Source: Volutella citrinella (taxonomy: Eukaryota; Ascomycota; Sordariomycetes; Hypocreales; Nectriaceae). Taken from it: a stretch of DNA of 64,000 bases. A program made the translations under genes and the position numbers. Position 1 is the stretch's first letter; the number at the start of each line of letters is the position of its first letter. The notes under the pieces are model-generated. The model was not told the origin of the DNA. It saw nothing but the letters and a program-made list of their open reading frames with translations, and did no database searches. Shown piece after piece: positions 1 to 64,000 of the stretch. The stretch covers positions 5,456,001 to 5,520,000 of the forward strand of contig JAWZSP010000002.1 in the NCBI GenBank assembly GCA_034401135.1, written 5' to 3'.

Positions 1-1
1 C

Positions 2-478
2 GACCTCACTGAGTGCGCCAAGCTCTGCGGCCAAGACGCACTCTGCGGCGCTATCCAGATAACCATCGAGGGCACTTGCAAGACTTTCCAAGTCACTACG
101 CCCTGGACCTTTTATTTCTTCAACAACCAAGGGCCCCCGCCCGTAGCACACTATCTCTACGACTGCTTCGATTGTTCATCAGGACGATGCTCTCTGAAAA
201 ACGGCGCAACTACTGCGGATGGCTGCAAATACACAGGCGATCGGGCTGTCAGCGAAAATTACGTGGCATACACCAATGGATATGACCCGGCCATGTGCGC
301 AAGCTTCTGTAGCATCAGATCGCCTTGCAATGCGTTTTCGGTAGATGGCGAGCGCTGCTTCCTCTATGAAATCACCGAGTTCAAGGATGAGTATGTCTAC
401 GAGTGGCCTACGTATCCGGTGGACACCAACTATCTCTACGACTGCTTTGGTTGCCCGCCTCGACCTACTAGCCCTTGA
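2..478 (+). CDS. Secreted cysteine-rich protein with PAN/apple-like repeats (3' end only)
   Basis: The frame is open from the left window edge to a TGA at 476-478, so the N-terminus is missing. At least two similar cysteine-rich units are visible, each with a CxxxC core (CAKLC near the start, CASFC about 95 residues later) followed by a short Cys-containing strand, and each ends in the same LYDCF motif (near residues 51 and 150). This spacing resembles PAN/apple-like domains of fungal secreted proteins, which bind carbohydrate or protein. No membrane anchor follows the last repeat. Function is inferred from pattern only; the specific subfamily is not recognised. Confidence 0.6.
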   Translation, partial: DLTECAKLCGQDALCGAIQITIEGTCKTFQVTTPWTFYFFNNQGPPPVAHYLYDCFDCSSGRCSLKNGATTADGCKYTGDRAVSENYVAYTNGYDPAMCASFCSIRSPCNAFSVDGERCFLYEITEFKDEYVYEWPTYPVDTNYLYDCFGCPPRPTSP

Positions 479-969
479 GGCTACATGAGGGTGGCGAGTA
501 CCGGTAGCCAGCATGGAGCGGAGGCGGCCTACAGGGGGGCATAGACAGGAAAGGAAAGCAGGGGCCGGAACTAATTGGAGTGGGTGAAAGTAATCTGGAT
601 AAAAGCCGTGCGTATACGACAGCAATTGGAACATTCGGCTAGGCCAGTTTACGAGTGCACGTGCAAGTGAAGGTTCGAGGTGACCAGTGTCACGGTGTGT
701 CGGGTGCGTAGTTCCAAACAGAGCGTAGCGCAGGTACTAACGCTGCCCAGAGCATCCGCGGACATATTCGGCTAAAAGGCATGTCTTTGTCAGAATCTCC
801 ATGTCATCCAGATGGCCTACCCGTGGCATCCCCACTTCCGAGTATCAATGCCAGTTGCCGGCGTTGGTGATTAAAAATAAGTCCCCGGGTCTGTATCATC
901 TCGCGCATACGATACAATACTATTTTGATTTGGCTTGTAGACAGGTGAACCAGAATTCTTCGTTTGAAA
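479..969. other. Intergenic region, no gene seen
   Basis: About 490 bases between the stop of the PAN-like gene and the ATG of the Zn2Cys6 gene. Short frames on both strands lack family signatures. The interval presumably holds the 3' UTR of the left gene and the promoter of the factor gene. Confidence 0.5.
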
Positions 970-2397
970 ATGGATTCTCCTTTCTTCATCCTGGGCGAAG
1001 ACGACCAGAACGACTGCTTCAATGACACAAGTCCCTTGACCGAATCTCCAACGACAACAACTGGGTCATATTCACCCAGCACAACAAGCGCTACTATCGC
1101 AGACGAACTGGAATTCTCCTCTCCGTGCCGCAATCACCGCCGGAAGCGCATTAGAGCACCACGAGCACCTGTTGCGTGCCTGGCATGCCGTGGACGCAAA
1201 GTCAGATGCGATACATCTGTCGTTGGAACGCCATGTTCCAACTGTCTTCATTTTCGACAGCCTTGTGATGTGCCCAACAAGAGGCGCCGGACTTTCCACG
1301 TACGGTATGCGAAACACCTCCCATTGCACAATGCGTGAGTACAAGATGACGAGCGAATAGTGACAGGGAACTGCATCTAGATGAGCAAGATGACAGAGGC
1401 ACGTCTAGAATGACCTACCAAGCCGGGATTCCATCCTTTGTATTGGAGCTTCCCGACCATTTGAGTAGCGAGGAGCTCCTAATATTGCATACGCATGGAG
1501 CGATGACGCTACCCAACGCAGGACTCATTGAGCTTCTCCAAGTCTTTTGTCAACACGTTTATTGCCAGGTTCCAGCAGTAGATCTGCACTTGATAGTGTC
1601 AATTCTCCTCCCGACACCACCACGTGGCGGCGTAGCAAAAATCAGTTTGCTCCTCCTGAATGCTATTCTGCTGACGGCATCGATGTATGCCTCAGATGAG
1701 ACCTTGCGATGTGCTGGTTTTGCATCTAGGCGAGATGCACTTGTCTCATTCTACAGCAAATCAAAGGTTAGCTAGAGGGAGCTTGGGTTTGTATTGAAGC
1801 TAATACCCGGCACTATAGCTTCTCCACAGCCTTGATTACGAGACGAACACTCTGACACTGCTCCAGTCAGTGCTTCTCATTGGATTTGCTTCTGGATATG
1901 AACCACTGGAGACAAACGAGCTTGAATGGATGACAAGAGCAGTGTCTCTCTGTTACCGTCTTGGGATTCACCAACACCCAGAGGAGGAAGACTCGTCTGC
2001 CTTGCTTGGCAAGCCGCGCCGATTATGGAAGCGACTGTGGTGGATATGTTATATGATGGATCAACTGGCGGCATTCAGAGCACGACAAGAGCCACTTATT
2101 ACGCAGCGCAGCTGGAGTGTACCTCCCATGGAGATGAGTGACATGCAGCTTGACACGTTAAGAGGCCTTGGTACGTCTCTGTCGGTTCAAGCACTTGGCC
2201 AAACGTTCCTTGATAAGGTACAGTTAAGCGCAGCATTCATGTGTACGATCAAACAAGGACCCGCAGAGCTCGACCAAACCTTCAACGATAGTCTTTGTGA
2301 CTGGTATGGCGATGACTATGAGACTGGGTTACTATATTCCATGTTTGGGGTGATAGGACAGATACCGGAGCCGACGGGGGTGCATGCAGCAACTTGA
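970..2397 (+). CDS. Zn(II)2Cys6 transcription factor with fungal_trans domain, C-terminus apparently lost
   Basis: The ATG at 970 opens a frame with a complete binuclear zinc cluster (CLAC-x6-C-x8-CSNC-x6-C, about residues 68-95). Introns fit at 1335 to about 1408 (the acceptor could also be at 1396) and at 1767-1818. The third exon carries the start of the fungal middle homology region (LDYETNTLTLLQS, then RRLWKRLWWICYMMD). Such proteins usually run for another 250-350 residues, but here the frame leaves the family pattern near 2300 and stops at 2395-2397. Short family-like pieces reappear in other frames downstream. It is probably a decayed or truncated regulator, sitting beside the sugar permease it may once have controlled. 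Confidence 0.65.
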
Positions 2398-3143
2398 TGC
2401 AACGAAACGGCTTGGAATCAATTGACATGGTTCTCATGCTCTGAATGCACTCTATACGCATTTGTGTTGTGAAGGGATTGACAGCCGACTCAACCGTGGA
2501 TAGAAACATAATTCATAGCCAGCTCAATGCTACCAGACTTTTGAGAGCTTCAACAACGCGCACATCTTGAAGCTATTCTATAGCCCAGGTGATTCATCTC
2601 GCTTATTGTCCACATGTATGCTGCTGCTTTACGCGAGCCTCTCCGCTACCCCCTGGTTGAAAGCCAAATGGCGGCGTGTGACGGAGACCCACCCGCACCT
2701 CGTGATGTTGACACAATGGCATTGACAAAGTTTCTGGGGCGCGAGTAGCACACTAACCTCCTTGTGGAAAGGGCTGATGAGCTGAAGCCGAACACTCGGT
2801 TCCAACCCCGCACACTAATGACTTCTTGGCGAATGGGAACGCCACCAACTGGATGAGAGCTTTGTCAGGACAGCTGGATTGGATGAATGCAGGTACATGG
2901 GTAGTCAACACAGAGCGAGCCAGTCAGACACGATGTAGTCGCCATCTTGCGTCTCTATGTCATCCTTTTGCTGCCTTGGATAGTTGGAATTGCCTCCATC
3001 CATCTCCTGCCCATAAATCACCTCGTTCCACCACGAGAGGTTGTTGGCCATGATCGGCTTGACCAACGACGGTTGATATTCTTGTTTAATCTCTCGGTAT
3101 CATCAATCCAGTCAGCTCTTTACTTCTCAAAACAACCCTCACC
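2398..3143 (+). pseudogene. Probable remnant of the Zn2Cys6 factor C-terminus, then permease promoter
   Basis: Between about 2605 and 2750 a frame interrupted by stops reads like the late middle homology region of a fungal regulator (VHMYAAALREPL, then PLVESQM), in the same orientation as the gene upstream. No intact frame links it to the 970-2397 gene. From about 2950 to 3143 the sequence is likely the promoter and leader of the permease. The remnant call rests on short similarity by eye. Confidence 0.35.
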
Positions 3144-4820
3144 ATGACAACCCGAACGAGCAAAGACAACATGTCCTCTTGTGCCAAAGAGGAGTGGTCT
3201 GAGCAGCAACAGCCGCCATCACGCTCCGAATTGGCCATCCAGTATGCTTCCTTCGAGAAGAGCCTCACGATAAAGCAGGCCATCAGCATATACTGGCGAG
3301 CAATTCTGTGCATCTTCTATTGTCAGCTCACCATCATCGGCTATGGAATCGATGGTGTCGTCGCCGGCGCTCTGGCAGCCACTCCAAAATTCCGTGAGGA
3401 CTACGGGGAAGCCTTCGACACTGGAACAAGCGTAACCCATATTCTAAGCGCAGATTGGCTTTCCATCTGGGCTGGCGTATCGCAACTGACTGCCATCTGT
3501 GGCGGTGTTGGCGCTGGATATCTGGCAGACAAAATCGGACGAAAATGGTGTCAAATCCTCTTCGCAGTCACCTCGATGGCTGGGGTCAGTCTCCAGTATG
3601 CATCTTTTGGCTCAATGCCAATCATTACCGTCGGCAAAGGCATCAATGGCTTCTCCATCGGAGCATGGGCAGTTCTGGCCCCTCTGTACGCCGCAGAAGT
3701 CGCCCCGCTGCCCCTACGAGGATGGCTGACCGCCATGACCAATTTCTTTCTCTTCTGTGGCCTCTTGACGTTCAACGGCGTCATCTACGAACTCGGCCCG
3801 TTGGACTCGACTGCCGCTTACAAAATACCGCTAGCCTTGCAGTGGATTGTGCCCTCTTTCATTCTACTCACAATATGGTTCTGGCCTGAATCGCCAACCT
3901 ATTTGATTCGATGGAAGAAAAGGGAGCAGGCTATCAAGGCCATCAACGTGCTCTACGGTCCAGACGGCATCATCGATCATGCGGGACTATACGCACAAAT
4001 CGAGGAAACACTTGACCATGAACAAAGCGGATCGACCGATAGCCGAAGCTACAAGGAATGCTTTAGCAAAGGGAACCGAAAGCGCACGCTGATTACCATG
4101 TTTGCATTCACCATGGTTCAGGCCTCTGGGAGTATTTTTGTCCTAGGATACCAGACGTTCTATTACCAACTCATTGGCTACGAGACCAAGATGTCATTCC
4201 TTCTTGGAATGCTATGCAATGCCGTCATGTTCATTGCGACGATACTCTCGTGGTTCCTGATCGATTTTGTGGGGCGCAGACCATTGTTTATCTGGGGAGA
4301 GCTTGTTACAGCCTGTTGCCTCTTCATTATTGGAGGTTGTTCCATTGATGGAACCTTGGTTTCTTATAAAGCCGCCGTGGCATTCATCTTTGCTTGGGTA
4401 AGAAAAACCAAAGCGGTTACCTTTTGAGATGCTGAACTTGAACTGACATTATGTGACTAGGCCTTTTTTTATCAGCTGACTATCGGAACCATTGGCTTTA
4501 CGCTCGTCGTCGAACTTCCTTCCCTCCGACTCCGTTCCCGAACCCAAGCTTTGGCCAACTGCTCACTGTCAGTCGTTCAGTGGGTCATCGGATTCACGTT
4601 TCCATATCTATTCAACCCTGATGCCGCCAATCTTGGTGGCAAAGTCGGTTTCATATATGGAGGCATGACTTTCATCGGGTTCCTGCTGGGCTACCTGTAT
4701 ATCCCCGAAACTCGGAATCGGACCGTTGACGAGCTGGATAGTCTTTTCAAAGAGGGCATCAGTCCAAGAAACTTCTCAAAGGCTACCATCAATACGGACA
4801 GCCGCGTTGAGAACTGCTAG
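3144..4820 (+). CDS. MFS sugar transporter (maltose/alpha-glucoside or hexose permease type)
   Basis: Two exons (3144-4397 and 4461-4820, intron of 63 bases with GTAAGA donor, CTGAC branch site and CTAG acceptor) give about 537 residues, normal for the family. The start has a good context (accATGACA). Twelve hydrophobic segments are present. Family signatures are GRKW in the first cytoplasmic loop, PESPTYLIRWKKR after TM6 and FVGRRPLF in the second half. The exon-2 stretch LPSLRLRSRTQALAN is typical of fungal alpha-glucoside permeases. It sits in the plasma membrane as a proton-sugar symporter; the substrate is inferred only to class level. The neighbouring Zn2Cys6 gene suggests former local control. 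Confidence 0.85.
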
Positions 4821-4969
4821 GGTCATTAGGGTTACTCAGTCGTGGGGCTATCACAGAATTGACAACAGCCAGATCTGAAGATGCTTGAATAAGAATACGA
4901 GGATTAAAATTGCTCTAATAGGCGCGCCTTGGGAGTTTTCAAGATACACATATGCAATGTGACTCTGTA

Positions 4970-6390
4970 TTAACAACTACTTCCGCACATCCCTTCAAAC
5001 TGGGGATACTGACAAAAGAAGTCATTTTTGAGCTTCCAGTTAGAAATATCTTGCTGCACATCATCCAGATAAGAACTGCTGAATGGATCGCCGGTAAGTA
5101 AGGACTTGGTGCAGACTTCCATGCATTCGCCTATCGCGACTAACACATCACATGCCTGATCCCAGTTCTCTGCATACGTTTTGATGAGTCCATCTCTTAG
5201 TAGGGGCCTATATCGACATTAGCAACTATCCAGTGCCTACCTCGATTGCACTTACCAGGGCAGGAAGTCCAGGCACAAAGGGTGCTCTATCTCAACTTGA
5301 ACCCGCGTTGGATGCATCCAGTGTGGCAGTGAGATGAAATATTCAGGATTTGGGCATGCTTGCCACTATATTTCCTTAGCCAAGTTCATGCATCTGGAAA
5401 AGAAGTTGCCTTACCAGCACCATGCGGTATATCAGCCCATACATGGCCAGCATCTCGGCACTTTTTCTCATCTGACCCATTGGGTCAAGATATTGTTTGA
5501 GACAGCCAGCAAGGGTAAAAGATGATGCCTCTAACAGGTACTCGCCAACGTTGGGTGAGGACTTGGGCAGTGACAAGTCGCCTGTCCGTATCTTTCGGAT
5601 GATGGCATGTATTGCTTCGTCTGAAGGAGCTGGTTCGCAATGGCGAGGAAGAACTAAATGCTTGGGAAATGAGGGTAATGAAGGGGGAATCAGAAACAAA
5701 TGATGCAGATTTTGAGTTGCAAAGGCATTTCCATCGGTAAATATGTTTACGTCCAATTCTGTAGGCTGGCATTCTACAGAACTGGGCGGAGCTGGATCCG
5801 CTGAGCATGACCAGGGACTTGCAGACGCATTGAGCAGTTCATGCTGGAGATGTATCAGCTTATCCCGGGGTTGATCTGCTACACGCAGACTTTTGTTGCG
5901 GGACGTATCAAATGACAAACTGCTCTGGGCCTCGGGAAATACCGAGGATGCGATTGTCTCTGCGGGGTGGCCAGGATCGAAGCCCATGTCTGAGCCATGG
6001 GCCTTTGAATGTTGAGGATCCATACTGTCAATGAGCCCACTAATAGTTTTCAGCGTGTTTCGAAGAGATGCGATCTGGATCAATGAATCTTTCATCAGCC
6101 AACAAGTCTGGGTACTGAAGGCGCAGACATACCTCCTGTCGTAGAGCCCTGTTCTCCTGATATAGCTGCGTCGTCTCACTGCTCTGGGAGTGCTGTTTAA
6201 GTAGATGGATTTCGTTCTCGAGCTCCTGGACATATTGCTTCTGGCGGCTTCTGTGCTTCCTCTGAGCCAATCGATCAGAATCCCGTTTCTGCTGCTTCTT
6301 CAGATCAGCTCCAGCCTTGTCAAGCCTTGACGATGGCGTAATGCCCACGCCCTTGCTGCGCTTTGCCGTACTGTTGCGTGTGGGCTGCAT
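4970..6390 (-). CDS. bZIP transcription factor with DUF3425 C-terminal domain (copy 1)
   Basis: Four exons on the minus strand (6133-6390, 5415-6074, 5256-5365, 4970-5207) join in frame to about 421 residues. The basic region (RLAQRKHRSRQKQYVQELE, near residues 36-54) is followed by a short leucine zipper. The C-terminal half has the DUF3425 landmarks: MYGLIYRMVL at the exon 2/3 junction, then WQACPNPEYF, LPHWMHPTRVQ and LPW. Proteins of this type are nuclear regulators, often linked to stress or secondary metabolism. A related gene follows in the same orientation (6692-8456), so the pair probably arose by tandem duplication. Confidence 0.85.
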
Positions 6391-6691
6391 ATCGGCACGT
6401 CGTCGATCCGCGGTCCAATCTTGTGATGGATTTGGTGTTGGGTGCTGGCTCCTTTTTCCCCCGCCTCTTGTTCACGGTCAGGCATCACATGACATGAGGG
6501 GAGCTTAGCGGCCGCCACACGCTATGCTATGTTGGTGTCACCACTGGTTCTTGTCCTTGTCTATCCGCCTAAATTATGGGCCCAGTCTCGACGCTTCACC
6601 TTCTCGTCACATTACAACGCATTTAAAATGTCATGACTGACTGGTACTCTCCAGATTGATTAGTATTTTTCTCCTAAGCGCAAACAATGTG
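6391..6691. other. Promoter of bZIP copy 1 / 3' end of bZIP copy 2
   Basis: Roughly 300 bases between two genes of the same orientation. No gene is seen. An imperfect AT-rich stretch lies near 6600-6680. Confidence 0.4.
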
Positions 6692-8456
6692 CTACTGTCG
6701 CGCCTCAATCCACCACCACTGCGGATACTTATTGAAAAATCCTGCGCCGAGCTTCCACCTGGACAAGTCTAAAATGCTGCTCTCAATCTGCATCGAGCCG
6801 ACTCCATGAGCAATTTGAGTCGTTCCGATATCAACAACAAGATGTCTGCCGATATCTCTGACGACCTCGAACGCGTGATCCATGTCTCTCAGGGAGAGTT
6901 GAATTACCTCTTCCCGCAAGCTAGGCCTATTAAAAAAAAGGTCAATCGGTAATTTCGTCTTGAAACACAAAATTGGGGCGATTTCAGGCGCGTACCATGG
7001 AATCTGGTCCAAGACAGCATGGTGCTCTCTTTCCAGTTGCAGCGGCGTTGGGCGCAGCCACTCCGGGAGAGCACAATACGACTGCTCATCCAACGCTGCT
7101 TGCCACTTGATGACCGACGTTAGTATTTGATCAATGTGTACCAGTATGGAGGGACCCTTCAATTCTCACCCAAAACAGCAGGTAAAGCACCCAGTAACAC
7201 GCCAGGCATTCGGCAGACTTCTTCATCAGCCTCATTGGTTCCGTAAAGGCTTTTACCTCAACAGACAGCTTGTTCAATGGATTGTCCAGCAAAAAGTCGA
7301 CAATCTTTGGTGGACCAATCTCGGCAAGATGTGACCGTGCAATATTCAGAATTCGATGCATCTCCGCATCCCGTGGGGGTGGTGGTGCAATGGTTCGAGG
7401 CAGCCTAGCATACCGATGGAATGTTGTTGCTGATATTGCTGCTGGAATACCAACGGACCGATCCTGGATAGCGGCAGCTTTTTGCAGCTCATTGACCATG
7501 GTGATGAAGGAAAGCGCGTTTTCCCTATCATCTGTAGCTGTGTCATGTCTTTGACCATCTGCAGGCTGGAGCAGGGTCGCGATTTCACCAACATTCATCA
7601 GGTTGGACTCACACAGGCTTGCGAACCCTCTGTCAATGTCGAAAGCAGTCTTGTGCCCGGAAAAGGCTTCCCCTCCAGGGTCGAACCACCAACTAGTCAC
7701 TGGATCCAACACATGAGCCGTCGACGACTGATTACTGCAGGTATGGTGCGTGTCTAGTGTGTTTCCTGAGTCTGCTAGACTAGGTTGGATTTCGGCTCGA
7801 GCTTCAAACGTGAAATCGGCATGGTCTCCAGCATTGACCTCGACTTGGCTGACAAGGTGTTGTTCCTCTTGGGCTGCATCATCACAGTCGAATAGACCTT
7901 CTTCATTACTGAGAGAGCCTACATGGCCCTCTTCAGTCGGATCGGAAGCTACTAGCAGCATGGGTTGTGAGTTTGGGGCCGGTCCATCTGGGCTCCCACC
8001 ATGACCAGTGCTGCCATTTTCCGGCTTGAGATGAGTGTACATGTCGTTTCGAGTTTGAAACACGTCTTGTATTCGATCGAGAAGCTTGTGCAGCTGTGAT
8101 ACCTGGAAGTCGTTAACACATGAGACATGATACTCCTTTCCGCAACGCGCGGCCAAGGTAAGGCGTACCTCCTCTCGCAGCTTCGCATTTTCTGCGACGA
8201 GCTGTGATACTTCAGACTGTCCTCCCTGGCGAATCGCCTGTAATTGCTTCTCTAACCCTGCAATGTACTCTCGCTGACGCTTTCGATGTTTCTGTTGCGC
8301 GATTCTGTCTGTATGCCGCTTCTTCTCTGTTCGATGCTGGGCATTGCGCAGTTCGGCATTCGCTGGTTGTGACTCGGCCGAGCCACCATGGTCGACAGTG
8401 GGACTTGGTGCGGATCTAGCAGTGTCTGCGCCAGTCTCCGGGACGGGCTCCATCAT
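6692..8456 (-). CDS. bZIP transcription factor with DUF3425 C-terminal domain (copy 2)
   Basis: Two exons (7170-8456 and 6692-7105; GTGAGA donor, CTAAC branch site, AAG acceptor) give about 566 residues. The basic region DRIAQQKHRKRQREYIAGLE (about residues 50-69) leads into a zipper with leucines at heptad spacing. A long low-complexity middle precedes the DUF3425 part: ACYWVLYLLFW at the exon end, then WQAALDEQ, LPEWLRPTPLQ and IPW in exon 2. Copy 1 has the same motif order and the same intron position before the conserved Trp-Gln, which supports common descent. The middle is much longer than in copy 1. A second in-frame ATG lies one codon downstream of the start. Confidence 0.85.
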
Positions 8457-8841
8457 GGCTTCAGCTTTCCAAATTTCTCAGCCAAAGAAGCTTGTGCCAA
8501 AGTGTAGGAGGAGAGTCGTGCGGGCGCCAGGAGAGGAGAACTGACCTGCCGATAAGCCGGGGCAAATGGTCACGGGGGCCACTATCTAATCGTCGAATTG
8601 GAAAACGCGGGGAAATGCGGGGTACGGGCACCAAGGCCCACTAACCCGGAAGGGTTGGGAATGCTTGGTCCAGTTTGAATGATCGTATCTGCACTGCTGT
8701 TGAACTTCACGCTCATTCTGACTTTAGATACAAAGCAAGTCATATAGGGTCTGGTATACAATGGTAGACAGGTCAAGCTCTATTGATATCCCATACTCTG
8801 TTACATGCGTAACCTAGTGCAGGTTTCATAAATCGCGTAAT
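8457..8841. other. Intergenic region, no gene seen
   Basis: About 385 bases between the start of bZIP copy 2 and the stop of the EthD gene. Short frames on both strands show no family pattern. Confidence 0.4.
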
Positions 8842-9246
8842 TCACCTTGCAGCCGTTGTTTCCATCGTCCCGATAACAATTGTCTTGGAACGACTCTGAT
8901 CCATGAATTTGTCACAGTCTTCCGTCACTCTTTTGGCAGTGTTTTGCTCCCCCATCACTTGACCAAAACTGTAAAACGCCGTCTCATCTTCAAAAATGAG
9001 TTCAGTTATTACATCGTAGTCAATGTCATCTGCATTTCCACTAAGAACCAATGGTGATATGTTCTTCTCGTCATCTCCTGTCGCAGCTCCCAGCTGGTGA
9101 AGATAGCGTCTTGTGTGCCGGAGCGGAAAGTTCTGGCCCGCTAGAGCTTGGATAAGAGGTATATGGACGGTCTCGTAATGGGTGTAAAACTCCTTGGGAG
9201 ACAGTGAGGCCTGGCGGTAGGCAAACATAAGAATTTGGTAAGGCAT
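8842..9246 (-). CDS. EthD-domain protein (dimeric alpha+beta barrel)
   Basis: A single exon codes for 134 residues starting MPYQILMFAYR and running through the EthD-like pattern (SPKEFYTHYETVHIPLI, with the HxP near residue 28). The EthD family covers small ferredoxin-fold dimers found in degradative and polyketide-tailoring pathways, acting as cyclases, decarboxylases, dehydratases or cofactor-free monooxygenases. It is divergent from the serine hydrolase gene at 9655, sharing a 408-base promoter with a perfect TTGAGTCAA site at 9434-9442. Its step in the local pathway is not known. Confidence 0.75.
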   Translation of the reverse strand: MPYQILMFAYRQASLSPKEFYTHYETVHIPLIQALAGQNFPLRHTRRYLHQLGAATGDDEKNISPLVLSGNADDIDYDVITELIFEDETAFYSFGQVMGEQNTAKRVTEDCDKFMDQSRSKTIVIGTMETTAAR

Positions 9247-9654
9247 ATTGTATGATGGCTTTCGTCATTCCAGCTGTTAAGCAGTCCGGTAGGTTTGATG
9301 TTTTTGAAAGCGATCCTCTAGTGTGGTTAGTGCTACCCCGCAGTAAAATCGATCCGTCTGGTGTTGCATCTTGACGCATCTTGACACATTGCGGAACAAA
9401 GTTCAGCTACCCCGCTCCTGAGAGTCAATGACCTTGAGTCAACGCACATTAGCGGCAAAACCATAACCGAGTAGCCGGTGCCTGCCTACCCTAGAGTCAG
9501 CCAGTGCTTTAGTAGAAGCAGATTTGGTACTTTACAGTATAATAAATATCTAGATCTTAGGATATGGACTTACAGGTTGCTACCTAAATATCCAAATAAC
9601 TGCCACCAAGCCTGTCGCCCATCTTTGATCTACTAAACCTTCAAAGCCTCCACG
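9247..9654. promoter_or_regulatory. Divergent promoter with AP-1-type site
   Basis: This interval separates the minus-strand EthD gene from the plus-strand hydrolase gene. TTGAGTCAA at 9434-9442 is a full AP-1/Gcn4-type bZIP site. AT-rich sequence at about 9535-9600 precedes the hydrolase start. Two bZIP genes lie a few kilobases to the left, so regulation by them is a reasonable inference. Confidence 0.45.
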
Positions 9655-10833
9655 ATGCAACCAAGTCATGATTCAAGCCGCCACGCTGAAATTATCAGCC
9701 AAGCCATAAAGGAATCCAGGCTCAGAGGCGAAGAAGGCGTTGCAGTCGCCGTATACTACAAAAATGAACTCATCATCAACTCATTCGACGGACTGGCAGA
9801 TCCTGAAACTGGAAAGCTGGTTGACAGCAACACGCTATTTCCGGTGTTTTCGGTGACCAAAGGCGTCACAGCTCTTGCACTTCACATCCAAGCTGAACGG
9901 GGCTATATCGATGTCAAGTCTCCAGTTTCCAAGTACTGGCCCGAGTTCGCAGCAAATGGCAAGGGCGAAACGACGGTTGAGGAAGCGCTCTCACACAAAG
10001 CTGGCATCCCCCAGATGCCGCAGGGTGTCACGCCAGAACTCATGGCAGACTGGGAATGGATGACCAAGAGAATTGCCGACCTTACGCCGTTGTTTCCCCC
10101 AGGGCAAGACAATGCGTACCATGTCTTGTCATGGGGTTGGATCATCGGTGAGCTGGTCCGTCGAACCGATCCGGCTCAGAGGTCCTTTGAGCAATTCGTG
10201 GTTGATGAGATCTTCAAACCTCTCGGCGTCTCTGATGACATCTTTCTCGGGGTTCCGGATTCCGCGATGGCACGCGTTGCCGTACTCAAGGGCGGGGAGG
10301 GTGCACCCATCGATGACCAGTATTACGCCAGTCCAAAGTCGGTTTTCCCAGCGGCCCCGGTACATAACCTAAGGGTCGTTCAGCAGTCTGTGCATCCTGG
10401 TGCCGGTATCATCACTACCGCAGCAGCAATGGCGAAAATATTTGCGCTACTGGCGAATGGCGGTGAACTTGACGGCGTCCGACTCTTATCTGCCGATCGA
10501 GTTCGAAGTTTCACAGCGCCAAGAGATGGAGCACGAGACCCAGACCACATCATCCCCATACCTGTGTGGGTTGGAAAGGGAGGGTATTTCCTTGGTGGGG
10601 AGCCTGGTGCTTCATCACCGCTCGTTCCGGATCACCCAGACGTACTTTACAGCCCCGGAGCAGGCGGCTCGTATGCTTGGGCCGACTTGCGCGAACAGGT
10701 TTCCGTTGCCATCTGCCATAACAATATGGATACTGGTATCATCTTTGAACCTGAGCCTACCTATGGTCCGATTGTGAGGGCTATTCGGGAAGTTATCAAG
10801 GACCTCGACGACGCAGAGAAGAGGGACCAGTGA
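9655..10833 (+). CDS. Beta-lactamase-related serine hydrolase (class C / esterase type)
   Basis: Uninterrupted 392-residue frame, ATG in context acgATGCAA. The catalytic SxxK tetrad is SVTK at residues 66-69, preceded by the usual LFPVF strand. A conserved Tyr is at about 155 (YHVLSWGWIIGELV), and a glycine-rich GAGGSYAW strand is near residue 345 in the position of the third motif. Family members hydrolyse esters, lactones, amides or act as acyltransferases (EstB- and LovD-like); true beta-lactam activity is unusual in fungi. No signal peptide is visible, so it is probably cytosolic. Its substrate may be an ester made in the adjacent oxidative pathway. Confidence 0.85.
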   Translation: MQPSHDSSRHAEIISQAIKESRLRGEEGVAVAVYYKNELIINSFDGLADPETGKLVDSNTLFPVFSVTKGVTALALHIQAERGYIDVKSPVSKYWPEFAANGKGETTVEEALSHKAGIPQMPQGVTPELMADWEWMTKRIADLTPLFPPGQDNAYHVLSWGWIIGELVRRTDPAQRSFEQFVVDEIFKPLGVSDDIFLGVPDSAMARVAVLKGGEGAPIDDQYYASPKSVFPAAPVHNLRVVQQSVHPGAGIITTAAAMAKIFALLANGGELDGVRLLSADRVRSFTAPRDGARDPDHIIPIPVWVGKGGYFLGGEPGASSPLVPDHPDVLYSPGAGGSYAWADLREQVSVAICHNNMDTGIIFEPEPTYGPIVRAIREVIKDLDDAEKRDQ

Positions 10834-11233
10834 CTACATCAGTGATTCAGAAGCTAGAACGTGAAGAACCAAGGTTCCCAATGCAGTGGTTATGCCTTAG
10901 CTAGAAGAAATACACTGCAGTAGGTGGGAAGTAGATTGAAATAGACCCTGAGATTCTCACTGGCTCATGTCTCCTGAACGAGTTCGACTTCTGCCGTCCA
11001 ATGTGTAATAATGTGCTGCGTAGAGCCCCGCTCGCAGTAAAAAACGGCTTGACTCAATCGAGATACTCTAGGCAGTCAATTTAGGAATATATCAAAAACA
11101 CCATCTTGACTCATGCTACTTACTACAGTCAGGATGGTGGATATAGCATTTATTGTGCTTCCCGCTGTAGGTTTCACGTGTGACACGGATGGTTAAACAA
11201 TATCGTATAACGCTCTCAGCGGCTTCTTATATT
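10834..11233. other. Convergent 3' intergenic region with two TGACTCA sites
   Basis: Lies between the 3' ends of two convergent genes. It contains TTGACTCAA (11049-11057) and TTGACTCAT (11106-11114) and an AT-rich stretch toward 11230. No coding frame is supported. Confidence 0.4.
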
Positions 11234-12184
11234 CTATATTGCTTCTATCGCTCGTATACGATTCCTCTGCGCGCGGCTAACAGCACCTGACCAAACCGCA
11301 AATATCTCGAATGCATGAGGTAAACCAGGGTACACGTGAAGCTCGGTTTCAACGCCAGCCGCAATCAGTCTTGTCGCATATGCAACATCTTCCCCCAGAA
11401 AAATGTCGAGTCCCCCGACATCTATATACGTTGGCGGCAGACCCTGGAGATCCTTTGCTCGAGCTGGTGCTGCGTCGTGTGAAACGTTTTTCGTCCCGGC
11501 GTTGCCATTTAGTAATGTCTGCCACCCGAACCGGTTCTGTTGTGCTGTCCAAGTTGCAAACGGACCCAGATCTCCATCACTACTTATATTGCAATCGTCT
11601 AGCATAGGGTAGATGAGAATCTGCTTTGCCAGTGGTGGCTGAAGACCTCTGTCGCGTGCTAGCAAGGCTGTACTTGCGGCAAGCCCGCCGCCAGCACTTT
11701 CGCCCATGACACCAATTCTCTCTGGGTCGATATTGAGCCGTTCTGCACTCTTGTGCATCCATAAAAGACTGGCATAGCAGTCTTCTACAGGAGTAGGATG
11801 TGGCCGCTCGGTCGCCAGGCGGTACTCGACTGAGTAAAATGCTACCCCTGAGGCCGCTGCTATTGCCGCAATTCCTGGAGCAAGCTCACGGACAGAGCCA
11901 GCAACCATTCCACCACCATGTATATGGAGGATAGCAGGCCCCGGAAGGTTTCCGCAAGAGCTTTGGCAACGAAAGTGGTATATCTTGATGATATGACCAT
12001 CCTCCATTTGCGTCTCGAAAATGGTTTCATCCACCTCAACCGGTGCTGGATGCTTCGCGATGAGCTTGCTCATGACCTGTAAAGACACAGGACTTCCATC
12101 CAAGATGTCTTTGATCCGAAACTCTGGATCTGCACCGACTGCTTGCAGCGCCTTGAGAAGGTCTTTGTCGTATTTGAGGCTCAT
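11234..12184 (-). CDS. Alpha/beta hydrolase, hormone-sensitive-lipase family (fold 3)
   Basis: A single exon; the ATG at 12184 (caccATGAGC) is preferred over an upstream in-frame one at 12268 because of its context and the family length, giving 316 residues. The oxyanion-hole motif HGGG is at residues 89-92, the nucleophile elbow GESAG at 161-165 (Ser163), the Asp region GGLDIFLGED and the catalytic His in LPHAFE near the C-terminus. It is a soluble carboxylesterase/lactonase type. Next to a Baeyer-Villiger monooxygenase gene in the same orientation, hydrolysis of the lactone or ester product is the natural inference. Confidence 0.88.
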   Translation of the reverse strand: MSLKYDKDLLKALQAVGADPEFRIKDILDGSPVSLQVMSKLIAKHPAPVEVDETIFETQMEDGHIIKIYHFRCQSSCGNLPGPAILHIHGGGMVAGSVRELAPGIAAIAAASGVAFYSVEYRLATERPHPTPVEDCYASLLWMHKSAERLNIDPERIGVMGESAGGGLAASTALLARDRGLQPPLAKQILIYPMLDDCNISSDGDLGPFATWTAQQNRFGWQTLLNGNAGTKNVSHDAAPARAKDLQGLPPTYIDVGGLDIFLGEDVAYATRLIAAGVETELHVYPGLPHAFEIFAVWSGAVSRAQRNRIRAIEAI

Positions 12185-12868
12185 GGTGAGACTTTCAACA
12201 AGTTCAATTAATAAATAGAGTCGAGGACTGGCGATTAGCTTGATGGTTGTCTTGCGACATAGTTTCATCCGATGAACTTAGGTATTAATGCTGGAAGTTC
12301 TACGAGTAAATATCAAGCCAAGCCTTTCCGCCTGCGGATCGGTGAAAGATGATGTCAGCTGGCTTTGTCAAGCTCGGGATTGCTTACCGACGATGGGAGA
12401 CATTTCCCAAGCGGGCTTAGGCGGGTGTACCACAACCTACACTGTCCACGTGCTGCTGCAGTGTCAAGGACACCCTTAATATGACTAATATACAAACCAG
12501 GATTGTAACCTCGGGTCATTTATGACACCGCCACGATTTTTGCTTATAATTGTATGAGCTGACCGGTTATGGACAGCTTAAGTAATTTATCTAAGCTGCT
12601 GGTTTTACTAGTTCGCTTGGATAACGCCTATTTAACCAAGCGGACAACTAGGCCTCAATGATAGACAGGGTCATTAGCATTTTAAGTAGGGTGTCTACGT
12701 GTTTTTAGCTTGGGTTTTGGCACGGTTGCCACAACACTTGAAATTAGGGTCATCAAATGATTGAGAGCGAAACAATGGTGAACATGTAGAGCTGTTTATA
12801 AAATCTCATCCAACACACCCTGCAGCTTGACTATGTTCCATCGGGCCGTATAGGTTATAATTGTCTGC
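12185..12868. other. AT-rich intergenic region, no gene seen
   Basis: About 680 bases between the hydrolase start and the monooxygenase stop. It is clearly richer in A+T than the flanking genes and shows no conserved frame. It presumably holds the hydrolase promoter and the monooxygenase terminator. Confidence 0.4.
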
Positions 12869-14948
12869 CTAATGATCAAACAGTGGTTTGTTCAACCACT
12901 CTGGGTCCAAGTAAAACGACAAATCTTCACCGTCGACTTCCTTCTTTGTGAATCCGTTGCCCATGAACCTAAACCTGTTGGGGTTTCGGTATCGAATAGT
13001 ATAGTCCTCGTAACGCGGCTCCTTCATCATCTCGCGCCAATGCATCAAGGAGCCAGGATACTGAGCTCTGATCTTACCATTCGGGTCTCCTCCATTGAAC
13101 CATGACCTGCAACCAGCGGCCCACACACTAGTCTTGCATTAGCTTCATATACCGCGACCAGAAAAAAAGGATTACACACGTTCTCTGAAGCCACAGATGC
13201 ACATGTTTGTTGTATTCGCGGACCACCTCTTTCTTGACATCCAAGCTCAGGATATTCTCTGTCTGTAGCTTGCGAATCATCTTGCAGATGTAGTTTTGAG
13301 CCGATTCCAAAATTGTCACGAATGAGCCATGGCCAGCAGGGCAGTTTGGACCCAGCGATCCGACTAAATGCTGTAAGTGGAAGGCTTAAAGCGTGACTGC
13401 AATCAACTCACTGAGGAAGTTTGGATACCCCGAGGCAGCCAACGCGAGATAGGCTTCGGGGTCATTCTCCCACTCATCACCAAGCTGTTTGCCTTGGAGG
13501 CCGGTCATCTCAAAGGGCGGCTTGAAACTGACATCAAACCCAGTTGCGCAGATGATGACATCGAATTCCAAAGTGGTTCCGTCTTTGCATTTGATTCCAG
13601 TCTCTGTGAATGATTCGATGTCTGAATCTGCCAAGGAAACCTTGGGCGTCATTAGGGCGTGCAGGAACTCCTCTCCGAGCCCAAGTCTCCTGCATCCCAT
13701 GGCAAAGGTTGGCATCACCTTCTTCATAAGTTTTGGATCGTTGTTGATGAGACTGGCCATGCGCTCTTCTACACCCTTTGTTTGCTGTCAGTAAATAGAT
13801 ATAGGAATACAGAGAGCATCCTTGACGACTCACCTTGCGGCCCATGGTCTGCATTGGATGATCCTGGATCATCACTGGGAAGGCTCTGTTGATGTTATTT
13901 TCAATAGTCTTTCTACATTGAAGATAATAAGCAGGGTCATCCCGGAACTTTTTCTTCTGCTCATCCGTGACTAGCTGAAAGTCAGCGCTTTGATGTCTGG
14001 TCATATCTGCATCTGGATTGAGGAATGCCCACATGTAATGTTTCCGCCATCAGTGTAACCCTCCACTGGCATTCCCTGACTGATCCACTGGGGTGTTCTG
14101 TAGAATGACACGACATGGGCTGCTTCGTCTTTAATCGCGGGTACAATTTGAACGGCTGATGCGCCCGATCCGATGACGGCAACCCGTAGACCTTGCAACG
14201 TGATGGAGGTATCATAGTTGGCTGAATGGGCTAATTTGCCGCGGAACAAATCTCGGCCTGGAATTGAAGGCCATTGCCAAGTATGCAGGACTCCCACGTT
14301 TCCAACCAAGAAGTCAACGCGATCTTCAAATGTGCGGGCCTGTCCTGACTGCGTGTGTTCAGTGATGGTAAGGACCCATTGTCCCTTGTCATCATCCCAG
14401 ACAGCCTTTTCGACTGTGTGACGTAGCTTTATGTACCTGTCAAGGTATCCTCGGCTTGTGGCAAAGTCCTCGTAGTATTTCTGAATGTCTTGCGCAGATG
14501 AATACATCATAGGCCAATCTGGCTTGGGGGCGAAAGAGTATTGGTAGGCAGGTGACGGAACATCACACCTGCAACCAGGGTATTTGTTGGTATACCAGAC
14601 GCCTCCGGGCTTTTCATGACCTGCCGAATGTTAGTTTGTAATTGCTTGCATAGAGCTGGAGCTAGACTGACGCTCGTAAACGACCAAGTCAATGTCGTCA
14701 CCGAATTCCTTCTCCTTCTTATAGCACAGCATGATGCCGGAAGCTCCAGCGCCGATGCAGCCTACTCGGACTTTTCGTGGGGCCCACAGAAGGTGCTCTC
14801 CGATAGTATATTGAGCATCGGGTGCATGTTTGATAGGACACGACGAATCATTGTGGTTGAACTGCGCAAGCGGATCCAGCTTGGCTGTACTCGTTGTGCC
14901 ATTCAAATGGCTAGCAGCGGCTTCTGAAGCATTGGTATCGATGGTCAT
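12869..14948 (-). CDS. FAD/NADPH-dependent Baeyer-Villiger-type monooxygenase
   Basis: Six exons (14672-14948, 14033-14620, 13834-13970, 13412-13775, 13180-13363, 12869-13127) join in frame to about 602 residues, normal for class B flavin monooxygenases. The FAD-binding GAGASG is at residues 66-71 and the second Rossmann motif is VIGSGASAVQ. The Baeyer-Villiger fingerprint appears as FRGKLAHSANYD, with Tyr where Trp is common. Other family landmarks are YTNKYPGCRCD, GCRRLGLGEEF and CRSWFNGG near the end. The 62-base intron at 13971-14032 explains an apparent frame change. It inserts oxygen next to a ketone to give an ester or lactone. The divergent NmrA gene shares its promoter. Confidence 0.9.
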
Positions 14949-15321
14949 TGCAATGGAGTTGATTTCCAGGTGTTGTTAAGAAATGACACTTCTGGGCTGG
15001 CTTCTGGATGATTAACGCTTTATGTCGGCTTTTTAAGTCTGCCCAACTCGAGCCTCAAGGGTGGAGCGGGCAATGATCCGATCAACAGGACGGACTAAAA
15101 GCGGGTGCGGGTTCTCCGAAGTTTCCGTGAATCCACTTCTTGACAAAGACCTATTGACTCAATGGTGGCGTCCATCCAATTATAGCGTGCTCAACCCAGA
15201 AAGCTCCAGCGCCTTGACTCAGAACAATAACGACTCGGCAAAGACATCGTGGCCGAGGGAGAATAACATGGAAAAATGCCCATTCGTTTCTCCTTGGTCA
15301 CGCAAACTTCATCGTACCATT
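14949..15321. promoter_or_regulatory. Divergent promoter with two AP-1-type sites
   Basis: Lies between the monooxygenase and NmrA-like genes. It contains TTGACTCAA at 15154-15162 and TTGACTCAG at 15214-15222. An open frame continues from 15061 into the NmrA gene, but the downstream ATG at 15322 matches the family start better. Confidence 0.5.
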
Positions 15322-16251
15322 ATGGCGCCCTCATTCTTGATCACCGCGGCCACTGGCCGACAAGGCGGAGCGGCAGCTCGAATCTTACTCGAAAGAGGAG
15401 CAATGGTGCACGTTCTCGTGCGCAATCGGCTGTCTCCTGCTGCCAGAAAGCTGGAAGAGCTTGGCGCTGTTCTCTTCCAAGGGGATTTCGACAACGTCGC
15501 CGCCATCCAAGCTGCAATTGCTGGCGTCTCGGGTATTTTTCTCAACCTTTGGCCGACCGCCGATCCCCAGGACCAGCTGCGACAGGCCAAAAGCTTCATT
15601 GACGCTGCCAAGGAAGCAGGTGCAGCTAACGTTGTCGTCTCAACCGCCTTTCTGGCCGCTCGCAAGGAGCTTTGGGCCGACGTCAGTGGACTCAAGGAAT
15701 ACTACACTGGAAAAGCGGCTGTCGAAGATCTTGTCCGACAAGCGGGCTTGGCTTCCTATACGATACTTCGGCCGTCCTTCCTCATGCACAATTACCTCGC
15801 GCCAGACTCGCAATACCACTTTCCTGAATTATTGCCCCGTGGGATACTCGCACACGCATATGAGCCAAGTCGTCGAATGCCGCACCTGGATGCTGCTGAT
15901 GTCGGTAAATTTGCCGCCGAGGCGCTGCTTCATCCAGAACGCTTCAACAAGCATGAAGTTGAGCTTGGCTTCCAGAATCTAACGCCGGAAGAGGCTGCAG
16001 CAGCTCTCACCACTGGCAGCGGGCGGGACATCAAGGTGCATCGCCGTACCAAAGATGAGATTGCCTTGAACCAACGCAATCTACCGACCTTGCCATTTCA
16101 ACTTCTGGCCAACGAGCATGACCTGTCAATCGACGGTCAACACTTACAGAAGGCATACAACATTGAAATGACTACATTTGACGCCTTTATGCAGCGTGAG
16201 AAGGTACGACTGTTAGAGTCGCTGCCAGGTCGTGAAGCCGGTTCGGACTAG
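15322..16251 (+). CDS. NmrA-like NAD(P)-binding reductase/regulator
   Basis: Single exon. I start at the ATG at 15322 because it puts the Rossmann motif TAATGRQGG at residues 8-16, as in NmrA/HSCARG/isoflavone-reductase-like proteins; length is then 309 residues. An in-frame ATG at 15061 would add 87 residues with no family pattern. The body shows the expected GDFDN loop and the ILRPSFLMHNYL segment. Members either sense NADP(H) redox state or reduce small molecules. In an oxidative cluster either role is possible. It is divergent from the monooxygenase gene. Confidence 0.85.
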   Translation: MAPSFLITAATGRQGGAAARILLERGAMVHVLVRNRLSPAARKLEELGAVLFQGDFDNVAAIQAAIAGVSGIFLNLWPTADPQDQLRQAKSFIDAAKEAGAANVVVSTAFLAARKELWADVSGLKEYYTGKAAVEDLVRQAGLASYTILRPSFLMHNYLAPDSQYHFPELLPRGILAHAYEPSRRMPHLDAADVGKFAAEALLHPERFNKHEVELGFQNLTPEEAAAALTTGSGRDIKVHRRTKDEIALNQRNLPTLPFQLLANEHDLSIDGQHLQKAYNIEMTTFDAFMQREKVRLLESLPGREAGSD

Positions 16252-16904
16252 GAAATTGCAGTTTGTTTGTCCATAGATGATATGAAAATATATTGTTTTA
16301 TACATAATCAAATTGGTCTAAATAGCGTGATGGCGAGTCTTTGCCCTCGACCGTCAAGACAGTCCGTGACTCTTTGTGGAATATAGAATGACAAATGCAT
16401 AATTGCAGACTTTGATATCTCTCTCTCTCTACCTTAGAAGGGCATAACTGCGTTGCTCCTGATTTCCAACTTGTTGCTGATACGGCGACATCGATAATTG
16501 TTGAAAGTGGTGCCATAATTACGGTGGCCTCATTTTTAGGGTGTGAGTCGTAAATCTCAGATTGATGTGCCCATCTAGTCTAGCGACCTCGAAAGGGCAA
16601 AGCGATTGCTCGGGCAATGTCGGCTAAGGTTATGGGTGGGTCAGGCTATGTCAACGGGGTGAGTCAAGTAGAGCTTGCAAGTTAAAGCAAACGACCGTCC
16701 TTACCCGATGCTGGACAGTTAATTATCAACCCAGCAATGCCTTCATTGACTTAGTTCTCCATGTCCCTTGACCATTTTCATCTTCAGTACTATTTGCAAC
16801 TGTTGAATCCTCACACTGACTCATCATGTCATATTTTGGGCCCTATCTTGAGCCGTGTAAGTCCTGACATACCCCAGCTTCTTATCTTCTACCGCCGTCC
16901 TAAC
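16252..16904. promoter_or_regulatory. Intergenic region/promoter of the acyl-CoA ligase with two AP-1-type sites
   Basis: Holds TGAGTCA at 16660-16666 and TGACTCA at 16817-16823, the second about 90 bases before the ligase ATG. A CT microsatellite lies near 16417-16430. An in-frame ATG at 16761 could extend the ligase N-terminus by 48 residues but shows no family similarity. Confidence 0.45.
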
Positions 16905-18828
16905 ATGAACGACTATAAAGCGCCGACTCGCACTTCTACATGGAATTGGCTCTTTGAAGAGGATGAATCGACTGGTCGGATGCCGGCAGCTGAGCCGGGA
17001 TCGCTTAGGAACCATGGATTTCGTGACAGCGCAACTGCGGCTTTCGTAACACACGATGGGGTAAAAAGCGCTGCGATAATGCTTTCGACGGCTCTCTCGC
17101 GATTTTACGGAGTGAAGGATGGCCAGGCCGTGGCCATCGTCAGCAGGAACTCAATCCTGTATCCCACCGCCGTCATGTCCATCAGTCGGCTTGGTGCTAT
17201 CGTCGTTCCGCTACCCCCAGATGCGAACAAGGATGAGCTGTCCTACTTTTTTAGAAACTCGCAAACACAGCTAGTATTCTCTGATAACACAGCCCTTGAT
17301 GCTGTCAAGCAGGCCTTTGGGGTCGTTGGCATACCCACGAATACAATTATCCGATTGGAAGGCCCAGCAACAGAAAATGACACTCTCCAGGGTTTATTGA
17401 GGCGAGTGGAGCATCTTGGTCCTTCTTCGCACGTTCAGTCGTGGATTCCAGCCAGAGAAAGTACTTCTTTCTCTGGGTTTCTGTGCTTCAGCTCTGGAAC
17501 AACCGGAAGGCCGAAAGCAGTATGTGCTTCTGCATCTACACATGGCATCCTCTACTGAACAGAAGCGTGCATCTAGGTTATGATCTCTCACCAGAACCTC
17601 ATAAGCCAGCTCCGGCAGATCCGGCAACTAACACCTGTCGGTCGAGAATATACCGTACTAGGAGTCCTTCCCTTTTTCCACAGTAAGTCCAGGAGCTATT
17701 AGCGAGAGGGAGTAGCCTAATAGAAATGCAGTTACCGGAATAGTGCATTTGATTCACTTACCGTTTGTTTTACGGCAAAATATCGTTCTAATGGCCAAAT
17801 TTCAGATGACGCGTATGATGGACGCTATCGTGAAATACCGATGCAACGAACTATGGTTGGTTCCACGTAAGCTACCCATCCCGCGTGTTGCAATTTCATT
17901 TGCATCATCTTACTTTGTCTAGCTCTGTTGGTCCGGCTCCTGAACGACAAGTCGGCCCAGGGATATGACCTGTCCTTTGTTACACAGTTTAACACCGGAG
18001 CCGCGCCTCTTTCTAGTGAGATCATCGCAAAACTAGCTATGAAATTTCCGAATGTCTCTGTTAGACAAGCATGGGGAATGACAGAGACAACTTCCTGCTT
18101 GACTTTGAACACAGGCATACTCTTTGGAAAAATGCTGCCAAAGTTGGCAAACTAGTCCCTGGAACAGAAATTCGCATCGTTGACCCTGATACGGAAGTAG
18201 ACGTTCCTAAACGTGGCGTCGGAGAGGTAGGTAGTTCTGCGTATTCTAGTTGCTGCGACTGACTTTGAGATAGATCTGGGCCAGAGGACCCCAGGTCGCA
18301 ATCGGGTATCTAAACAAGCCAGAAGAAACTGCAAAGTCCATGACAGCAGAGGGCTTTTTACGGACTGGAGACATAGGTTCGATTGATGCCGAAGGGTTTA
18401 TTACTATTCATGACAGACTAAAGGAGATGATCAAGGTAGCTGCACACTTAACACTGCCTGAAAACAAGTTCTGACGTTTTACTTAGGTTCGGGGCCATGG
18501 CGTTGCACCCGCAGAACTTGAGGATGTACTTTTAGGACATCCCAAAGTGATGGACGCCGCCGTGGTCGGGATTCCGGATGAATATTCCGGCGAGCTGCCA
18601 AAAGCATTCGTTGTTCTGAGAGAGAATGTGAAGGCGACGCTTGAAACGAAAAGAGAAATTCGAGACTTTGTGGCTGCACGTAAGGCCAAGCATAAGCAAC
18701 TGGCTCGGGGTGTTGAGTTGGTGGCTCAAATACCAAAGAGTACGTCGGGAAAGATTTTGAGGAGGGTTCTAAGAGATGACTGGCTGCGTCAACAAAGAGC
18801 GATATCTACTCAAGATGCAAAATTATAA
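16905..18828 (+). CDS. AMP-binding acyl-CoA synthetase / 4-coumarate-CoA-ligase-like, with an apparent frameshift
   Basis: Six exons are supported: 16905-17519, 17577-17682, 17732-17866, 17923-18226, 18274-18435, 18487-18828. The ANL motifs are in order: P-loop SSGTTGRPKAV (split by intron 1), VMISHQN, QAWGMTETT, the TGD motif (LRTGDIG), the hinge RLKEMIKVRG and the catalytic lysine region PKSTSGKILRR. Within exon 4, the frame before about 18120 and the frame after it differ by one base; the break falls at or near the run of A at about 18128. No splice pair removes it. It is therefore either a recent pseudogene or a sequencing error. The product would activate a carboxylic acid to its CoA thioester. 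The last residues (DAKL) could be a weak peroxisomal signal. Confidence 0.75.
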
Positions 18829-19440
18829 ATACATAATCAGTTGAACAATAAGAACGCACGCTCTCTATTAATAATCTGATACCTGTTTAGTTATTTTCCT
18901 GATTACTAAAATAATATTAGCAACTTACTCTAATTATTTTTATAATAACTCAAGCTCTGGCTGTATTTAGCCCCTCAGGGTGTATATTGGAAACTTTGCC
19001 AGCTAGGCAGATATACGCCTTATAAACAAGGAACCGTGTCACCAGGACTGCACAACCGTGATAATAACTCTTACTGAGTCCTTGTAATACGCATAAAAAT
19101 GCGGCTCCTTCCCTCCCTGACGGTCCAGCTTCCTGGTCGCACCACACCCAACCAAGCCTAGCCGCACGGCACCCAACCAAGCCCGGCCCGAGTCCCCCTA
19201 AGCCCGCCCAAGATATGATAAACCCCGCACTGAGTCAAGACTATTGACACATATAGTTTCGCCTTCGGTCCGACGGTAAAAGGTTGTCTATCAGTTTATC
19301 TGACTCACCTCAATGTGTCAATCACGGCTCTGAGATTTGTTTAATAACTTGATAAGTTCGGCGATCTGTATCCTATTATCAGTTGCGTAAATACAGCTAG
19401 TTATATTATCCAATTTGAGCCTAGACGAAAAGAAGACAGG
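18829..19440. promoter_or_regulatory. AT-rich intergenic region and SDR promoter with two AP-1-type sites
   Basis: 18830-18960 is strongly A+T rich with no frame. CTGAGTCAA (19230-19238) and CTGACTCAC (19300-19308) lie 130-210 bases before the SDR start. Confidence 0.45.
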
Positions 19441-20369
19441 ATGGCCTCGCTCACTGGAAAAGTTGTAAGTTACTATTGAACCGCTTAATATCTATAACAG
19501 TGGACGATCTGACACATTACGCCTTGTCCCAGATTGCCATCACTGGCGCATCCAGCGGCATTGGCCTTGTTACTGCAAAATTGCTTGCACAACGAGGAGC
19601 TACATTGTCTTTAGCAGACTTGAATTCGGAAGGGCTGGAATCAGCTCTTCGAGAGCTGTCTACGTCAGCTGGACAGCGCCACATCAGTGCTGTGGTCGAT
19701 GTTCGCGATGACCGCAACGTAGAGGAGTGGACAACTACGACCGTTAATAAACTTGGGAAATTGGATGGTGCAGTCAATCTTGCAGGCGTCGTCACTGATG
19801 GAGTGTGCATCACCGAAGAGACAAACAGCCACTGGGACATCCTGATGGACGTCAATGCTAAAGGTGTTTTCAACTCTATGAGAGCTCAACTAAAGCATAT
19901 GAATGATGGCGGATCTGTGGTGAGTCCAGAACAGCAGCCATAACAAGAACAACAATGATGGAAATGATGTACTAAAGGTATCCCAGGTCAATGCTGCTAG
20001 CGTTGCTGGCCAAGTGGGGGGTCCAACGTGGTCCATTTACTCTGCAAGCAAGCACGCAGTGATTGGAATGACCAAGTCGGTGGCTCGCGAGGTCGGTTCA
20101 CGGGCTATTCGTGTAAATGCCATCGCACCAGGTATGTCATGCTGCATAAAATAACTTTTGCATCTTCTAACCATTCATCAGGAGCAATTGATACACCTAT
20201 GACGCAAGGGATGGAACAACGTGGTTCACAGGTCCCCACGTCGGCTCAGGCTCTCGATAGGAAAGGGGACCCAAAAGAAGTCGCTCAGCTGATTGCATTC
20301 CTAGTGAGTGACGAGTCTACATTCATTACAGGTGCTGTATATAATGTGGATGGTGGGCATTTATGCTAG
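19441..20369 (+). CDS. Short-chain dehydrogenase/reductase (classical SDR)
   Basis: Four exons (19441-19464, 19533-19919, 19987-20131, 20182-20369) give 247 residues, the standard classical SDR length. The cofactor motif TGASSGIG is at residues 12-19, the catalytic Ser is about 142 (NAAS), and Tyr155 and Lys159 form YSASK. The end has the typical [11 protein letters not shown]. The acidic residue after beta-2 (LADLNS) suggests NAD(H) preference. In this block it may oxidise a secondary alcohol to the ketone used by the monooxygenase, which is inference from context. Confidence 0.9.
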
Positions 20370-22749
20370 GTAGTAGGATAGGACTATGCCCTCATTATTA
20401 TTTTGACGCTTGCAATCACGGCAGTCCTGGAAGCTCATTGGAATAATGTCGGTACGTTGGCGAGCGCCCCAGACCATGTAGGGCGTGTGGCAGCAGCCAC
20501 AACCATTCTTAGTCCTTCTCCTCTGGCATACTCTCGCTAACTGCTGCTGTCTGGTTAGTGCTTGCTTTGTCACCATTATCCGCTTGGTCAAGGTCGTGAC
20601 AGTTGATCTGAGCGACCCAACCTGGGGCACCGTTGACTTGATGATATGGACTGGCATGGAAGTGTACACGTATGTCTTGGCATAATACCTGCTGCTCGTT
20701 TATACGTACTGACATATTGAAGTGCCGTAATATGCTGCTGCCTTCCGACGCTTCGGCCATTGATTCGAGCTATTGGTGGTCGATTGGGGGTCAACACTTG
20801 GAGCTCTGCTGCCATTGACGAAGAGCACTCGAACCGTTCTTGGCCAAGACGCCAACCACCCATTGAGTCCAACTCGGCCGAGGAAATTCTCGGCAAGGGG
20901 AGAAGTATTGTGGAATTGGAAACCCTTGGGGATAGGTCACGGAGCACACGGGGAAATGACTGAGGCTGTGCAGAGTGGCGTGGCTGGTTTTTGCGAGAGA
21001 CTGAGTCAAATGATGATATCCAGAGCTTGCCCTTCTTCTCCATGATGCTGCTTTTCACGTCTTTGGAGTCGGTCGCTCCAGACCCTGTAGAAACTCGGCG
21101 TTCGCATCGTTATCATAGAGCTCCTTTTGTTGCGTTGGCTGGTCCCGAACAGCCTCCTCGATCTATCGTTCTCTTTCCTGCGCGGCCTTTTCCACGCTCT
21201 TGAGAGTTGTAATCAATTCTCGGGCATTATAATTGCTTTTCCAGGCCAGGGGCTTCTGCGAAGGCTACGATGGGCAGAAACGGTCGCGAGCCCTCCACTC
21301 GCGTGCTGGGACTCCACGCCCACCAGGCACGTAGGCCTAGCTACCAGGACTCAGAGACACGACTCCGGCCGTCTACCCACCAAGTACCTCGTCCTCAGAT
21401 CGTGGAGAACAACAACAGTAGAGTTGTCAAATAATGCAAGGGTTTGGCTATGCTGGATCATTGAAGAGAATAAAGCAAGAAAGACTGGTTGGTATTATTG
21501 TTGGTTGGTACCGTTTGTACTTCCCTATCCCTCTAGCCAGCAGTCGACTCACAACGCCAGGTTAGGCCTTAAAAGGCCCCTTGATTTGACTCTCATCAGG
21601 AAGATCAAAAGCAGAATCCATGACTGTGGTATTGCATTGACCGCAGGCATAACTGGCAAAGGCGCTGCCTGTACTTGTCGCTGGATAAGATCAAGGCTTG
21701 GGCGAAGCTGGGCGATGTGCCTACATCTCCATCGCCGTCCAGCCCCTTTCAACCATTCTCGCCATGCCCCAGACCTATGTAGTCGCAAGCCTCGTCGCCC
21801 TTGTCACCAATTCCAGCTTGCAATCGTCCAAGGCGACACCCATTCCCAACTTGTTGAAGCTTCGGCAGGCCATGACGACCAAGTCTGTGATCTTCAAGTT
21901 CATATCCGTGGAACTGTAAGTATCCAGGACCCAAAGCATGCGTAAACTCAACATTCATTCACCACACTGCCCCTACTTTACTCCCTGAGCCTCCTGCTCT
22001 GATCCCAAGAGGGAGCTTAGACCTTGGAAAACAGCCATTGACGAATTACATGGAGACTAATAAGGGTAGAAGGTTGGATCTGAAATCATTCCGTCAGTCG
22101 CGAGTGCCCCGCCCGCATGCAACTAGGCTGACCGAGGCCTCCGCCGCCAAGGCGGCTTTGACCGGTAAGATGCGGGGTTTTCTCAGCCCAAGGCGTTGCT
22201 GACCACCATGCATTTGCACATTTGAGATGAGGAGGGGATGGAAACACGGTAACGATGACGAGTCAACACGGGTTGATGTGAGAGGATTCTAGCAGGAAGT
22301 GGTCAGTAATACAGCGATTCTCCCTTTCTAGTTTGAAGCTTGAATGCCAGACGCACTGCGTTTACTCTGTGAGGATTAGGTGCTCTATCGCCGTCACAGC
22401 CTGATTCATGGCCGGCATGGCCGCATGGGGGTTTCTCGCGGAACAACCAGGACGTGATGGAGGCGCAAAGCTCCAACGGTGGTTGGCCAGGGCGTGCACT
22501 GTGTGTGAAGTATCCTGTGGGTGGTGCATGAGCTGAGGACATGCATTATGTATAGGTGCCCGACGCCCAAGGCATCATCCTAGGCCTTCGCCTTAATACG
22601 TGCCTTAATTCGTTATCTCCAGCTGGTTGCAGTTGGCCTACCGTTGGTTTCAACTTTTGGTGATGACCAATATTACCAACCCCCATCGAGCTTTGTCCTA
22701 ATTACGTCGCAAGAAAAGCATTTGTATCAGCATCGCGCAGTCGTGCAAG
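20370..22749. other. Gene-poor stretch of 2.4 kb
   Basis: No supported gene. The longest frame (21127-21945, plus strand) does not begin with a family-like N-terminus, contains no recognisable domain and overlaps other frames of similar quality. A TGAGTCA site is at 21002-21008. The interval marks the border between the oxidative enzyme block and the gasdermin/protease locus and could contain decayed coding DNA. Confidence 0.4.
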
Positions 22750-23598
22750 ATGGTCAAAACCTACGTCCTCGCCCCGAATTGGACGACGGCGCCGCCGCCA
22801 GACGGGCGGATCAAGCTCGGCCATGTCCTCGACGACCTCACTGAGTTCGTTCCTCTCAACCGCGAGCAAACCATCAAGATAGATGACAAGTGTCTAAACA
22901 AGGTTGACACGAAAGATGGCTTCACCACGTCGCGCAGCAAGCTCGTATCAGGCGAGCTCGGCATCTTTGCCCGTGTCTTGGGGCTCGCGGGCATCGGAGC
23001 CGGCGCCGATCTGTACTACCGCAAGGATGTGAATGACGTATTGACTTGCAAGACGCTGGACACTACGACTTTCGATCCGACGGACAAGTACATCGCAGAC
23101 ACCATGGCGCTGGACGAAATCAAGACCTTCATGGAAGGCTGCAAGTATAAGGCGCCCGTTTACATGATCACTGGATTCAAGATAGGTCGTGGAGCATCCT
23201 TGCAGAGCAGCAGCAGTATCGGTCGTGGCCTGAAGCTGGATGGCGGCCTTCAACCCCCCGGGGCTCCGGCACAGATCGGGGTTCAGGCTGGGCTAGCTGT
23301 CAACAGGGGCGAAAGTGAGAGCTGGACAGGCTCGACGGATTTCATTGTTGCTTTCCGGGCGCGAAAGATATGGTATCATCATGATGACCTCAAGCATATG
23401 ACCAATATGGACAAGGTCGTCATGCAGGACGGAGCACCAGTTCAGAAGGGGCTGAATATGACACTGAAGGAAGACGATGAGATCTCTCTTTCAGACCTCT
23501 TCGTGGATGTGCCCCTGAAGATGGAGAAGGATGTTGAGGATGGAGAGGAGGTGGCGTGGATTATTCCCGCTGACCGAGATTTGGCAAGTCAATGTTGA
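22750..23598 (+). CDS. Gasdermin-like pore-forming cell-death protein (fungal RCD-1/HET-Q1-like)
   Basis: Uninterrupted 282-residue frame, close to the length of fungal gasdermins. The fold signature I rely on is the amphipathic strand VYMITGFKIGRGASLQSS (about 137-154), a glycine/proline loop, then a second strand ending STDFIVAFRARKIWY (195-209). This matches the order and spacing of the membrane-inserting hairpins of gasdermin N-terminal domains. A hydrophobic, glycine-rich segment (GIFARVLGLAGIGAGADLYY, 71-90) precedes it. A short acidic tail follows residue 251, the region that is proteolytically removed in HET-Q1. A subtilisin-like protease gene lies tail-to-tail about 100 bases away, the known fungal arrangement. 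In the family, cleavage frees the N-terminal part to oligomerise in the plasma membrane and kill the cell. Family assignment is by eye and context. Confidence 0.72.
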   Translation: MVKTYVLAPNWTTAPPPDGRIKLGHVLDDLTEFVPLNREQTIKIDDKCLNKVDTKDGFTTSRSKLVSGELGIFARVLGLAGIGAGADLYYRKDVNDVLTCKTLDTTTFDPTDKYIADTMALDEIKTFMEGCKYKAPVYMITGFKIGRGASLQSSSSIGRGLKLDGGLQPPGAPAQIGVQAGLAVNRGESESWTGSTDFIVAFRARKIWYHHDDLKHMTNMDKVVMQDGAPVQKGLNMTLKEDDEISLSDLFVDVPLKMEKDVEDGEEVAWIIPADRDLASQC

Positions 23599-23699
23599 GG
23601 GGGAGCATTTGGCACATGAAAGACGTTCGCGATTTGCAACAAAAGAATATTCAGGTAGGCTCGTTCACCGAGCTTTTTTCACTCCTTTGAATAGTAGTC

Positions 23700-26644
23700 T
23701 TACCTCATCGCCTCTATTATCTTTTTGGCCATGTCCTGTTGCGTAGACCTCTCATCCCACATGGTCCGCCAGGGCGTGACGTAGTCATAGCCATCTTTGG
23801 CCTCTGACATGGCCATGAAGATTTTCTTCATCCCCTTGACGCAGAAAGCCTTGTTCCGTTGCCTGTCTGTCAAAAGCCCCTCCGCTGACAAGTGCTGCAC
23901 GAACCAGAGCACGTTGGCCGCGAACCCGGCAGCCACTGGCGTCGAGTATGACGTGCCAAACAAGCAGACGTCTTTCTTATTTACCGACGGAATGGCCACC
24001 CCAAGAGTGCTGAAGTTTGCCTCCCTCTGCTCGGGCGACGGAGAGATGCCCGTGTCCTTTCCGTGCCCATCGGAGGCATGGATGCAGAGGACTGTGTCGA
24101 GGCTTGCTGGAAATGATCTTCCCTCGTTTCCTCCATAGTTGGAGGCTGCCGCAAACACGATCACCCCGTCATGTTCCGCCTTCGCGATGGCATCTTCAAT
24201 GGAATCGTGAGTTTTAGTTAGCCCAAACGACATGGTGATAATGTGGACATTGCATCGTTGAGCCCATTCGATTGCCTATGCAGATGTGACTGGTCAGTCT
24301 GGACCCCTCTTCTCAGGTGCGCAGTGGATTACCTCGACAACTTGACTCGCTTGATTTATCTCCTGAGCCTGACATATCTTTGCGATGTAGATATTCGCTT
24401 CGGGAGCTATTCTTAGAACCGAAGCAGCCACATTGGTGCCATGCCCAAAGGTATCGGACTTTGGTTCTCCAATAAAAGACCGTACGGCTTTAAAGGGACT
24501 ATCCCTCAATCTTCTCGATAGCTTGATCCCCCGAAAGAATGAATTGTTCTCATCAACGCCAGTGTCCAATATGGCGATGCGGACTTCTCCATTGCTTGAC
24601 AAATCTTTGATATGAGTAGCGAAGAACTTGTCCGCACGGCTGAAGAAACTCTCTGAGCGGGAAACTTTACTACATCAAAATTAGTCTTTCTTACGGCAAC
24701 TGGTCTGGACTATCTGAAAGCACTCACTCTGGATCTACCCTACTAGAAGGAACCTGTTCGTCATCAAATACTTGAAGCCGACCGTGTAAGCCAAACTTGG
24801 TGAACTCTTGGCTCGCTGCGCTAAGGGGGGCCGGAAGCTTGCAGCCAAGGGCTTTTGATGAAGTGCATGGGTTTTGTGACGGGTTATGACCCTGGATGAT
24901 ACTCGACACCGGCATCTCGAAGGGATAGTTGGGATCCCTCCTTGGGTCCCCTTCGGGTCTGCGGCGTGGGAAGCCTTCTGTCCGCGCATCTTCGAGGTGA
25001 CTGATGATTTTGAAGAGAACATCCCTGCACTGCTTCTCATGGTCACCCTTGGTCCGGCTTTGCATAATCTCGCCGTCATCTCCGTCATCATCGTCATCTC
25101 CGTCATCATCATCATCATCTACTAAATTTGCCTCAAGGCACATGCTCGCTGCGGTTACGTACCAATGGTTAACCATCCCGGGTAGCTCTAATTCATTCTC
25201 GTCCATAACTTCGATTAGGGCAATATCTGAGCGGCGGCTGAAAGGACCCAGCGGCTTCCCCAACGCAATCTCGAGGAGTACCTGGGCGAAAGAGATGAGG
25301 ATAGAGAACTTGATTGAGCCAGCCAGGTCATCGCTTTTATCGTCCTCCATCTCCATCAGGGAGTGTACGAGATACGGGTTGTAGGCTTCTTTCACCCTTT
25401 CCTTTTTTAGGTCGAGAGGGAAGAAAATATTTCTCGTCATCCACTGACTGCTCTGAGTTCCCGCGTGATACAGGTGGAGAAGGGCATGCGAGAGATTCAG
25501 TGCTAGCACAACTTTATGGTATGGGGCGAAACTCTGTCCGTTGGCCAGCATGTCTTCCAGCGACAGGTTTGGAGGATGCATTTCAATGATCTGAGGCGGC
25601 CCTGGTTGTCGCAAAATGCGAGATGCATATACCGAAATATCGAGAATTGTCTCATTTCTGAGATTTTTCTTGATCGTCTTGCAAACGTTCGGTATGTCTT
25701 TCAAATTGGGATGAGAAGATGGCCTAGCAATCAATCTTCTGTCAGGGGAAATTGGTTCTTGGTGTTTAGTTCAAGAGTGTTGTTACTTACAGCTGAGTGA
25801 CGACCCCGCAGATCGTCTCTTGCCACTTGTCATCACCGACGCAGTAAGATATAAAAAGCCTGTGCCGTACCTCGTTGGTGGACTCACTGCTGCTCTCGGG
25901 ATAGCGAACACGGATCTTGGCAGTATGCTTCGACCTGCACCCCGACGTGTGGATGTTTCCTTTCAAGGCGTTTAGTAATCCCGATAGACATTGCCGGGAC
26001 TTTTGGACATGTTCTTGTTGAGACTTCTTCTGCGTCGGCTTGCCTGATGCCCTGTGTTCGCCGCCGCCACCGATGCTTCCGTGCTCCTGGGACATGGCCT
26101 TGTCGGAACAACCGAGACTGCCATTGTTAAAGTCGGCTACAGTGTTCTCTACCTTCTTGAACTCCTCCGCCGTCTCTGGAAGACTTATGAATCTCGAAAA
26201 GTCCATTGATGTCGATTCATGCGAGGTTCGCTCTATTAGAGCTTGGAGCTTCGGATACTGAGCTAGCACTTTGGAAATCTTCTCGTCACCTCGTGCGCCT
26301 GCAGACGTGACAGTAGCGTCACCGGAGTGATCTGCTGTCTCCTCCATCCGTTCGGGAGACCTGACTGTCGCAACCAGGACACGTCCATCGATAAGGGTCT
26401 CGAGCAGCTGGAAAAATCGGCGCGAGACATTGCGGAAAGCTTCAAAGTCGTCCCGTGGCAGGTATTGTCCATATTTAACCCGGGAAGACATCTCATCAAT
26501 GTCGTATGAGAATAATCTCTTGGAGTTCGACACGGCCAGACTCGTTGTCCTCCTGGCGTCATCCGAAATCCGCTTTTTGATGAGCGGCGCCATCGTCTGC
26601 AGGGCTGCATCGAGAGCCTGGAGCTCAGGTTCCTCGCCACGCAT
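23700..26644 (-). CDS. DUF7580-like/subtilisin-like serine protease (HET-Q2-like gasdermin-activating protease)
   Basis: Four exons (25791-26644, 24728-25738, 24333-24669, 23700-24275) join in frame to about 925 residues. Residues 1 to about 250 are helical and low-complexity. Residues about 250-520 resemble DUF7580 (LSLEDMLANG, then LSHALLHLYH and RNIFFPLD), a kinase-like regulatory region of fungal self-recognition proteins. An acidic Asp/Gly tract follows, coded by GAT repeats near 25085-25125. The S8 domain has a full catalytic triad: Asp657 in ILDTG, His698 in GHGT and Ser843 in GTSYSTP, with Asn780 for the oxyanion hole. There is no signal peptide, so it is intracellular. In Podospora, HET-Q2 cleaves gasdermin HET-Q1; the tail-to-tail gasdermin gene here points to the same job. 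The final codon sits in a donor-like AGGTAAGA, so a further short exon cannot be excluded. Confidence 0.88.
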
Positions 26645-26992
26645 TGTGGTTCTGGGTGTAAGATGTGATCTTATCGAATGCCCAACGTCGATTCTAGCGG
26701 GGCAAGGGAAGGAAAAAGGTGCTCGTCTGGGATGCTCAGCCGAGTTCAGTGGCAGATGCCAATCCGTTTTTGTTCACTGGCATGACATCCAAGATCTTAT
26801 TGGTCAGTGGGCTTGCGGCGGAGGGAACAAATGTGACTTTCAAAGCCTGTCTCGGGACCAGCTTTCACACTGTGTGCAGATGAGGGGTTTTGAGCATCGC
26901 TTGCTGACACCACATGGCTGAGACAATCCGACTCTGCCTTACTGATCACGACCACAACAACTGTCGCCAGTTGAACCTGCCATTTTTCCAAG
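26645..26992. promoter_or_regulatory. Divergent promoter between the protease and the C2H2-pseudokinase genes
   Basis: A 348-base interval between two ATGs facing away from each other. No TATA box or known operator stands out. The close head-to-head layout suggests shared expression. Confidence 0.5.
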
Positions 26993-29900
26993 ATGGCGAC
27001 CAGTACTAGCCCCGGAAAGGCTGTAAAACGAGACATCTTTCAGCTGGCTCGCACCTGTGAGGGCTTGTTCTTGCAGTACACCGACCCGGAACTGGAGGAA
27101 ACCGAGAACCGTACCAGGGCCGATGTTCAGCTACAGCGCTTCTACATCTGGGCCTCTAATCTTGGGGTATTTGCCAAATATCCTGCCTCACTCGACAAGA
27201 GATTAGAATACAGTGACGAGATTCAGAAACTTGTACTGCAGTTGCTGTCGTTGATACAAACAAACCTTGTTTTTGGTGAGTTCCGGGAGCAGGCCAAGTA
27301 GCGATTCGGCATAGTATAGCTGATTGGTCTTTCCAGTAAACCCTGACGAGGCTGAAGAGGAGCCGGGAAGAAGTAAAGTACAAGCGAAGGGTCATGACCT
27401 GCCAACAGAAAACAAATCAACACTTCAGGGAACCCCCTCTGAGGCGTTGGACGCCGTGGAAGCCACAATCGATCGACTCAACAGGCTGGGCTCAACACTT
27501 CGGAGGCATTCGACGACTAGTCTTGATGCTAGGGTCAAAGCTTTTACAGAGAAATCTGGAGACAAAAATTACACACTATTAGCCGAAAGGATAGTCCATT
27601 TCAGATTCCGGATTGCAACCCCTTCCTTGAAGGAACAGCTTGCTCTATCGATGTCAGCACGGCGGGAGAGGCTGAGATACACTAGACGACATCAGGAAAA
27701 ATTGTCCTCTGGTGTGCCGCAGGCCAAGAAAGATGCGCCACGGGGTCAGCCGCATCCAAAGAACTACCACTCAGCTGCACTGGAGCGGATAGACGAAGCG
27801 GCGCCAGACAACACACCGAGAGGCGAATCTTCCGCAGACCATCGGGTGGTATTCCGCGTATCCAACAACAGCCCAGTTAGCAAGTCGCCTGCTCCGTATT
27901 CTGATCTGACAAAAGCCTCAACTTTCAGGCCAACACCATCGGTAGTGGCCAAGTTAAAAAGCGCCGGCGAAGGCTCCATTGTATCTTCACACCAGAGCAA
28001 AACCCTCATGGCTGAGGATCTGGATGGCTATCCCGAGCCACCCAAAATTGAGCCCAGAAAGCCGGCGCCACCGTGTCCCTATTGTTGTCAACCACTCCAA
28101 ACGTCTGATATGAAGATTCGCAACTGGCGGTTGGTCAGTCCATGTGGAGAAATGCGCCAAGGCTAATGGAATATTAGGAAGCATGTCGACCAGGATCTGC
28201 TGCCATTTGTGTGCATTTCTGAGAAATGCAATCAGCAACCGCCCCCAGTCTTTCAAGATCTGGAGGTCTGGGCCAACCACATGAGAGAGCATCATTCGAC
28301 AAGGTGGCCACGGCTAGTCCATAAGCCCTTTGTCTGGCGCTGTGATGTTGACCACTCAGCTAAGGAGTTCAATTATACAGACGAAGACAGGTTCGAGGAA
28401 CATCTCGATAGGACACACAGCGATTACAGTCCAGGAGCAAGAAACGCCATCTCTAAAACTTGCAAAGTTTTCCGCAGAAGGGACCCAAACATCTGTCCTC
28501 TATGTGGCTACGACGTATCAGCGCTCAATGCCGAGCAAGGCAGCCCGCTAGTGAAGGAATCGGACTCGGCCAAGATTGATCAGGCTACAGAGCTCAGCAG
28601 GCTAGCCAGGCACATAGCAAGGCATCTCCGACAGCTAGCATTCGACAGCTCCAACGACCTGGATCGCGGTTTTGACGACGATGATGCGCCCCAGGAGAGG
28701 AGTCAGGTTTCCGACCAATTCAAGCGAGATGAGTCGTGGACTCACCCACCGAGTGGCTTGGAAAATCTGTCACAAGGGTCTCTGAACTTTGGCAATGATA
28801 TTGCCATTCGGGAGAATGACACAGCGGTCACAGACTCCCAAACTAGGTATGACATCGAGTACGCAAATTACACCCCCGCAGCTCCTCCGCCAGAGCCGGA
28901 AAATGATTATGGTTTCCAACAATCTTGGGATTTCTGGAGCGAATACAATCGCGAGCAACGCAAAGGTTTAGATGGTGTAGATCATATCATTCAACACCTG
29001 GAGACCAAGTCCGTCCAACAAGCACACGCGGACTTGGATGCTCTGGCTGACCTATGCCATATCATCCTACTCCGAATCTCTCACTACCCTACCATGGTCC
29101 CCAATACAGAGAAAGTGACACCCCTGCGATACGCAATCGAAATGCTGAAGTGGACTCTTCAAGATGGATTTGAGAGCGGAGATGATTTGGGGCTTGAGAC
29201 TCGGCCGGACTTGCCTGGTCAGCTACGTAACTGCTCCTCACAGCTCAAAGAGCTAGAAATGATGCTGGAAAATAATCTCAACCAGAGAGCCGAGAAGCAA
29301 ATGGAGCGGCTATTTGAGACAAAGGATATCGAAAACCTCACCACCACGCTCCGCGAATATCGAAAAATCCAGTCTGAAAATTCCGACATGGACTTGGGGT
29401 ATGTCACAGCTTCATCACTGGGCTCATTCACATTAAGCGTGGCTGACAACCAAAGCAGAAAAACTATTATTCTCGCCGACTCCCACTATGGTGCACACGT
29501 TCTTCAAGAGCAGATCCAAGCCACACTTGTCCCGGGTGTTTTCAGCAAAAGGGAGACTTATTTTTGTCCAAATGGCAGTGTTGACGTGTTCATCACAAAA
29601 GTCTCAGTTGCTGCAGCGTTACGCCCAGAATCTGCATCCCATTCGTTGAATGATTTCATCTTAACCAAAGCAAAGACGTTGTTTGCCATTGCCGTATGGA
29701 ACGGCTTCCATAGCCAGCATCTGCATCGGGTAATGTCAGGATTCTTTGAAAGCTCAACTACTGACAATAACTTGCCCATGAATAAGTCTAAGTGGGAGGA
29801 GATCAAGGACAAAGTTGCTTCAGGCAATCTGCCGCGTGATAGTATCAACAACCACCTTGATGGAGGCACCAACCTAGACGACCTACAGCAGGTCGAAATA

Positions 29901-31280
29901 ACCCGCCGTTTTTATCGAAGCCAGTACATTTTTATGGCTCCTGTCTTCTCGGTCAGCCAACTACAAGCACTCCGCTACGATTTCGCTCCGAACATTATTT
30001 TTCCATTCATGAAGAAAACACGAATCATCGATGATGTTTTTGACGATATTTACAAGGTCAGCATCCATGAAATGCACATTGAGTGGTTGAATCAGGTACG
30101 CTTTGGAACCCTGAGCCCAAGAACCGACTAATACATGAGCTGACTCTTTCTTTCATCAAAGCCTTCCCCGAAGAATAAGCAATACCGCACCGATATTGCC
30201 TTGAAGATGATCCGCACTTCAAATTTGGGACCAGCAGCAAGGCGAATCTGGGAGAAGGAAGTCGAGATACTCACCCACACAAACTCGCTAAGGAATAAGC
30301 ATATCGGCCGCTTTCTTGCTAGCTTTCAACGCGATGGTGACATGGGGCCGGTTTATTACTTGATGTTTGAGTGGGCCAGCGACGGAACTCTCAAAGATCT
30401 GTGGCAGGACTTGCGGCGGCCAAAGCTGACGGCGGATATTGTTGCGAACACGTTTCGCCAATTCGTCGGACTTGCCAGCGCCATTCATCAAGTCCATGAC
30501 AACGCCCCATCCAACTACCATGGTGCTTTGAGGCCCGCGAATATACTTTGGCTCAAAAACGCTTATGGTGCTGGGCTTGGAACGCTAAAAATTGGTGTTT
30601 GGGCATTTGGAAGCACAGCCCATGGTGGGCCCCACGACGCACCAGAAATTGATGGATACGAGACTGGCCTTTTTCACGTCGACCCCGACAAGCCTGTCGA
30701 TAACCGATCATGTGACATTTGGTCAATTGGCTGCGTTATGCTTGAGACTTTGGTATGGCTTATGTATGGTGCGGACGAGTTGAAATGGTTTCGTGAATGT
30801 TTGGGCTCCGAGGGGTCCTTCTACGAGCTGCAAAAGGACCATGACGGCAAGTCGACCGCCACAGTCGACCGCCATGTGAGGCTGTGGATGGACTACATGG
30901 CCAAGGATCCGCCATGCGCCGTCGGAACGACTGCCGTTGGCAATCTTCTGGAGCTCATCAAAACCCGTCTGTTGGTAGTCGAGCTAGCCACACCCTCATC
31001 GGTGTCTAGCGAGTCTGCTACCCTCACTGGGCCTCCAACAGCCCAGGCTTCGGGACGCTGTGATTCCGCGGAGCTGGAGAAGCGAATGATGGATATTGTC
31101 GCTAAAGCCGAGAGTGAGAGCTACTGGCTAGCAGCCGAGCCCAATCCTCGAGGTCCGATGCCTGTGCGGGGGACGGACATAGTTGTTACTTCCGTGTCTG
31201 ACGAAGCTGAAGCCTCCCCTAAGGACACAGTGCTATTGGATGGTTTACTTCAACCGCCGCCTGGCCCCAAACGAGCATAA
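26993..31280 (+). CDS. Large protein with N-terminal helical region, C2H2-type zinc fingers and C-terminal pseudokinase
   Basis: Four exons (26993-27275, 27337-28129, 28178-30095, 30162-31280) join in frame to about 1370 residues. The first ~95 residues form a helical region of the type found at the start of fungal C2H2/NLR-like proteins (RFYIWASNLGVF). Residues about 340-560 contain Cys/His pairs (CPYC...HVDQDLLPFVC...HMREHH; CPLCGYD...HIARH). The C-terminus is kinase-like: lysine at 1013 (IALKMI), APEI and CDIWSIGC are kept, but the catalytic HRD is HGA (1118-1120) and DFG is AFG (1146-1148), so phosphotransfer is unlikely. It is divergent from the gasdermin-protease gene and may act as its sensor or regulator; this is inference. 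Confidence 0.75.
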
Positions 31281-32011
31281 ACCAACTTCTGGTAAGAGGA
31301 AACATAGCGGATATCATCACTCCTGTCTTGGTCATAGTCGCAGTCAGAGTTACCACGTTTTCAGAAGTCTGATACTACAATTCTCAGCGTCTCGGCGCTG
31401 ACCAGGCTCTGACGAGAAGTGGGCTTGTCCTGATAGGTAGTACCAGTTTTAGTAAAAAAAAAAGACACCTTTCATTCTATCGCGAGCGCCATCTCCTGGA
31501 GGGCACTTAGCGACAGCACCCAAGCGCAAAGCACGATCGCACCCCATTCTACTTCTTTCGTCTTCAACTTGCTTGGATATCACAAAATCGAAGTCATATA
31601 AATGGGCCGATGACTTGGCCACTGTGCCCTCAGTGTTTCCAGCGCATGGGGAGATGGCGCCCTTGTTTGGCAGCTTGCCTAACATAGGGTTGCGAGATGC
31701 ACCGCTACCCTAGACTCGGAGAGTTAGTCTCTAATCAACACACGACTCCCTGAACGGGATCCCGTGGTTTGCCTTGATTTTATTTACTGCCGATGAACTT
31801 TCAATTAAGGTTTATTTTCTTCTCTTGCGTCAGGCGGTCCGCTTGGGTATGTTCTTAAGGTGTGTTAAGCTGCGCGGAACGAAAACATGCTCTGCGCCTA
31901 GCATATTATTGAAATCTCCACCACCTAAGATTACCACGCCTGTTACATACGTATTGGACAAGCCGGCTGTATAGCAGTGGTAGCTGTGCACAACAGCGGG
32001 TGACGACGTCG
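31281..32011. other. Convergent intergenic region, no gene seen
   Basis: About 730 bases between the 3' ends of the pseudokinase and aldehyde dehydrogenase genes. It contains an A run near 31452-31463. Short frames on either strand show no family pattern. Confidence 0.4.
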
Positions 32012-33623
32012 CTATGAGCCATCATCCGTATTACCGATTGTGACACCTTTGATGTTCTGGTACTCAGCCAACCCATATTTCGATCCCTCAATTCCAACGC
32101 CGCTTTCCTTAATCCCTCCAAATGGCGCCTCGCAAGCCGTCATCAGACCCGTGTTGACGCCAATCATGCCACACTCGAGGCGTCGAGCAACTCTCATGAC
32201 GCGGCCAACATCTCGGGAAAACAAGTAGCCTGCTAACCCAAACTCGGTATCATTTGCCAATGCAATGACCTCGTCTTCAGTCTTGAAGGGGAATATTCCT
32301 GCCAGAGGGCCAAAGGTCTCGTCCGTCGCCACTTCCATTTCTCTCGTGACGCCCATGAGCACAGTGGGCTCGAAGAAGAAGCCATCTCGGCCAGGCGGTT
32401 TCCCTCCCGCCCACAGCACTGCTCCCTTGGAGATGGCATCGTCAACTTGATGGGATACCTTTTTGACGGCTGCGCTGTTGACAAGAGGTCCAATAGTCGT
32501 ATCTTTGTCAATACCCTTACCGAGAGTAAGTTTGTTGACTCGATCCACGAGCTTGGCTGCGAAGGCTTCAACAACGGAATCCTGCACGTAGATGCGATTG
32601 GCACACTACATCGGGTTAGAACGGAAGGCCATCAGAGGGAGAGATGACTTACGACGCATGTCTGGCCGGCGCATCTGAACTTGGCTGCCATCGCGCCCTC
32701 TACAGCACGGTCTAGGTTTGCATCGGCGAAGACAATAAACGGTGCATTGCCTCCCAGCTCCAGGCTAATCTTCTTCATGGTCCCGGTTGCGAGTTTGGCA
32801 AGCATCTTGCCAACCGCCGTTGATCCGGTAAAGCTAAGTTTCTTGACCTTTGGGTTTGTCGTCAGTTCGAGTGATGCCTGGCGATCCTTTGTGGGTATGA
32901 CATGGATAATTGACTCTGGTATGCCAGCTTCGATGGCCAGCTTGGCCAGAGCCAGAGCAGAAAAGGGCGTCTCGCTCGGTGGCTTGATGACGACCGAACA
33001 CCCAGCCGCAAATGCCGGGGCGATCTTTCTCGTGATCATGGCGGCTGGGAAGTTCCAGGGGGTAATGATACCGCAGACACCCACAGGTTCCTTGAATGTG
33101 AGGACGGTGGTATCGTGGAACGAAGAAGGGATGGTGTCTCCATAGGCACGGGTGGCCTCCTCGGCAAACCAGGAAACGTATGATGCCGCCATCTTGACTT
33201 CACCTGTTGCTTCGGCCAGGGTCTTTCCATTTTCCAGCGACAGGATCACGGCCACTTTGAACAAAAACGACATGTCAGCACAGCGCGGTGGATTAACCGT
33301 AAACAACACCTACAGTCATCGGTATTCTCGAGTATCAACTCATACCACTTCCTCAGCAGCGATCCCCTCTCTTTAGCTGTTGTCGAGGACCAGAACTTTC
33401 GGTAGCCCTGGTCTGCAACGCCAATGGCGTCGACAAAATCTTGCTGCGTAAAGTCGGAGCAGTTTCGTAAGACTTTACCCGACGACGGCTCGTAGACCGG
33501 GAACTCCTTATTGTCAGTGGCAGTCTTCCATGAGCCTGCGACTAGGCCACGTGTCTCCAATAAATTTGTGTTTTTGATGGGGATCTGAATCCCAGGGTCG
33601 GCCAAGTCAGGTTGGGTGGTCAT
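32012..33623 (-). CDS. NAD(P)+-dependent aldehyde dehydrogenase (succinate-semialdehyde dehydrogenase type)
   Basis: Three exons (33314-33623, 32653-33254, 32012-32605) give about 501 residues. I start at the ATG at 33623 because an upstream in-frame ATG at 33731 adds a non-conserved leader. Glu269 (LELGGNAP) and the nucleophile Cys303 (GQTC, split next to intron 2) have the canonical 34-residue spacing. Opening and closing motifs (VYEPSSGKVL, then CEAPFGGIKESGVGIEGSKYG) are those of succinate-semialdehyde dehydrogenases (GabD/Uga2). It oxidises an aldehyde to its acid. A regular CGG repeat array lies about 220-260 bases upstream of the start. It heads a metabolic block with a transporter and two dehydrogenases. 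Confidence 0.9.
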
Positions 33624-34371
33624 AGTTGATTGAGTGGTAATAAAATTGCAAGGCTGTGAAAGGGGCAATGTAGAAGAATTTTTGCTTCTTGTCATGTCCG
33701 TCTTAATACTTTCAACATGCCTCTTCTCCATATCCTATTTACTGCGATTGTGCATGTTGGATTGCTTGTGTGGAGGCCATCGGATAGGTTGGCATGGGGC
33801 ATACAATCGGACCAAGCCGGTCTTTTGCATCCGACCAGCGGAGCGGACAAGCCCGTCACGGACGAGGCCGCTACGGACAAGGCCGGTCCGCATTACGTAC
33901 AACACCGGCCTGACTTAGGACCGGTATGACTCGCGGAGTGATCAGAGGACTTCGGAGGAGACCAATACTCTCTACCCCGCATGTCCGGGACCGTGCAGCG
34001 GCATCTTTGCGACTATTTGGTGCCACTCCACATAATACAGAATCGAAGTGAATGGGACTGTCACTGTTTGTGGTAATGTTTGATGGAACACCCGGCTACG
34101 TTAAAGGCTGAGCTACTCCAAACCAAAAGCTGTGTGCTTGGTGGCATGTTGTCCAGCTCATCTGTTACTTTGTTTTTCAACGCTCGGTCAACCAAGGGAC
34201 AGCGCCATGTCATCGCAAGTGGGTTAGGGGATGATCAAAAAGCTGTGACAGGTGTAATGGCAAGTTGAGAATTTAACTAAATAAACTGCCTCGCACATAG
34301 GCGCGCAGCATGAGGCTCCCTATTCCACCCGACAGACCTCGTTGATCAGAGCTGTTCGCCTTCATCTCTGC
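33624..34371. promoter_or_regulatory. Aldehyde dehydrogenase promoter with tandem CGG array
   Basis: Three copies of CGGACRAGSCCG begin at 33844, 33859 and 33874, exactly 15 bases apart, followed by GGCCGGTCCG. CGG/CCG half-sites are the usual targets of Zn2Cys6 factors, two of which are coded a few kilobases downstream. The rest of the interval (to the MFS stop) shows no gene. Confidence 0.5.
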
Positions 34372-36123
34372 TCAAAGCGTGTATCGGAACAGGGGTGACC
34401 GATCTCCCATTGCCTCGAGCTCTTCATCCGTATGCTTTGCACGCACTTCCTCCTCCGACATCCTTGCTCTCTTTTTGTTGATGTATTTGTAAATGGCCTC
34501 AATGACGAGACAGGCTATAATGCCGGCTCCGACAAATCCCATGCTAGTTCCATATCCAGAAGGATATCGCGGTTTCTCTCCATCAACATAAATGAAGCCG
34601 CCGATGATTCCTCCGATATTTCCAATGCACAACATGAAGGCAATGCCCATGGCGCGCTTAGCTGGACCAGCAAGGTTGTTGAGATTCCATGCATTGCCGC
34701 AAGGATTGATGGGATACAAACCAAGACAGGCCAGACAAACACCAAAGTAGCACACAGGAACGTTGTTCTTGATGTCACCAGATTTGCCAAAAAGGACGGC
34801 AAATGCAACCATGACAACCAGCTGGGGTCCAACGATGAAGGGCATCCGCCAGCTAAAGCGATCGGCAAACCAGGACGAGACAAAGGCAGAGATGGCGCCG
34901 AGGCAATATGGCGGGATAGTGAGGAGCTGCGCCTGAGTGGACTTGAAACCCATGTTGGTGATGATTTGCGGCATGGTGAATTTGAGAGCGTTGTTGGGCA
35001 CCGTGTTGGACCAGTAGATGATGCCGTGCATCCAGATCTGCCAGTCGGTGAAGACACTCCACAGGGCCTTGCGAGTGTCGGACCCGCTGCTCTCGCTCTT
35101 GAGACGCTCCTTGACGAGTCGGGAGGGATCGGCACGCTGGCGGAGGTCCAGGTACCTGATCTCGTCCGCATCAAGCCACCTGCCCGACTTTGCGGGGGAG
35201 TCGATCAACAAGAAGTAGGTCAGAATTCCGAGCAGGACGGTGATGATGCCCTCGAGCAGGAAGATCCAGCGCCAACCTTCCAGACCACCAACGCCGTCCA
35301 TCTGGGCGATTCCCGCTGCAAGCATTCCGCTAAAGGCTCCAGCCAAGGCAGACGCTGTGTAGAAGACGGCGATTCGAGTTTGTGTCTCGTTGGGAAGATA
35401 CCATTTGGAGATGATCAAGATGGACCCCGGAAAGAACCCAGACTCTGCAATGTATTAGTTGATTGTTGCAACGGCGCGCCCGAGGAACCTTCAAGTTCTC
35501 ACCTGTTGCTCCAAGAAGGACTCGGATCGTGACCAAGCCGGCAAAGTTCTTGACAAGGCCGCAAAAGGTCATGACAAGGCCCCAAGCGACAACAATGGAC
35601 CCAATGTACAGTGACGGGCGTTCCATTTTATTGAGGTAGTGGTTGCTCGGGATTTCTGGCCACCATTAGGTCAGAACACATGATTCGAAGTATTTGGATG
35701 CGCCTATGGAATCGTACCAAAGAGGATGTATGGAACATAAAAGATGCTGAGGCAGAGTCGGTATTGCTCGTCCGTCATACCGAGGTCTTGGACAAGGCCC
35801 TCGATCTTGGCATTACCTAGAAGATTTAAATATTTAGCAAACGAATCGCAACAGTGACAAATGACTGGGCATTTCTTACCGATGTTGGCACGATCGATGA
35901 AGGAGAAGAGGTACAGCAGCGTCAGAAAGGGCACCAACCGAAGGTCAACCTTCCAAAGGACCTTTTTCTTCTTATCTTGTGGAAAGTTGCGAACAAATGC
36001 GAGTTCTTCCTGCGTCAGACCTGAAGGATCACTAGGCAGATCCTCCTTGTGAGTGAAGGACAGCTTGTCCGCTAGAGGGTCAGACGAAGCATTGATGTTG
36101 ACATCCTTTACAGAAGGAGACAT
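34372..36123 (-). CDS. MFS transporter, anion:cation symporter (Dal5/allantoate permease) family
   Basis: Four exons (35880-36123, 35718-35816, 35503-35655, 34372-35444) join in frame to about 522 residues. The N-terminal cytoplasmic part ends in RLVPFLTLLYLFSFIDRANIGNAK, the hallmark of the Dal5/Tna1 family (written here as its parts RLVPFL and DRANIGNAK). Twelve membrane segments follow, with ESGFFPG in TM4 and the long TM6-7 loop. Family substrates are small carboxylates, allantoate, nicotinate, pantothenate and similar anions. It shares a divergent promoter with the ketopantoate-reductase-like gene, so an organic acid handled by these dehydrogenases is the likely cargo. Confidence 0.88.
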
Positions 36124-36627
36124 GGTTGGGGTCAGTGTGGGTGGTTGGAAGCCTCTTCAAGTATTGGAGGGGATGCAAGACAAGTAGTTCTTGCCACGAG
36201 TGAAGACTGCATTCCTTCAATGGGCAATGTTGGTATATGTATGTGTTTTGTGACACACGTGAGTTGCGTCCGCCAACCCCACGGGGAACAACTAATTAGC
36301 GGGCCCACAGTTTGGTCTCCTATCCCCCATGGGGTTGCTCCACCATGCGTCGGGCTTGCCCGGCCGTTGAGAATACCCATCATGTGGGGACCAGCCGGGC
36401 AAATCCGACCAGCTAGCTGCGGGGTTCAATCCAGCCCGGAGCCTACTACGGCGGTCCCTTGCCACTCGCCCGACCCATTATCAAATGACGACAATTTGTA
36501 TATAGGGCACATGACGGCGAGCCAGAGGCCCAACCATCGGCCCAAGTCTTGAAACATTACCACGACAAAACGGATAGCGCTGACTTCTCTCGCTATCGCC
36601 GCTACATCAATTTCCTCCCCCAACGTC
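36124..36627. promoter_or_regulatory. Divergent promoter of the MFS and ketopantoate-reductase-like genes
   Basis: GC-rich with several CGG/CCG half-sites; TCCGACC at 36404-36410 is the complement of the GGTCGGA seen in the 38.8-39.4 kb promoter. A short upstream exon of the plus-strand gene could start with the ATG at 36485. Confidence 0.4.
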
Positions 36628-37611
36628 TTGGTCTTTGGCGCTGGTAGCGTCGGCGGCGTCTACCTGTACCAGCTTTTGCAGGCAGGATGCAACGTGACGG
36701 CAGTCTGCCGCTCCAACTACGCCGTGGTCAAGCATTATGGGTTCAGGATGTCGTCTCTCCGTCATGGCGAAGTTGCCTTCAGCCCCTCGTCCGTCGTCTC
36801 TGACGTCTCAGAGTGCGTCGATCGGGTATTCGACTTCATTGTGGTCACATCAAAGTCGTTTCCGGGAAGCAAACCATCGCTAGCCGAGCAACTCCGGCCG
36901 GTGCTCCAGGGCAGGCCGCAAACAGCAATTGTCCTTGCGCAAAACGGCCTGTTGATTGAAGAGGAGATTGCAATAGAGTACCCGCAGAACCCGATATTGA
37001 GCGGGGTGGTCTATTGTCCTGCTGTTCAGACGGGGCCCGGAACCATCAGGCAACCCGAAGATATGAATTTGTTGGAGCTCGGCACATACCCCTCTAAAGC
37101 CCCTCAGCAACACAAAGATGCTGCCAAAAGAATCGCCGATCTCATGATCAAGGGAGGCGGAGACGCCAAGGTCCACGAGGACATTCAAGTGGCCCGCTGG
37201 TCCAAGCTGCTCATAAATGCAGCATGGAACCCCATTGGGGCCTTGACGCTTACTGCTGACGGAGACTTTCTGCGAACCTCAAGTCCATACGCCCATGACC
37301 TTGCGTGGGGCGTGATGATGGAGGTTGTAGAGCTGGCCCAGGATGTCGGTATTGAGGGCATTACGGTGGATGTGGCAGAAGAGAAGTTTGCCATTATCAA
37401 GAAGAGGTCAGAGACGAGGACGTCCAGGAATACCAGCATGCTTCAGGATGTCAGACAAGGAAAGAGCTTTGAAGTAGAAGCGATTTTAGGCAATGCAGTC
37501 AGGCTTGGGAAGAAGAGGGGTGTGAGCATACCTCGTATGGAAACCCTGTATGCCCTAGCGAAAGCCAGGTGTTGGGTCATTGAGAACGAAAGCCGGGAAA
37601 AGAAGTCGTAA
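36628..37611 (+). CDS. Ketopantoate reductase-like dehydrogenase (ApbA/PanE family)
   Basis: The conserved frame begins at the Rossmann strand (VLVFGAGSVGG) and ends at 37611, about 325 residues. The C-terminal ApbA domain shows KLLINAAWNPIGALT and the helix ending SMLQDVRQGKSFEVEAI, with the catalytic Lys and Glu/Asn positions expected for the family. No ATG exists just upstream in frame: the codon where homologues start (36610-36612) is ATT. A 13-base first exon at 36485-36497 spliced to 36578 would keep the frame. The enzyme would reduce 2-dehydropantoate or another 2-keto acid with NADPH. It is divergent from the MFS gene. Confidence 0.8.
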   Translation: MVFGAGSVGGVYLYQLLQAGCNVTAVCRSNYAVVKHYGFRMSSLRHGEVAFSPSSVVSDVSECVDRVFDFIVVTSKSFPGSKPSLAEQLRPVLQGRPQTAIVLAQNGLLIEEEIAIEYPQNPILSGVVYCPAVQTGPGTIRQPEDMNLLELGTYPSKAPQQHKDAAKRIADLMIKGGGDAKVHEDIQVARWSKLLINAAWNPIGALTLTADGDFLRTSSPYAHDLAWGVMMEVVELAQDVGIEGITVDVAEEKFAIIKKRSETRTSRNTSMLQDVRQGKSFEVEAILGNAVRLGKKRGVSIPRMETLYALAKARCWVIENESREKKS

Positions 37612-37858
37612 CTTACATACACACGTACAAAGTTATCACTGACCACTACTGAAGTTTGAAGCTGATGCGAAGTGCCAGTTGCTCCAACTACTACTCCCTC
37701 CGAATTGTAGCTTATGACGAGAGGCGCAATACAGGTCAGGTGTATAAGATCACAGAATTTGTTGAACTTGAATTGATACAAGAACGCCAATTGAATGGAA
37801 ATCATGTGTATAAACTGCTCATTGATACTGTTTGACGTAGGACATACGATATCTAGAA

Positions 37859-38836
37859 TCAGTTGCCATCTTCCCTCTCTTGCTCCCAGTCTTCTTGTCC
37901 ACCAATGAACCTGAACATGGCTCTCACATCAAGATTCTTAAACTCGTCTTTCTGACTCAGCAAGTCGTACATCTCAAGCCCCTTGACTCCCAAGATGCGC
38001 TCTGCACCCGCTCGCTCCGCCATCTGCGTGGCGAGGGTAAAGTCCTTGAGCATAAGCGTCATGCGGAACCCTCCATTATAGCCGTGACTGCTTGGGCTGT
38101 TGGGGTCGACATTGGGGACAGGGCAGAACTTGTCGCAGATGGTGTTCTGCGCAGAACCGGCACCCAGGACCTGGTATAGCTTCTTGGGGTCCAAGCCAGC
38201 GCGCATGCCGATGTTGAACGTCTCGGAACAAGCAATGGTGAGGATTCCCGATAAGTAGTTGTTGCAGAGCTTGGCTGTCAAGCCCAGAGATGGGCCGCCG
38301 CATGGGAGGATTTGCTTGCCCATGAGCCGCAGGACTGGCTGAATGGTTGTGGTGAACTTGGGGTCGGCCTCGTCGCATCCGACAAAGAAGGAGATGCTGC
38401 CCTTGACTGCGCCGATAACACCACCGCTGACTGGGGCATCATAGAATGAGGCAGTGGGAAAGCTAGTAGCTAGTTGGTGCTTGATGCTGAGCGATGTGGC
38501 AGTATCAATTGTCGAGCAGTCGACCAGTAGCTTGCCGTCCAACGAGACTGTGCAGAGGGCGTTGGGCCCAGAGATGTAGACTGATTCTACATGACGGCCC
38601 TCTGGGAGCATGGTGATGATGACATCGGCACCCTCAGCAACACCCGCTGGTGATGTGCATTTGGTAACCTGATGGGGAAACTCGGAGCTCAGTTGATCCA
38701 AAACGACCCCGTTCAGGTCAAAGATGCGAAGGCGCTCGCCTGTCGGCATCTTGCTGGCAATATTCCGGCACATTGGCAGGCCCATGAGGCCAAGGCCAAT
38801 GAAGCCATATGTCTTTTGGATCTCGGTTCCGGGCAT
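37859..38836 (-). CDS. 3-hydroxyisobutyrate dehydrogenase-like (beta-hydroxyacid dehydrogenase)
   Basis: Single exon of 325 residues starting MPGTEIQK. The NAD-binding motif GLGLMG is at 14-19, the substrate motif DAPVSGG near residue 140 and the catalytic lysine in the AKLCNNYLSG helix near 190. These are diagnostic for beta-hydroxyacid dehydrogenases. It converts 3-hydroxyisobutyrate (valine breakdown) or a similar 3-hydroxy acid to the semialdehyde, which the aldehyde dehydrogenase at 32-33.6 kb could take further. It is convergent with the ketopantoate-reductase-like gene and divergent from the cupin. Confidence 0.9.
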   Translation of the reverse strand: MPGTEIQKTYGFIGLGLMGLPMCRNIASKMPTGERLRIFDLNGVVLDQLSSEFPHQVTKCTSPAGVAEGADVIITMLPEGRHVESVYISGPNALCTVSLDGKLLVDCSTIDTATSLSIKHQLATSFPTASFYDAPVSGGVIGAVKGSISFFVGCDEADPKFTTTIQPVLRLMGKQILPCGGPSLGLTAKLCNNYLSGILTIACSETFNIGMRAGLDPKKLYQVLGAGSAQNTICDKFCPVPNVDPNSPSSHGYNGGFRMTLMLKDFTLATQMAERAGAERILGVKGLEMYDLLSQKDEFKNLDVRAMFRFIGGQEDWEQEREDGN

Positions 38837-39376
38837 TGTGCTGATGGAAGGACTTGGTAATGACTAGTGGTGTTTGTCGGCCTTTAGAATCCCAGGACTT
38901 GGAAGCGGAAATATGTGGGGGGTATTTATGAGAAGCGTGATGATGCTTGTACTTGCGGACTTGGTAAATGGTCCGAAGAGTGGCAGCATTGTAATTTCGG
39001 CGCCGCAAGAGCCCTGTCGACGATCCACACCAAGTTAGTATTTCTGTGGGCGAGGCGGAGGCTGGTGAGGATCCACGTAAGGGTCGGACCGGCCGGTCGG
39101 ACGACACCGAGCGGACCCCGGTGCGGAGGACGCCTTGGAACGATTAACCAGCAACGGCGCAACATAGCGGAGGTACCCGAGCGTCATCAGATGGCCTTTT
39201 CACTAATGTGATCCATGAATTCCGGATTAATGTCTCCGATGCTCTCCTCCCTTATAAATTGCAGGGGAATATCCGTTGAGGCCACTCAATGAAACATGCT
39301 CTACTCTACACCCCAGTCCATTCCATACCCAGACTTATAATCCCCACAACTCTACGTCCCTCCCTCACCATTCAAG
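38837..39376. promoter_or_regulatory. Divergent promoter with GACCGGCCGGTC palindrome
   Basis: The 12-base palindrome at 39087-39098 is flanked by direct copies of GGTCGGAC (39083 and 39096). TATAAAT at about 39252-39258 is a likely TATA box for the cupin gene, roughly 120 bases before its ATG. Confidence 0.5.
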
Positions 39377-39790
39377 ATGCCCATGACAATCATCCGCTCG
39401 TCTCGGCCTGAGAACGGCAAGACACTCAAAAAGGGCCCAACATTCACCGGCGAAGTCTGGTACGACAGCGTCCTCGACAAGCAGGCAGACGAGGGCATCA
39501 CAATGGTGACTGCTACATTCACGCCCTGCGCCCGCACTCACTGGCACCATCACGAAGACGGCCAGGTCCTCGAGGTCAAGGCCGGATCTGGATGGGTTTG
39601 CGACAAGGGCGGCGTGCCCCAGAAGCTGGCCGTGGGCGACATCGTGTGGTGTCCCGCCGGAACGGTTCACTGGCATGGCGCCGACGAGGGCAGCATATTT
39701 GTTCACCTGGCTGTCAGCCGGGGCAAGACGACGTGGTACGACGCCGTGACGGATGAGGAGTACAATGCAAGGCCGGCAAAGTCGCAGTGA
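39377..39790 (+). CDS. Small single-domain cupin (cupin 2)
   Basis: 137-residue single-exon frame. Cupin motif 1 is visible as HWHHHEDGQ (residues 55-63) followed by a Glu and Gly, motif 2 as PAGTVHWHG (93-101). The several histidines can bind a metal. Similar small cupins are found beside carbohydrate/hydroxy-acid dehydrogenase genes in fungi and bacteria, where they may act as isomerases or decarboxylases (carboxymuconolactone-decarboxylase-associated type). The exact reaction cannot be told from sequence. There is an alternative ATG two codons downstream. Confidence 0.85.
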   Translation: MPMTIIRSSRPENGKTLKKGPTFTGEVWYDSVLDKQADEGITMVTATFTPCARTHWHHHEDGQVLEVKAGSGWVCDKGGVPQKLAVGDIVWCPAGTVHWHGADEGSIFVHLAVSRGKTTWYDAVTDEEYNARPAKSQ

Positions 39791-40174
39791 GGATGGGATG
39801 GCTCTCCTGGCGAAAGGAAAGACAATTGAAGGTGGCAAGGGGAAGGTGAACTGTTGGCATGTACTAAAATAGTGCCTAAATGTGACGGCCAATAACATGC
39901 TGCATGATAAACTCGTTTTGCCTCGGTGCCAAACCGCCCTGATCTTACTATACAATATACACAACACTATAAGTGGTGCTATTCAGACCATGGACCGTGT
40001 CAAACCATTTGCACAGGCCAGGTTAGCATTATGTCGACCATAATCGGCTCCAATCGCATCCAAGGCGCAAACCGTGAGAGTAAAGACTTGGGAGTGCCGC
40101 GGTAGGCCGATGTTGAGTTCCGTTGAGGCCTGTGATAGGTCAGTACTACAGTCCTTGAGCCATGACAAGGTCAC
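39791..40174. other. Convergent 3' intergenic region, no gene seen
   Basis: Lies between the 3' ends of the cupin and the minus-strand Zn2Cys6 gene. AT-rich around 39930-39980. No supported frame. Confidence 0.4.
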
Positions 40175-41869
40175 TCATACTGCAACGGTCTTTGTACCAA
40201 CATTTCTCAAATTCTCAATAATGTCACTCAGGGCCTTGATGAAACCGAACCTCCGCGCAAGTAAGCCGAGGACATTCAGCGACCTCGACATGTATGCAGC
40301 ATCAGGCAGGTTCTGCGCGAAGAGGAGGGTTTGCCTAGGCGACTGTCCGACGCAAATGAGCCGGATCATGAGTGACGCAAATACCGTGTATCCAGTCGTC
40401 CAAGGCAGAGTATAGCCCCTTTGTACGGTAGACTCGACAGCGACGAGGTGCTTCGAAGCGATCAAGTCAAATTGTTGCGCAGCATCCTCTTCGCCGCTGC
40501 GGAGGACGCACCTAGCAGCATGCGCAATCGTCAGTTCCCCAGAGATTATGTCATGCAGCAGCAGTTTGGCGTGCTGTGACGATTCTTCATCAATGATTGC
40601 AGTATCCTTCTCAGCAGAGCAAACCTCATCGGCTTCACCGCTGACACTGTAAGCCATGCGCCAGAGTGAGACGGAGACGGCTGTGACACGTCCCGTGTTG
40701 CCCTGTATTAGCTCAGGCAATTCCTGGTCAAAGTCTTCATTCTGGATGGATACGGGAAGACCCAAGGTGTAACTGATCCATCTGTCGAGGAGGTAGACAC
40801 TCCAAAACAGAGACATTGACTCTTTGCTTGCCACTTGCCCGTTGGCTTTGCTATGGAGACCCAGCTTGATGCTAGAGCGCACGGCGAGCTCTACCAAGTG
40901 CCAGGAGCTTCCACATCCCTCTTGGAGCATCGAAAAGAGCGTGAGCAGGATCAGCACTCGCACAGTGTTTTCGCATTCGTCTTGGAACACTTGGTCCTTG
41001 CAGACAGCCGACCACAACTGGGCTGCTGCACTGGCCTCCATCAAGCAGTCGGTACTCGGAAACATTGCTCCAATGGCAAGGGCGAGGTGAAGGGTGCAAG
41101 CCTCGTGCGGGTCAACAGGTTGCTGGTTGACGAGGTTTTGCATGGTTGTATGCAGGTTTGCGGCGGTGAGGATGGGAAATATTGGATCAATATGCTCAAA
41201 GTAGCGTTCAAGGTAGGAAAACATGACGTCTTTGGGGAAGTGTCGTATAGGGCTCTGGGGGTTTGGTGAGGACGACGAGGATTCCGATAGCGCCAGGACA
41301 GCACGGAGAGGTTTTCTTGACGGTGAGGCATTGAGAGTATCGTTGCCGAGAGAGAGTGCGCTACTAAGCATGCGCATCAAGTTGTAGTTCTCATAGTCAT
41401 ATACCGTGGCGTTGTTGAGGTCAGCCAGGACATCCAAACTCGGCGGCTGCCGGTTCGCGGTGGACTCGGCCACCGTTTCAGCAAAAACATCATCTTCACT
41501 TTGGCCACTTCCTCCGTGCGTCACCGGTGTGTCGACTGCAATTGGACGACTGGCTGCCAGCACCTCGAGGCGGGCAATCTCGGCCTCGAGCTCTGAGACG
41601 GGACTGGAACACGCATGAGCACGATCGAATCAAAGTAGAGCAGGGAGTAACTAGACGCACCGAACAGCAACATGTGACCCACTAATCAGGACTTCTCTGT
41701 TGCATGCGGTATTGGCTTTGGAGCAGTGTGAGCATCTGGGCAAGGTTCGGTTACACTATTGCCGTCAGCACAGGTAAGTATTGGCTATCTGTCTCGGGGA
41801 AAAGTTGCAAACCTTCTTCTTCTGTCGACGACACCGGAGACATGCATGGCCGGCGCGCACAATGTCCAT
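40175..41869 (-). CDS. Zn(II)2Cys6 transcription factor with fungal_trans domain
   Basis: Three exons (41813-41869, 41661-41755, 40175-41603) give about 526 residues. The zinc cluster is split by intron 1 after CLRCRRQKKK and resumes with CNRTLPRCSHC-x6-C, so all six cysteines have canonical spacing. A heptad region (SELEAEIARLEVLAAS) follows. The middle homology region contains YFEHIDPIFPIL, SSIKLGLHSK and LFWSVYLLDRWISY. It is divergent from another Zn2Cys6 gene. Its position at the end of the aldehyde dehydrogenase-to-cupin block suggests local control. Confidence 0.88.
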
Positions 41870-42240
41870 GTCTCGCTGATGGGCCAGGATTTCGTTGCGA
41901 TTGGCAGAGGTTTCAAGTCAATGGCTGGGGATTTCGTAGAGGCGGAAATTCTGACAGGCCGCCCCAGTGCTTACCCCGCAAAAGGGCCACATGGGGATTA
42001 GCGTCGCCAGCAAGCACACCCCCGTCTTCCCCGCGTTTCGGTATACCCAACCACCACACCGACGGCAAAGCTACCCTATACCCCGAGTCGACAGTGCGAG
42101 CGAGTCTCATTTGTGGGTCCGGGCATCACCGACGACCTCGACATGCGGGGTTCTCCAGATTCTTCATCTCAGAGCCGGAGCCCGGCCTCATCCGTACAGA
42201 TAGACGTGAAATCACTGCCCCGGGGGCCATCTCAATCAAT
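41870..42240. promoter_or_regulatory. Divergent promoter of two Zn2Cys6 genes
   Basis: A 371-base interval between the two start codons. An open plus-strand frame from 41704 runs into the right-hand gene, but the ATG at 42241 directly precedes the zinc cluster and is preferred. No clear palindrome. Confidence 0.45.
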
Positions 42241-44381
42241 ATGGAATCCACACCTGACAGCGCCTCGCTCCGGGCGGTTAATCCGGTAACTGCTACCCAA
42301 GGAGCATGTATCCCATGCAAGACGAAGAAGATGAAGGTACCTCCCTCCCAATCCACTGGCCTCCATCCAGTGGCCACCATCCACTTTGTATTAGCCTGAC
42401 GTACCCATAGTGTGATAGAGTATCACAATCGTGCAGAAACTGCACGAGACTCAAGGAGGATTGTATTGTTGTTGACCCCGGCTCAGGGGAGCTGCACTTG
42501 AGAAGGTTTGTTGGCTCTATGTAACCCTGGCTCGGCGTGTACTAATCCACGCACCAATAGCTACGTGGACGGCCTTCGTGATAAAGTCGATCATCTACGA
42601 AGACTGATTGGGGAGAAGCGGCGTTCTGAGAGGGACGGGCTTGCAACTAGCCCAGTCTTGACGCAGCCTTCACCTTCTCGGCCAGTGTCCCAGGTTTCTC
42701 CCAATTATGGAGGCTCGGGCAGCATCTTCAGGTAACTTATTCCACCCCCCCTAGTTTTTTCCCAACGAGCAGTTTCATCTAATCATACGACAGTCTCGGG
42801 CAGCTTGTAGCAGCAGCAGTGTCCCGTGGATCAGATAGCTATGTTATTCGGCTAAGTGCACCCCAGACTCGCCATCTTCAGACCGTGGACAAGGTGCGCG
42901 CTACTTCCATGCCTCTACCGACACTGGGCGACGCCGTGGAGCTCTTGAAGGCGTACTTTAATGCGCTACAAGTGACGATGCCGTTTATGAGACATTCTGA
43001 TGTGTTCCGCCAACTTGAACGACTCTACACGTTGACGCCGCCATATGCAGCGGAAGAGAAGACTCAGGACCTATATCAGCTTCACATGATGTTCGCCATT
43101 GGGGCGATGGGCTCTGCCGGAAGATGGAAAAGGGATTTTGCCAGGGATCATTACTTGACTGCCATCGTCAAGGAGCCACCGCTCGATCAGGTGCCGGCTC
43201 TTGCACAAGTACAAAACTTGCTTCTTGTTTTTGTCTTTGCTACTTTGCACGATGTTGGCATTGCAAGCACGTGGGAGATTATAAGACAGGCCATGCGAGT
43301 CTGCGTGAAGCATGGATTCCACAGCCGAGAGACAGAGCATGTCAACCTTCTCCAGGAGCAGCTACGCCGAAAGATTTTCTGGTCCGTGTACATCTCAGAT
43401 CGCTACTGCAGCCAAAACCTCGGGCGGCCGGTTGCGCTGGCGGAAGACGACATCACAATACGCCTACCAATAAACCATGACGACAGCAGCATCGAGGCCG
43501 GCGAGCCCGAAGCTCCGGGACGGTACACTGAAGTGAGCAATTTGATCAGGCACACACTTCTGAGACGACTCGGCACGAATGCACGCATAGCTCTGGACCG
43601 TCTATCACAGCAGAAAGCTTCACTGGAAGAACAGGTGGAAACTGCGCGGACCTGGACCCAAGCGCTGGAGACGTGGTACAAGTCGAGTATCGTCAAGCGT
43701 ACTCCGACAAATGCGTACGAGACAAAGGAATACCTCGACATCAACTTTCACCGCGAACGAATGAAGTTTCTGTCCTACTTGGTTCTCCCGTCCGACAGTC
43801 AACAAGTCACCTCGAGCATAGAGCATCTATGGCAGTATGCATTATCAGCTTACCAGATCCTGTCTTCATACCAGAAGCAGCTGAGCGAAGGCTTCTTGGT
43901 AACGAACTGGACTTATGTGCAAGACGTCTTGAAATGTGGCTTCGGCATCCTATATTGCGCTGTCAGCATCCCAGAACAGCGACGCCGCGACAATGAAGGC
44001 GTTGGTCTGCTGCACTCAGAATTCGATAGGGTCATCAACGCGCTTAGGCTTTGCGGAGAGACGTTGGCCCAGATCACGACAGAATGGCAGACGGTGCAGC
44101 GGCATGCTAATGCATTTATGCAAATGTCCGAGGCGGTGCTCGAGCACATTGCGAGCACAAGCCGGAACGTACAGGCGGGCCAGGTGCAGACGGCAGCTAG
44201 CGATAATAGATCGGAGGTCCTACAAGGGGCTATGGAGTGGGATCTCGAAGCCCTCGATTCTACGTTAAATATGTTTCAAGCTGGTGGAATTGAGCCTTTT
44301 ACTGACGCAGAATGGGCAGAACTGTTTGAGCTGGTGCCAGAGGGGGTTGTCCCAGAATCCGGCGTGGGAAACACGGGTTAG
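42241..44381 (+). CDS. Zn(II)2Cys6 transcription factor with fungal_trans domain
   Basis: Four exons (42241-42336, 42411-42505, 42561-42731, 42794-44381) join in frame to about 649 residues. The zinc cluster is CIPC-x6-CDRVSQSCRNC-x6-C, interrupted by intron 1 just before the third cysteine. This is the same position as in the divergent gene at 40175-41869, so the two may be old paralogues. A coiled coil (SYVDGLRDKVDHLRRLIG) comes next, then the middle homology region (YFNALQVTMPFM, HGFHSRETE, KIFWSVYISDRYCS). Expected role: nuclear regulator of neighbouring catabolic genes. Confidence 0.9.
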
Positions 44382-44848
44382 GCCAAGGATGGCCATGAAC
44401 TGCCAATTGTTTGTCAAGCTCTTAGTGCTAGGGCTAGTAACTCATGCAGATGCTCTTGTACAAAGCCAACCCCAGATGTGCCAGTCCCCCGAGACAAGAG
44501 GGGGGGGACCCCAAAGAGTGAGGAGAAGAAACATGGCGAGCCATAGAGGACGGTGGATGTTAATTCTTGCATGGGACCAGGCAGATGCTTGTTGGTTGGT
44601 TGGCTGCCGTGACATCCCTGTCCGCAGCAAGTGGCTTCAGCACAGCCCCTCCAATTTTAGCTTGGCCTCGCACCCCTTACCTTAGCCTTGGCCCCTTACG
44701 CGGTCCCCAAGTGCTCCATCCAACAGTCTGCAACCGATCATGCCCCAGCCCTGTACCAGCCAAACATAAGGAACCTTTCACCGCAGGTATCGTTCTCAAT
44801 GCTGGATCGTTCATTCCCATTCAGAAAAACTGGGCATCTGCTGCCACC
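44382..44848. other. Intergenic region, no gene seen
   Basis: About 470 bases before the F-box-like gene. It contains a GGGGGGG run near 44502. The open frame from 44567 continues into the next gene, but its leader is not family-like. Confidence 0.4.
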
Positions 44849-46815
44849 ATGCTCAATCTCTTCTCTCCCAAGCCCAAGTCTGACTCTTTCTCGACCGAGC
44901 GGACCAGAGCTCTGATCATACGAGACTCTGTGCCATTGGATGGGATCAGGGCATCAATAGCGCAGCTACCTGACTCCATCATCTTCCAGATCCTCGAGAT
45001 CCTGCAGCACGTACACCCGGAAACGCTCCATGCTGTGGCATCGGCGAGTCGTGGCTATACCCCAAGGCTCGCTACCTTCAACATGATCATCTGTCGCTTG
45101 ATCTCGACCAACCCCGCCATGCTCTTGGGATTCTTGTGTGCATTGATCAACTACGTCAACATACCGCCGTGCGCACCGTTCGAATAATCGGTAGCAAGAC
45201 GGATGATCAGGACCAGCAGCTGCGAACCAATGTCCTGACACGCCTCGTCGCCATGATCCCAGCTATGACTGGGCTGTATTCTCTCTATTGGGATGTTAGT
45301 CGGCCGAGCAAAGAACGGCATCATTTGCATAATGACCCGACATCGGTGCCCATTCCATTAGGATTGCTGACCATTCTCTCCGCCCCTCGCCCACACCTGA
45401 TCAAACTACACGTCTGCCTACGTTGCAACATTTTTTAAGACTCCCATGCCCAGACCTGCTCGTTTCTGCAGAGACTTGAAGGGAATAGCAATTTGACGTC
45501 GCTTAGTGTTGACATCTATCATTTGGCAGACGAGTTCTACCCCGGGACATCACTCGCAGTGAAAAGAGTACTCCTTTCGAGTCCGAACCTCACTCGACTG
45601 CCTCGGCTCGACATCCGCATGCCCTGTAGCAAGATCTGCTGTCCAACCTTTTCTGACAGTTTGTACTGTGGTCTCGGCCTTCTAGAGAGCGAAAAGCTGC
45701 CCCCGCTCCAAGAGCTCGGACTGGCAGAATATGAATGCTGGGGCAACTCGGCGAACCCAGGCTATCCCAGTACGACAAGAGAAGTGGATATCTGGCTTGC
45801 AAACATTGAGTGGTCCGCATTGGCACGCTTGATTTGGTCCTCGAACCGGATGATGAGCTTGGTGGTTTTGAGATTGACCAATCTCCGGGAGCTCGTCATT
45901 GTCGACATATGGGACGAGTTGGAGTGGCTCGATGACATGACATCGCCTTTGCAGTCGCTGAGCTTCGGGTGTTGGAAAAGCCTCGGTGGCTGCCTCGAGC
46001 GCATTACCAAATTCTCTGCAACTCTGAGGCAACTGAAAGTGCACGAGAATGAAAAATACTGGCCAGATAATGCACATTATTTTATCACTGCCTCTGATAT
46101 GGTCTGGCTCGGCGCGCAGCTACCCCATCTCGAATACCTAGGACTGGATATTGACCGTGATGGAGAGACAAGAGACTGGCCCTATACAACTTTGGACGCC
46201 ATTGCCTCATTTCCAAACCTCACCGTGGCCGAGCTGTGGTTCCCGTTGGGTCACAGTCCGCCATCGCCACAGCCGCACCTCACTGTCTCCTCGGCACGCA
46301 ATTTGTTCTGCTACCTGCAGTACCGCAGCCAAAAGTTGCATCGCGTCATGTTTCATTCCGGCTCCCCAGCCCCGAGTCGAACCGGGCCCCATCTCTATCT
46401 GTTTCAACCCGGTCGAAACTTGGGACCGTCATGGGACCTGCACAATACCGTCAGCTTTGGGTGCGAGATGGCTTACACTTACAGCGATGATGCCGCCAAT
46501 CACCTCGAGACTAATGTGACTTGCTTAGAGCTAGACGCAGAAATAAACAGGAGGCTCTGCCAACTAGCCCAGTGTGCGCCGACCGTGGCGGAGATGAACG
46601 TGGCAGAGCTCAATGCAGATGAGTTGCGCCTCGTGGTGGCTCTACATGGCCCTCTGGATGAGACGACCTGGTCTTCTTGGTTCAGGGTGAATGAATGGAA
46701 AGACTATCCAGGATTCCAACTGTACAAAAAACCTCGCAGTTCACTCGGGAAGCTCAACGATCACGTCAGGGGGCTAAAGAAGAAGCTCTTGGGTTCGACC
46801 GCCACATCGCGGTAA
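44849..46815 (+). pseudogene. F-box/LRR-like gene with a frameshift and an in-frame stop
   Basis: The ATG at 44849 has an excellent context (gccaccATG). An F-box-like segment (SIAQLPDSIIFQILEIL) follows in the first frame. Near 45050 the conserved pattern moves to another frame (WLYPKARYL, then LDLDQPRHALG, HTAVRTVRIIG) without a usable splice pair. That frame meets a TAA at 45436-45438, then runs open in the same frame to 46815 with leucine-rich strands (SNLTSLSVDIYHL, HLEYLGLDID). A 60-base intron over the TAA is conceivable but its donor (GTCTGC) is poor. An intact protein would be near 650 residues and act as a ubiquitin-ligase adaptor. Confidence 0.6.
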
Positions 46816-46994
46816 GATATTCGTGCACCTGAAGAGACACATACAGTTAGAACCGTATGTAATAATATTAAAAATACATGCACTACTCAGTTACCCAGGG
46901 CGAGTTCTCTGCCTACAAAGAAAGAGTCACGTTCTGTTGTAAGGTTGGGACATGGGCCTTCCTTTAACCATTTTATGCATGTGCATCTCGTAAT

Positions 46995-48135
46995 CTACAT
47001 GGACGTGTACGCATTGAGAGCCAGCTGACCACCAAGATGGGCGTATAGCACATTGGAACCATCCGCAATCTCCCCTTTCTTTACCATGTCCATCATGCCC
47101 GCCAAACTCTTGCCCTCGTAGACAGGGTCGGTGATGAATGCCTCGGTTGATGCTCCGAAACGGATAGCCTCTAGTGTCTGCTCATCAGGGATACCGTAGG
47201 TTCCCGCATGGTATCTGGGATCGAGAATAACATCTTCCTTGGTAATATCGTCCTCGGTCAGGCCAATCTTTGCAGCAGTGGCCTTGGCGATACGAAGCAC
47301 CTGGTCGGCAGTCTGCTGAACCTTGGCAGATGCATCGATGCCAATGACCTTTCTCTTGCGCCCTCCCTGCTTCTCAAGAAGCTTAAAGCCGGCTATCATA
47401 CCAGCCATGGTAGAGCCAGTCACGGCACAGACGATGACAGTATCGAAAAAGATGCCACTCTCAGCCTCTTGCTGCGCGACCTCAAACGCCCATCTGGCAA
47501 AGCCAAGACCGCCGAGCGGGTGGTCAGAAGCACCGGCAGGAATGTAGTAAGGCTTTCGGCCAGCGGCTGCTAGCTCATCCTGGAGCTTCTTGAGGGTGGG
47601 CTTGTGTTCAATGCCAAAGGGGGACGGGTCCAGCCTCGTATCGGCGCCCATTAGTCGAGACAGCTGGATGTTTCCTGCCTTGTCGTAGACGGGGTCCTCC
47701 CAGTCGACCCACTTCTCCTGAACAACTGCGGCCTTCAAGCCGACGACTGCCGCCACGGCCGAGACTTGGCGTGTGTGGTTGGATTGGACTCCGCCAATGG
47801 TGATGAGGGTATCACATCCCTGCTCGAAAGCGGCAGGAACAAAGTATCTGGATGGTCACATTGGTCAGTACAGGGTGAACCCGGAAGGCAGATATCTGTG
47901 GAGCTACTAACTCAAGCTTCCTGGTCTTGTTGCCGCCATAGGCAAAGCCCGAGTTGCAATCCTCCCGTTTGGCGTAAATAGCCACTTTGCCGCCGAGGGC
48001 CTTGGTTATGCGGGGGAGGTGCTGGATCGGGGACGGTCCGAACAGCAGAGGCTTGCGAGGAATGCTGGCAAAGGGCTCAGGCAGCTGGACGGAGCCCTTC
48101 TCCTCGTTGAATGCAACTTTAGTGATGCTTCCCAT
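46995..48135 (-). CDS. ACC deaminase / D-cysteine desulfhydrase-like PLP enzyme
   Basis: Two exons (47912-48135 and 46995-47847) give about 358 residues. The PLP lysine lies in [10 protein letters not shown] (Lys70), interrupted after Glu75 by the intron. Exon 2 opens with the family stretch [12 protein letters not shown], and GSTMAGM binds the PLP phosphate. An upstream in-frame ATG at 48204 would add a His-rich leader without conservation, so 48135 is used. The enzyme opens 1-aminocyclopropane-1-carboxylate to 2-oxobutyrate and ammonia, or acts on D-cysteine. In plant-associated fungi it lowers ethylene. Divergent from a monocarboxylate-type MFS. Confidence 0.9.
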
Positions 48136-48633
48136 GATTGTGATGTGATGGTGATGGTGGATGTGTGATTGATGTGGATAAATGGCTCGAACAGGCCGTG
48201 GCACTTATACCTGAACAATTTGTCGGGCAATTATGTGCCTCCTTCCCGATTGCCGCTTGGGTTTCCCGACAAAGCAAGATTCCCGATGGCCATACGGCTG
48301 GCGGTAAAGTTTACCGGCGGCGAACTTTGCCGACGGCAAACTAGCGGCGATAGAGGCGGACATTCATCTCGGTTCTTCATTTACAGCCGGCGTATCAATC
48401 ATACAAAGGCACTGATAATAGAGAAAAAAGGTTTGCGCCGGAAAAGCCCGGTTCTCAATGGCTTAATGATTATTTCTGAATTTGTTATAATATTAGATGT
48501 AGTCACTATGACTCTTTCCAACGTTCCTTGTCACGATCACTTTCGACAACGAAAACAATTAATACACCGAGTTTGGAGTCATCTCCTTGATCAAGTTACT
48601 TGAGTACAATCCCTTCAGACCACCTCCCTAACG
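48136..48633. promoter_or_regulatory. Divergent promoter with two perfect palindromes and TTCCCGA repeats
   Basis: Perfect inverted repeats are CGGTAAA-G-TTTACCG at 48302-48316 and TTTGCCG-A-CGGCAAA at 48326-48340, centres 24 bases apart. Three direct TTCCCGA copies start at 48243, 48263 and 48280. The CGG/CCG ends suggest Zn2Cys6 operators shared by the PLP-enzyme and MFS genes. Confidence 0.6.
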
Positions 48634-50184
48634 ATGCATCACCAAAGCACGGCGTCGTACCGCCCCCCGGACGAAACCTCCTCCTCCTTGCCACCATCTC
48701 GAACGTCAACCGAAATAACAGAGAAGAATGCGGAGTTGGATGGTGTCCTCGTCCCTCAAGATCTTGAAGCCTATACTCCCGAACAAAGTATCGAGGCTCA
48801 GTCAGATACAGATGAGACACCGCCAGATGGCGGCTGGGTGGCGTGGACGCAAGCATTCATGGCCCATCTCGTCATCATCAACACCTGGGGAACCGTCAAC
48901 TCCTTCGGCATCTTCCAGACCTTCTACCGCACATTTCTCTCCCGTGGCCAGTCCGAGATCAGCTGGATTGGCTCGATGCAGGTCTTCTTCCTGTTTGTCA
49001 TTGGCGTCCTCACGGGGCGACTGACCGATGCTGGCTACTTCCGCGCTGTCTTCGCCACCGGCTCTGCCCTGGTCGTGCTAGGGAGTTTGATGGCGTCTTT
49101 TTCTACAGAGTACTGGCAACTGTTTTTGTCCCAGGGCGTCTGCATTGGCCTCGGCATGGGTGGTCTCTTTTGCCCTGCCATGGCCGTCCTGTCCACCTAT
49201 TTCAAGCGAAAGCGCAACTTGGCCATCGGCATCGCCATTAGCGGCTCAGCCACTGGCGGCATGATTTATCCAGTCATGGTTCGTCAACTCCTGCCCAAGA
49301 TTGGATTCCCTTGGACTATGAGAGCAATGGCCCTCGTGCAGCTTGCCACCTTGCTTGTTGCGAATTGTTTTATGAAGGCCAGGCTGAGGCCTAGACGGTC
49401 TGGTCCTTTGGTTGAGCTGTCCGCGTTCAAGGAGAAGCCATATGCCCTTTTTGCGATTGGCGAGTTCTTCGTACGTAATCTCTCCGTCGCAACCCCTCGT
49501 GGCCATGCAAGTATTAACTCGATTCATAGAACTTTTGGGGAGTTTACTTTGCCTTTTACTAGTATGATTGGAACCATCCATTAAACATGCTCGTTTACTG
49601 ACATGGAATATAGTATTGGGACATTTAGCCGAGACTTTTTGTCATTCAGCAACGATAGATCCATCGACATCCTCATGATCATGAACGGCGTCGGCGCAAT
49701 CGGCCGAGTACTTCCCGGCTTTCTAGCAGATCAGTGGCTAGGCCCTCTGAATGTTGTTACCCCTGCGGCCTTGTTCTGCGCCATCCTGCTGTACTGCTGG
49801 AGCGAAATCCACAATGGCCTTGGTCTTTATTTCTGGGCCGTCTTGTATGGTATGTCGACTCATGCTTAACCCGGGGCTACAAATAGAGATCTAACCAGAA
49901 TCCTCCCAGGTATTTTTGGAGCGACAGTGCAAGGACTGTTTCCCGCTGCGCTCGCGTCCATGACAACAGACTTGAGCAAGGCCGGGACTCGCATGGGCAT
50001 GGTTTATTCCATCATCAGCTTCGCCAACCTGACCGGACCGCCGATTGCTGGGGCCTTGATCAGAGCAGGCGGAGGGCATTTCAAATATGCCAACATTTTT
50101 GGGGGTACTTGCTTGTTGATCGGGTCTGCGTTCCTGACGGCCTGTAGAGTTCTAAAAGGGGGCTGTGGCATGGCAAAAGTGTAA
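48634..50184 (+). CDS. MFS monocarboxylate transporter-like protein (MCT/Mch type)
   Basis: Four exons (48634-49470, 49530-49561, 49614-49849, 49910-50184; the second is only 32 bases) join in frame to about 459 residues. The hydrophilic N-terminus ends at the family signature PPDGGWVAW (residues 64-72). TM1 carries NTWGTVNSFGIFQ and the central loop KRKRNLAIGIAISGSATGG, which are hallmarks of fungal MCT-like carriers. Substrates in the family are monocarboxylates and related acids. With the divergent PLP enzyme, import of its substrate or export of 2-oxobutyrate is possible but unproven. Confidence 0.88.
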
Positions 50185-50305
50185 CGAGCAAATAGACATG
50201 GACATGATAGACGAATTAAAGGTGCGGGATAACGAATAGACGTAGATAGTATAGACGAATTAAAGGTTATAGATCTAGATATTTGCGGGATTTGATCGTG
50301 TGGCC

Positions 50306-52478
50306 TCAAAAATGAGAAATCTGCCACAGTTCAGGAAAGTAAAATTCCTCCGTCATGTATTCCTGCGATTCCAGGGGAAACCCATCCAAGCCTAGGAGAT
50401 CCTCCATGGCCGTTGTGGCCTCAGCACCATCCACATTTATCGACGGAACGACAACCGAGCCTTGTCCTGCCGGCTCCGAGTTTTGTGAAGAATGGCGGTT
50501 GTTCGCCCCAGCCTTCCTCCTTCTCCACATGTTCAAATTGTCCTTGTCGCTCATGTGCTTGACGGTTGTCTCGCATTGCTTGAGACAGATATCTGCCAGA
50601 TCCCAGCTAGTTTGGGCTTTGGTCTGCTCCAGATGGTCGATGAGTCTGCGCGCACTGGTAACGCAGCTAAAAGCAACCTGGTCGTCCTGTGCTTCCAATG
50701 CGCATCTCATCATCAGGGTCGCGGCCGAGGCAAAGTGGTACGCCACGTCTTTGAGAAAAAGTCAGTCACACAATATCTAGATATACACGGGAGAGAGATG
50801 TTGGCTTACATGGCAACCAAAACATTGTTGTCGCTTCTTCGGCCGACAGCGAAACAACGGCATCGATCAACAGATTGCCAGTTTTGATGCATCGGGTTTG
50901 GTAGTACAGAGACTCGCCATCATCAGCAACTCGAGTGGCCTGAAGGGCTGCGCGACAAATGCACATCCTCACCGCCAGCAACGAAAGCCATAGATTCAGT
51001 GCGCCGGGTGCAGCCCTTTCGAAAGATTCATCGCTAGCGTTGAGCCACCTGGGTAGGGCGTCCTGAAGCTCGTCGACATATGTATCGGTCCGTCGAAGGA
51101 TTTTGAGCGTGTGCTCTAATGGCTCCGGCCGCAGAGAGTAGACGACGGAGAGCACCTCTTCTAGCAGCTTCGTTAGACGACAGAGCGCGATGAAGGCATG
51201 TGCTCCCTTGACCCGTGATTGCATCATGGGGTCTCCGGGCATGTCTAGGATGGTATCGAGCCCAGGGAGGTCGACATCCCACTGGTCACGGTGAATATGG
51301 CTCGGTGTGCCGTGACATAGACTTGCCCTGCAGCCAAGGATTAGTTTCAGCTCTTTTCAATCTTCCTGGTTGCTCATACCATGAATCGTGAATGAGCAAA
51401 GCCCACCAAGTCTTGACTCTGAGGTTCTTTTGCCTCTGATCAAGCCTCCATTTGGCTGGGTTCCGGTTCAGGCCGAGGCTCTGGGCAAGCGCAACAACGC
51501 TGCCGACGTTGATGGCATTGTATGTGATGGAAGTGATGGGGCGTCCCAGCAGGTCCAGGATGCAGGCGAGCACGGTCGAAATGCTTGGCGTCTGAAAGTC
51601 CTCGTGCATTGCGCTGACGGCAGTGTTCCACATGTATCGCAGATCTGGCCTGCTTCGCCCACTGGACCTAATGGCGGGGGAGAGATGCCAGGATAACAAG
51701 GAAACGGCGTAAATCTCGCATACGAGGGTATGAGGCAATGAGCCCTGCTGATATGCCTTTGTCACAGCCGTCTCGTCCAAGACGGGGAAAGCAGGATGCA
51801 CCACATGGAAATATCTGGCCATGTCAGCGCCAGTTGCGCATTTAATAATTGCACTTACAGTTTCAGAACCTCTGGCCCCATGGGAGACAAGATGTTTTCC
51901 ATGATTTCCCACTGCTTGAATCCAGAGGTGCCGTTTCCAGAAGACGTCTTGGACCGTTCCCTCGGGACCTTGAGATAGACAACAGGATCTCGAGGATCGT
52001 CTGAATAGACACTGTAAGGGTTTGGATGGACGTGGCTCACGGCGCCATCGTCCCGCGGTGAGAGGTACTGGTCAAGCATCTGGACATCCGATGCCACGGC
52101 TGGCCCCACGATATGGCTGGATAGAGAGAGCACTCCGGCGTCTGCATGCTCTGTGTTTGTTTCCGTCCCATCATGGTGAAACCTTTGGCCAGCCATGTCC
52201 GTTGGCGCTGGGCTGATCCTGATACTCACATCCGCGTGCCGCCGGGATTTCGAGGGCGGCCTGCCAACATGCGATGTGGTACGTGTTATGCACTGTCTCT
52301 GGTTGGCTCGGCAGAGATCGCAAGGCTCGTCCATGCGTGCGCGATGACATCGCGACTTTCGGCGATGGCAGAAGTCGCATGCCGGAATCCGGTGCGACCG
52401 ATACGGTCGAGCGGCACCGGTTGCTTGTGCCTGGCGCGGCCGCACCGGAGTGGACGCATCGTCGGCCTCGTCGGGCAT
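50306..52478 (-). CDS. Zn(II)2Cys6 transcription factor with fungal_trans domain
   Basis: Four exons (51859-52478, 51380-51814, 50810-51327, 50306-50748) join in frame to about 671 residues. The zinc cluster is CDFC-x6-CHRARMDEPCDLC-x6-C (about residues 34-63). It is followed by a basic linker (RPPSKSRRH) and the middle homology region, with YFHVVHPAFPVLDE at the exon 1/2 junction, AQSLGLNRNPAKW and KTWWALLIHDSW. It is convergent with the MCT-like gene; the palindromes at 48.3 kb are candidate targets. Confidence 0.88.
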
Positions 52479-52848
52479 CGAGGCGGCGTGTTTCGGTGGT
52501 TGGACGGCAAAGATGGAGAGGATGAGGCAGTTAATGGCCGCCGGAGTCGGGCAACGGGAAATTTGCCGAACTTTGGGAGGATTGCCGACACACTAAGTGC
52601 CTCTTATCGCCTAGTGGCGGACATCCAACGGGACCAGGTGGGTCTCAGTATCTAGACTCGCTAGTAGTGCTTCACAGGAGAGATGAAACTAGAATTAGAA
52701 CAGTAAAGCTCCGTTTTTCAATCCGGTACAATCTAATCGAGCAGCAGCCGGGGGCTAGGGGCTCGGAATCGATTTGTGCAAGGGTCAAAGGATGTTCCAA
52801 ATTTGTTCATAGTGGAATGGATCTTCTATCCATCTCTACATACCGAGT
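52479..52848. other. Intergenic region, no gene seen
   Basis: 370 bases containing the promoter of the Zn2Cys6 gene and the 3' end of the HET gene, both on the minus strand. No supported frame. Confidence 0.4.
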
Positions 52849-55800
52849 TTAAACTAGAGTAACTATATTCTCAAACTTGTCTTCATCCTCGATCCACAGC
52901 GGTGGAACCTTGTTTCCATATACCCCACCGTTGGGCATTCCGACTTCCCCAAGCCCTACCCTCCGGAACCGACCAGGAGCATCCTCAACAGGCGTCAACA
53001 AGAGAAACACTTTTGAAGGAGGCTCCCCACTTGGATACATCGGGTACCCATATCCCTGAGGCAGCGGCCCGCGGCCAAAGCCAACAAGGTCGAAAGCGTA
53101 GCAGTCTGACTCTCCTAGACTCAACGCCGCGTCTGCCGAGTCCTCCGAAGAGTCCCAGGCATGCCTCACTCTGAAGTTGTCGAGGTGCGTTTCTAGGAGC
53201 TTGGCCGGGTACAACGAGCCCTTTAGCGTGATGAAGCCAGATACTCTGTACGTCGCTGTATCAACCTGGGCATCGAACGAGACTAAGGCCGTCAGAGGAA
53301 CGACTCGCCCGCCTCTGTCCAGGTATTCAAAGGATATTTTGCCACAGTCCTGCGCAGTCATCCATGTCCACGAGGGAGCTCTGACTATTCCCCCTGCGCT
53401 CTGCTCGGGTTTCCAGCAAAGACTGGCCGCGAGATGCTCCCCCAGGAAGATTCCACCGACGGAATCGCTTCCAACCTGGTGCTCCATGAACTTGGAGAAT
53501 CCCCAGAACGCGGCGAGGCGCTCGGATGGCTTGGCAATCTCCCGCTCCGTGAACAATTTGACCTGACTCCGCCATACGTCAAAGGGTTTTGGCGAGGCTT
53601 CCATCAGCTTCGTCTTTGCATCACGACGCTTGTCCACGGCGCGGTCGCCGTCTATCCGAACAGTCCAGGCTCGGCCTGGATCCGCCTCGAGAGCGTAATG
53701 GTGCAAGCACTCCCAATGCAACACCCTCTGCCCGAAATACAGGGTCCTGGGACTGAGGAAGTGCTCCTGCTGCGCCCAGGCGCGAGAATGAACCGGGGCG
53801 TCCAATTTGACTTGCTCTTCCTTCAACAACCACTGCCGAAGCAGGACCCTCGTGCAGACGATGCCTTCCTTTCCGTATGCACGCCGTGACTTCTTCTCCC
53901 AGAGCTTGATGGGCAACGGACACGATGTGCGGTCGGCCCGGGGCTTAGCTAGCCCGTCCGCAGTGCTCTTTGCGAGCAAGCCCGAGATAGTCAGCTCGGC
54001 GCTGCCGTATATGGCATGCATCTTGGACACCTCTCGTGCCCAGTCTTGGCTATCATCCTGGACAATACACAGTGCGTCGATCCAGATGTACTTGAAGCCC
54101 AAGTTTCTCGTCGCCAGGATGGCATCTCGAAATAGCGCTGGGAACACGTCAATGGGAATCCCTGTCAGATGCTGCTCGAGGTTGGCCCGAGTGGTCTCAA
54201 TCGCATTCTGCGACTGCCCTCTGGCATAGGATACAGCCACGTACGGCATGGAGTCGCCCACTTGTTCACAGAGAACAGGGTGGTTTGCATCGTCTCCAAC
54301 ATACATCAGTCTTGCAGGCCGCTCTCCCTTGGCAGCATCTCGCGCTGCCTGTAAAAACTTGCGACATTGCGCGTGCTGCGGGGAAGACTTGCAATTGTCG
54401 AGCCACATCTTGGCCACGGAGAGAGCCTGCACGGAACCCGTTCCGAGATGGCCGTCCTCTGGCGCACAGGGATCTGCGATGAGGTTCTCGTTGGTTGCTA
54501 CATCAAACAGCCTCGCCCATTTGCCTCCGTAATGAATTTCTGGGCCATAGCCCACACACATGTGAACACGGAGAGCTGTCTCTTCTGGGGTCTCGCCGTC
54601 TGGCGGAGGAGGCTTAGGCTTGCCGTCTTTGTAGTCGTACATCTCGCCGTTGTCTATTTGATCGGCCAGGAAGCCGCAAAACGGGCAGCCTCTCGCGGCC
54701 GACGCATACAGCTGTTGTTTGTTCTCATGTAGCTGATACCAGTGTCTGCTTTCGTGTCCCTCATCCTCGGAGGAATATCGTATCTGGGCCTGGAATTCCC
54801 TGCAGCCGCCACATAGCGCCTTCTCAGGCACCTTTGACTTCATCCCCGCCATGTCACGAAGCTTCTGGAAGAAGTCGTCGATGAGCCTCTCAGCCCCTGA
54901 TAAATCGGATTCCAGGTCCTGTTGGGAAGAATACTCAACTCGAGACAGGGCATGGCAGTATACATAGAAGAGTTCTGCCTGTAGTATCAGCTTTCTGCCC
55001 GTCGTAGCTGCCAACAGCTCCCTCGCAGCACTCCTCTCATCAGGCAGTGGCAACGGCTTTACCAACAGCTGTGCCGAGAAGTTGGCGCCTCGAGACATGA
55101 ACAGTGACACTGCTCTCCGGTCCTCGGCAACTAGAGCCAAGTCCAAAGGGCGCCATCCACCTGGCGAGGTCGCATTGGGACTTGCTCCACCGTCCACGAG
55201 TTGCCGCATCAGAGAAATACTTCCTTCTTCAAGGGCGAGGTGCAGGGGCAACCAGCCCGCGACGCCTTCAAATTTGCTCCTCGCATGATACGAGCCGTTG
55301 CTCTCAACAGTCATGGCGTTCATGTCAGCGCCATGTTGGATCAGAAAGGCAACCGTGTCCGGGTCCTCAGAGGCGACTGCTTCGTGGAGGGGTGTTCGGC
55401 CGTAGGCGTTGCGCATGTTCACGTCTGCTCCAGCGTCTAGGAGGAACTTGGCCGCATCATGATGCTTGAGCCAGAGGGCTTGGTGAAAGGGCGTATTACG
55501 CCGGAACCATACATTGCTCCATCGCGCCGGTCTGGGAATACAGCATCCACCCGTTGGCACTGGACGCTCCAACTGGTCTCTTGGCCACGACTCGTTTGGA
55601 TCCATCCCTTCCATCACTGCATCCACAATGTGGACTCCAAAGGCTTCCGAGTTTGATGATGATCGCCAAAACTCGGTTTTGTCACCCCTCCATTTCTCGA
55701 CGTCTGCCAACTCCAACCAGGTGGGTAGGGTGTGCTGGGCTATTGTGTCGGATGAACTCGACTTGGGCGATGCCACTAGTTGTGCAGATTCGGGCGGAAG

Positions 55801-55974
55801 TGCCATCTCTGTGTCCGACGGAGAAGAAGGAGAATCTGGTGAAGGGGGTGAGAAAGTCGATGCCCTGGAGCCAAAAGCCCCATAGTGCCCCGCAAGGCGA
55901 GCTACAATTTTGTCATGAAATGCCTTTTGCTCGGCTTCGATGGCGTCGACTAGCGATGTAAAGACGCCCTCCAT
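52849..55974 (-). CDS. Ankyrin-repeat plus HET-domain protein (heterokaryon incompatibility type)
   Basis: Uninterrupted frame of 1041 residues from the ATG at 55974. Residues about 165-310 contain ankyrin repeats (TPFHQALWLKHHDAAKFLL, then GRTPLHEAV and WLPLHLALEEG). A Cys-rich stretch follows (CGGCREF...CPFCGFL, about 390-440). The HET domain lies at about 580-730 with its core motifs MPYVAVSYARG and FKYIWIDALCIVQDD. The C-terminal part carries the usual SRAWAQQEHFLSPRTLYFG continuation. HET proteins trigger cell death after fusion of unlike hyphae. Ankyrin repeats before rather than after the HET domain is the less common order. Confidence 0.9.
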   Translation of the reverse strand: MEGVFTSLVDAIEAEQKAFHDKIVARLAGHYGAFGSRASTFSPPSPDSPSSPSDTEMALPPESAQLVASPKSSSSDTIAQHTLPTWLELADVEKWRGDKTEFWRSSSNSEAFGVHIVDAVMEGMDPNESWPRDQLERPVPTGGCCIPRPARWSNVWFRRNTPFHQALWLKHHDAAKFLLDAGADVNMRNAYGRTPLHEAVASEDPDTVAFLIQHGADMNAMTVESNGSYHARSKFEGVAGWLPLHLALEEGSISLMRQLVDGGASPNATSPGGWRPLDLALVAEDRRAVSLFMSRGANFSAQLLVKPLPLPDERSAARELLAATTGRKLILQAELFYVYCHALSRVEYSSQQDLESDLSGAERLIDDFFQKLRDMAGMKSKVPEKALCGGCREFQAQIRYSSEDEGHESRHWYQLHENKQQLYASAARGCPFCGFLADQIDNGEMYDYKDGKPKPPPPDGETPEETALRVHMCVGYGPEIHYGGKWARLFDVATNENLIADPCAPEDGHLGTGSVQALSVAKMWLDNCKSSPQHAQCRKFLQAARDAAKGERPARLMYVGDDANHPVLCEQVGDSMPYVAVSYARGQSQNAIETTRANLEQHLTGIPIDVFPALFRDAILATRNLGFKYIWIDALCIVQDDSQDWAREVSKMHAIYGSAELTISGLLAKSTADGLAKPRADRTSCPLPIKLWEKKSRRAYGKEGIVCTRVLLRQWLLKEEQVKLDAPVHSRAWAQQEHFLSPRTLYFGQRVLHWECLHHYALEADPGRAWTVRIDGDRAVDKRRDAKTKLMEASPKPFDVWRSQVKLFTEREIAKPSERLAAFWGFSKFMEHQVGSDSVGGIFLGEHLAASLCWKPEQSAGGIVRAPSWTWMTAQDCGKISFEYLDRGGRVVPLTALVSFDAQVDTATYRVSGFITLKGSLYPAKLLETHLDNFRVRHAWDSSEDSADAALSLGESDCYAFDLVGFGRGPLPQGYGYPMYPSGEPPSKVFLLLTPVEDAPGRFRRVGLGEVGMPNGGVYGNKVPPLWIEDEDKFENIVTLV

Positions 55975-56560
55975 TGTGAGCAAAGTGAAGAGGTACGATT
56001 AGGATGGTAAGACGAACACGTTACAACCAAGGGTGGCCCGGAGAGATAAATAAGTATGAAGGAGTCATGAAGGAGTGTTGCTGCCTGGGCGTGTAACGTG
56101 TTGTTGGCTGTGCGCCCCGCCATTGGCTGTGTCCACTCCACTGCTGGCTGCGCCTGATGGCTGTGCCCTGGTGGGTTCGATATGACGTATGATGCTGTGT
56201 TTACAGCGCTGAAACGGCCACTGCCTCGTTTCACCCTAATTAGCAGGTTCGGAGTTTCGGACGAATATCTCTTTGTATCAAACATTCTCTTCCTGACTGA
56301 GGCTCATCCTCATCAGTAGCACTGGGTGGGTCATGCATCATTACACCCCTGGCAGTCCATACCGGATAGCTATAGCGCCGAAGCATTGAGGACTCCCGTT
56401 GTCTATCTCTTGTCTCTGTTGTCTCATGCCAGCGCGACCGCCAAGGAGGGGCTCCCACATACCCCAAAGAGCATTCTATCGTTGTAAGATCATTAGGTTG
56501 GCTATGCCTCTAGTTAGTAGATGAGAATCATTCAAGTCTCCCAAGTCTCCTGCCATATCA
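55975..56560. other. Intergenic region with one copy of a dispersed repeat
   Basis: Promoter side of the HET gene and 3' side of the membrane-protein gene. 56243-56282 matches 59101-59139. The DNA repeats short phrases such as GGCTGTG near 56108-56165. No gene is supported. Confidence 0.4.
56243..56282 (+). repeat. Dispersed repeat, copy 1
   Basis: About 40 bases nearly identical to 59101-59139 (shared core GAGTTTCGGAC, then TCTCTTTGTAT). Probably the remnant of a transposon end or MITE; the boundaries cannot be fixed from two copies. Confidence 0.5.
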
Positions 56561-57988
56561 TCATGGTGCTCTGACAGGAGGCTCAATGCTTCCTTCCGAG
56601 GAGGCACGGCCTTTGCTAGTGGTGATTACGCTATGGCTCTGCTCGACCTTGATCCCCTCCCCGTGCGTCCTGTATCCCTGCAGCTCGATCTCGCTCTCGT
56701 TGGGGCCCCAGGCGTCCGTCGACGTGCCGAGCGGCTCATTGATGCGCACGGCGGTGCGGTTGGTGTATACTCTGGCGGTCGAGATGCGGCGCGACTCTGC
56801 GTTGGTCGATGGGCCGCTCTTGCTCCCATAGACGGAGCTCCAGAGGCGTTTCATGAGGGGCCGAAGGGCCATTGACGATACAATGATTTGGCTGACGCTA
56901 AACTCGGTTGTGGCCCAAACGTCTGAAATAAGAGGCGTCGATGATTAGTTTGATAGCTGGGAAGAGAGTCGGGGCATGAGGGGATGGTCATGTTAAGAGT
57001 GACTCACAAAGGCTAATGTCGTTTCCGAGAGTCAGCATTGTACCAAAGCGCCCGGCGGAGACGGCAATGGTAATGATGCCGAGTAGGAAGAGGGCGATAA
57101 GGCTCATGGTCTCATGACGCTTGGCGCTACGGATCTGACTTAGTAGTGGGAACGGAAGTATCAAGACTGCCGTCCTCGGGGGTGGTTGTCAGCTCAAGTC
57201 AATGTGGCCGCGATGAGGCAGAAGCTGATGACTTACGCATGACCTCCGTCGAGAAACAAAACGACCAGTTGAGCCGGAAGAGAAATGGTGAGGTGAAAGT
57301 CGAGCAGGCGTCCGGCTCCAAGGACCTGTGGACCTGAAGTGAGCAATGGGTTTGGGCGGTCAAGTTTGGCAAAAGATGAAGGAGAGAGTATCTGCAGAGT
57401 CACATACCAGTTGACTGATGGGTTGGGCCCACACCAGAACGTATCAACGAAGATGGTCATGATGAAGGCGCTGGCAGTAAAGAAGGTGACAAAATACAGG
57501 GCCCAGCGCAGTGGCCGATCATGCCGTGGCAGTAGGTTAAAGTAGATTGTCAGCATGCTAATCTTGGGGAAGTACAGCCCGGCGTCGAAGAGGTAGTTGG
57601 TCGCGAAGCGAACCTGGTGTCAACTTGTCAGCTTTGTCGTCATCACAAGGGTTTCCACGCTTGGGACAGGGCTATCCGGACCTGCAAGATCTCCACGGAG
57701 GCGACCTTTTCGAAGTCTGACATGTAGCCCTCCCGGTATGTTATTGTGTCGCAGATGACGAGTCCCAGAAGCCAGAGGGCACCCAGAACGAGCCATACTT
57801 CGGACCAGATGAGATTAATCTGACGCCGAGATATTCTGACCCAGATCCGAAGGCCAAGAAATATGTAGGCCAACGTCACGAGGGTCCATTCTGAAGCCTG
57901 GAGAGTGCCAAGGTTAGCCAGGGGGGCTGCGAACTGGACGCAAGCCAGGGGACCGTTGACATACGATGACCGCGAGCGGCGAGATCAT
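56561..57988 (-). CDS. Fungal integral membrane protein with rhodopsin-like fold (PTH11-related)
   Basis: Six exons (57965-57988, 57682-57897, 57408-57613, 57237-57325, 57008-57166, 56561-56922) join in frame to about 351 residues. Several hydrophobic helices are evident. The family landmarks are WSEVWLVLGALW, the FDAGLYFPKISMLTIYFNL helix, WCGPNPSVNWS, then a short LEPDACSTFTS segment, ILPFPLLSQIRSAKR and ITIAVSAGRFGT. A hydrophilic tail of about 90 residues is cytoplasmic. These proteins are plasma-membrane proteins, some acting in surface sensing as PTH11-like receptors. One intron has a weak donor (GTCCGG). Ligand unknown. Confidence 0.8.
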
Positions 57989-59378
57989 GTTGCTTCTTCA
58001 AGGGCTCCTCCCAAGGGTCCGAGGTCGTTGGAGACGGATGCTGCGGCAGAGGGCGTAATGTTCGGAATAGACTTCACCGACGGGGGGGAGGCTGGCCTTT
58101 GATTATCTGTCCACGGCCCGACCAGTGCAAAAAGCTAATGCGTGCCCAGCCTTTTGGATGACCGGTGGCAGCATAGCTCGAAGCTAGCCAGTAGTCGCAG
58201 CTAGGCAGGGCTAGCGTTGCGCATCACTGTGCATCAGCAAACTTAAAAAGGGAGATTAGCCTTCCCGACTAACGCTAAGCAAGCCAGGCTTGCTGCATCA
58301 GCACAACATTTGTTAAGCCGTTGGTTGTCTCTTCATGTCAGGGGGGGGCAATTTTAAAAGGAGAACTGCAGTAGGCCTGCTTGACTCTTACTCAGCAATG
58401 TGGCTCATCGTTCCTGGGTACGTGACTCGCCTGATGCTTTCTAGCCTCGTAGTAGGACGTCGCCGTGTCGGCGGTTATTGTGTGCAGTGCTGTGGGTCTC
58501 AAGCTATCATAGCAAAGTCTTCACTCGGACCTCGACGCGGTCCGTGTCGAAGGCGAGCTTAAACACCACCCCGAACCACGCTCTGGCTGGACAAGGCGTT
58601 CGCGATAGCTTCACACCCAGCAGCTTCCAATTGAGCTGCATCTAGCTGACGGCCTCTGAAGGCAAGTCCGCCAACAGGAAGCGACTGATCAAGCGATTCG
58701 CACATAGGCGGGATTCTCGGCTAATTTTAATAAAAGTTTTAGCTGGCTGGACTGTGCGAGCTTGGTGAGGAAATTCTCAATACCGCGCGGCGCACTGTAG
58801 CACTATTGTGAAGAGAGTAGTGCAGTTAATTGAAGGGAAATGGCTTGCTTGTCTGGAGTCTTGGCTCCTCTTGGCTCTCGGGCGGTGTTCCCCCGATGAT
58901 AGTGGCGCTGCTAGTCAGGGGGACGAGGCCAGGGGGATGAGTCGTGTCTCTTAAGACAGGTGACTTCCACGCCACCGGTATTGTCCAAGGTTCTTGGGTA
59001 ATCTGGGCCTTTAACAAATAGGGCTTGCATCGCGGAGCCAACTGTAGCTGTGAGGCACCGATTGGGGTGTTGTAAGAAGCCCGGTCCTGTCCCGAGCTGA
59101 GCAGGTTAAGAGTTTCGGACAAATTTCTCTTTGTATTAATTCGTATTCTACACTGTGAGGAAATAGCAACCCGTTCTCTCTTATCTCGAGTGACCACATT
59201 AGCCTTCAGCCACAGCTTAGCCACTAAGAAGAGCCCCGTGCAATACTGATAAGACAGCAGTTTGACACAGGTCTAAGAAAATAACCTACCGCTTTAATCC
59301 AGCCTTCAGCTGCTTACACTATACATCTAAAGTAATCGTATCTGCGAGTTTCAAATCTAGGACTCTACTGCAAGTCTC
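57989..59378. other. Gene-poor stretch of 1.4 kb with second repeat copy
   Basis: No gene supported. Several short AGC/GCT-rich phrases (CTAGCC, GCTAGC, AGCCAGGCTTGCT) occur between 58140 and 58300. The second repeat copy is at 59101-59139. It looks like old mobile-element debris, but no terminal repeats or transposase frame can be shown. Confidence 0.35.
59101..59139 (+). repeat. Dispersed repeat, copy 2
   Basis: Matches 56243-56282 with a few substitutions, same orientation. The two copies flank the membrane-protein gene. Confidence 0.5.
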
Positions 59379-60085
59379 TTATTTTATCGCAGCGGTCGCA
59401 GGCGCGGTATCGAGATTTATAGGAGGCACAAAGCTGCATTGGAGTCAGTAGTAGACATGGGGTTGGGTGATTTTCTAGGAAAATGGTAGAGCACAGAAAA
59501 ACGGGGAGTGTTGTGCTAAAGAGAATCATCTCACCATGTATCATGCAAGCACCAGATGACCGTCTTGGGCTCTCCGATCCACTTGAGCTTTTTGACGGCG
59601 AACTCGGCTGCCGACCCGTCATAGGGCCTACCGTCGTGGTTGGCGCGGCCGGCGATACCCACAATGGCGACGTCGGGCGGGAGGATACTGCGCAGCTTCA
59701 GCAGGCCGTGTCGCATGTTCATGGTAATGTCGAGGGTGCTGTAGTAAGGGTTGGCCGACCCCGTGTGGATGTCGGCGGTGCTCGACTCAGCCGCCAGGTC
59801 GCCATCTGGGAACAGGCAATGCAGCGAAGGCCACACATGCACCGAAAGCGCGGCCTTGCTGAAGTCAGGGCCCTTGCGGCGGCCTGGTCCTGGCAGCGGC
59901 GGTGCGTCCGGGAGCTGGGCCTCGTCGCGATCGTGTTTGGTAAAGAGTGGGATACGCTCGCCGCCCGACTCGAAGGATAGAGTTGTTCTGTTGAATAATA
60001 CTAAACGCTCCCCGGTTTTCTTCGTCTGACCTAGCAACCGAGCATCTCTCTCAGGTTGGCCGCCAAAGACACATGCATTATGCAC
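59379..60085 (-). CDS. Unrecognised protein, 3' part; N-terminus not resolved
   Basis: A frame open from a TAG near 60110 down to 59536 can be spliced (GTGAGA donor at 59534, CTGAC branch site, GCAG acceptor) to a short last exon 59379-59433 ending in TAA. The clean intron is the main evidence for a gene. There is no in-frame ATG at the left end; a TTTCCTAG just upstream could be the acceptor of an earlier exon. The protein part contains ALSVHVWPSLHCLFPDGD and DVAIVGIAGRANHDG. No domain is recognised. Confidence 0.4.
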
Positions 60086-60741
60086 AAGGCGGCCTCGGGC
60101 AGGCTAGGAAAGGCAGCTTGCAACGGCAGGTCCAGGCAAAAGTGAGGTTATCGCGATGCCCAGGCTGGCAGCTAATACGCAGGCAGCTTGGTGTTGCAGC
60201 AGTTTGCAACTATTAAGGTAGCAGTGCATAGGGTAGGTGCCCATCGGATCACACATGTAATGTCGCACCCCCTTTGAGCTCCAGTCAGAAGAATTGCGCC
60301 GTGATACTGATGGATTACAGCTTCGGCAACTCGACCTCAACTCGATTCCCTTACCGTTCTCATCGATGGACAGCACACAAGAACATGCGGCATCTCCCAC
60401 GCAGACCTTCTCACTCCCGAACCACGTCCGCTTTGATGCAAACGGCCATGGTCGAATCCCATTACGACTCTGTGCCCGCCCTCTACAAACGAGCTTCCTG
60501 AGCGCCAAGCCCCCACGAAGATGCCTCTGAATCGCTGTTGCGGTGTTGCCCCCGCAAACAGAACGCCGGAACAATCGACGATCAGAACGTTCGAAAAATC
60601 AGAACGTCAAACACGACCTATCTTCCAGAATTGATCCACGAGCGACTGTATTAGCTTGCATGCAATTGGGATGGGATGGGATGGGTGATGGCCATGACCG
60701 ACCCGTGGTAGGCATGTGACTTGTTTTATCGCGGTAACAGC
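60086..60741. other. Intergenic region, no gene seen
   Basis: May include unresolved 5' exons of the minus-strand gene (an open frame runs 60574-60104) and the promoter of the plus-strand gene. Repeated GGGATGGGAT occurs at about 60669-60686. Confidence 0.35.
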
Positions 60742-61278
60742 ATGACGAACTCCAAGCACGGCTCCCGTGACTGCCTTGCACAGAAGAGGATTCAGACAGT
60801 CCAGAAGAAGATCAAAAGACAGGCGTCAAAGGATTCCGCCTACTGGGATCAGTTTACCGAGTTCTTCATGTTGCGCCAAGCTGCCATGTCGCAGATTGGG
60901 CTTAGCAGGTTTCAGAGCGAATGCCCAGAATGCCCAGAAAAGTGGTATGATCAGCAACGGGCTGCCAGGCTTCAAACACAGTTCAACAGCTGGAGACAGT
61001 TTGAGGGCATAGCATGCAACCATGCCAACTGTCTACAGAACCGACTCAGTAGTGGTCGCGAGGCTTTTCTCCGATTCTTCACCACCTCTGACCTTGGCCT
61101 CAACCTTGACCGTAGTATGGGAAGGCGAGACACATCAGACCAGAGCAATATGGTCAAGGCCATGATGGCCAAATACTGCCCAGAGCGCGAGCGCCCAGCG
61201 GACAATTATCGTTGGTGTACAGTCGCACACCAGTGGGGCAGTTGCGACGAAATAAAAGCCGCTCATCTCTATCCATGA
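60742..61278 (+). pseudogene. Truncated HNH-endonuclease-like fungal protein
   Basis: A 178-residue frame from the ATG at 60742. It reads like the N-terminal part of a fungal hypothetical family: an Arg/Lys-rich helix, ECPECPEKWYDQQR, HANCLQNRLSSGREAFLRFF. It ends just inside the WC...KAAHLYP motif that begins the HNH domain (the His should be the first catalytic residue). The rest of the domain is missing: a stop follows at once and then a GATGAG microsatellite (about 61276-61300). Either the gene is broken here or it codes for a short nuclease-less form. Confidence 0.5.
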
Positions 61279-61917
61279 GGATGAGGATGAGGATGATCAT
61301 GGGGAGAAAAGGGAGGCCGATGGGAAGCAGCAGCTGTAATGTCTTGGCTTTGGTATGTGAGCGGTATGTGGGCTGTTAGCATTATGATAGGCACGCGAAT
61401 AAACCCTAAGCCACTACAAACTAATACTAACCAACACCTAGCATTGAGTAAAGAAAAGCAAAATACACCTGCACTTGTCCTTAAGACTACGCAATGCGGC
61501 TGACAGCTGTCAAAGTCCATCTCCTGCAGTTGCACAAGCCGTGGTCTAGGCCCGGGATGAGTACAGGGATGTTCGTAGCCCCTCCTCCCATTGTTACCAG
61601 TCATTGATCGACGCCTCGAATCGCGGCACTTTTAAACAAATTCGCCTGGATCTGAGCATCCTCAGGCGGCATACGGATAATGATGCGGCCGACATCGTCA
61701 AGGGCATTGTGTGCGTGGTGGGGAATTGTGGCTGTGCAGAATACCAGATGTTAGGCTCCAGCATTTTATGAGGCGTGGGGTTGGCTAGCCTACAGCTTAC
61801 ATAGCAGGCCCCACCTTTTGCGGGGTATTGTTTATCTGGCGTGGAAGCCTGAGCGTTTAGCCGGGCAAGCCAATCCTTCATCAGATTCCCACGCTGTCTA
61901 CCGACTTACACGGTGCC
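61279..61917. other. Intergenic region with GATGAG microsatellite
   Basis: Starts with a short GATGAG repeat. No continuing HNH frame was found on reading all three plus frames. The rest presumably is the promoter of the HeLo-like gene. Confidence 0.4.
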
Positions 61918-63256
61918 ATGGATGGTCTCAGTGTTGCCTCTGGTATTGTGGCACTTGTGACATTTGCTGTGCAATCTAGCGATGTGCTCCTGAGCACCGT
62001 CCGAGACTTTCAAAGCCGAGACAAGGCTGTGCGCAAGCTCAAGGAAGAATTAGTCGACCTGAAGTCAGTCCTGTCACTGATTTGGGACGCGATTCACGAA
62101 AACCCTGATATAGAGCTCGAAGCCCTCCGCATCCCTCTATTTCGATGTGGAAAGACGTGCACAGAGTATGGCAGGCTGATCGCCCGATGTACTAAGCACT
62201 CGTCGACTTCGGGCTCCTCGATGCCCAGCGTTCGGGACTGGTTCCAGCTGCGATATCTCAAAGGAGACATCAACGACTTCCGGGAGATGATAACCATATA
62301 CAAAGCCACTATGAACATAGCACTGGCAAAAGCAAACCTGTACGAAATTCTCAATTGTGCTGGGTGCTCCCAATTGGCTAACTGGTGAACACAGCTCCAT
62401 CGTTGCTTCGGTACCGGCCACTGTCCGTGAAGAGCTCAAGGACATGATAGCAGACACCAATGCCGAACTCCACGAACACATAAAGAGTATCGAAGAGAGG
62501 GAACAGAAAATTAAGACTCTCGCTGTTGACAACACTGTTGAATGGCCTACGGATGATCCCGAGTGGGTAGCCTTGTACGAAGAGAAACTTAGTACACAGC
62601 ATGGCTTGGTAATCTGCTCACAGCTATCGTCTCAAATCCAAAAATTGGGGACGATACCCACGGAAGGCCCGGAATTCGCCCAACAGCCTTCAGCACAAAA
62701 ATTCATGACACGGGGCATAGGCGGTGCTCAGGGCCAGATTCGCAACCTTACGTCAGAGCTTCACGCCCATGAGCAGGATATCGATGCAAAAATGCAGAAA
62801 ATGAAATCCAAAAACAGCTTAGCCGAGGATGAGGCGGCTGAGCTTGCTGGATTGCAGGAGGAGAAAGAGAGCACCCGGCAGTGTCTCAATGTCATGGCCC
62901 AAACAGAGGAGAAATTGGACAAACGAGGCTGCAACTACTACGAGGACATCAAGATGGACAAGAACTCGTACAGTTTCACAGTCTCAACTGTCAAGGACCT
63001 TGTCTTTGCACGAAAACTCGACCTAAGGAATAATTCTTACTTTGTGAGCGGGCAAGTAAGCGACGACAGTTTCCAGAAAGCGATTGGGGATCTGACCGAC
63101 CTGGATAAGGAGAGACTTCGTTTAAATGGCAAAAATAACGAAGCCTCCTCTACAACCTTTGTAAATACGAACGAGAAGTTTTCGGATCGATTTGGGCCTG
63201 GATTTAAACTTGCTGCTCCGGACTTGAGCTCAACTCGGCCGCCTGGGTCAAGCTAG
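61918..63256 (+). CDS. HeLo-like N-terminal domain protein with coiled coils
   Basis: Two exons (61918-62339 and 62395-63256; CTAAC branch site in a 55-base intron) give about 427 residues. The start MDGLSVASGIVALVTFAVQ and the RDKAVRKLKEELVDLKSVL helix match the fungal HeLo-like/azaphilone-cluster-L N-terminal domain (PF17111 type), which resembles membrane-active cell-death domains. Residues about 150-320 are charged and coiled-coil (EEREQKIKTL, EDEAAELAGLQEEKE). There is no NACHT, ankyrin or patatin module behind it, so it is not a full STAND protein. Probably cytosolic or membrane-associated; function unknown. Confidence 0.75.
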
Positions 63257-64000
63257 GTACTTGGCAGACAGCTCGAATTGGATATTCAATAAATTTATTA
63301 TTGAAAGGCCTTTAGTAGTGGGCGACTTAAGATCGTTACAGCTTGCTGTATATATATTGTGACAGCTCTTGTGTATGCTTTAAAAACCTGACCGAAGGCA
63401 GCTTACTAATAGGGCGTTGCTCCTCCTGCTCCTCATTCGATTCTATCTTTGTTCGGCGGTACTGGACTATAGCTGATGCAGTTCTAGAACCCCGCACTTT
63501 TGGGTGCGGACTCTTGGACAGACTCGCCCGAGCCGAATCTCCGACTAGCTAAGCAATAAACAAATCCCGCATCGCCGTCCCAACGCAATACGGACTTGAA
63601 AAGTCTAGGGCACTTTGGTAGCCACGAGGAATCTTAGGAGAGGCGACTCCATGTATCCGGCCGTCGATAGGGCCAGGCCACTCGAGAACATCCTTCATAG
63701 CTTCCCTTAAGGCCTCGGGCCAGCCGGAGTATCCGAAAAGTCATCGGTGGAGGGGGCTGTTTCTTCCGGGAGGCTCTGACAAGGGCAAACGGTCACCGAC
63801 GATGACCGGAGACATTAGCCGGGACCGTATGGCAGGATTGGCCGATGCCTGACAGCGCCGTTCCTTAGTGATGTGCACAGAATTGCCAACTGCATCCTAA
63901 AAGTACCAATAGCAACAATAGTTGCGAATCATAAATGACAGCTTAGAGCTCCCCAACACTGCGTCATGTCACTGTAGTGTCCGAGCTTACATTTCAGTTC
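63257..64000. other. Right-end intergenic region, no gene seen
   Basis: No supported frame. Contains a hairpin CCGCAC-N7-GTGCGG near 63491-63509 and an inverted repeat CGGTCA-N7-TGACCG at 63790-63808; neither can be tied to a gene inside the window. Confidence 0.35.

Follow-up and report, generated by a model that had tools for sequence, protein, structure and literature searches.

A probable three-gene gasdermin module in the fungus Volutella citrinella: a gasdermin-like gene, a DUF7580-subtilase gene and a divergent C2H2-bearing gene

Background

Fungal gasdermins are described as being under the proteolytic control of proteases encoded by clustered genes (excerpts of PMC12881547, PMC10989679 and PMC10197012). 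According to the excerpt of PMC10197012, about 1,900 fungal gasdermins occur in 400 genomes; approximately 80% of their genes are clustered with protease genes and approximately 63% with S8 protease genes. Considering the former figure, a gasdermin/protease pair alone is of a known kind. The clustered proteases are described as multidomain sensors (excerpts of PMC12881547 and PMC10197012), and 18 architectures cover only about one-third of them; pathways with the receptor and the protease fused are called “contracted” (both from the excerpt of PMC10197012). Control of the gasdermin-activating proteases and the signals the sensors answer to are listed as open questions in a 2025 review (PMC12881547).

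The locus reported here is in Volutella citrinella (GCA_034401135.1, contig JAWZSP010000002.1, positions 5,456,001-5,520,000 of the forward strand); this whole stretch of 64,000 nt is referred to as the window. It resembles the Q2L S8 clusters in that a gasdermin gene adjoins an S8 gene, the protease is multidomain, and a short C-terminal region follows the pore domain. It differs from them in the pseudokinase-like DUF7580 of the protease and in a third, divergent C2H2-bearing gene attached to the pair. The gasdermin (282 aa) is similar in length to HET-Q1 of Podospora anserina (278 aa), and both systems include an S8 protease. However, het-Q1 and het-Q2 are idiomorphs, i.e., different genes at the same locus (excerpt of PMC12881547), and HET-Q2 is a 388-aa protein (excerpt of PMC10989679), whereas in the window both genes are adjacent in one genome and the protease has 925 aa. 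RCD-1 of Neurospora crassa is the closest solved fold to the window gasdermin; in contrast to the latter, with its 282 aa, acidic tail and protease neighbour, RCD-1 has 244-257 aa and reportedly becomes active on contact with its allelic partner and not through cleavage (excerpt of PMC12881547).

An earlier reading of this DNA, made from the sequence alone, reported the adjacent pair as the known fungal cell-death arrangement exemplified by HET-Q1/HET-Q2 and as a further, possibly undescribed, member. Its overall interpretation is supported with two corrections. The arrangement is known from two-gene gasdermin/Q2L-protease clusters, while HET-Q1 and HET-Q2 are not neighbours; and a third gene was overlooked. 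As for novelty, the class has been described (excerpt of PMC10197012); nothing on this locus, its third gene or DUF7580 was found in the literature searched, which lacked the primary 2022 paper on protease-clustered gasdermins.

Results

The three genes of the window (Table 1) read through and their introns are GT-AG, the gasdermin gene being intron-less. The gasdermin and protease genes are convergent (tail-to-tail), and the protease and third genes are divergent. The limits 22750..26644 given by the sequence-only reading hold for the pair but leave out the divergent gene at 26993-31280, which seems to belong to the system. Paralogues were searched for in the whole V. citrinella genome (45.1 Mb, 26 contigs).

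Table 1. Positions of the genes and their parts, counted from the first nucleotide of the window
Feature	Positions	Strand	Basis
Gasdermin-like gene, 282 aa, single exon	22750..23598	+	reading frame, fold, homologues
Gasdermin pore-forming domain, residues 1-211	22750..23382	+	fold, alignment; boundary chosen by us from the alignment
Acidic C-terminal tail, residues 212-282, net charge -11	23383..23595	+	sequence composition
Gap between convergent stop codons, 101 bp	23599..23699	.	gene models
DUF7580-subtilase gene, 925 aa	23700..26644	-	gene model; homologues with the same architecture
Protease exons	26644-25791, 25738-24728, 24669-24333, 24275-23700	-	gene model
Peptidase S8 domain, spans introns; catalytic D657, H698, S843	23886..24587	-	domain search
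DUF7580 (PF24476), read as a probable pseudokinase; spans intron 1	25099..26011	-	domain search; kinase-like by profile
Divergent intergenic region between protease and third genes, 348 bp	26645..26992	.	gene models
Third gene, 1370 aa	26993..31280	+	gene model
Third-gene exons; 3 introns	26993-27275, 27337-28129, 28178-30095, 30162-31280	+	gene model
Conserved N-terminal domain of third gene, weak HeLo similarity below Pfam cut-off	26993..27275	+	profile searches
C2H2-like zinc-finger block, approximate ends	28069..28706	+	C/H pattern, genome searches
C-terminal exon of third gene, most of kinase-like domain	30162..31280	+	Pfam

The gasdermin-like protein

The predicted structure of the 282-aa protein has the fold of the gasdermin N-terminal domain; the model is of middling confidence, its TM-scores to RCD-1 are modest, and residues 156-190 have no resolved structure. 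By sequence alone the similarity is marginal (RCD-1-2, E 0.0021, residues 88-208). Comparison of the prediction with RCD-1/gasdermin structures bears out the gasdermin-like fold claimed earlier; a fold unlike gasdermin, named there as counter-evidence, did not emerge. A Neocosmospora mangrovei protein shows 80% identity across 97% of the gasdermin length.

The acidic C-terminal tail that had also been claimed is present (71 residues in the window protein), and all 31 aligned proteins have a negative tail of 46-92 residues. By analogy with HET-Q1, as told in excerpts of PMC12881547 and PMC10989679, we presume the tail to be autoinhibitory and to be cut off by the protease. F251 was considered as the cleavage site by analogy with F238 of HET-Q1; phenylalanine occupies this position in only 11 of the 31 aligned sequences, and therefore no cleavage site is claimed. 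A match between the SETD2 WW domain and residues 3-37 (E 0.003) was rejected, as the stretch aligns throughout the gasdermin homologues and has no counterpart of the second tryptophan of the WW motif. The viral contig collection yielded no gasdermin relatives, only eight pattern matches.

The protease and its DUF7580 region

Three small introns (52, 58 and 57 bp) interrupt the protease gene, and no obvious signal peptide is seen by eye at the start of the product. The S8 triad is complete (D657 in DTG, H698 in GHGT and S843 in GTSYSTP), its positions being invariant in 34 aligned homologues chosen from the 67 found. These 67 database proteins match the S8 domain at E <= 0.001, and 55 of them contain DUF7580 together with S8; another S8-domain match (P0102) combines NPHP3_N/NACHT with S8. 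Thus, the gene model, the domain search and the homologues agree with the earlier claim of an S8 protease with an intact Asp-His-Ser triad behind a DUF7580-like region. The query that worked was residues 640-925 alone; with the full-length protease none of the 7,991 candidates scored reached E <= 0.001, probably (this is our guess) owing to a candidate list crowded with low-complexity words. Foldseek and VIA-align on the protease model each gave subtilases only among the 50 matches listed, since the subtilase domain fills the list. In blastp comparisons the protease shared no common stretch with the third gene product (best E 4.0) or with the gasdermin (best E 2.2).

HRD and DFG are the catalytic motifs of kinases. 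Profiles of DUF7580 were compared with all PDB sequences: the profile of nine copies from this genome gave 62 matches at E <= 10 (best E 0.0071), and a profile of 17 copies, including eight database proteins, gave 73 (best E 0.0029). The best 60 of the 62 and the best 60 of the 73 are kinases or pseudokinases throughout, including IRAK4, Nod-factor receptor 5, MLKL, B-raf, Tribbles 2 and LRRK2; these are related sequences, and the count is therefore not a number of independent matches. HRD and DFG are not seen by eye in the window DUF7580, and we therefore regard it as a probable pseudokinase. In the model of a relative (P0046, pLDDT 79.5) the strands and helices of the DUF7580 region are, by eye, in a two-lobe-like order. 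With hhalign, DUF7580 gave a negative result against two single kinase-like sequences; the reading therefore rests on the two PDB profile searches and, weakly, on the viral structure library, where among the 50 matches listed named kinases ranked below subtilases (E 0.03 and 0.67).

DUF7580 is named in no paper of the literature searched. A review (PMC12881547) mentions fusions of protease domains with “other predicted kinase-like domains”, and DUF7580-S8 may be a named version of this already glimpsed fusion.

Pairing of gasdermin and protease genes

The gasdermin query found six loci in its own genome; two divergent paralogues as queries revealed no gasdermin outside these at E <= 0.01. An S8 gene is present within 5 kb at all six (four tail-to-tail, two divergent). 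The 42 S8 matches of the genome were merged by hand into 32 loci, and in a random control of six positions against these 32 (100,000 trials) the mean number of coincidences was 0.04 and the maximum 3. A same-strand S8 follows DUF7580 at seven loci. Five of these have a gasdermin gene; at C1:0.30 Mb the profile detected no gasdermin in the stretch read. At the sixth locus with a gasdermin, C9:0.256 Mb (L011), the protease is of the ankyrin-S8 type, and DUF7580 was not seen there in the ORFs scanned.

The remaining one of the seven, at C1:5.82 Mb, has a weak gasdermin-like fragment after the DUF7580-S8 gene, which shows that remnants occur. That the window locus is itself a decayed, non-functional remnant is nevertheless highly improbable, considering its uninterrupted reading frames, regular introns and complete triad, and the extent of the Neocosmospora mangrovei match.

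In other species, three gasdermin/protease pairs bear consecutive locus tags (QQS21_002507/002506, QQS21_009903/009904 and HIM_09770/09769), and in Fusarium falciforme and Colletotrichum destructivum homologues of both apparently come from the same assembly, judging by matching record data. This count covers those of the homologues that could be paired from the search tables. The side-by-side conservation proposed as a check is borne out by the six loci of the genome itself and by consecutive locus tags elsewhere; homologues belonging to another family and never adjacent to proteases were not what was found. The gasdermin/protease pair reported earlier is confirmed by the fold, the triad and the conserved pairing.

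Parts of the third gene

The start of the third gene lies 348 bp from that of the protease gene. The HeLo score of its N-terminal domain is 16.7 bits vs. the Pfam cut-off of 23.2; a HeLo match at E <= 1 is observed in two of nine family members, and a PDB search with this domain gave three matches at E <= 10, none of them HeLo proteins. Profile comparison of the domain with the protease N-terminus, DUF7580 and gasdermin was negative. The C2H2 reading is based on how the C and H residues are arranged and on a Pfam zinc-finger match over the cut-off in the relative at L047; the window gene has no Pfam zinc finger at E <= 0.1. The C-terminal kinase-like domain scores 32.9 bits vs. the Pfam cut-off of 31.7. 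By eye it has HGA for HRD and AFG for DFG, and is therefore a pseudokinase by sequence. NACHT/NPHP3_N is absent from the window gene, where Pfam gives the kinase-like domain only; relatives at L048 and L049 have NPHP3_N.

Linkage of the third gene to DUF7580

In the V. citrinella genome, the one genome in which this linkage was tested, the third gene is tied to DUF7580 genes. There are 13 DUF7580 loci over the Pfam cut-off and two more below it. The C2H2-containing exon as a genome query found six places at E <= 0.001, all at DUF7580 genes, and the first exon found seven at E <= 1, all at DUF7580 loci. With a relative as query ten places were found: the eight matching the C2H2 half are DUF7580 loci, and the other two match the query's own C-terminus only and lie away from DUF7580. 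For the C2H2 part of the L051 gene there were 11 matches at E <= 0.01 (self included), all within 5 kb of DUF7580 loci, and four further matches at E > 0.6, three of them away from DUF7580; the N-terminal domain of the same gene gave six places at E <= 1, four at DUF7580 loci and two weak ones elsewhere (E 0.15 and 0.63).

Overall, a C2H2 gene lies within 5 kb at 11 of the 13 loci over the cut-off, divergent in ten cases and convergent in one; the loci are paralogous, and the linkage counts are therefore not independent events. At one of the ten divergent loci (C8:0.53 Mb) a gasdermin gene sits between the DUF7580 and C2H2 genes. These searches found no C2H2 gene at the other two loci over the cut-off or at the two below it. 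In a random control of ten positions (20,000 trials) the mean number near DUF7580 was 0.03 and the maximum 2 of 10. The paralogous loci are not independent, as whole clusters may have been duplicated as units.

At C2:1.05 Mb, a locus with gasdermin and DUF7580-S8, no third gene is present in the 5.4 kb stretch beyond the protease, and the DUF7580 locus at C1:3.49 Mb lacks it by the searches. From these loci, and from L011 with no DUF7580 in the ORFs scanned, it follows that the third gene is not obligatory.

The locus could also be a two-gene gasdermin/protease cluster, with DUF7580-S8 acting as sensor and activator and the third gene being a separate DUF7580-associated gene that shares the locus by chance. 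Clustered proteases are indeed called multidomain sensors in the excerpts of both reviews (PMC12881547, PMC10197012), and C2:1.05 Mb has such a composition in the stretch read. We consider this rather unlikely in view of the 11 of 13 loci and the divergent orientation at ten of the 11, and because all three window genes have their closest relatives at one locus (for the protease, among 11 loci compared).

The sister locus and the variable ends

This locus is C9:0.83 Mb, where the whole genome search placed the nearest relatives of both the gasdermin and the C2H2 exon of the third gene, and the comparison of 11 loci that of the protease. Gene order and orientation are the same as in the window. 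Its third gene matches the window copy at residues 8-563 of 1370 only (40-51% identity, three blocks), and the window kinase-like exon, searched in the whole genome, has no match on C9. Instead, the C-terminal part of the sister gene has Goodbye and NPHP3_N, i.e., an NLR-type receptor; the stretch covered ends inside the gene. Elsewhere the gene ends in NPHP3_N and ankyrin repeats that share a single ORF with the C2H2 block (C8:3.21 Mb), in RhoGEF (C1:5.82 Mb) or in a kinase domain whose key motifs have HGN and GFG (C8:3.33 Mb). By sequence, the third gene is thus composed of a constant N-terminal/C2H2 half and an exchangeable C-terminal end.

The C2H2-like block and the shared 348-bp intergenic region may suggest a zinc-finger transcription factor that controls only the expression of the divergent protease gene. 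We find this quite unlikely: members of the family end in signalling domains (pseudokinase, NPHP3_N with ankyrin repeats, Goodbye with NPHP3_N, and RhoGEF).

Discussion

Starting from the observed fold, triad, pairing, kinase-like DUF7580 profile and third-gene linkage, we believe that the locus is probably a three-gene fungal gasdermin cell-death module composed of the gasdermin, a DUF7580-S8 activator and a divergent upstream regulator. We rank it above the two-gene cluster, the transcription factor and the decayed locus. The gasdermin would be an inactive pore-former restrained by its acidic tail, and the DUF7580-S8 protein its dedicated activator, in which a putative pseudokinase, as the regulatory domain, is joined to an intracellular subtilisin. 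We infer that signalling would start from the receptor-like product of the third gene, with its variable C-terminal part as the sensor and its constant N-terminal and C2H2 half working with the DUF7580 protein. The DUF7580 pseudokinase would then release or align the S8 domain, and the latter, once switched on, would remove the acidic tail. Such cleavage is proposed on the model of HET-Q1/HET-Q2 and of the CHAT pair of P. anserina, as described in excerpts of PMC12881547, PMC10989679 and PMC10197012. The freed N-terminal domain would form a pore in the plasma membrane and kill the cell. The trigger may be non-self recognition or parasite sensing, and the death would probably serve to halt the spread of non-self or parasites.

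With its constant half and exchangeable end, the third gene is a concrete candidate for the control of the protease, and the trio may reveal the trigger of gasdermin cell suicide in fungi; it also offers a role for DUF7580, an unstudied domain. Separate receptor and protease genes would here be an uncontracted form of the pathway and might correspond, in fungi, to receptor-protease-gasdermin signalling, each part having its own gene. The mammalian inflammasome likewise has a receptor-like protein, a separate protease and gasdermin, and an NLR-type receptor-like gene is found at two other loci; however, the window has a subtilase instead of a caspase, and its third gene ends in a pseudokinase and not in a NACHT-type domain. 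The inflammasome uses CARD/PYD adaptors, and the window has pseudokinase and C2H2 regions in that place.

It is tempting to go further, and we put it forward tentatively, as possible but short of probable, that this is an inflammasome-like cascade whose components are encoded by separate genes. An exchangeable receptor, its C2H2 half constant and its end of the NLR, pseudokinase or RhoGEF type, would activate a pseudokinase-tethered effector, the divergent DUF7580/C2H2 pairs being a general, unnamed fungal immune chassis. If so, the effector would be a gasdermin-freeing subtilase or, at other loci, a PNP_UDP_1 enzyme, and gasdermin killing would be one output of the chassis. PNP_UDP_1 is listed among fungal NLR effectors and related to bacterial immune ATP nucleosidases (excerpt of PMC10197012). 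In the V. citrinella genome DUF7580 genes occur also without S8 or gasdermin, and the DUF7580 side is variable as well, with PNP_UDP_1 in the same ORF at two loci and S8 following on the same strand at seven.

Loci related to the window genes

In the sister gasdermin gene at L008, the coding sequence is broken at residue 138/139 by a stretch the size of an intron, where the window gasdermin gene has none; this would be the gain or loss of an intron between close paralogues. The L010 gasdermin gene consists of two open stretches with a stop in between; the gene may be broken there, or the gap may be a small intron. At L044 a gasdermin-like fragment lies immediately downstream of a DUF7580-S8 gene; the profile matches it only weakly, with E 0.022 for the best domain, and it looks like the decayed partner of that gene.

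At L011 a gasdermin gene, whose product has a very acidic tail, is divergent from an ankyrin-S8 protease gene; this pair represents a different architecture within the same genome. P0102 (source jgi), a database protein matching the S8 domain of the window protease, combines NPHP3_N/NACHT and S8, a fusion of receptor and protease.

At L045 and L046, PNP_UDP_1 replaces S8 as the fusion partner of DUF7580, and a C2H2 gene adjoins the fusion gene at both; a profile search for gasdermin found none at either locus. These loci possibly carry the same DUF7580/C2H2 chassis (the divergent pair proposed as an immune module) with another effector enzyme. A minimal version, a C2H2 gene divergent from a DUF7580 gene, is present at L051; the genome search gave no S8 match nearby, and inspection by eye recognised no further domains.

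The window itself contains a further allorecognition-type gene, an ORF of 1049 codons that lies some 21 kb away from the third gene and encodes a HET (heterokaryon incompatibility) domain together with ankyrin repeats.

Positions of the features discussed
Feature	Locus	Coordinates	Strand	Contig and position
Sister gasdermin gene	L008	4954-5837		C9:0.83 Mb
Split gasdermin gene	L010	4501-5439		C2:1.05 Mb
Gasdermin/ankyrin-S8 pair	L011			C9:0.256 Mb
Gasdermin-like fragment	L044	7935-8201		C1:5.82 Mb
DUF7580-PNP_UDP_1	L045			C3:0.45 Mb
DUF7580-PNP_UDP_1	L046			C1:0.57 Mb
C2H2/DUF7580 pair	L051			C6:2.45 Mb
HET/ankyrin ORF	window	52852-55998	-
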